From Bacteroidales bacterium (GTDB taxonomy: Bacteria; Bacteroidota; Bacteroidia; Bacteroidales; UBA12077): a stretch of DNA of 33,527 nt. Location of the stretch: the NCBI GenBank assembly GCA_027859205.1, contig JAQIBH010000068.1, positions 1 through 33,527 of the forward strand, read 5' to 3'. A program made the position numbers and the translations under genes. This document shows positions 1 to 33,527 of this stretch, one piece after another. The notes beneath the pieces were generated by a model, which was given only the letters and a program-made list of their open reading frames with translations, ran no database searches and was not told the origin of the DNA. Position 1 is the first letter of the stretch; every line of letters begins with the position of its first letter.

Positions 1-1869
1 TATAATTGGAGTAACGGAGCATTAACACAAGATATTGTTAACTTACCGGCAGGCACTTATAGTGTTACAATAACAGATGATAATTCTTGTACATTACAAA
101 TTTCAGATCGTGTAATTTCCGAGCCGGAATTTGATTTAATTGCATCCACATCCATTGTTGATGAACCTTCTTATAATGGAGATTTTGATGGTAGAATCAG
201 GGTCGATGGTGCCGGGGGCAATGATGCACCTTTTACGTATCAGTGGAATGATCCTGGTAGTCAGACATCGCAAATAGCAGATGGACTGGATGCCGGGTTT
301 TACACGGTTACAGTTACTGATTTTAAAGGATGTGCAGCAACAGATAATGTTAACCTTACAGAACCGGATGTTCTCAGTGTGTCTGCCATTGTAGGAGACT
401 TAAATTGCTTTGATAATAATAGTGGTACAATTGCTTTAACAGTAACAGGAGGGACAGTACCAATGAGTTACCTTTGGAGTTCTTCAGATGGTATCGGATT
501 AGTTGCGGTTGATAAAAACCAAAGTGGTTTATCTGCTGGAACTTATGAAGTTATAGTAACTGATACATATGCATGCGAAGCTGTTGATTCTTTTCTTGTA
601 TCAGAACCGATACTTTTACAAATAGATACAGAAAATAAAACCGATGTTACAACTTGTAATGGAGACAATACAGGAACAATAACAATTGCAGCTTCTGGAG
701 GAACGGGTGTTTTAACTTACACATTAAACCCCGGAGCAGTTCAAACTAATACTACAGGAATATTTACAGGTTTAATTGCAGGAACATATAACGTTGACGT
801 AGATGATGTAAATGGATGTGGACCAATTACTTCAAGTACAATAGTAATAGGAGAACCAACAGTAATAAGCATTGCAGAAACATCAGTAAATGATATAACA
901 TGTAATGGATTAGCGGATGGGAGTATAGATATTACAGCATCGGGAGGAACTGTAGCAACAGTTTATACTTATTCATGGATTACAACCGAAGGATCTGGAT
1001 TAGTTGCGTCTTCCGAAGACCAGACAGGATTAGGAGCAGGAACATATAATTTAACCGTAACAGATGATAATACATGTACTGGAATTACTTCAATAGTAAT
1101 TACAGAACCAACAATTTTAAATATAACAGAAACTGCAGTATTAGATATAACATGTAATGGCTTAACAGATGGAAGTATTGACATAACAGTTTCAGGAGGT
1201 ATTCTATCATATACTTATTCATGGACTACAACTGATGGATCTGGATTAGTTGCAGCTTCGGAGGATCAAACAGGATTAGGAGCAGGCACTTATGATTTAA
1301 CTGTAACAGATGGTAATTTATGTACAGGAACTGGTACAATTGTAATTATTGAACCAACTGCAATAAGTATCGATTCGGAAAACTTTACAGATGCTACTAC
1401 CCAAACTGCAGCTGATGGAAGTGTAACCTTAACTGCTTCAGGCGGAACAGGAACTTTAGAGTATACATTATCTCCAGGAACTATAATAAATACTACTGGT
1501 GTATTCAGTAACTTAATCCCAGATGATTATACAGTGAATGTAACGGATGATAATGCTTGCGGTCCGGTAAGTTCTAACACAATTACTGTGGGATATCCAG
1601 ATGCAATTATAGATATTTCAAAATCTGATAAAATAAAAATGTATCCAAATCCTACATCTGATAAATTATTTATTGAGATTGATTATGAATTTGATAATCT
1701 GAAAATAGAAGTATTAAGTATTTCGGGTCAGATTATATTAAATAAAGAAATTAAATCTCACGGTATAACGAAGGAGGTGTTAGATTTATCGGCTTATCCA
1801 AAAGGGGTGTATTTTATTAGAATTTATAATAGTACGTTTATTTTTAAAGATAAAATATTATTGCAATAG
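1..1869 (+). CDS. SprB repeat-containing surface adhesin, 3' part, with T9SS type A C-terminal sorting domain (5' end outside window)
   Basis: Frame 1 is open from base 1 (YNWSNGALTQDIVNLPAGTYSVTITDDNSC...), so the track start at 379 (GTG) is internal. Repeated 'GTYxxTVTDxNxC' SprB units; C-terminus 'KIKMYPNPTSDKLFIEI...GVYFIRIYNSTFIFKDKILLQ' is a typical T9SS CTD. Confidence 0.92.
   Translation, partial: YNWSNGALTQDIVNLPAGTYSVTITDDNSCTLQISDRVISEPEFDLIASTSIVDEPSYNGDFDGRIRVDGAGGNDAPFTYQWNDPGSQTSQIADGLDAGFYTVTVTDFKGCAATDNVNLTEPDVLSVSAIVGDLNCFDNNSGTIALTVTGGTVPMSYLWSSSDGIGLVAVDKNQSGLSAGTYEVIVTDTYACEAVDSFLVSEPILLQIDTENKTDVTTCNGDNTGTITIAASGGTGVLTYTLNPGAVQTNTTGIFTGLIAGTYNVDVDDVNGCGPITSSTIVIGEPTVISIAETSVNDITCNGLADGSIDITASGGTVATVYTYSWITTEGSGLVASSEDQTGLGAGTYNLTVTDDNTCTGITSIVITEPTILNITETAVLDITCNGLTDGSIDITVSGGILSYTYSWTTTDGSGLVAASEDQTGLGAGTYDLTVTDGNLCTGTGTIVIIEPTAISIDSENFTDATTQTAADGSVTLTASGGTGTLEYTLSPGTIINTTGVFSNLIPDDYTVNVTDDNACGPVSSNTITVGYPDAIIDISKSDKIKMYPNPTSDKLFIEIDYEFDNLKIEVLSISGQIILNKEIKSHGITKEVLDLSAYPKGVYFIRIYNSTFIFKDKILLQ
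121..1591 (+). repeat. Tandem SprB-type coding repeats, period about 240-252 bp
   Basis: Recurrent 'gaacc(g/a)' boundaries (E-P motif) at about 121, 361, 604, 853, 1105 and 1351, each unit ending in GTY..VTD.N.C. The units at 853 and 1105 are also similar at DNA level ('gatataacatgtaatgg...gatgg(g)agtat'). Confidence 0.8.
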
Positions 1870-1890
1870 ACGACGGATGAGAATATTACA

Positions 1891-2020
1891 GAAGCTGTCT
1901 CAAAAGTAATAAAACTGTCATTCCCTTGAAAAAGGGAATCTCATACTTATCATATAAACAGGTAATTACGAGATCTCCAATCAAGTTGGAGATGACAAAA
2001 GTGACTTTTGAGACGGCTTC
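1891..2020. repeat. Nested inverted-repeat element (MITE/REP-like), possibly also acting as a terminator
   Basis: Outer arms GAAGCTGTCTCAAAAGT (1891-1907) and ACTTTTGAGACGGCTTC (2004-2020), 16/17 complementary in DNA and fully paired with one G-U in RNA. Inner hairpins ATTCCCTT-GAAA-AAGGGAAT (1920-1939) and ATCTCCAA-TCAAG-TTGGAGAT (1973-1993), plus TGTCA/TGACA pairing. T tract follows at 2021. Confidence 0.75.
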
Positions 2021-2105
2021 TTTTTATTTGTGTAAAGACTTATGCAGATTAATTTGTAGTCTATTATTTAGATAATTATCTTTGGTTTCAATAAAATTAA
2101 AAACT

Positions 2106-3377
2106 ATGAATATACTTCTTTTAGGTTCAGGAGGGCGTGAACATGCAATGGCATGGAAAATAAACCAAAGCAAAAAAATCAACAATTTATATATTGCGCC
2201 AGGAAATGCTGGCACTTCAGAGTTTGGCCAAAATATCGATATTAATCTTTCGGATTTCGAAGCCATTAAAAATTGCGTTATAGAAAAAAACATCAATATG
2301 CTTGTTGTTGGTCCCGAACAATCTCTTGTTGATGGTATTAGCGACTATTTTTTAGAAGATTCAATACTTCATAAGATTCCGGTTATTGGACCTGTAAAAG
2401 CTGGAGCTATTTTAGAAGGAAGTAAAGATTTTGCAAAGGATTTTATGATGAAATATAATATTCCTACTGCGAAATACAAATCGTTTACTAAATCAAATGT
2501 AGAGGCGGGAAAAAACTTTTTAGAAACCTTATCCGCTCCTTATGTCTTAAAGGCGGATGGATTGGCAGCAGGGAAGGGAGTCATAATTCTTGATGATTTA
2601 GATCAAGCAAAAAAAGCCCTGGAAGAAATGCTTGCCGGACAGTTTGGGAATGCCAGCGCTACTGTTGTTATTGAGGAGTTTTTAGATGGAATTGAACTTT
2701 CAGTTTTTGTAATTACTGATAGCAAATCATATAAAATACTGCCAGAAGCAAAGGATTATAAACGAATTGGTGAGGGAGATACAGGATTAAATACAGGAGG
2801 CATGGGAGCAGTTTCTCCAGTTCCTTTTGCTAATAAAGAATTCTTAGATAAAGTAGAAGTGCAAGTAATTAAACCAACAATTGATGGTCTAATTAAAGAA
2901 AATATTAAATATAAAGGATTTATATTTTTTGGTTTAATAAAAGTTAAAGGTGAGCCTTTTGTTATTGAATATAATGTAAGAATGGGTGACCCGGAAACAG
3001 AAGCTGTAATTCCGCGCATTAAATCAGATATTGTTGATTTATTTATTCATACTGCGCAAGAAACGTTGGATGAAGCAGAATTTGAAACAAGTCCTGAATA
3101 TTGTACAACCGTGATGCTTGTTTCGGAAGGATATCCTGGAAGTTACGAAAAAGGGAAAAGAATTGAAAATATCGAAAACATACAAGATTCTATGTTATTT
3201 CATGCAGGGACTAAACAATCGGGTGAGAAAGTTCTTACAAATGGAGGTCGAGTTATAGCTGTTTCATCATATGGTGATAATATGATTGATGCACTGCGGA
3301 AAAGTTATAAAAATGCCGAGAAAATTGAATTTGCCGGGAAGAATTTCAGAAAAGATATTGGCTTTGATTTAAAATAA
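2106..3377 (+). CDS. purD: Phosphoribosylamine--glycine ligase
   Basis: MNILLLGSGGREHAMAWK...GPEQSLVDGI...LKADGLAAGKGV...GGMGAVSPVP...RMGDPETEAVIPRI. The ATG at 2106 fits the family N-terminus better than the track start at 2082. Confidence 0.97.
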   Translation: MNILLLGSGGREHAMAWKINQSKKINNLYIAPGNAGTSEFGQNIDINLSDFEAIKNCVIEKNINMLVVGPEQSLVDGISDYFLEDSILHKIPVIGPVKAGAILEGSKDFAKDFMMKYNIPTAKYKSFTKSNVEAGKNFLETLSAPYVLKADGLAAGKGVIILDDLDQAKKALEEMLAGQFGNASATVVIEEFLDGIELSVFVITDSKSYKILPEAKDYKRIGEGDTGLNTGGMGAVSPVPFANKEFLDKVEVQVIKPTIDGLIKENIKYKGFIFFGLIKVKGEPFVIEYNVRMGDPETEAVIPRIKSDIVDLFIHTAQETLDEAEFETSPEYCTTVMLVSEGYPGSYEKGKRIENIENIQDSMLFHAGTKQSGEKVLTNGGRVIAVSSYGDNMIDALRKSYKNAEKIEFAGKNFRKDIGFDLK

Positions 3378-3382
3378 TAGAT

Positions 3383-4378
3383 ATGTTATCAAAGATTTTA
3401 AAAAGTAACCAACCTTTTGTTATAATCCTTATTCTTCTTTTGGGTATGGGATTTTGGGTTCCTTCATTTATCGATCCTTTAGGAATTGCAATTCCAACCG
3501 ATAGTATTAATATGCCATTTTATGAGTTTATTGAAGGTTATATACAACACAATTCGTTTTTAGGAATATTAGCGACATTTCTGTTAGTTTTACTACAAGC
3601 CTTTTTGTTGGTACAGTTTAACAAAAAGCATATAATAATTAATTATAGAACATATTTACCAGCCTTTTTTTATATAGTTATTGCTAGTAGTTTTATACAA
3701 CTACATAGGCTTAATCCTGCAATAATTGGAACATTATTCATTTTCGCTGCAATTAACTTTATATTTAGTACATATAGGAGTGATTATTCATTAAACAAAC
3801 TTTATTTGGCAGGATTTTTTGTTGCCATAGCATCATTGTTCTGGGCACCATTAGCTATCTTCATTTTAATTATATGGATTTCTCTTTCAATTTTAAGAAC
3901 ATTTATCGGTAGAGAATGGATTGTTGGAATTCTTGGATTTTTAACTCCTTATTTTTTTGTATTTGTGTATTTTTTTGTATTCTTAAAAGAAGAAGAACTT
4001 TCTCGATTAACCGATTATTTTATTTCTAATTTTGAATTCATTAAGCCTCTTTATGCTCTTCATCATTCATATTATATATTTTATGGATTTTTGACCTTGT
4101 TAGTAATAGTATCAAGCTATGCAATAGTAACTAATTATCAAAAGAAGAAGATTAAATCAAGGAAATACTTTGAAATTAATTTTTGGTTTTTTCTAATAAG
4201 TTTGGGCCTATTTTTGGTTTTAAGAAATGTAACTTACGAGATAATTTATATAATTAGTATACCTATTTCATTTCTTTTAAGTGATTATTTTTATTATTTT
4301 AAAAAGAACTTATACTTAAGTAGTATTTTATTGATTTTACTAGCTTCTCTTTTCTACATACAAATTATTGCTCATTAA
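3383..4378 (+). CDS. Multi-pass membrane protein, DUF6427-like (Bacteroidota conserved hypothetical)
   Basis: 331 aa ORF with many hydrophobic segments, directly downstream of purD (5-nt gap). Family assignment from recall of similar proteins. Confidence 0.75.
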   Translation: MLSKILKSNQPFVIILILLLGMGFWVPSFIDPLGIAIPTDSINMPFYEFIEGYIQHNSFLGILATFLLVLLQAFLLVQFNKKHIIINYRTYLPAFFYIVIASSFIQLHRLNPAIIGTLFIFAAINFIFSTYRSDYSLNKLYLAGFFVAIASLFWAPLAIFILIIWISLSILRTFIGREWIVGILGFLTPYFFVFVYFFVFLKEEELSRLTDYFISNFEFIKPLYALHHSYYIFYGFLTLLVIVSSYAIVTNYQKKKIKSRKYFEINFWFFLISLGLFLVLRNVTYEIIYIISIPISFLLSDYFYYFKKNLYLSSILLILLASLFYIQIIAH

Positions 4379-4387
4379 TTAATGAGC
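4370..4387. terminator. Perfect 18-nt palindrome between convergent genes, candidate bidirectional terminator
   Basis: GCTCATTAATTAATGAGC, overlapping the stop codon of the 3383-4378 gene; no strong T tract. Confidence 0.35.
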
Positions 4388-4415
4388 TATAATATTAATC
4401 TTTGAAGTTTGAAGT

Positions 4416-4871
4416 TTAGAATCGTTCAACAAATGATAAGAGCACAACTGACATGCCTTGCTTTCCTTCTCTAAAGTTTACGAAAACGTGATAGACACTA
4501 GTTTGTGTACATCTAAAATCAAAAGTTGGGTAGCTATTCCCTGTTGCTACCATATAGTTTGTTCCCAAAAGTCTATTGTTATCGAAAAGTTGAAGAATTG
4601 CTTCACCCGGGAAATCTCTGGAATTACAAATTGAGAATCTATATATAGTGTTTTTACTTAATAAAAGAGAATACCTATCGCTTTGTTGTTCTTCGCCAGC
4701 TTTAGAAGCTTCTAATTTTATTTGAAAATCTTTTAAATATGTAGCTTCACCATTCTGATTGGCTACCATTCCACAAATATCAACTAATTCCTGACCAGAC
4801 TGAGCGAATAAAGTGTTATTAGCCAGTAAAAAAACCACAAATAAAGTAAATATTTTATAAACGTTTTTCAT
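4416..4871 (-). CDS. Small secreted hypothetical protein
   Basis: 151 aa with N-terminal signal peptide (MKNVYKIFTLFVVFLLANNTLFAQSG); no domain recognised. Confidence 0.75.
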   Translation of the reverse strand: MKNVYKIFTLFVVFLLANNTLFAQSGQELVDICGMVANQNGEATYLKDFQIKLEASKAGEEQQSDRYSLLLSKNTIYRFSICNSRDFPGEAILQLFDNNRLLGTNYMVATGNSYPTFDFRCTQTSVYHVFVNFREGKQGMSVVLLSFVERF

Positions 4872-4873
4872 AT

Positions 4874-5806
4874 TTACAACTGTATTATTTTATTCCGAAC
4901 TTCAACAGTTTTATCAATAATTTTAAATAATATTTCATCGGAAATATCGATAAACTGTTTGTCATTTTGTTTAATTACTAACATTCCATCTTCTTCAACC
5001 ATTTCAGGTTCTCCTAATATAGAAGTAATAGTAACTTCTTTAAATAAAGCCTGTATTTCGGCCAAATCTGCAACTAATACTTTAAAGTCAGGATTTCTTT
5101 CATAATTTTTTAGTAGTAGCATTAAATTACTTAATATTATTTTTTGTTCTCCAATTTTTTCAGATAACTCTGAGTTAGGAGATTTTTTTATTACTTCACC
5201 TAATAAATATATACTTTCGATCCAAACACCGGCAACAATTAAAGAACTTAAATTACTTCTATTGTTCTCGGTCAAATATCGATCCATTTGATTAAAATTC
5301 TGAACAGAAATGTACATCAACGAATCTAAATTTTGATTATTTGTAGCTAATCTTTTTAGTGTGGTGAAGTCAAAGAACTGTCCAACATGTATTCCATCTG
5401 CTAGTGACTTAATTGCCGAAATATAATCAATAACTGAGCCAGTTTTATTGTACATGTTTTGGTAACCTAAATCTGCACCAAAAATTCCTAAACCTAAAGC
5501 TTTTTTAAAGCTTGTATTATACTTGTCAACAAAATCGGTAGTAGCAAGATAATCTTTAGAATATGGTACACCTACAGCTTTTATTAATGCTGCTATTTCA
5601 ACTGGAGAGGAAATATTTTCAACAATATCATCCATTGCTTCTGCAGAAATTGCAAGTTCTCCAGCATATCTCTGAGAATCAGGTATTTCAAATTCACTCG
5701 AGAAGTCATCTTTTTTTTGTTTATTCTCCCCGCACGAAGTAATTAATAACAAAAGTAAAAGTATGTAAATCAATCGTTTGCTCATAATTAATATGTTGTT
5801 TTTCAA
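4874..5806 (-). CDS. Hypothetical lipoprotein
   Basis: Lipobox-type signal 'LIYILLLLLLITSCGEN'. Alternative start at 5785 (MSKRLIY). Stop lies 2 nt from the next gene. Confidence 0.78.
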   Translation of the reverse strand: MKNNILIMSKRLIYILLLLLLITSCGENKQKKDDFSSEFEIPDSQRYAGELAISAEAMDDIVENISSPVEIAALIKAVGVPYSKDYLATTDFVDKYNTSFKKALGLGIFGADLGYQNMYNKTGSVIDYISAIKSLADGIHVGQFFDFTTLKRLATNNQNLDSLMYISVQNFNQMDRYLTENNRSNLSSLIVAGVWIESIYLLGEVIKKSPNSELSEKIGEQKIILSNLMLLLKNYERNPDFKVLVADLAEIQALFKEVTITSILGEPEMVEEDGMLVIKQNDKQFIDISDEILFKIIDKTVEVRNKIIQL

Positions 5807-5865
5807 TTATATTGCAAATTTAACATATCTTATAAAGATATAAAAATATTCAATATCTTGAATAA

Positions 5866-8800
5866 TTATTTTTTAAACTTTAACTTTTCTGGCAGATCAA
5901 GTAATTTTTTAAGTAATTCGTAATACAATGTAATATAGAAAAACAATGTTAAAACCCAAATAAATATAAGATTAAACCAATAAGTTTCATGGAATTTGCC
6001 TGCAAAATACTTTCTTGGTGCAAAGAAATGGGATCTGAAATTAAGAAATCCTTCAATATCAGGATCTCTGTAAATTGGATCCTTTTGTTGAATCAATTCA
6101 TTTTTATATTGCACAATGTGATTTTTTTCGAATGCTTTTTTAACTTGATCTTCAACGCTTTCATTATGAAATGCTGCACGTTTTGAATTATAATGTTCTG
6201 GATTTGTTTTTAAAAGGTAACGAATAATATTTTCTTTTTCGTTATTGGCTTTTTGGTATATTAAACCGTAATATGAATCCAATTTTTCGATAAAATCAAA
6301 TACTTTGTAAAGTACAATTTCATTAAATTGTGTTGTGTCAAGTTGATGTCCTATTACTAATGGAATTCCCGTTCTTGTTTCTTCTTTTGAAAGTTCATTT
6401 TTAAGTAATCCTAAATAGTTGGTGATTTTTTCTTTAACCTTGTCATCAGAACTAAATTTATACCAATTATCTTCAATATAAGTCAAGCGTTCCTCAAGTT
6501 CTGGTATATAATATACGTTTTTAAAGTCTGCGGTACTTATTCTTTTTTCAATTTCATAAAAGGTCTTCTCAAACTTGTTATTCTTAAACTGATTAACCAT
6601 TAAAGCTTCAAATGACCATTTTGTAGGCATGAATTCTGCAATAAATGGAACTTTTTTAACACTGCCAATTGATCTATTCATTTTGTCGAACGGAAACATT
6701 GCACCACTTAAAATCATCATTGGAATCATTACTAATGGTATTAAGATATAAATAGTAACTGCAGAATTAAAAGAAGCAGAAACATTTAATCCAAGCATAT
6801 TCGCAAATGCAGCAGTTGTAAATAAAGCAAACCAGTATTCAAAGGTCATTGATCTAATTCCAAGGATGTTATTTGCAATTAACACAAAAAGAATTGCTTG
6901 TATTGCTGAAATTGTAAATAAGATAAAGATCTTGGAAACCAAATAACTTGACCGACTTAATTTAAGGAAAGCTTCTCGTTTTAATATTTTCCTATCGCGG
7001 AATATTTCTTCGGCACTTACAGTTAATCCTAAAAATAAGGCAACGATTAGGGCCATAAATATGTATATATGAATATTTTCGTTTTCGCGAAATATATAAA
7101 CCTTTGAATTGGGATCTGCAATGTATCTGATTATAAAAGATAGGATAAAACCTAAAACTGGAGCCTCTAATAAGTTTAGAGCAATATATTGTGTATTACT
7201 TATTTTTGAAAGAAAATCGCGAATTGTAAATATCTGAAGTTGCTTAAACCAAGACGGAATGCTTAGTGTAGATGGAGGTGCATCAGCTACAGTTTTTACT
7301 TTTTTACTTTTTACATTTTTTTTAAAATTTTCTTCCCATTTTGGTGGAGAAATCTTTCTTTTTCGAGTATATTTTCCATATTCATCAACGACTTTGGCTT
7401 CGATAATATTAAAAAGAAGTTCGGGATTAACATTACCACATGTAGGACATTCGCCAACATCGCTGTTTATTTGTGCGTCCAGCTTTTTAAAGTACATTAC
7501 ACCTTCAACAGGATTACCATAATAAATCATATAGCCACCTGTGTCAAGAATCATCATATTATCGAACATTTTATAAATGTCTGATGAGGGTTGATGAATA
7601 ACAACAAAAATGAGTTTTCCTTTAAGAGCAAGTTCGCGAAGTAAATCCATTACATTCTCAGAATCCCGTGATGATAAACCGGAGGTTGGTTCATCTACCA
7701 AAAGAATGGAAGGTTCTCTTATTAATTCAAGTGCAATATTTAATCTTTTACGCTGACCACCGCTAATCATTTTGTTCATGGGTGATCCTACCTTAAGATC
7801 TTTACGATCAAATAAACCAAGACTTGTAAGGGTTTTATTAACCAGTTCAACGATTTCTATTTCAGATTTATTGTTGAAACATAGTTTTGCATTATAATAT
7901 AGATTTTGAAAAACCGTTAGTTCTTCAATTAATAAATCGTCTTGAGGAATATATCCAATAATTCCTTCAAGTTTATCTTTTTCTTTATGAAGATCTATTC
8001 CATTAATGAGAATTTCTCCCGATGTAGGAACGCTTAATCCGGTAAGAACATTTAGTAATGTAGTTTTTCCGGCACCACTAGCACCCATTAATCCAATTAA
8101 TTTACCTTGATCCTCAGAAAATTGGATATTTCTTAATCCAATACCACCATTTGGGAATACATAATTAAGCTTGTTGGCAATAAATGAAATTTTTGTTGAG
8201 GTACTATCAGAAAGGTAATGAGCAACAATATCACTATAGTATATTGGTTTACCTTTTGGTAATTTTATTGTTCCTCCACTAGCGAACAGATATATTTTAT
8301 TATTGCTAACTGGTAATCCGTTTAAGAAAATATCTTCATTACCGGTATAACGCATGAAATAAAGATCAACACTTTTAATTTGCAGGATAAAAATATTGCC
8401 ATTTAAAGCTTCAACTCTTACGTGTTTAGCTTCTTTGCATTGATTTTCTTTATCGTTAATAATAAGGTTCCCGAACTTGTCAATTTCAGAAATTCCGTTA
8501 TGAATAACGAAATTTTCAATATTTCGGAATTCTTCTCTTGTAAGTTTAAATACTTCAGATACAGTGTGTATGATTGCCATACGTTGTTCAGAAAACTTTC
8601 GGTCGGCATTAACCAACTCAAAAAGTCTAACTAGAACAATAATCTTCTGTTTTTGAGTAAGAGTTTTATTAATTTTTTTACAAATCCCTAAAATCCTTAC
8701 AGAATCTTTAACAGAAGTTAGTTTTATTTCGTTATTTTTTTCAGCTTTTTGATCTAAAAAGCCAGCTTTTTCGTCGAAAAGCGCCATGTATTCAGGCACA

Positions 8801-8928
8801 GCTTCGTCATTTAATTGCTGTGTTAAGAAGTTATTTACAAATTCCCTTTCGCCAGTTTCTACACCTTGATCTTGTTTTGCTATAATAGCGAACAATTGCA
8901 TAAGGGCTTTTAAAATTTCTTCACTCAT
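5866..8928 (-). CDS. ABCG-type ABC transporter (fused ATPase and permease) with N-terminal TerB-like and FHA-like regions
   Basis: Walker A GLMGASGAGKTTLLNVL; signature ISGGQRKRLNIALEL; Walker B ILLVDEPTSGLSSRDSE; C-terminal hydrophobic ABC2-type helices. N-terminal ~130 aa resembles a TerB-like helical domain. Confidence 0.9.
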   Translation of the reverse strand: MSEEILKALMQLFAIIAKQDQGVETGEREFVNNFLTQQLNDEAVPEYMALFDEKAGFLDQKAEKNNEIKLTSVKDSVRILGICKKINKTLTQKQKIIVLVRLFELVNADRKFSEQRMAIIHTVSEVFKLTREEFRNIENFVIHNGISEIDKFGNLIINDKENQCKEAKHVRVEALNGNIFILQIKSVDLYFMRYTGNEDIFLNGLPVSNNKIYLFASGGTIKLPKGKPIYYSDIVAHYLSDSTSTKISFIANKLNYVFPNGGIGLRNIQFSEDQGKLIGLMGASGAGKTTLLNVLTGLSVPTSGEILINGIDLHKEKDKLEGIIGYIPQDDLLIEELTVFQNLYYNAKLCFNNKSEIEIVELVNKTLTSLGLFDRKDLKVGSPMNKMISGGQRKRLNIALELIREPSILLVDEPTSGLSSRDSENVMDLLRELALKGKLIFVVIHQPSSDIYKMFDNMMILDTGGYMIYYGNPVEGVMYFKKLDAQINSDVGECPTCGNVNPELLFNIIEAKVVDEYGKYTRKRKISPPKWEENFKKNVKSKKVKTVADAPPSTLSIPSWFKQLQIFTIRDFLSKISNTQYIALNLLEAPVLGFILSFIIRYIADPNSKVYIFRENENIHIYIFMALIVALFLGLTVSAEEIFRDRKILKREAFLKLSRSSYLVSKIFILFTISAIQAILFVLIANNILGIRSMTFEYWFALFTTAAFANMLGLNVSASFNSAVTIYILIPLVMIPMMILSGAMFPFDKMNRSIGSVKKVPFIAEFMPTKWSFEALMVNQFKNNKFEKTFYEIEKRISTADFKNVYYIPELEERLTYIEDNWYKFSSDDKVKEKITNYLGLLKNELSKEETRTGIPLVIGHQLDTTQFNEIVLYKVFDFIEKLDSYYGLIYQKANNEKENIIRYLLKTNPEHYNSKRAAFHNESVEDQVKKAFEKNHIVQYKNELIQQKDPIYRDPDIEGFLNFRSHFFAPRKYFAGKFHETYWFNLIFIWVLTLFFYITLYYELLKKLLDLPEKLKFKK

Positions 8929-8974
8929 AATTTAAAATTAAAAATGACAAAGGTAAATTATAAACATTCTCTTT

Positions 8975-9355
8975 TTACAAAGTATAACTTACTTGTTCGA
9001 ATGGTACGTCAACAATATCAGCATATTCTTCACCTGCTTCTTCCATATCTTCATCATCATCAGGGAAAAACCATTTAATTAAAACGTTTTTTCCGTCTTC
9101 ATGCATTTCTTCAAGTTTCATTAAAATGTCAAGAATTAATTTTGAAGATGCTGTATTGAAGTATACAAGTTTAAAAGCAAAGATTGTCTTTTCATTTGCT
9201 TCTTCATGATAATCGTCAAGCCAATTAAGTACAGGTTCGTAAAATGTTGTTACGTCTTCAGGAAGTGATCTACCCGAAATTTCAAAAATTCCACTATCCT
9301 TATCAAGTATGATTGTTGGAGTATCGTCAGTACTTTTTATCTTTATTACGTCCAT
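8975..9355 (-). CDS. SiaC family regulatory phosphoprotein (DUF1987)
   Basis: 126 aa: 'TPTIILDKDSGIFEISGRSLPEDVTTFYEPVLNWLDDY...FKLVYFNTASSKLILDILMKLEEM', characteristic of DUF1987/SiaC. Confidence 0.9.
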   Translation of the reverse strand: MDVIKIKSTDDTPTIILDKDSGIFEISGRSLPEDVTTFYEPVLNWLDDYHEEANEKTIFAFKLVYFNTASSKLILDILMKLEEMHEDGKNVLIKWFFPDDDEDMEEAGEEYADIVDVPFEQVSYTL

Positions 9356-9370
9356 AATATTGTTATTATT

Positions 9371-9946
9371 TTATAGGTTTCTAGAAACTGATGAGGTTAA
9401 AAGAAAAAACGAACTGCTTTCATCTATTGGTAAAAAGTGAAATTCAAGTTTGTTTCCTGTTTTTCGAGCTATGTCGATAAAGCCTAAACCTGCTCCACCT
9501 TTTTCAGAAAGTCTTCCCTCTTTCATCTGACTTTTATAAAGTTGCTTTAGACCTTCTCTGTCTAAGATGTTAATATGGTCAAGCATTTCAGTAAGTTCAA
9601 CGATCTTGTCGTTTTCGATAACATTACCAGTAGTAACATGATAGTCATCTTTCCCTTTACTTACCATAAATATTCCTCTGCCTGCAAATAAGAAATCATC
9701 CGATCCAAAAGAATCTGCATGCTTACTAATGTTTTGCAAACATTCAACCATAACATGAAATACCTTCTTCTGAACTGAATTTGCTTCTGACTCTTTTGCC
9801 ATGTTTGATTCAGTTAAAGAAGTAAACGCTTTGGTAATCTGGTGAGTAATCTCACCTTCGTATACCAGAGTGATTTCGTGTGCTTTCATAGAACGATAAA
9901 AATCATAGACAAATTCTAGAAAGCCTTTTACATTACTTTTATCCAT
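9371..9946 (-). CDS. SiaB family protein kinase (DUF6272-like, HATPase-type fold)
   Basis: 191 aa: 'FYRSMKAHEITLVYEGEITHQITKAF...VMVECLQNISKHA...GGAGLGFIDIARKTGNKLEFHF'; lies between SiaC-like and PP2C genes. Confidence 0.87.
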   Translation of the reverse strand: MDKSNVKGFLEFVYDFYRSMKAHEITLVYEGEITHQITKAFTSLTESNMAKESEANSVQKKVFHVMVECLQNISKHADSFGSDDFLFAGRGIFMVSKGKDDYHVTTGNVIENDKIVELTEMLDHINILDREGLKQLYKSQMKEGRLSEKGGAGLGFIDIARKTGNKLEFHFLPIDESSSFFLLTSSVSRNL

Positions 9947-9984
9947 AGTCTGTAAAATTAATATTTATTAAAATTAATAAAAAA

Positions 9985-12594
9985 TCAAAATTCTAATCCA
10001 ATTAGTAACACATCATCAATTTGTTTGGTTTTACCCTTCCATTTTTTAAAATACGTTGAAAACAGTGTTGAGTACTGTTGCATGGAAAGATCTTTATTTT
10101 CAACAATTTGAGATCTGATACGCTGTGGAGAATATTTTCTTCCTTCTGGTCCGCCTATTTGATCAGGCATGCCATCTGAGAAAATAAATATTTTATCTCC
10201 TTTAATTATTTCAATAGAATGATTAACAAAATCTTTTTCTGGTTTTTTTCTATGCGGAATACCACCAATTGCTTTCCGGTTTCCTTTATATTCAATTAAC
10301 TCACCATTTCTCAATAAATAGAGCGGTCTGTGAGCACCAGAATATTGTATTTCTTTCTTTTTTAAATTTATTCTACAAAATGCAATATCCATACCATCGC
10401 GAGCATCGGCATCAATTCTATCTTGTTTTAATGTTGTACGAACTCCATAATGCAATTTGTCAAGAATTTGTCCTGCATTATAATTAACATCGTGATCGAC
10501 AATATTGTTAAGTTGGAAAAACCCAATAAATGAAAGCAAAGCTCCAGGAACTCCATGGCCTGTGCAATCAACAGCAGAAATATACAATATATCTTCTTTT
10601 TTAAAGAACCATGGGAAATCACCACTTACAACGTCACGAGGCAAATAGAAGATAAAAGATTTTGGTAAATGCTCTTGTATTAGGGCAGTATTTGGTAGTA
10701 TTGATGACTGAATTCGTTGAGCATAATTAATACTTTCACTAATTTTCCTATTCTTATCTTTTATTTCAAGTTCGATTTGTTTTGCTTCGGTAATATCATG
10801 ACCTACAAACAAAATTGTCTCAAGTTCATTTTCATTAAATTCAGGAATAACATTATAATTCATTATTCTATTGCCAAGTTTTGCAGTAGGCATTGTTAGT
10901 TCTTGAATTATATTTTGATTGGTTCTTCTGATTTGTTTAATAGTATCTTTAAAGAAAGCAACAAGTGATGGCTCCATATCAAGTTCATCAATTCTTCCGT
11001 TTATTATATCTTTTGATTTAACCCCAATATAATCGTTAACCATAGGATTTGCATAAAAGAACTGTCCTTTTGTATTCATTCGAAGAATTAAATCCGGACT
11101 GTTTTCAGAAAGAGACTGCATTTTACTCTTCATTCTTTCTTCTTTCTCGGCTCTTTTTCTCTCTGTTATGTCTTGGGAGTTTAAAATAATTCCATTTATT
11201 GCAGGATCATTAAGTAAATTTCTACCAGTTGTTTCAATATGAATTTTTTGTCCATCCTTTTTAATGTAGGTATATTGAATGGCTCTTGGAGTGTGAGGAT
11301 CTTCTCTTAATTGATCAAACATTTCTTTCATTGCCGCTTCACCTTTTGCTGTCAATCGATCCATGTCTTTACCTCGCATCATTTCCTCAGGTGTATATCC
11401 AAGTATTTTTGTAACAGATGGACTTTGATATTTTAATTTAATATCACTATCGTATATTGATATTACTTCTGAAGCATTTTCTAATAAAGAGTGAAGTCTT
11501 TTTTGAGCATTTTCAACCTCTTTAATTTGAGTTTCAAGATTTTTATTTGAAATTTTAAGTTCCTCTTGAGTCGCTCTCATTTCCTCAGCATTCTGGCGGA
11601 GTTGCTCTTCGTTTGCTTTGAGTTCAACTGTCATTTGTTGAGACTCATGAAGCAACTTCTCCGTTTTCTGATTCATTCTTAAATTGTAGAGAGTACGAGC
11701 TATGATTTCTCCTAATTCTCTTAAAAACTCAATTGTTAGCTCTGGAAACTTGTCTTCAATTGAAGCAAATTCAATAATTCCTTGTAATTTCTCTTCTGCA
11801 ATTAAAGGAACAATTAATATACTCGAGGGTTTTTTATCTCCTAGAATCCCGGATGTTATAGAAGAATAATCTTCAGGAATTTCAGTTCGGTATACTATGT
11901 CTTGTTCGTAAGCACATTGACCAATTAATCCTTCTCCAATATGGAACTCCTGACTTATATATCTTTTTCTGTTATAAGCATAAGTAGCAACATTTCTGAG
12001 TTTTTTTGTCTCTTCATCATAGATATAAAAAGATCCTTGGAGTATGCTAATATATTTAATTAATTTAACGACTACTTCGTATGCTAACTCATCAATATCG
12101 TTGTTCATTCGAAGAATTCTAGAAATTAAATCATTACCTTCAGATATCCAGTTTTGTTCTTTTTCTTTTTTATTATTAGCAAGTAAATTGTTGCGCATAA
12201 CAATTAATGACCTTCCAATAATATCATCTTCGTTAATTAAATCTTCATTGTCATCGTAAACTCCTTCACCAATTTTTTTGGCAAAACGAGCATTCCTATT
12301 TATATCTTGGTCTCGCTGTTCTATTATTTTTTCAAAAGTAACTTTATCCTGTGCTCTTTTTTTAATTGAGAAGTATATTACAATTCCAACAATAATTGGA
12401 AGCAGATCAATTAACCAATGTATTGGGTTGGATTTGTGAATTTCAGTAATAGTATTAATAGAAACATTTAGATTATTATCTAATATATCAATCATCCAGG
12501 AGATAAAAAGAAATAATAGAGATGCTCCAACACCTATGATTATATCATTATATGTTATGGTACTTAATTTATTTTTCTGTTTCTTAACAGTCAT
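9985..12594 (-). CDS. Membrane GAF-PAS-PAS-SpoIIE/PP2C serine phosphatase (SiaA-like)
   Basis: Two N-terminal TM segments, GAF region, coiled coil, two PAS regions ('ILNSQDITERKRAEKEE', 'ILFVGHDITEAKQIE'), and SpoIIE domain 'FIFYLPRDVVSGDF...ISAVDCTGHGVPGALLSFIG...IFIFSDGMPDQIGG'. Confidence 0.92.
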   Translation of the reverse strand: MTVKKQKNKLSTITYNDIIIGVGASLLFLFISWMIDILDNNLNVSINTITEIHKSNPIHWLIDLLPIIVGIVIYFSIKKRAQDKVTFEKIIEQRDQDINRNARFAKKIGEGVYDDNEDLINEDDIIGRSLIVMRNNLLANNKKEKEQNWISEGNDLISRILRMNNDIDELAYEVVVKLIKYISILQGSFYIYDEETKKLRNVATYAYNRKRYISQEFHIGEGLIGQCAYEQDIVYRTEIPEDYSSITSGILGDKKPSSILIVPLIAEEKLQGIIEFASIEDKFPELTIEFLRELGEIIARTLYNLRMNQKTEKLLHESQQMTVELKANEEQLRQNAEEMRATQEELKISNKNLETQIKEVENAQKRLHSLLENASEVISIYDSDIKLKYQSPSVTKILGYTPEEMMRGKDMDRLTAKGEAAMKEMFDQLREDPHTPRAIQYTYIKKDGQKIHIETTGRNLLNDPAINGIILNSQDITERKRAEKEERMKSKMQSLSENSPDLILRMNTKGQFFYANPMVNDYIGVKSKDIINGRIDELDMEPSLVAFFKDTIKQIRRTNQNIIQELTMPTAKLGNRIMNYNVIPEFNENELETILFVGHDITEAKQIELEIKDKNRKISESINYAQRIQSSILPNTALIQEHLPKSFIFYLPRDVVSGDFPWFFKKEDILYISAVDCTGHGVPGALLSFIGFFQLNNIVDHDVNYNAGQILDKLHYGVRTTLKQDRIDADARDGMDIAFCRINLKKKEIQYSGAHRPLYLLRNGELIEYKGNRKAIGGIPHRKKPEKDFVNHSIEIIKGDKIFIFSDGMPDQIGGPEGRKYSPQRIRSQIVENKDLSMQQYSTLFSTYFKKWKGKTKQIDDVLLIGLEF

Positions 12595-12609
12595 ATTTTC
12601 GATAATGAT

Positions 12610-13380
12610 TTAAAACTTTAATAAAGTTTTGCCAATTTGATTAGACATACCTTCGAACAAGTCACTAAAGTTACGTTTAAATTCTTTAAAAGAAGCGAGC
12701 TCAACAATTGCCAATGTTTTATCTTCTAATATAATTGGAATAATTATTAAATGATTTGGAGAGCTACTTCCAAGTCCCGATAATATTGTTACATAATTAT
12801 CGGGGATATCCTTTAAATTTAAAGCGATTTTATTTTTAGCAACTTGACCTGATAATGTTTCACCTAAACTAAAGCTTTTTGGTTCTTCATCGCCAAAGTA
12901 GGCATATTTGCCTGCAATATTATAGGTGTCTTTGTCTTTATTTTTTACAAAAAATAGTCCCTGTACAATATCAAACTCCTTTGCAATGTTTGATAATATT
13001 TTTTCTGTGTATTTTTCTAAACTTAGTTTTGAATCAACTTTTGGTAATATTTTCTTAATATAAATTTCAACATCTAATAATTCTTCTTCGGTTTCACCTA
13101 TATCAACAATTTGTTGTGTTGATTTTTCATTGAATATATCAATTCCGTTATTAGAGTATTTTTCTTGAGTACTTTGTTTAGAGGAAACTAATATAGAAAG
13201 TATAAAAAGAATTAAGGTTAAAATTATTGCAACAATTAACAAAGTATTAATTGAATGATTATCAGAGATATTATATTCTAATAGTAAGTTCTGAATTTTC
13301 CCAAAAAGCACAAAGAATACAATAAATGTGGCAATAAGAGCTACAGAAGATAATATTTTATAAGTTCTATTTGTGTCCAT
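12610..13380 (-). CDS. Membrane-anchored GAF domain protein
   Basis: Two N-terminal TM helices then a GAF-like domain ('FSLGETLSGQVAKNKIALNLKDIPDNYVTILSGLG...LIIIPIILEDKTLAIVELASF'). Confidence 0.8.
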   Translation of the reverse strand: MDTNRTYKILSSVALIATFIVFFVLFGKIQNLLLEYNISDNHSINTLLIVAIILTLILFILSILVSSKQSTQEKYSNNGIDIFNEKSTQQIVDIGETEEELLDVEIYIKKILPKVDSKLSLEKYTEKILSNIAKEFDIVQGLFFVKNKDKDTYNIAGKYAYFGDEEPKSFSLGETLSGQVAKNKIALNLKDIPDNYVTILSGLGSSSPNHLIIIPIILEDKTLAIVELASFKEFKRNFSDLFEGMSNQIGKTLLKF

Positions 13381-13389
13381 TAGTAATTA

Positions 13390-13947
13390 TCATTTTAAAT
13401 TCAATAAAAATTTGATAATTTGTTCCGTTGTAAAAATATGATCAACACTTGTTAGGTTTAGCGAAGCTTCGGTCATTGTTTTTACTTGACATTCATTAGG
13501 ATCTTGAACAATTGCTAAGCCTCCTGCTTGTTTTAATTTCTTCAAACCATTCGCTCCATCGCGATTAGCGCCAGATAATATTATTCCAATTAATTTGTCG
13601 CGATAAGCTTGTGCTGCTGTTTCAAAAGTAAGATCAATCGATGGGCGAGAATGATTTACCGGTTCTTCGGTTGATAAAGCAATACGCTTATTTAATTCGA
13701 TATACATATGATAATTAGCCGGAGCAAGATATCCTTTCCCTGGTTTTATATTTTCTTTATCGTAAGGTTCAACAATAGGAATTGAAGATTTTATAGACAA
13801 AGCTTCGACAAAGCCTGAACGCACATGTTTTAATCTGTGCAAGCTTAATAATACAGGCAAAGGGAAATTAATAGGTAACGAATTTAAGATTTTCGTAATT
13901 ACCTGAAAACTTCCTGCTGACCCTCCAATTACTACTGCTTTGTACAT
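13390..13947 (-). CDS. cheB: CheB-type methylesterase, catalytic domain only (no receiver domain)
   Basis: 'VVIGGSAGS', 'LLSLHR', 'PGKGYLAPANYHM', 'IGIILSGANRDGANGLKKLKQAGGLAIVQDP' cover the CheB Ser-His-Asp motifs; 185 aa leaves no room for a REC domain. Confidence 0.9.
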   Translation of the reverse strand: MYKAVVIGGSAGSFQVITKILNSLPINFPLPVLLSLHRLKHVRSGFVEALSIKSSIPIVEPYDKENIKPGKGYLAPANYHMYIELNKRIALSTEEPVNHSRPSIDLTFETAAQAYRDKLIGIILSGANRDGANGLKKLKQAGGLAIVQDPNECQVKTMTEASLNLTSVDHIFTTEQIIKFLLNLK

Positions 13948-13952
13948 TTAGT

Positions 13953-14783
13953 TTATGATAATTTCTTTTTATAAATACTTTCTTCTTTGTTAATTAATGT
14001 GAAATCTTTATCTGAATTCCAGTAATCGATTATTTCATTATTTCCTACAATTAAATAACCTCCTGGAACTAATCCATTATAATTAATTTTAGTGTATCGC
14101 TCTTGTAAAATTTGATTAAAATAAATCATCTGATTTCGGAACAATACTAACTTTACACCCTTCGGATAATCATCAAATATAATATTTTGTTTTATAAATT
14201 TAGTATTCTCAATCAAAGAAGTATCCCAAAAAGCTTTCTCTCCTTCTTGAGTAAAAAATTCAGAAAGATCGCCTTCGCTAAATATTCTTTTATAATTAGC
14301 ATCATTTACTTCGATCTTTTTTGCATCGAAAATTCCTTTTTGAGTATTTTCAATAACAAGGTCACTAAGACTTGAGGCTATAAATTTAACATTCTTAAGT
14401 AGATTCAATTTCTTAAGTATAATAGCTGTTGAATACAATTCCTCGCCAGAAGCAACCTCGGGGAACCATATTTTAAAATTTATTGAATCTTGTATTTTAT
14501 TTGGGAATATTTCTTCTTTTAAAACTCTCCAAAGTGAGGGATCACGAAACATCTCCGTAGTTTCAACACATATACTCTGTAAGAATATTTCGAAAAAATC
14601 TTTTTCAGCTATAATCTTATTAATAAAGCCATCGGCATCTTTTAAATTTTTACTAATTATGATTTTTTCCACTCTACGCTTAAAAAATGTAAGAGCGTAA
14701 TTTTTAAAATCATAATTATAGACATCTTGTAATGTCTTTATTATATTTCGTGTATCAACTATGCCTAGTTCATATCTATTCAT
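13953..14783 (-). CDS. Divergent CheR-like protein, AdoMet-binding motif apparently degraded
   Basis: CheR-like layout ('FFKRRVEKIIISKNL', 'VETTEMFRDPSLWRVL') but 'WFPEVASGEELYS' replaces the canonical G-C-S-T-G-E/Q-E motif and 'LVLFRNQMIYF' replaces 'DLILCRNVIIYF'. Confidence 0.85.
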   Translation of the reverse strand: MNRYELGIVDTRNIIKTLQDVYNYDFKNYALTFFKRRVEKIIISKNLKDADGFINKIIAEKDFFEIFLQSICVETTEMFRDPSLWRVLKEEIFPNKIQDSINFKIWFPEVASGEELYSTAIILKKLNLLKNVKFIASSLSDLVIENTQKGIFDAKKIEVNDANYKRIFSEGDLSEFFTQEGEKAFWDTSLIENTKFIKQNIIFDDYPKGVKLVLFRNQMIYFNQILQERYTKINYNGLVPGGYLIVGNNEIIDYWNSDKDFTLINKEESIYKKKLS

Positions 14784-14805
14784 TGCATAATGCTTTTAAC
14801 ATCGT

Positions 14806-15645
14806 TTACTTTTTTTGATATGCCTGTCCCTTTTTATCAAATTGAGATGTAATCTCTCCGAGCATTGTTTCGTGCATACCCAAAACTAACAATCCCTTGG
14901 TATAAAGATGATCATGAAAAAGTTTAAATACTTTGTTCTGTAAGCTATATTTAAAGTAAATAATTACATTCCTACATAGAATAAGATCAAATTTTGCAAA
15001 ATATAAATTGCCCCCGTGCACTAAATCGTGTTGCCGGAATATTGGCTTTTGTCTTAAGAAATCATTTATCTGAATTGAATCAGATACCTTATCAATCTTA
15101 AAGTATTTCGAATAAGGGACATCATTATATTCTTCATAATTGTATGGATTTTCTTTTATAACTTTATCAAAGTTGTCAAGATATCCAATATTAAATCGAT
15201 ACTTATAATTTCCTTTTTTTGCTGCTTCAAGTGCATCGGTATTTAAATCACTTGCAAATATTTTTGCTTTGTCCAAAAGCCCAAGTTCATTTAATAAAAT
15301 CATCATTGAATAAACTTCTTGACCTGTAGAACAGCCGGCGTGCCAAATATTAATATTCCTATTTTCAGAAAACTCAGGTAGAATTCTATAACGCAAAGTT
15401 TGCCAAATTTGAGGATCACGAAAAAGCTCAGTAGTGTTAACGGTAATATCTCTCACCGTTTTTTCTAAGAAAGATTTATTAGTTTTTAATTTATTAATAA
15501 GCCCAAGAAGATCGGTATTGTTATCGATAAGAATTTTTTGTAAACGACGTTTAAGTGACTTTTCAGAATACTCACTAAAATCGTATCCCGATGTATTTTT
15601 AATGGTATTTACAAAAAATTGTGCTTCTTGATCAGATAGAACCAT
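14806..15645 (-). CDS. cheR: CheR-type protein-glutamate methyltransferase
   Basis: 'SLKRRLQKILIDNN', 'VNTTELFRDPQIWQTLR', 'NIWHAGCSTGQEVYSMMILL', 'FDLILCRNVIIYF'. Confidence 0.93.
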   Translation of the reverse strand: MVLSDQEAQFFVNTIKNTSGYDFSEYSEKSLKRRLQKILIDNNTDLLGLINKLKTNKSFLEKTVRDITVNTTELFRDPQIWQTLRYRILPEFSENRNINIWHAGCSTGQEVYSMMILLNELGLLDKAKIFASDLNTDALEAAKKGNYKYRFNIGYLDNFDKVIKENPYNYEEYNDVPYSKYFKIDKVSDSIQINDFLRQKPIFRQHDLVHGGNLYFAKFDLILCRNVIIYFKYSLQNKVFKLFHDHLYTKGLLVLGMHETMLGEITSQFDKKGQAYQKK

Positions 15646-16018
15646 CCGGTATTTTCAGTTAAAAAGTGATATTCTTAGTACGCTAATTTTCTAAAATAGT
15701 TTGTTTTAAGTGTGCAAAAATAGTTAATAAACTTGTATAGAAAAAATATGTCAATTTAAATTAATATAATTACTAAATATATTTCAAAATATGATTTTCA
15801 ATAAGTTAATGTCAAATTTGGGAATATAGAATTAAAGATATAAAAAATTCCGGATATCCTGTGTTTGTTCACGAGCATAATTTTTTTTAATATTGATAAA
15901 TTACATGGGGTAACAACGTTAAGAAAACATAACAATTAAACTGAAAATCAGACAGATAACATTTTAAAGAATAAAAGTACTATTTAACTCTTTCAACGAC
16001 TCTTAGATATTCCTTTGG

Positions 16019-16043
16019 GACTATCGATTTTATAGTCTTTTAT
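16019..16043 (+). other. Hairpin with T-rich tail in a 585-bp intergenic region (weak terminator-like)
   Basis: GACTAT (16019-16024), loop CGATTTT, ATAGTC (16032-16037), then TTTTATT. Confidence 0.25.
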
Positions 16044-16124
16044 TAAAAGTAAGATGATTATCATGCGTTTAACTTATGGCTTAAAATACGATTGTATAAA
16101 TTGAGTTAAACTTGATTTTAAATA

Positions 16125-16156
16125 TTTGTTCGGAGTATTAAATAATTATATCTTTG
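16125..16156 (+). promoter_or_regulatory. Bacteroidota-type promoter upstream of purQ
   Basis: TTTG (16125-16128), 20-nt spacer, TATCTTTG (16149-16156), matching the Bacteroides -33 TTTG / -7 TAnnTTTG consensus. Confidence 0.7.
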
Positions 16157-16230
16157 AAGTGAAATCAAGTTAATTCTCAAGATTTAATTTATTGTATATC
16201 AATCAGTTTGTAAAATAAAAATATTTTCTA

Positions 16231-16920
16231 ATGAAATTTGGAGTTGTTGTATTTCCCGGTTCAAATTGTGATCAAGACATGATATATGTTCTTCAAAATA
16301 TTATGGAGCACGAAGTTGTGAAACTATGGCATAAAGATACCGATATTCAGAATGTTGATGCTATTGTTCTACCCGGAGGATTTTCATATGGTGATTATCT
16401 TCGATCTGGTGCAATAGCACGTTATTCACCAATTATGGAAAAAGTAATTGAGTTTGCTAATAATGGAGGTTTTGTTTTTGGTGTTTGTAACGGATTTCAA
16501 ATTCTTTGTGAATCGGGATTATTACCGGGAGCATTATTGCATAACGATAATCAAAAATTTATATGTAAGAATATTAATATTGTTCCAGATAATAACACAA
16601 ATAGTATAACAGGTTTATTAAATACTGAAAAAGCACTAAAAATCCCTATTGCTCATGGTGAAGGTAGATATTATGCAAAAAAAGAGGTGTTACAGGAGAT
16701 GCGTCAGAAAGATCAGATAATATTTAGATATTGTGATGAACAAGGTGAAATAACTTCAGATTCAAATCCTAATGGTTCGGTTGAAAATATTGCAGGTGTT
16801 TGTAATGAGAAAAAGAATGTATTTGGAATGATGCCACATCCGGAACGTGCAGCAGATGATGAGTTGGGAAATACAGATGGTAGATTAATATTTGAATCAA
16901 TGTTAGCATTTATGAAATAA
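16231..16920 (+). CDS. purQ: Phosphoribosylformylglycinamidine synthase subunit PurQ
   Basis: 'KFGVVVFPGSNCDQDM', 'VLPGGFSYGDYLRSGAIA', 'GVCNGFQILCE', 'MMPHPERA'. Confidence 0.96.
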   Translation: MKFGVVVFPGSNCDQDMIYVLQNIMEHEVVKLWHKDTDIQNVDAIVLPGGFSYGDYLRSGAIARYSPIMEKVIEFANNGGFVFGVCNGFQILCESGLLPGALLHNDNQKFICKNINIVPDNNTNSITGLLNTEKALKIPIAHGEGRYYAKKEVLQEMRQKDQIIFRYCDEQGEITSDSNPNGSVENIAGVCNEKKNVFGMMPHPERAADDELGNTDGRLIFESMLAFMK

Positions 16921-16942
16921 TAAAATCGAGAAGATATAATAG

Positions 16943-16976
16943 AAAGCTTGAAATCATTTATTTTCAGGCTTTTTTG
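16943..16976 (+). terminator. Rho-independent terminator downstream of purQ
   Basis: AAAGCTTGAAA / TTTCAGGCTTT stem (one G-U), followed by TTTTTTG. Confidence 0.8.
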
Positions 16977-17149
16977 TTTTGTGTTTGTACATTAAACATT
17001 ATTATTTAGCGATAAAATCAATATCTGTAAAAAACATTTTTTAGGTTAACAGCGATAGTTTAAAGTAAATAATCGATAGATTTGATTCTGATCACAAAGC
17101 CTTAAAAGATTAAACCAAAATAAATAAAAATTAATATAATTGAATAATT

Positions 17150-17497
17150 ATGGCATATAAAATTTATCACAATACAAGATGTCGAAAAAGTCGTGCTGGT
17201 TTACAATATCTTCAAGATAAAGGAATAAAACCAACTATAATTGAATATTTAAAAGACCAGACATTTTCAGAAGAGAGTTTAAGAGAGCTTTTAATTAAAC
17301 TTGAATTAAAACCAAGTGAAATAATTAGAACTCAGGAAGCAGACTACAAGAATAAGTTTAAAGGCAAAGAATTCTCAGACAAAGAATGGATAAAGATTTT
17401 AGTAGAAAACCCCAAATTGATAAAACGACCAATTGTCGAAAAAGAGGGCAAGGCGGTTCTTGGAGATATTGTAGAACATATTGATGTATTGCTTTAA
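17150..17497 (+). CDS. arsC: ArsC/Spx-family reductase (arsenate reductase, glutaredoxin-type)
   Basis: 'YKIYHNTRCRKSRAGLQYLQDKGI...LKPSEIIRTQE...LVENPKLIKRPIV'. Confidence 0.87.
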   Translation: MAYKIYHNTRCRKSRAGLQYLQDKGIKPTIIEYLKDQTFSEESLRELLIKLELKPSEIIRTQEADYKNKFKGKEFSDKEWIKILVENPKLIKRPIVEKEGKAVLGDIVEHIDVLL

Positions 17498-17603
17498 ATT
17501 TTGTATCTTTTCAATTCTTATTTCAATCAAACTTTTCTGCGTTAATGGCTTGATTATGTGCTGAATATAAAAATCATAAATATAAACTAAAAATTACTTT
17601 TTT

Positions 17604-19223
17604 ATGTCAACTCCCGAATTTAATTATCAAGAACCGTTTCCTTTGGGGAAAGATGAGTCAGAATATTATTTATTAACCAAAGATCACGTTTCCGTTTCTC
17701 AATTTGAAGGAGAAACAATAGTAAAAGTTGAGCCGGAAGGACTTACCAAACTTGCAAATGCTGCATTTAGAGACACTTCGTTTATGTTGCGAACCGAGCA
17801 CTTGGAACAAGTCGCCTCAATTTTAAAAGATCCAGAAGCCAGCGATAACGACAAATATGTTGCTCTCGCAATGCTTAGAAATGCAGAAGTTTCTGCAAAA
17901 GGGAAACTTCCTTTTTGTCAGGATACAGGAACAGCAACAATTGTAGCAAAAAAAGGACAAAAAGTATGGACTGGTGGAGGGGATGAAAAGGCACTTTCTC
18001 TGGGAGTATATAAAACATATCAAGAAGAAAATTTGCGATATTCTCAAACTATACCTTTGGATATGTATACAGAGAAAAACTCTAAAACAAACTTGCCTGC
18101 TCAAATAGATTTACATGCTTCCGATGGAGATGAATATAAATTTCTATGTGTTGCAAAAGGGGGTGGTTCTGCAAATAAAACAGCACTTTATCAGCAAACA
18201 AAAGCATTATTAAATCCTGAAAAATTAGAGGCCTTTCTTATTGAGAAATTGAAATCGCTCGGAACTGCTGCTTGTCCACCCTATCATGTTGCTTTTGTGG
18301 TTGGAGGAACATCTGCAGAAACAACATTAAAAACAGTTAAAATGGCATCCGCTAAATATTATGACAATCTTCCTACAAAAGGGAACGACGGTGGTCAGGC
18401 ATTTAGAGATGTTGAATTAGAAAAGGAAATATTAAATGCTGCTTATAAGTTAGGAATTGGAGCACAGTTTGGAGGGAAGCATTTTACTTTAGATATTCGA
18501 ATAATTAGATTACCCAGACATGGAGCTTCGTGTCCTGTAGGAATGGGAGTTTCTTGTTCTGCCGATCGAAATATTAAAGCAAAGATCAATAAAGATGGTA
18601 TTTGGATTGAGAAGATGGAAGAAAACCCGGGACGATTTATTCCTGAAGAACTAAGGAATTCTAATGAAGGAGGAGCAGTTACTGTCGACTTAAATCAACC
18701 AATGAAAAATATTTTGGAAGAATTGACGAAGCATTCTGTTGGTACACGTTTATCTCTTAATGGTACAATCATAGTTGGTCGTGATATAGCACATGCTAAG
18801 TTAAAAGAACGTATTGAAACAGGTGAAGGATTGCCTCAATATATTAAAGATCATGCAATATATTATGCAGGTCCGGCTAAAACACCTGAGGGAATGCCTT
18901 CTGGTTCATTTGGACCAACAACAGCTGGTCGAATGGATTCTTATGTAGATCTATTCCAAAGTAAAGGTGGAAGCATGATTATGATTGCTAAGGGTAATAG
19001 AAGTCTGGCTGTTACCGAGGCATGTAAGAAATACGGAGGTTTTTATTTAGGTAGTATTGGTGGTCCTGCAGCCTTGCTAGCTCAAGAAAATATTACAAAA
19101 GTAGAACTACTTGAGTATCCTGAGTTAGGAATGGAAGCTATTTATAGAATTGAAGTAAAAGATTTTCCAGCATTTATTCTTATTGATGATAAAGGGAATG
19201 ATTTTTATAGTATGTCCTGTTAA
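17604..19223 (+). CDS. Class I (iron-sulfur) fumarate hydratase
   Basis: '[24 protein letters not shown]', '[12 protein letters not shown]', '[40 protein letters not shown]', '[10 protein letters not shown]'. Confidence 0.95.
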
Positions 19224-19260
19224 TAGCTGAGATTAAAAAATGTATAAATTGATGACTAAA

Positions 19261-19293
19261 TTAGCCTTGCAGATTTTCTGTAAGGCTAATTTA
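19261..19293 (+). terminator. Strong hairpin terminator downstream of fumarase
   Basis: TTAGCCTTGCAGA (19261-19273), loop TTT, TCTGTAAGGCTAA (19277-19289); 13-bp stem with one G-U, then TTTA. Confidence 0.8.
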
Positions 19294-19423
19294 TTATATT
19301 ATTAGGATTGAGCTTATAAGATGTTTGTATGATAGTTTAGTCCCGAAGTTTTTATTTCAATAACGCGCTAAGCGCCAGAGTAAATAATTCAATTATCATA
19401 TTATTTTTAATTCAAAACTAGAG

Positions 19424-19431
19424 TACATTTG
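19424..19431 (+). promoter_or_regulatory. Candidate -7 box upstream of the TetM-family GTPase gene
   Basis: TACATTTG matches TAnnTTTG, 21 nt before the start; no clear -33 TTTG. Confidence 0.4.
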
Positions 19432-19452
19432 TAGCATTATTAATTCTTATAA

Positions 19453-21432
19453 ATGAATCCAAACATTCGAAATATTGGTATTCTTGCACATGTTGATGCA
19501 GGTAAAACGACCATAACAGAGAATTTTCTTTTTTTAAGTGGAGCAACAAAGCAACTTGGCCGTGTTGATGCAGGAACTACACAAACAGATTTTTTAGACG
19601 TAGAGCGAGAACGTGGTATTTCTGTTCGATCATCAATTACTACTTTTGTTTGGGAAGAAACAAAAATTAATTTAATTGATACTCCCGGGCATGTTGATTT
19701 TTCAGCAGATGTAGAACGTATTTTGAGAGTCTTGGATTGTGCCATTTTGGTCATTTCCGCAGTTGAAGGAGTACAAGCTCATACTGAAACTTTATGGAAT
19801 GCCTTGCTAAACTTAAATATCCCCACAATTATTTTTATCAATAAAATTGATAGAGTTGGATCTGATGTTGATTTGGTCGTAAAAGAAATAAAAAAGGAGT
19901 TAGCCGATAAATTGGCTGTTATTTATAATGTTTCAAGAGAAGCGTCAAGTGACGTGCGAATTGAATCTATTTGGAATGAAACTAATATTAATGATTCAAT
20001 TCTTGAAGCAATTGCTAATACTGATGAGGTTATTCTTGAGAAATATTTGGATGAGGAAAAACTAACATTTCTAGAGCTAGATAATTCATTCGTAAAGGCT
20101 GTACATAACTGTAATTTATTCCCCGTTTTAATGGGCTCAGGAAAAAACACACTTGGGATTAAAGAACTTTTAAATGCTAGCTTACATTATTTCCCAGCAC
20201 CAAAAGCAAATACAACAGGAGCCTTGTCGGCCTTTGTGTTTAAACTTACTCACGATAAAACTATGGGGGCAATTGCTCATGTTAAAATTTACTGTGGAGT
20301 AATTAAAAATCGTGAAGTTATTAAAAATGCAAGCCAAAATATTGAAGAAAAAATAACACAAGTACGAAAGTTAATTTCCAATAAATTTGAAGATATAAGT
20401 GAAGCAAAAGCAGGTGATATTGTTGGAATATGGGGTTTAAAAAATACAAGAGTGGGAGATGTGTTGGGCGAATTTACAAAAGTATTACCAGATGAAGTTA
20501 GTTTAAGAACACCTTTACTTACAGTTCAAGTAAAACCTGCCCGTCCGGCAGGCGGGGCTGAAAATGACAAAGATTATCCAGCATTAGCTGTGGCCTTACA
20601 AATTCTTTCTAAAGAAGATCCGAGTTTGGATTTTGAGTGGTTACGTGAAGATAAAGAGTTACATGTTAAAATAATGGGATGGATTCAAATAGAAGTGTTA
20701 GAAAGAATTCTTGAAAATCGATTTAATATAAAAGCAAAATTCGATGACCCAACAGTAATTTATAAAGAAACTCCTGCAAAAAAAGGTGAAGGATTTGTAC
20801 AATATTGGATGCCGAAACCCTGTTGGGCTATTATGAAATTTATTATTGAACCTGGCGAACGAGGAAGTGGAGTCGTTTATGAATCGAAAATAAGTGTTGA
20901 TGATGTTCAAAGAAAATACCAAAACGAAGTCGAGCGTACAATTCCAAAAGCATTAAAACAAGGAATAAAAGGATGGGAAGTTACTGATTTAAAAATTACT
21001 TTAATTGAAGGTGAAGATCATCAAGTACATTCAAACCCAGGCGATTTTATTGTAGCAACTCCAATGGGAATAATGAATGGCTTGGTAAAAGCCGGTACAA
21101 CCTTATTAGAACCATTAATATCATTTAAAATATCTGCCATTGAAGATTTGTTGGGAGCAATTACAAGTGATATTACACAAATGCGAGGCAGCTTCGATAG
21201 TCCTGAAATGGGAAATGAAAAGTTTATATTAACAGGAATTTTGCCCGTTGCAACTTCACTGGACTTTCCTGTTCGATTAAGTTCTCGTTCAGGTGGTAAA
21301 GCTAAAATATCAACTAAATTTCATGGTTATCAGGAATGCACTGATGAATTAGGTCAAAAAAGAGAATACAAAGGTATTAGTCCACTGGATACTTCAAAAT
21401 GGATTTTAAAAGCAAGAAAAGCTTTGCAGTAG
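19453..21432 (+). CDS. TetM/TetO/TetQ-family ribosomal protection GTPase (EF-G paralogue)
   Basis: 'NIGILAHVDAGKTTITENFLFLSGA', 'ERERGISVRSS', 'IDTPGHVDFSADVERILRVLD', 'FINKIDR', EF-G-like domains 2-5. Whether it confers resistance cannot be judged. Confidence 0.88.
   Translation: MNPNIRNIGILAHVDAGKTTITENFLFLSGATKQLGRVDAGTTQTDFLDVERERGISVRSSITTFVWEETKINLIDTPGHVDFSADVERILRVLDCAILVISAVEGVQAHTETLWNALLNLNIPTIIFINKIDRVGSDVDLVVKEIKKELADKLAVIYNVSREASSDVRIESIWNETNINDSILEAIANTDEVILEKYLDEEKLTFLELDNSFVKAVHNCNLFPVLMGSGKNTLGIKELLNASLHYFPAPKANTTGALSAFVFKLTHDKTMGAIAHVKIYCGVIKNREVIKNASQNIEEKITQVRKLISNKFEDISEAKAGDIVGIWGLKNTRVGDVLGEFTKVLPDEVSLRTPLLTVQVKPARPAGGAENDKDYPALAVALQILSKEDPSLDFEWLREDKELHVKIMGWIQIEVLERILENRFNIKAKFDDPTVIYKETPAKKGEGFVQYWMPKPCWAIMKFIIEPGERGSGVVYESKISVDDVQRKYQNEVERTIPKALKQGIKGWEVTDLKITLIEGEDHQVHSNPGDFIVATPMGIMNGLVKAGTTLLEPLISFKISAIEDLLGAITSDITQMRGSFDSPEMGNEKFILTGILPVATSLDFPVRLSSRSGGKAKISTKFHGYQECTDELGQKREYKGISPLDTSKWILKARKALQ
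20536..20556 (+). repeat. GC-rich palindromic repeat in frame within the TetM-family gene
   Basis: CCTGCCCGTCCGGCAGGCGGG in an AT-rich gene; CCTGCC (20536-20541)/GGCAGG (20547-20552) stem; adds codons for PARPAGG. Confidence 0.65.
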
Positions 21433-21470
21433 AAAAATCCGTCTAGCAGTTCAAAACCGCTAGACGGATT
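21433..21470 (-). terminator. Strong inverted repeat between convergent genes; minus-strand terminator for sppA
   Basis: AATCCGTCTAGC (21436-21447)/GCTAGACGGATT (21459-21470), perfect 12 bp; on the minus strand the stem runs into GGATTTTTCT. Confidence 0.75.
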
Positions 21471-21514
21471 ATAAGATATTCTCTTATTTTAAAAATATTT
21501 ACACAAAATTTCAA

Positions 21515-23281
21515 TTAATAAATTTCTACTTCATAAGGAATTCTTGCTTGTATTCCGTCTTGGGCTGTTATATTTCTTAATGTTTTATAATACTTATATT
21601 CAGTACCAAGCTCTTGTTTTAATATTGATGCTTTAACATTTCCCTGAAAATCTTCTAGCAATTGCTCAAGTGGTTCTTTTAATTTAGGTAAATTAACTAT
21701 TCTGTAATTTTCAATATTGGCTTCTTCAGCAGCTAATTTAATAGCTTCATCTAGTCCGCCAAAACCATCAATTAAACCAATATCAAGAGCATTAGTGCCA
21801 CTCCAAACTCGTCCTTGTCCTATATCATCAACTTCTTTTATTGTCATGTTTCTACCATCAGCAACATGTTTTGTAAAAGTCTTATAAATTTCTTCAACAC
21901 TACCCTGAATAACTTCACGCTCTTGTGCGGTTAATCGTCTACTAAAAGATCCAATATCTGAAAACTTGTTTGTTTTGGCAACATCAACATGTATTCCTAA
22001 TTTTTTATTTAAAAGCTCTTTCCCATTAAATAATAAACCAAAAACACCAATTGAACCGGTTATAGTATTTGGGCTTGCAATAATTTTTTGTGCTGGAGCA
22101 ACAATATAATATCCACCAGATGCAGCCACATCACCTAACGAGGCAATAACTGGTTTAACTTCTTGAGCAAGCTTAACCTCTCGCCAAATAATTTCGGATG
22201 CTAGAGCGCTTCCTCCTCCTGAATTTACTCTGAAAACGATTGCTTTTATCGAAGAATCTTTTCTGGCTTTTCTAATGGCTTTTGATATTCGATCTGATCC
22301 GATTGTTCCTTCCGGACCTTCACCCATCATAACACTACCACTTGCATAAATTACAGCAATCTTATTTTTTTCGAATGATTTACGTTTTTTAATTGTTACA
22401 TGAGTATATCGTTCTAATGAAATAGCTTCAATTTTATCGTCATCTGATTTCCCGGTTAATTCTACTAATTCATCTAAAATTTCGTCTTTATATTTTAATC
22501 CGTCAATTAGACCATTATCAACTGCTGATTGAGCGTTATTTAAGATTAGATTATCAGCTAATTTATTTAATGTTTTTGTGCTGATTTGTCGTTCTTTTGA
22601 AATGCCGTCAAGAATTTGATTCCAAATAGAACCCATGTACATCATAACTTGTTCGCGGTTTTCTTCGCTCATTTTAGTATACATAAAGGGTTCAACAGCA
22701 CTTTTAAATTTACCGTGACGAATAATCTGTGGCTCGATACCCAGCTTTGCCATGGCTTCCTTAAAGAACATAATTTCAGAACGTAAACCAACAAATGTTA
22801 CTAATCCTTCGGGGTTAAGGTAGATTTTATCAGCAATACTTGCAAGATAATAAGTAGGTTGTGTATAAGAATCGGCGTAAGCTAAAATAAATTTGCCAGA
22901 TTCTTTGAAATTGATTAGTGCATTTCTAATTTCTCCAATGGTTGCTATTCCTGACGGAATAATTGTTAAATCAAGATAAATGCCCTCAATGTCCGAATCG
23001 TTTTTAGCTTTCTCTAAGTTTTTTAAAATATCATTCAAGCCTAATTGAATAATTGGTTTAAACGTTGAGAAATCAAAATTATCCATAGGATTATTGTTGC
23101 TTCTGTCCATAATTGGTTGACTTAATTGAACATGTAACACTGTTTGAGGTTTTATTTCTGCGACTTGATCTTGAGAGGAAACCATAGCTCCAACTCCACC
23201 TATTATGATAAATAATAATAAAATGCTACTCAATATAATTCCCAGCATTGTTGCTAATAAGTACTTAAAAAAACTTTTCAT
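21515..23281 (-). CDS. sppA: Signal peptide peptidase SppA, 67K type
   Basis: 'ILAYADSYTQPTYYLASIADKIYLNPEG', 'VFRVNSGGGSALASEIIWREV', 'VIASLGDVAASGGYYIVAPAQKIIASPNTITGSIGVFG'; N-terminal TM segment. Confidence 0.94.
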   Translation of the reverse strand: MKSFFKYLLATMLGIILSSILLLFIIIGGVGAMVSSQDQVAEIKPQTVLHVQLSQPIMDRSNNNPMDNFDFSTFKPIIQLGLNDILKNLEKAKNDSDIEGIYLDLTIIPSGIATIGEIRNALINFKESGKFILAYADSYTQPTYYLASIADKIYLNPEGLVTFVGLRSEIMFFKEAMAKLGIEPQIIRHGKFKSAVEPFMYTKMSEENREQVMMYMGSIWNQILDGISKERQISTKTLNKLADNLILNNAQSAVDNGLIDGLKYKDEILDELVELTGKSDDDKIEAISLERYTHVTIKKRKSFEKNKIAVIYASGSVMMGEGPEGTIGSDRISKAIRKARKDSSIKAIVFRVNSGGGSALASEIIWREVKLAQEVKPVIASLGDVAASGGYYIVAPAQKIIASPNTITGSIGVFGLLFNGKELLNKKLGIHVDVAKTNKFSDIGSFSRRLTAQEREVIQGSVEEIYKTFTKHVADGRNMTIKEVDDIGQGRVWSGTNALDIGLIDGFGGLDEAIKLAAEEANIENYRIVNLPKLKEPLEQLLEDFQGNVKASILKQELGTEYKYYKTLRNITAQDGIQARIPYEVEIY

Positions 23282-23409
23282 TATTTTATGTTTTAGTTAT
23301 TCCCTTTTTGATAAGGGATAAAATTATATTTTTAAAACTAATCTACAAACAATAAATTGATATATGATGTTTAAATTTGTACAAGATAAAATGGTTTAAT
23401 TTATAATTT

Positions 23410-23892
23410 ATGAATCGGGTATTTTTATTATTAGGCGGAAATTTGGATGATAGATATGGCTTAATACGTTCTGCAAAAGAAATCATTTCAAAAGAGATAG
23501 GAACAATTGTGCAAGAATCATCAATATACGAAACTGCACCTTGGGGTTTTAAGTCAGATCAAGATTTCTTGAATCAGGTAATTATTGTTACAACAAGCTT
23601 AACTCCAATTCAATTATTAAAAGAATGTCAGATTATTGAAGATAAATTTGGAAGAGTTAGGCAATTGGATCAATATGCTTCAAGAACAATGGATATTGAT
23701 ATTCTTTTTTTTAATGATGAAATAATAAATAATAATGATTTGATAATTCCTCACGAGAGTTTGCATCAAAGAAGATTTACTCTAGAACCCTTGGTTGAAT
23801 TAGCACCCGATTTTATTCATCCACAAATAAAAAAATCGCTTTCTGAAATCATGATGGAATGTACAGATGTAGCGGAAGTAAAAAAGCTTTAA
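23410..23892 (+). CDS. folK: 2-amino-4-hydroxy-6-hydroxymethyldihydropteridine diphosphokinase
   Basis: 'VFLLLGGNLDDR', 'YETAPWGFKSDQDFLNQVI', 'FGRVRQLDQYASRTMDIDILFFND', 'IPHESLHQRRFTLEPLVELAP'. Confidence 0.95.
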   Translation: MNRVFLLLGGNLDDRYGLIRSAKEIISKEIGTIVQESSIYETAPWGFKSDQDFLNQVIIVTTSLTPIQLLKECQIIEDKFGRVRQLDQYASRTMDIDILFFNDEIINNNDLIIPHESLHQRRFTLEPLVELAPDFIHPQIKKSLSEIMMECTDVAEVKKL

Positions 23893-23894
23893 TT

Positions 23895-24545
23895 TCACAT
23901 TTTGTTACCAAATGCTAAATCTCCGGCATCGCCAATTCCAGGCACAATATAAGCCTTAGATGTTAGTTCGTCATCAACATCACCAGCCCAAAAAGTAACA
24001 TTTTTCATGTTGATATGTTTTTTCACATAATTTATTCCCTGGTTACTCGAAATAATGGAAACTATGTGTGTATGCTCCGGAGTTCCTCTTTTAAGTAAAG
24101 CTTTGTAGGCAATTTCCATTGAGGCACCAGATGCTATCATTGGATCGGAAAGGATTAAAGTTTTACCCTCTATATTAGGACTAGAAATATGTTCAAGTTG
24201 AATTGCGAACGATCCGTCTTTATGATATTTTCTATGTGCAGAAATAAAAGCATTTTCTGCAGAGTCGAAATAATTTAGAATTCCATAATGAAAAGGTAAT
24301 CCTGCACGAAGAATTGTAGCATTAACAATATTAGTTGTTAAAACATTCATTTTGGAAATACCTAAAGGAGTAGTTATCTTTTTTTCTTTATAATTGAGGT
24401 GTTTGCTTATTTCGTAAGCAAAAATTTCGCCAATTCGTTCCATGTTTCTTCTGAAACGCAAACTGTCTTTTTGAATATCTATATCGCGCAACTCCGATAT
24501 AAACTGGGTAATTAAGGAGTTTTCTTGAGCAAGAATATGTACCAT
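23895..24545 (-). CDS. upp: Uracil phosphoribosyltransferase
   Basis: 'ATILRAGLPFHYGILNYFDSAENAFISAHRKY', 'TLILSDPMIASGASMEIAYKALLKRG', 'YIVPGIGDAGDLAFG'. Confidence 0.92.
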   Translation of the reverse strand: MVHILAQENSLITQFISELRDIDIQKDSLRFRRNMERIGEIFAYEISKHLNYKEKKITTPLGISKMNVLTTNIVNATILRAGLPFHYGILNYFDSAENAFISAHRKYHKDGSFAIQLEHISSPNIEGKTLILSDPMIASGASMEIAYKALLKRGTPEHTHIVSIISSNQGINYVKKHINMKNVTFWAGDVDDELTSKAYIVPGIGDAGDLAFGNKM

Positions 24546-24659
24546 GTTAATTAATTTTAATTAGCATTTTTAAACCTTTACACATATGAAATAATGCTTT
24601 GCGTTCAAAGTTAGTTTTTTTAATAATTAGAGCAATGAAATATTGCATTCTTAATTGCG

Positions 24660-25355
24660 CTAAAACTTTCCATCATCGGCATAACTATAATATTTAATAT
24701 CTGCAATAATAATATGATCAAGAACTTGTATATCTAATAATTCAGCTCCTTTTTTTAGTTTTTCAGTAATGCTATCATCGGCAGTACTTGGATTTATGTT
24801 TCCTGAAGGATGATTATGACATAAAATTATTGATGAGGCTAATTTCTCAATTGATTGTTTTAAAATTATTTTAATATCGATTACTGTACCTGAAATTCCA
24901 CCCTGGCTTATTTTAAATTTTTCTATTATTCTGTTTGATCTATTCAATAATAAAATCCAGAATTCCTCGTGAGGAAGATCTCCAAGTATTGGCTGAAATA
25001 GCTCAAAAATATCTTTGCTTTGTGTGATTTTCTTTTTGATAATTATTTCAGAACCTTTTCTTCTGCGACCTAATTCAAGAGCTGCAAGTATTGTTATTGC
25101 TTTGGCTTCTCCAATACCTTTTAGTTTGGTTAAATCGGGAATATTTAGTTTGCCTAATTCGTTTAAGTTATTATTGGCTGATTTAAGAACTTTCTTAGAT
25201 AATTCCACTGCAGATTCATTTCTCGAACCCGACCCAATTAAAAGGGCGATAATTTCTGCATCACTTAAAGTTTGAACGCCTTTTTTTAGAAGTTTTTCTC
25301 GTGGACGATCTTCAACGGCCCAGTCTTTAATAGTTAGGGTAGAATAGTTTTCCAT
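24660..25355 (-). CDS. radC: RadC family JAB/MPN domain protein
   Basis: 'DRPREKLLKKGVQTLSDAEIIALLIGSGSRNESAVELSKKVL', HhH-like 'LKGIGEAKAITILAALELGRR', 'ILCHNHPSGNINPSTADDSITEKLKKGAELLDIQVLDHIIIAD'. Confidence 0.95.
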   Translation of the reverse strand: MENYSTLTIKDWAVEDRPREKLLKKGVQTLSDAEIIALLIGSGSRNESAVELSKKVLKSANNNLNELGKLNIPDLTKLKGIGEAKAITILAALELGRRRKGSEIIIKKKITQSKDIFELFQPILGDLPHEEFWILLLNRSNRIIEKFKISQGGISGTVIDIKIILKQSIEKLASSIILCHNHPSGNINPSTADDSITEKLKKGAELLDIQVLDHIIIADIKYYSYADDGKF

Positions 25356-25493
25356 TATTAAATAAAACTTTTAAAATGATAATTTGCTTTAAGTTAATAA
25401 ATAAATATCAAAACAATAAACGAAAAGGAAAAACAATGGTTAAGTTTTTGAAAAAATGAGGATCTAATAAATTTGATTTTGTATATAATAACA

Positions 25494-25519
25494 AAGGCAT
25501 GGAGTGTTTTCCATGCCTT
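25494..25519 (-). terminator. Hairpin downstream of trxA, candidate terminator
   Basis: AAGGCATGGA (25494-25503)/TCCATGCCTT (25510-25519), perfect 10-bp stem, 6-nt loop. Confidence 0.7.
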
Positions 25520-25545
25520 GACGTTATATAATTTAAATTTGTTTT

Positions 25546-25863
25546 TTATAAAAGCGGCTTAAGTTTTGCCTCAAGATTACTTTTTGGAACTGCTCCAACT
25601 TGTTTATCAACAATTTCTCCATTTTTAAAGAATAATATTGTTGGAATATTTCTGATTCCAAATTTTGATGCTACGCCCGGACTACTGTCAACATCAACTT
25701 TTGCACACAATGCCTGATCTTTATAATCATCTGATAATTCTTCAACAATTGGTCCAATCATTCTACAAGGTCCACACCATTCAGCCCAAAAATCAACTAT
25801 TACTGGCTTGTCTGATTTTAATACTATTTCATCAAAATTTGAATCGTTTACTTCTACTGTCAT
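25546..25863 (-). CDS. trxA: Thioredoxin
   Basis: 'VIVDFWAEWCGPCRMIGPIVEELSDDY...KFGIRNIPTILFFKNGEIVDKQVGAVPK'. Confidence 0.96.
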   Translation of the reverse strand: MTVEVNDSNFDEIVLKSDKPVIVDFWAEWCGPCRMIGPIVEELSDDYKDQALCAKVDVDSSPGVASKFGIRNIPTILFFKNGEIVDKQVGAVPKSNLEAKLKPLL

Positions 25864-25913
25864 AATTTTATAGTTTTATTTTTTAATCAGTTTATACATT
25901 TTAAATAAGGATA

Positions 25914-25921
25914 CAAATTTA
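25914..25921 (-). promoter_or_regulatory. Candidate -7 box upstream of trxA
   Basis: Minus strand reads TAAATTTG (TAnnTTTG), about 50 nt from the trxA start; no clear -33 element. Confidence 0.35.
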
Positions 25922-25933
25922 AATATAAAATGT

Positions 25934-28900
25934 TTAATTTATAGAATATTGTATCTCTGTTTTTTTATTTAGGAATTCAATTAGTTCATTAGTTACATCA
26001 ATACGTTCTGTTCTCGAGAATAGCTCAACGCCAATATTCTCTTCAGTATCTATGATTTTGAACTTTAAATTTACTTTTCCTTTTTTTGCTAAGGCGTGTT
26101 TTTTGATTTCATCAATTAAATTCTGATTTATTGTTTTTAAAGGGATTGTTAATTGCAAGTTCTCGACCATCTCTTCGCGAACCTGACTAAGCATCGTTAT
26201 GGTTTTAATCTTAAATTCTAATTCTGCAACATTATAAGGTCTTGGTTGTACTTTGCCTTTTAACATTAAAGGATAATCCAAGTAGCAATATTTTCTAAAA
26301 TTTTCATAATCTTTTCCAAAAAGGGCTAGTTGGTATGAATCAGTATAATCCTGAATAGTTAAAAAGCCAAAAGGTTTTCCTGTTTTTGTCATTGAATGTC
26401 GAACACCAATAACAATACCTGCTACCGTTATATCTCTCCCTTGTAAATTTGAAATGTCATCGAATTCTCCAAAGGTTGCGTTGCAAAAATTATCGATTTC
26501 TAATTTAAAATCATCAAGTGGATGAGCCGATAAATAGATTCCTATAAGTTCCTTTTCTTTATTTAGTTTTTCTAGCTTTTGCCAGTTATTTGCTTCCGGG
26601 ATTGCAGGCTTTGCAATTTCTATTGTGTCATCTCCACCAAATAAAGATTGCTGATTGCTATTTTGATCATTTTGGAATTTTGTTCCATAACGAAGGAGGT
26701 TTTCTATAAATGTTTGATCTTTGTTGTCAACTGTAAAATATTGGCCGCGTTTAATGTTGTCAATATTGTCAAATGCTCCTGCTGTAGCAAGGGCTTCAAG
26801 CGTTTTTTTTGTTACCTGACTTAAATTAACGCGTTCAACAAAATCGAAAGTATCTTTAAATGGACCGTTTGCTTCACGCTCTTCTATTATTTTTAATACA
26901 GCGGTTTCGCCAACTCCTTTAATCGCACCTAAACCAAAACGAACATCTCTATTTTTGTTCACATTAAATTTTAATTTACTTTCATTTATATCGGGTCCCA
27001 AAACAGACATACCCATACGACGGGTTTCGTCCATAAATAGAGTAATCTTTTTTATATCTGTAAAGTTTCTGCTTAAAACTGCGGCCATATATTCAGCTGG
27101 GAAATGTGCTTTTAAATAAGCCGTTTGATATGAGACTAATGCATAGCAAGTTGAGTGAGATTTATTAAAAGCATACTGGGCAAATGCTTCCCAATCGGTC
27201 CATATTTTTTGTACGATTTTTACATCGTGTCCATTATTTTTACAACCTTCAATGAATTTTTCCTTTAAGTCTTCCATAAGGTCTTTTTTCTTCTTACCCA
27301 TAGCTTTACGCAATGAGTCTGCTTGACCTTTGGTGAAATTGGCTAGTTTTTGGGAAAGTAACATCACCTGCTCTTGGTAAACGGTAATACCATATGTTTC
27401 TCGCAGGTACTCTTCCATCTCGGGAAGATCATAATTAATAGGTTCTTTACCATTTTTTCGATCTATAAAAGATGGAATATATTCCATTGGTCCAGGACGA
27501 TAAAGGGCATTCATGGCAATTAAATCATCGAAGCGGTTAGGTTTTAATCCGCGAAGATGCTTTTTCATTCCGGGTGACTCGAACTGGAATAAACCAGTTG
27601 TTTCTCCATTACTGTATAGCTCAAATGTTTTTTCATCATCTAATGGAATATTGGCAATATCTATTGTAGTTCCGAACGACTCTTGAACATTTTCAACTGC
27701 ATCTTTAATAATAGATAAAGTTTTAAGACCAAGAAAATCCATCTTAAGCATTCCTACTGACTCAACATGATTGCCATCAAATTGTGTAACATAAAGATCT
27801 GAATCTTTAGATGTACACACAGGAATGTGTTCATATAAATCATCACGCCCAATAATAATGCCACAGGCATGCAATCCAGTATGTCGAACGGAGCCTTCGA
27901 GTGTTTCAGCGTATTTTAATGTTTTGGATATAAGAGGATTGTCTGATTTCCTAGCTTCTTTGAGCTCAGGTGCTTCTTTAAATGCCTGTTTCAAAGAAAT
28001 ACCAGGTCTCTCGGGAACTAGCTTTGCAAGTCGATCGGCTTCACTTAAAGGTAGTTTCTCAACACGGGCAACATCTCTGATAGCCATTCTTGCAGCCATT
28101 GTTCCGAATGTAACAATTTGAGCAACTCGTTTAGCTCCATATTTGTTAACAACCCATTTTATAACTTTCTCACGACCATCTTCATCAAAATCAATATCGA
28201 TATCGGGCATTGAAATACGATCCGGATTTAGGAATCTCTCAAAAAGAAGATTGTATTTAAGCGGATCAATATCTGTAATAGCATTACAATAAGCAACTAC
28301 AGAACCAGCAGCTGATCCTCGGCCTGGTCCAACGGCAACTCTCATTTCACGAGCAGCATTCAGAAAATCTTGCACAATAAGAAAATAACCAGGGAATCCC
28401 ATTTTTTTAATTACTGAAAGCTCGAAATCAATTCTTTCTCTTATTTCATCAGTAATCTCATCGTATCTTTTATTTGCACCTTCGTATGTCAAATGTCGTA
28501 AATAATCATCTTCATTTTCGAAACCTTCTGGCAATTCGAATTCCGGCATTACCGGTTCACGATTTAAATCATAATCTTCAACTTTTTCTACAATCTCATT
28601 TGTGTTTTCTATAGCTTCAGGAATATCTTGAAATAAGTTATTCATTTCTTCCTGAGTCTTGAAATATTCCTGTTTTGTATATGTCATACGATTAGGATCA
28701 TCAAGATCTTTACCCGTATTTAAACAAATTAAACGATCGTGTGCGTCAGCATCTTCCGCATTAACAAAGTGAACATCATTTGATGCGATTAATTTTATAT
28801 CGAGCTTTTTAGAGATTTTTACAAGTACTTCGTTTACTTTTACTTGATGCTCGTATACATCTTCGTCCTTTTTAGGATCACCCGACTTGTGACGCTGTAG

Positions 28901-29419
28901 CTCGAGGTAGAAATCATCTCCAAAAAGTTCTTTATACTGCAAAGCCATTTTTTCGCCAGCACTTTCACTTTCTTTCATAATGGCTTGAGGCACTTCACCC
29001 CCTAAGCAAGCTGATGAGGCTATTAATCCTTCGTGGTGTTCGCGAAGTAATTCCCAATCAATTCTGGGAGTGTAATAAAAACCATCAATCCATGCAAAAG
29101 AAACTAGTTTTGTTAGATTCTCGTAACCTTTTTTATTCTTCGCTAACAATATTAGATGAAATCCACTTCTATCTTCTTTTCCTGATTTACTATTTCGACT
29201 ACCTTTTGCAACATAAATTTCACAACCAATAATTGGTTTTATCCCTTGACTTTTTGCTTCATTAAAAAAATGTTTTACGCCAAACATGTTGCCATGATCT
29301 GTAATACAAACAGCAGGCATCTCATCTTTCTTAGCTTTTTTGATTAGAGTTCTAATATCAGAAGCTCCATCTAGAATTGAATATTGAGTATGAACATGTA
29401 TATGTGTAAACTTAGCCAT
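25934..29419 (-). CDS. dnaE: DNA polymerase III subunit alpha
   Basis: N-terminal PHP '[16 protein letters not shown]', '[25 protein letters not shown]', '[28 protein letters not shown]', '[20 protein letters not shown]'; 1161 aa, no intein seen. Confidence 0.97.
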   Translation of the reverse strand: [1161 protein letters not shown]

Positions 29420-29655
29420 TATAATTAATTGATTTAATGAAAATTAGCGAAAAGGGTGATGCAAATAAATTAGTTTTTAAAAGTAATAAATTTGGTGAAA
29501 ATAATTTTATCATGTTAATAATTAATAATAACATTTTGTTATTAAACCTATAAAAGAACCAGATTGTTTATTGTGTAAATTTTATGTTCATTTAACTTAC
29601 TGAAATTGATCATTTAAATAGATTTAAAAAATGTTTTTTTACTAAATTATTATTG

Positions 29656-29663
29656 TATCTTTG
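29656..29663 (+). promoter_or_regulatory. Candidate -7 box upstream of rpsP
   Basis: TATCTTTG matches TAnnTTTG, about 50 nt before the rpsP ATG. Confidence 0.55.
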
Positions 29664-29710
29664 CCGCACTATTTTAAAAATAGATTTATTAATTAATTAA
29701 AAAAAAGAGC

Positions 29711-30349
29711 ATGCCTGTAAAAATTCGATTAACAAGAAGAGGGAGAAAAAAAGCTCCGTTTTATCACATTGTTGTCGCGGATAGCAGAGCGCCACGAGAT
29801 GGTAGATTCATTGAAAGCTTAGGAAAATTCAATCCTTTGACAAATCCTGCTACTATTGAATTAGATTTCGATAAAGCATTAGATTGGCTACTAAAAGGCG
29901 CTCAACCTACAGATACCTGTAGATCTATTTTGTCGTACAAAGGTGTTATGATGAAAAAGCACTTACTTGAAGGAGTAAAAAAAGGTGCATTCACTGAAGA
30001 GCAAGCAGAAGAGAAATTCCAAAGCTGGCTTACAGAAAAAGGGAACAAGATTCAAACTAAAGTTGACATGTTGCAAAAAGGCGATGACGCTGATGCAAAG
30101 AAACGTTTAGATGCTGAAACTAAAGTTCGTGAAGCAAGAGCTGAAGAGCTAGCTAAGAGAAATGCTGAAGCTGCTGCAGCTGAAGCAAAAGCTAATGCTC
30201 CTGTAGTAGAAGAAACTCCAGAAGTTGTTACTGAAGATGCTGTTGAGGCTCCTGAAGAAACTGCTGAAACTCCAGCTGAAGAAACTCCAGAAGCAACTGA
30301 AGAAAAAGCTCCTGAAGCAGAAAATAAAGAAGAAGCACCAGAAGCTTAA
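29711..30349 (+). CDS. rpsP: 30S ribosomal protein S16 with long Ala/Glu-rich C-terminal extension
   Basis: '[42 protein letters not shown]...'; tail '...[46 protein letters not shown]'. Confidence 0.96.
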
Positions 30350-30362
30350 GATATTTTCATGC

Positions 30363-30884
30363 ATGAAAAAGGATGATCATTATTTGTTAGGATCACTTTT
30401 AAAAACGAAAGGAATTAAAGGTGAAATAATAATTAAGTTTAATAATGATTGTTCGGAAGAAATTTCAAAATTGGAATCAATTTTTATCGATGTAGATAAT
30501 AAATTGGTTCCTTTTTTTATTGAGAATATTAAACTAAAAACCTTATCTACCTCAATAGTCAAACTTGAAGGTATTGATGAGGAAGAAAAAGCTATTGAAT
30601 TTATCGGGTCTGATTTTTATATTTCTGTTGATCAATCAGAGGTTTTACAAATTAATAAAGTTGAATCTATTGATATAACCGGTTATAAGGTAATTGATCA
30701 AAACAAAAACAATATAGGTGTAGTTCTTGATTTTATTGATATTTCCAAAAATCCTTTACTGAATGTGAAAACGGATAATGGAGAAATTCTGATTCCTGCA
30801 AAAGATGAATTAATAATTGAAATTGATGATGATTTACAGGAAATTATTTTGAACATTCCAGAAGGACTTTTAGATATTAATTAG
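30363..30884 (+). CDS. rimM: Ribosome maturation factor RimM
   Basis: 'MKKDDHYLLGSLLKTKGIKGEIIIKF...YKVIDQNKNNIGVVLDFIDISKNPLLNVKTDNGEILIPAKDELIIEIDDDLQEIILNIPEGLLDIN'. The track start at 30225 is an artefact of an open alternate frame in rpsP. Confidence 0.92.
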   Translation: MKKDDHYLLGSLLKTKGIKGEIIIKFNNDCSEEISKLESIFIDVDNKLVPFFIENIKLKTLSTSIVKLEGIDEEEKAIEFIGSDFYISVDQSEVLQINKVESIDITGYKVIDQNKNNIGVVLDFIDISKNPLLNVKTDNGEILIPAKDELIIEIDDDLQEIILNIPEGLLDIN

Positions 30885-31318
30885 AAAGAAAGATCGTTTT
30901 CGTAATTAATAATTTTATTACACCAATCGTCCGGCAGAAGAATAGCTTCATTCTCTTTTGATCCAAAAGCAACTAAAACAGCATCGTTATGAGCTTTTAC
31001 CTCATTTGTAGCTGCGTTAACAATTTCCTGTTTCATTTGCAAACTTTTATTTCCAAGCTTATAAACTTTTGATAAAACAATAATATCTTCATGTAATAAT
31101 ATTGGATTAAGATATTCTATTGTAATTTTTGCCAGGACTAAGGCTCTTTCTTTCCAGTCCATTTTTTGTTCAAACACTTTTTCAAAATACTGCATACGCG
31201 CCATATCAAAGTAATTCTGATAAATAGAATTATTAACATGAGCTAAAATGTCAATGTCGTTAAATCTTATTTGGATTGGGGTTTTATGAAAAAATTTAGT
31301 GGTTGATTTAATTTTCAT
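30881..31318 (-). CDS. Acyl-CoA thioesterase (hotdog fold, YbgC/4HBT-like)
   Basis: 'TPIQIRFNDIDILAHVNNSIYQNYFDMARMQYFEKVF'. Start placed at MKIKSTTKFFHK (31316-31318), not the track start at 31381. Confidence 0.87.
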   Translation of the reverse strand: MKIKSTTKFFHKTPIQIRFNDIDILAHVNNSIYQNYFDMARMQYFEKVFEQKMDWKERALVLAKITIEYLNPILLHEDIIVLSKVYKLGNKSLQMKQEIVNAATNEVKAHNDAVLVAFGSKENEAILLPDDWCNKIINYENDLSF

Positions 31319-33200
31319 AATCCTGTAATTCAATATCAAGTTCCTCGTAAATAGAGTTTTGACTTTTAAATTCGGGTACAATTTCTTTCATTTTACGAAC
31401 TATCTCAATATTGTTATGTGCTTCTTTAAGTTTAATTAAGTCCACAAATTTTCCTTTGATTTCTTTAAAATTATATTTTCTAACTTTAGCAATTAAAATT
31501 TTAGAATGATATGTAGGAATTGTATTTTCCAGATCATTTAGTAACTCTTCGTAAAGTTTTTCGCCGGGTCTTAATCCTGTGTATTTAATTTGAATATCTT
31601 TCCCAATAGATAATCCCGAAAGTTTAATCATTTTCTTAGCAAGGTCAAGTATTTTTACCGATTTGCCCATGTCAAAAATAAATATTTCTTCTCTTTTGCT
31701 AATAGCTCCAGCTTCAAGAACTAATTGACAAGCTTCGGGTATAGTCATAAAGTAACGTGTTATTTCGGGATGTGTTACAGTAACAGGGCCTCCTTTGTCA
31801 ATTTGTTTTTTAAACCTTAAAATCACAGAACCGTTTGATCCTAAAACATTTCCAAAACGTGTTGTAATAAAATTTGTTGAGCTTATTTGATTAAATGCCT
31901 GAATATAGATTTCCGCAATTCTTTTTGAAGCACCCATCACATTTGTTGGGTTCACAGCTTTATCTGTTGAAACCATTACAAATTGTTCCACCTTGAATTC
32001 ATTTGAAATATCGGCAATGATTTTTGTACCAAGAATATTGGTCCTTAAAGCTTCAGAAGGGTTGTTTTCCATCATTGGAACATGCTTATATGCAGCCGCA
32101 TGATACACAATTGATGGTTTGTATTCTTCAAAAAGTTTTTTTACTCTATATTCATCGGCAATATTACCAATAACTATTTCAAAATTATAGAAATTGAATT
32201 TTTCTTGAAGATCAAGTTCCATATCATATAATGGAGATTCAGCTTGATCAAACAAAACTATCTTATGCGGATTAAAATTTATTAATTGTCGAACAATCTC
32301 ACTTCCAATTGAACCTGCGGCACCTGTAACAAGTATTGTCTTATTGAGAATTTTTTTCTTGATTTTATTTATATCTAAAACAATAGGAGGTCGTTCAAGT
32401 AAATCTTCAATTTTTATTTCTTTAATTTGATTAAAACTCAGTTCCCCATTTATCCAAGTATTTATGTCAGGTACTGAAAGTACTTTAATATCATATTGCA
32501 AGCATTTTTCAATAATGTTCTGCTTTTCTTCAGACTTAATTCCTTCTTTGGCGATAATTAATTTCTCGATTGTATCTTTTTGCAATAAACTATCCAGATG
32601 GTCCGGATGGTAAATAGTTACACCTTCTAATGCTTTACCGATGTTTGAGTTAATGATATCTAAAAAGGCTAGAACCTTATATTTGCTCTGTGCATCACGA
32701 TCCAAAGTCCTTTTTGTTATTACACCAAACTGACCTGCACCATATATAATAACACTTGTTTTTTCTTTATTAGGGTTATAAATTTCTTGATATATAATTT
32801 TGGTAGCAAGTCTAAAAGAGGCCATCAAGAAAACTGTTAATAGAAAATCGATAACTACTATTCCAAATGGAATAATATATGTCCCATTAAAAAAGTAAAA
32901 GTTTATAATATTTACAATAGTAAATACAAGGCTACCTGAAATAGCAACTAAAAAAATTCGTTCGGTATCTTTTGCACCTGAATGTCTAATAATACCAGCA
33001 TAAGTTTTAAAAATAAGAAAGGTGATTGATCTGAAAAACAATACATAAGGTATAATAAACCCTAGTTCAATATAATATTCATGAGGGATTTCAAAATTAA
33101 ATCGTAATAAAAAAGAAGCAGAAATAGAAATTCCACAAATGATTAGATCAATCAGGAAAACAATCCACCTTGGAGTATATGACTTAGGGAATCTAATCAT
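31308..33200 (-). CDS. Polysaccharide biosynthesis nucleoside-diphosphate-sugar epimerase/dehydratase (CapD/WbpM/PglF-like)
   Basis: N-terminal TM helices, then 'ILVTGAAGSIGSEIVRQLINFNPHKIVLFDQAESPLYDMELDL', 'YHAAAYKHVPMMENNPSEALRTNILGTK', 'FVMVSTDKAVNPTNVMGASKRIAEIY', 'TTRFGNVLGSNGSVILRFKKQI'. Confidence 0.95.
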   Translation of the reverse strand: MIRFPKSYTPRWIVFLIDLIICGISISASFLLRFNFEIPHEYYIELGFIIPYVLFFRSITFLIFKTYAGIIRHSGAKDTERIFLVAISGSLVFTIVNIINFYFFNGTYIIPFGIVVIDFLLTVFLMASFRLATKIIYQEIYNPNKEKTSVIIYGAGQFGVITKRTLDRDAQSKYKVLAFLDIINSNIGKALEGVTIYHPDHLDSLLQKDTIEKLIIAKEGIKSEEKQNIIEKCLQYDIKVLSVPDINTWINGELSFNQIKEIKIEDLLERPPIVLDINKIKKKILNKTILVTGAAGSIGSEIVRQLINFNPHKIVLFDQAESPLYDMELDLQEKFNFYNFEIVIGNIADEYRVKKLFEEYKPSIVYHAAAYKHVPMMENNPSEALRTNILGTKIIADISNEFKVEQFVMVSTDKAVNPTNVMGASKRIAEIYIQAFNQISSTNFITTRFGNVLGSNGSVILRFKKQIDKGGPVTVTHPEITRYFMTIPEACQLVLEAGAISKREEIFIFDMGKSVKILDLAKKMIKLSGLSIGKDIQIKYTGLRPGEKLYEELLNDLENTIPTYHSKILIAKVRKYNFKEIKGKFVDLIKLKEAHNNIEIVRKMKEIVPEFKSQNSIYEELDIELQDYEN

Positions 33201-33327
33201 TATATACAGAACAATTATTGTAAATTAAAGACTAATTTTATATATTCAAAAATATTAAAAATATTGCAGCATAAATAATTTTTAATCGTCTTTTATCGAA
33301 ATGAAACGAAACGAAAAAATGAATATT

Positions 33328-33527
33328 ATGAAAACTAAACAAATTAAAACACTCGTATTTACATTTCTTGTGTTATTAGGATTACAAGTAAATAACCTTA
33401 ATGCTTCTCCTTTATTTCAGGATAAAAAGGAGACAAGAAAAGTCGCTGAATTTGATAAGATAGGATTATCAATTCCAGCAAATTTATATTTAACACAAGG
33501 ATCAAAGAATGAAGTTGTAATTGAGGC
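33328..33527 (+). CDS. Secreted protein, probable DUF2807 (head GIN domain), truncated at the window edge
   Basis: MKTKQIKTLVFTFLVLLGLQVNNLNASPLFQDKKETRKVAEFDKIGLSIPANLYLTQGSKNEVVIEA. Upstream in-frame ATGs at 33301 and 33319 also possible. Confidence 0.6.
   Translation, partial: MKTKQIKTLVFTFLVLLGLQVNNLNASPLFQDKKETRKVAEFDKIGLSIPANLYLTQGSKNEVVIE

Follow-up and report, generated by a model that had tools for sequence, protein, structure and literature searches.

The window, i.e., the whole 33,527-nt stretch of DNA that was analyzed, carries a gene for a translational GTPase whose reading frame accommodates a short palindrome. The following features were mapped at this locus:

19453..21432, forward strand: host gene, TetM-like / EF-G-like translational GTPase of 659 aa (ORF and domain matches)
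20536..20556, forward strand: 21-bp palindromic mini-element CCTGCCCGTCCGGCAGGCGGG, read as PARPAGG in the host gene
20536..20541, forward strand: hairpin arm 1, CCTGCC (DNA fold)
20542-20546, forward strand: loop CGTCC (DNA fold)
20547..20552, forward strand: hairpin arm 2, GGCAGG (DNA fold)
20553..20556, forward strand: unpaired 4-nt tail CGGG, on the other strand CCCG 5' of the hairpin (DNA fold and family anatomy)
20535..20557, forward strand: insertion junctions, with GTAAAA ending at 20535 and GCTGAA starting at 20557 (alignment against seven empty orthologues)

The 21-mer CCTGCCCGTCCGGCAGGCGGG lies in frame within the 659-aa ORF (19453-21432) and folds as DNA into CCTGCC-CGTCC-GGCAGG plus the CGGG tail, a 6-bp hairpin of -5.8 kcal/mol. 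It contains no stop codon in any of the six frames and is single in the window at ≤3 mismatches (chance expectation 0.00). Sequence, ORF and DNA fold bear out the first-pass annotation, which had described an in-frame palindrome of 21 nt and seven codons (PARPAGG) in a TetM-family GTPase. The host protein contains the full set of EF-G domains, with the insert positioned after domain 2 (to ~residue 339) and before EFG_III (from ~369); the seven added residues in this domain II/III linker are probably tolerated rather than useful. Against the NCBI ribosomal-protection model, the GTPase scores 610.9 bits, under the cut-off of 775, and a role in resistance should therefore not be taken for granted. 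An AlphaFold model of the host protein had a mean pLDDT of 46.6 and was excluded from reasoning. TetM-like GTPase orthologues were found in approximately half of the genomes of the genus.

The host gene was aligned with eight complete congeneric orthologues (76-80% identity). PARPAGG is present in the window gene and in genome G019 only; the claim of a 7-aa insertion held, with one of the eight congeners filled and seven empty. In the empty orthologues, TVQVK or its equivalent is joined straight to the next residue, and the DNA of all seven reads GTAAAA followed directly by GCTGAA, or an equivalent, with no scar. The insert thus amounts to exactly +21 bp / 7 aa relative to the empty orthologues, and in the DNA alignment with these seven the window site shows no duplication of target sequence. 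The seven residues are also missing from Tet(M), TetB(P) and a Paenibacillus homologue; the earlier comparison with TetM, suggesting a protein about seven residues longer, was correct.

Pattern searches of the window's own 3.6-Mb genome recovered 7 copies at ≤1 mismatch and 11 at ≤3, so the 21-mer is not single there, and the reversed-sequence control gave 0 copies. The family conforms to the pattern CC(N)1-2G, CCTGCC, 4-5 nt and GGCAGG. A wider core, TGCC-N1-4-CGGCAGGC, was present in 17 of 20 genus genomes, with 0 to 61 matches each, perfect palindromes scoring on both strands in these counts. At ≤1 mismatch, the 21-mer was detected in 18 of 396 Bacteroidota genomes, one of which has 34 copies. 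At least 120 stretches of GTDB species genomes, some of them isolate genomes, contain the exact 21-mer, and they span more than ten phyla; those among the matches listed are Bacteroidota, Patescibacteria, Margulis-, Elusi- and Omnitrophota, Nitrospirae, Bacillota, Planctomycetota, Chloroflexi and others. The highest counts were found in two termite-gut Bacillota bins (124 and 63 copies); among isolates, Mucilaginibacter sp. PPCGB 2223 has about 35 and Flavivirga sp. 57AJ16 about 15. In the richest genome, Th196P1bin11 (G415, locus L276; 124 copies at ≤1 mismatch in ~3 Mb), 12 copies lie within one 14-kb stretch, some of them nested. Carriage by phages was considered as a vector; the IMG/VR matches came mostly from one termite-gut bin and gave no evidence for it.

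A genus-wide comparison took in eleven further genes with palindrome insertions, ten from the window's own genome and one from G019 plus L007. Those identified are miaB, thrC, uvrA, wecB and arsM, the remainder being known by locus only. Relatives have clean empty or shorter sites for most of the eleven; in wecB and miaB the insertion site is too variable for a clean reading. A target-site duplication was evident in none of the eleven. Two of the genes form graded series. For the L007 gene, the number of extra residues is 0 in G019, G010 and G002, 7 in G007, and 14 in G000 (the window's own genome), G014, G015 and G017, the +14 state corresponding to a second element lodged within the first. 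For uvrA, it is 0 in most species, 7 in G000, and 14 in G018 and G014; the second elements of the latter two differ and occupy separate positions close to the middle of the first element. Among the matches listed, about 7 of 129 exact GTDB copies are nested in another copy.

Unit length was found to depend on coding context. All 20 clear copies in ORFs (exact-grammar units, genus loci) are 21 bp long, and the 40 units outside ORFs comprise 24 of 21 bp, 14 of 20 bp and 2 of 19 bp (Fisher p=0.0005); looser unit parsing gives weaker values, and an in-gene frame-breaking unit such as a 20-mer destroys its ORF and is scored as noncoding, which is part of the same effect. The restriction of genes to 21-bp units is expected if insertions are random and frameshifting ones are then purged. 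Exact copies are also rarer in ORFs, with 55% located there vs 83% of random positions.

The flanking bases at -1/+1 are complementary in 53 copies vs 32.5 expected (p=6e-5), and flank folds stronger than -6 kcal/mol were obtained for 50% of copies, 25% of random sites and 35% of re-paired flanks. At L123, L142, L151, L166 and L134, a long perfect palindrome holds the copy in its loop. Direct flank matches were near chance in 128 copies, leaving no signal of target-site duplication. These data indicate a modest preference of insertion for the tips of existing palindromes; since many copy neighbours are already palindromic, intergenic repeats may account for some of the preference for hairpins. 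In the Ignavibacteriae genome IGN16 (G373; L278-L283, L134), many of the 34 copies are paired in inverted orientation, at a spacing of 128-149 bp, as parts of a larger composite repeat, with one member per pair in the loop of a host palindrome, between CACCGTCATT and TATGACGGTG.

The window and G019 share an identical 21-mer (21/21) at the same site. The G019 gene is closer in DNA identity to two orthologues lacking the insert (82.7% to G017 and 81.5% to G007) than to that of the window (only 76.5%). At third codon positions, the window and G019 genes are 53% identical, and of 620 other codon-aligned 21-nt windows along the gene, not one matches exactly between the two. A window+G019 clade was rejected by the gene alignment (AU p=0.0085). 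Judged from these alignments, the shared insert is better explained by repeated insertion at a single nucleotide, or by conversion among copies, than by simple inheritance, and re-insertion at the same nucleotide in different species is probable; this stays unproven because the protein tree of the host GTPase is poorly resolved. Alternatively, the insert could be an ancient one that was conserved in these two and precisely lost several times elsewhere, or the identical copy could have spread through gene conversion.

In sum, the family is dispersed, has clean empty and filled sites, nests within its own copies, passes an in-frame length filter and occurs in frame in conserved enzymes. Dispersal, empty/filled sites, nesting and in-frame filtering support the first-pass view that the palindrome is a mobile mini-element which the protein tolerates, in principle a counterpart of Rickettsia palindromic elements (RPEs); mobility as such is suggested by insertion polymorphism between species. 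The best explanation, to which we assign a probability of roughly 0.75, is a non-autonomous palindromic mini-element that copies itself to palindrome tips without target duplication. Such an element would be dispersed and normally 21 bp long, with forms of 19-20 bp outside genes, would spread by copying to new sites, leaving no target duplication, and would land preferentially on the tips of existing palindromes, its own kin included. The short hairpin, the lack of duplication and the hairpin-tip preference fit with movement via single-stranded DNA, where a putative trans-acting nuclease or transposase would recognize the short hairpin as well as hairpins extruded at the target. Gene clustering around the copies returned no recurrent family beyond common housekeeping or sensor families, and an association of related palindromes with RAYT transposases was confined to a few genus loci.

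Known palindromic repeats share much of this behaviour. RPEs are in-frame insertions of 105-146 bp in Rickettsia (PMC2229807); like the Wolbachia palindromic elements, they are palindromic, dispersed, located in frame in conserved genes with empty orthologues, and thought to be selfish and tolerated (PMC2229807). In-frame insertion of this kind was found in the host gene and the eleven further genes, most with clean empty or shorter sites. RPEs, however, have terminal inverted repeats of ~12 bp and are confined to one genus, whereas the present units measure 19-21 bp, lack separate terminal repeats and are identical across phyla; at 21 bp vs 105-146 bp (PMC2229807), the insert was rejected as an RPE proper. 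REPs of the GTAG and CGTC types also combine a short tag with a hairpin, reach high copy numbers and sometimes lie in ORFs or tnpA-REP genes (PMC3733652, PMC6006769). REPs can sit inside ORFs and within other palindromes, and CGTC REPs have no dedicated transposase (PMC3733652). Unlike REPs, the 21-mer has a GC-rich stem, bears neither a GTAG nor a CGTC tag, and is missing from most RAYT loci. Where GTAG REPs carry a GTAG/GTGG foot tetranucleotide, its tag is CCCG/CCTG and the flanks have no GTAG consensus. CGTC REPs are defined by a terminal CGTC, AT at the stem base and a CCA tail (PMC3733652); the 21-mer has CC...GG termini and a GC-only stem base. MITEs such as Correia/NEMIS, ERIC and RUP are likewise small non-autonomous inverted-repeat elements, some fused in frame (PMC2229807), but they measure 70-300 bp and mostly have target-site duplications, of which the 21-mer shows none. 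The 21-mer family behaves like RPE and REP elements but lacks their defining sequence features, and it seems to be a very small mobile element without an existing name. Searches of the open literature with the exact 21-mer and the translated peptides found no paper, though it may have been described elsewhere before, and broader searches returned RPE, REP and MITE work only.

Related palindromes flank 2 of ~20 RAYT-type loci in the genus. One RAYT gene of the window's own genome (L252, G000:C89:5300-8900, ~1537-2210) contains one in-frame stop and is flanked by inverted units GTAGCT-CCTGCCTGCCG(G)YAGGCAAGG-TTYAGCTAC, which resemble double-foot REPs in which the palindrome either forms the core or lies within the loop as a nested copy. 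Another (L254, G001:C8:316900-320100, ORF 1181-1991, minus strand) contains an in-frame palindrome (CLPAGKAGM), cf. tnpA-REP subclass 2.4.

These loci raise the question of whether the family is a REP-type element mobilized in trans by RAYT (TnpA-REP, an HUH tyrosine transposase), like the GTAG REPs. The anatomy of a short tag and a small hairpin and the absence of target duplication agree with this, as do the inverted GTAGCT-palindrome-AGCTAC units on both sides of the degenerate L252 gene, the direct palindrome copies flanking the RAYT at L256 and the in-frame palindrome of L254. The RAYTs of the genus match NF047646, and both double-foot REPs and in-frame REPs inside tnpA-REP genes are known, notably in the Bacteroidetes-rich subclass 2.4 (PMC6006769). 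Against it, the window-type 21-mer (≤4 mismatches) is missing from 29 of 30 RAYT loci in 12 genomes that have the 21-mer; the single match is a 4-mismatch variant, and the exact 21-mer occurs at 0 of 30. The two draft MAGs with the highest counts (124 and 63 copies) yielded no Y1 transposase, the 21-mer has no GTAG tag, and the palindrome at L252 and L256 may just be nested in the loop of a real REP. On balance, we consider mobilization by RAYT unlikely, with perhaps a one-in-four chance of being correct.

Somewhat less likely still is that palindromes spread by hairpin-primed template switching, i.e., replication or repair slippage requiring no dedicated enzyme. In favour of this are the insertions at the tips of hairpins or into the middle of earlier copies, the absence of target duplication and the failure to find a partner gene, but slippage normally duplicates local sequence, and here sequence- and length-specific units lie at unrelated sites, with an identical 21-mer across phyla. 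That same strict conservation, together with the enrichment outside genes, could be read as a motif retained for function (uptake signal, terminator, nucleoid or gyrase site), with incidental genic copies. This is improbable, as the motif is patchy within the genus (0 to 61 matches per genome), sits in the middle of conserved enzymes while missing from their orthologues, and is not accompanied by any Rfam family match in the window. That the residues are ancestral and were lost in relatives, or that they stem from misassembly, can practically be dismissed: nothing beyond the general risk of MAGs speaks for either view, none of the outgroups (Tet(M), TetB(P) and Paenibacillus) has the residues, the separate genome G019 has the same insertion, and isolates carry the 21-mer.

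If the preferred reading of a self-copying, tip-targeting mini-element is true, 21 bp is enough for a selfish palindrome, and such elements may cross phyla unchanged and insert blocks of seven residues into conserved proteins. A stronger version, in which a single active 21-bp unit, among the smallest known, moves across phyla by non-HUH machinery, targets hairpin tips including those of its own copies and re-inserts at identical sites across species, is put forward only tentatively. Most surprising are the tiny size, the cross-phylum sequence identity, the self-nesting and the probable re-insertion at the same nucleotide. The nested 0/+7/+14 series in orthologous genes provides a natural record of insertion order, and movement of REP-like palindromes becomes testable in cultivable hosts, e.g., Mucilaginibacter and Flavivirga. 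For annotation, peptides such as PARPAGG, LPAGRQG and RLPDGQG can derive from the element.

A different palindrome family was encountered in a wecB-like gene (L443, G005:C114), where CCCTGAGCGAAGTCGAAGGG is read in frame as SPLSEVEG near the site occupied by the CCTGCC family in the gene of the window's own genome; its relative TTCGACTCCGCTCA doubles as an insertion target at L092, L093 and L117. In a Chitinophagaceae MAG, Sediminibacterium and Mucilaginibacter (L132, L145, L150), the exact 21-mer lies at the same codon boundary of an apparent alaS, GD[PARPAGG]YFK, which may be due to inheritance, transfer or repeated insertion.
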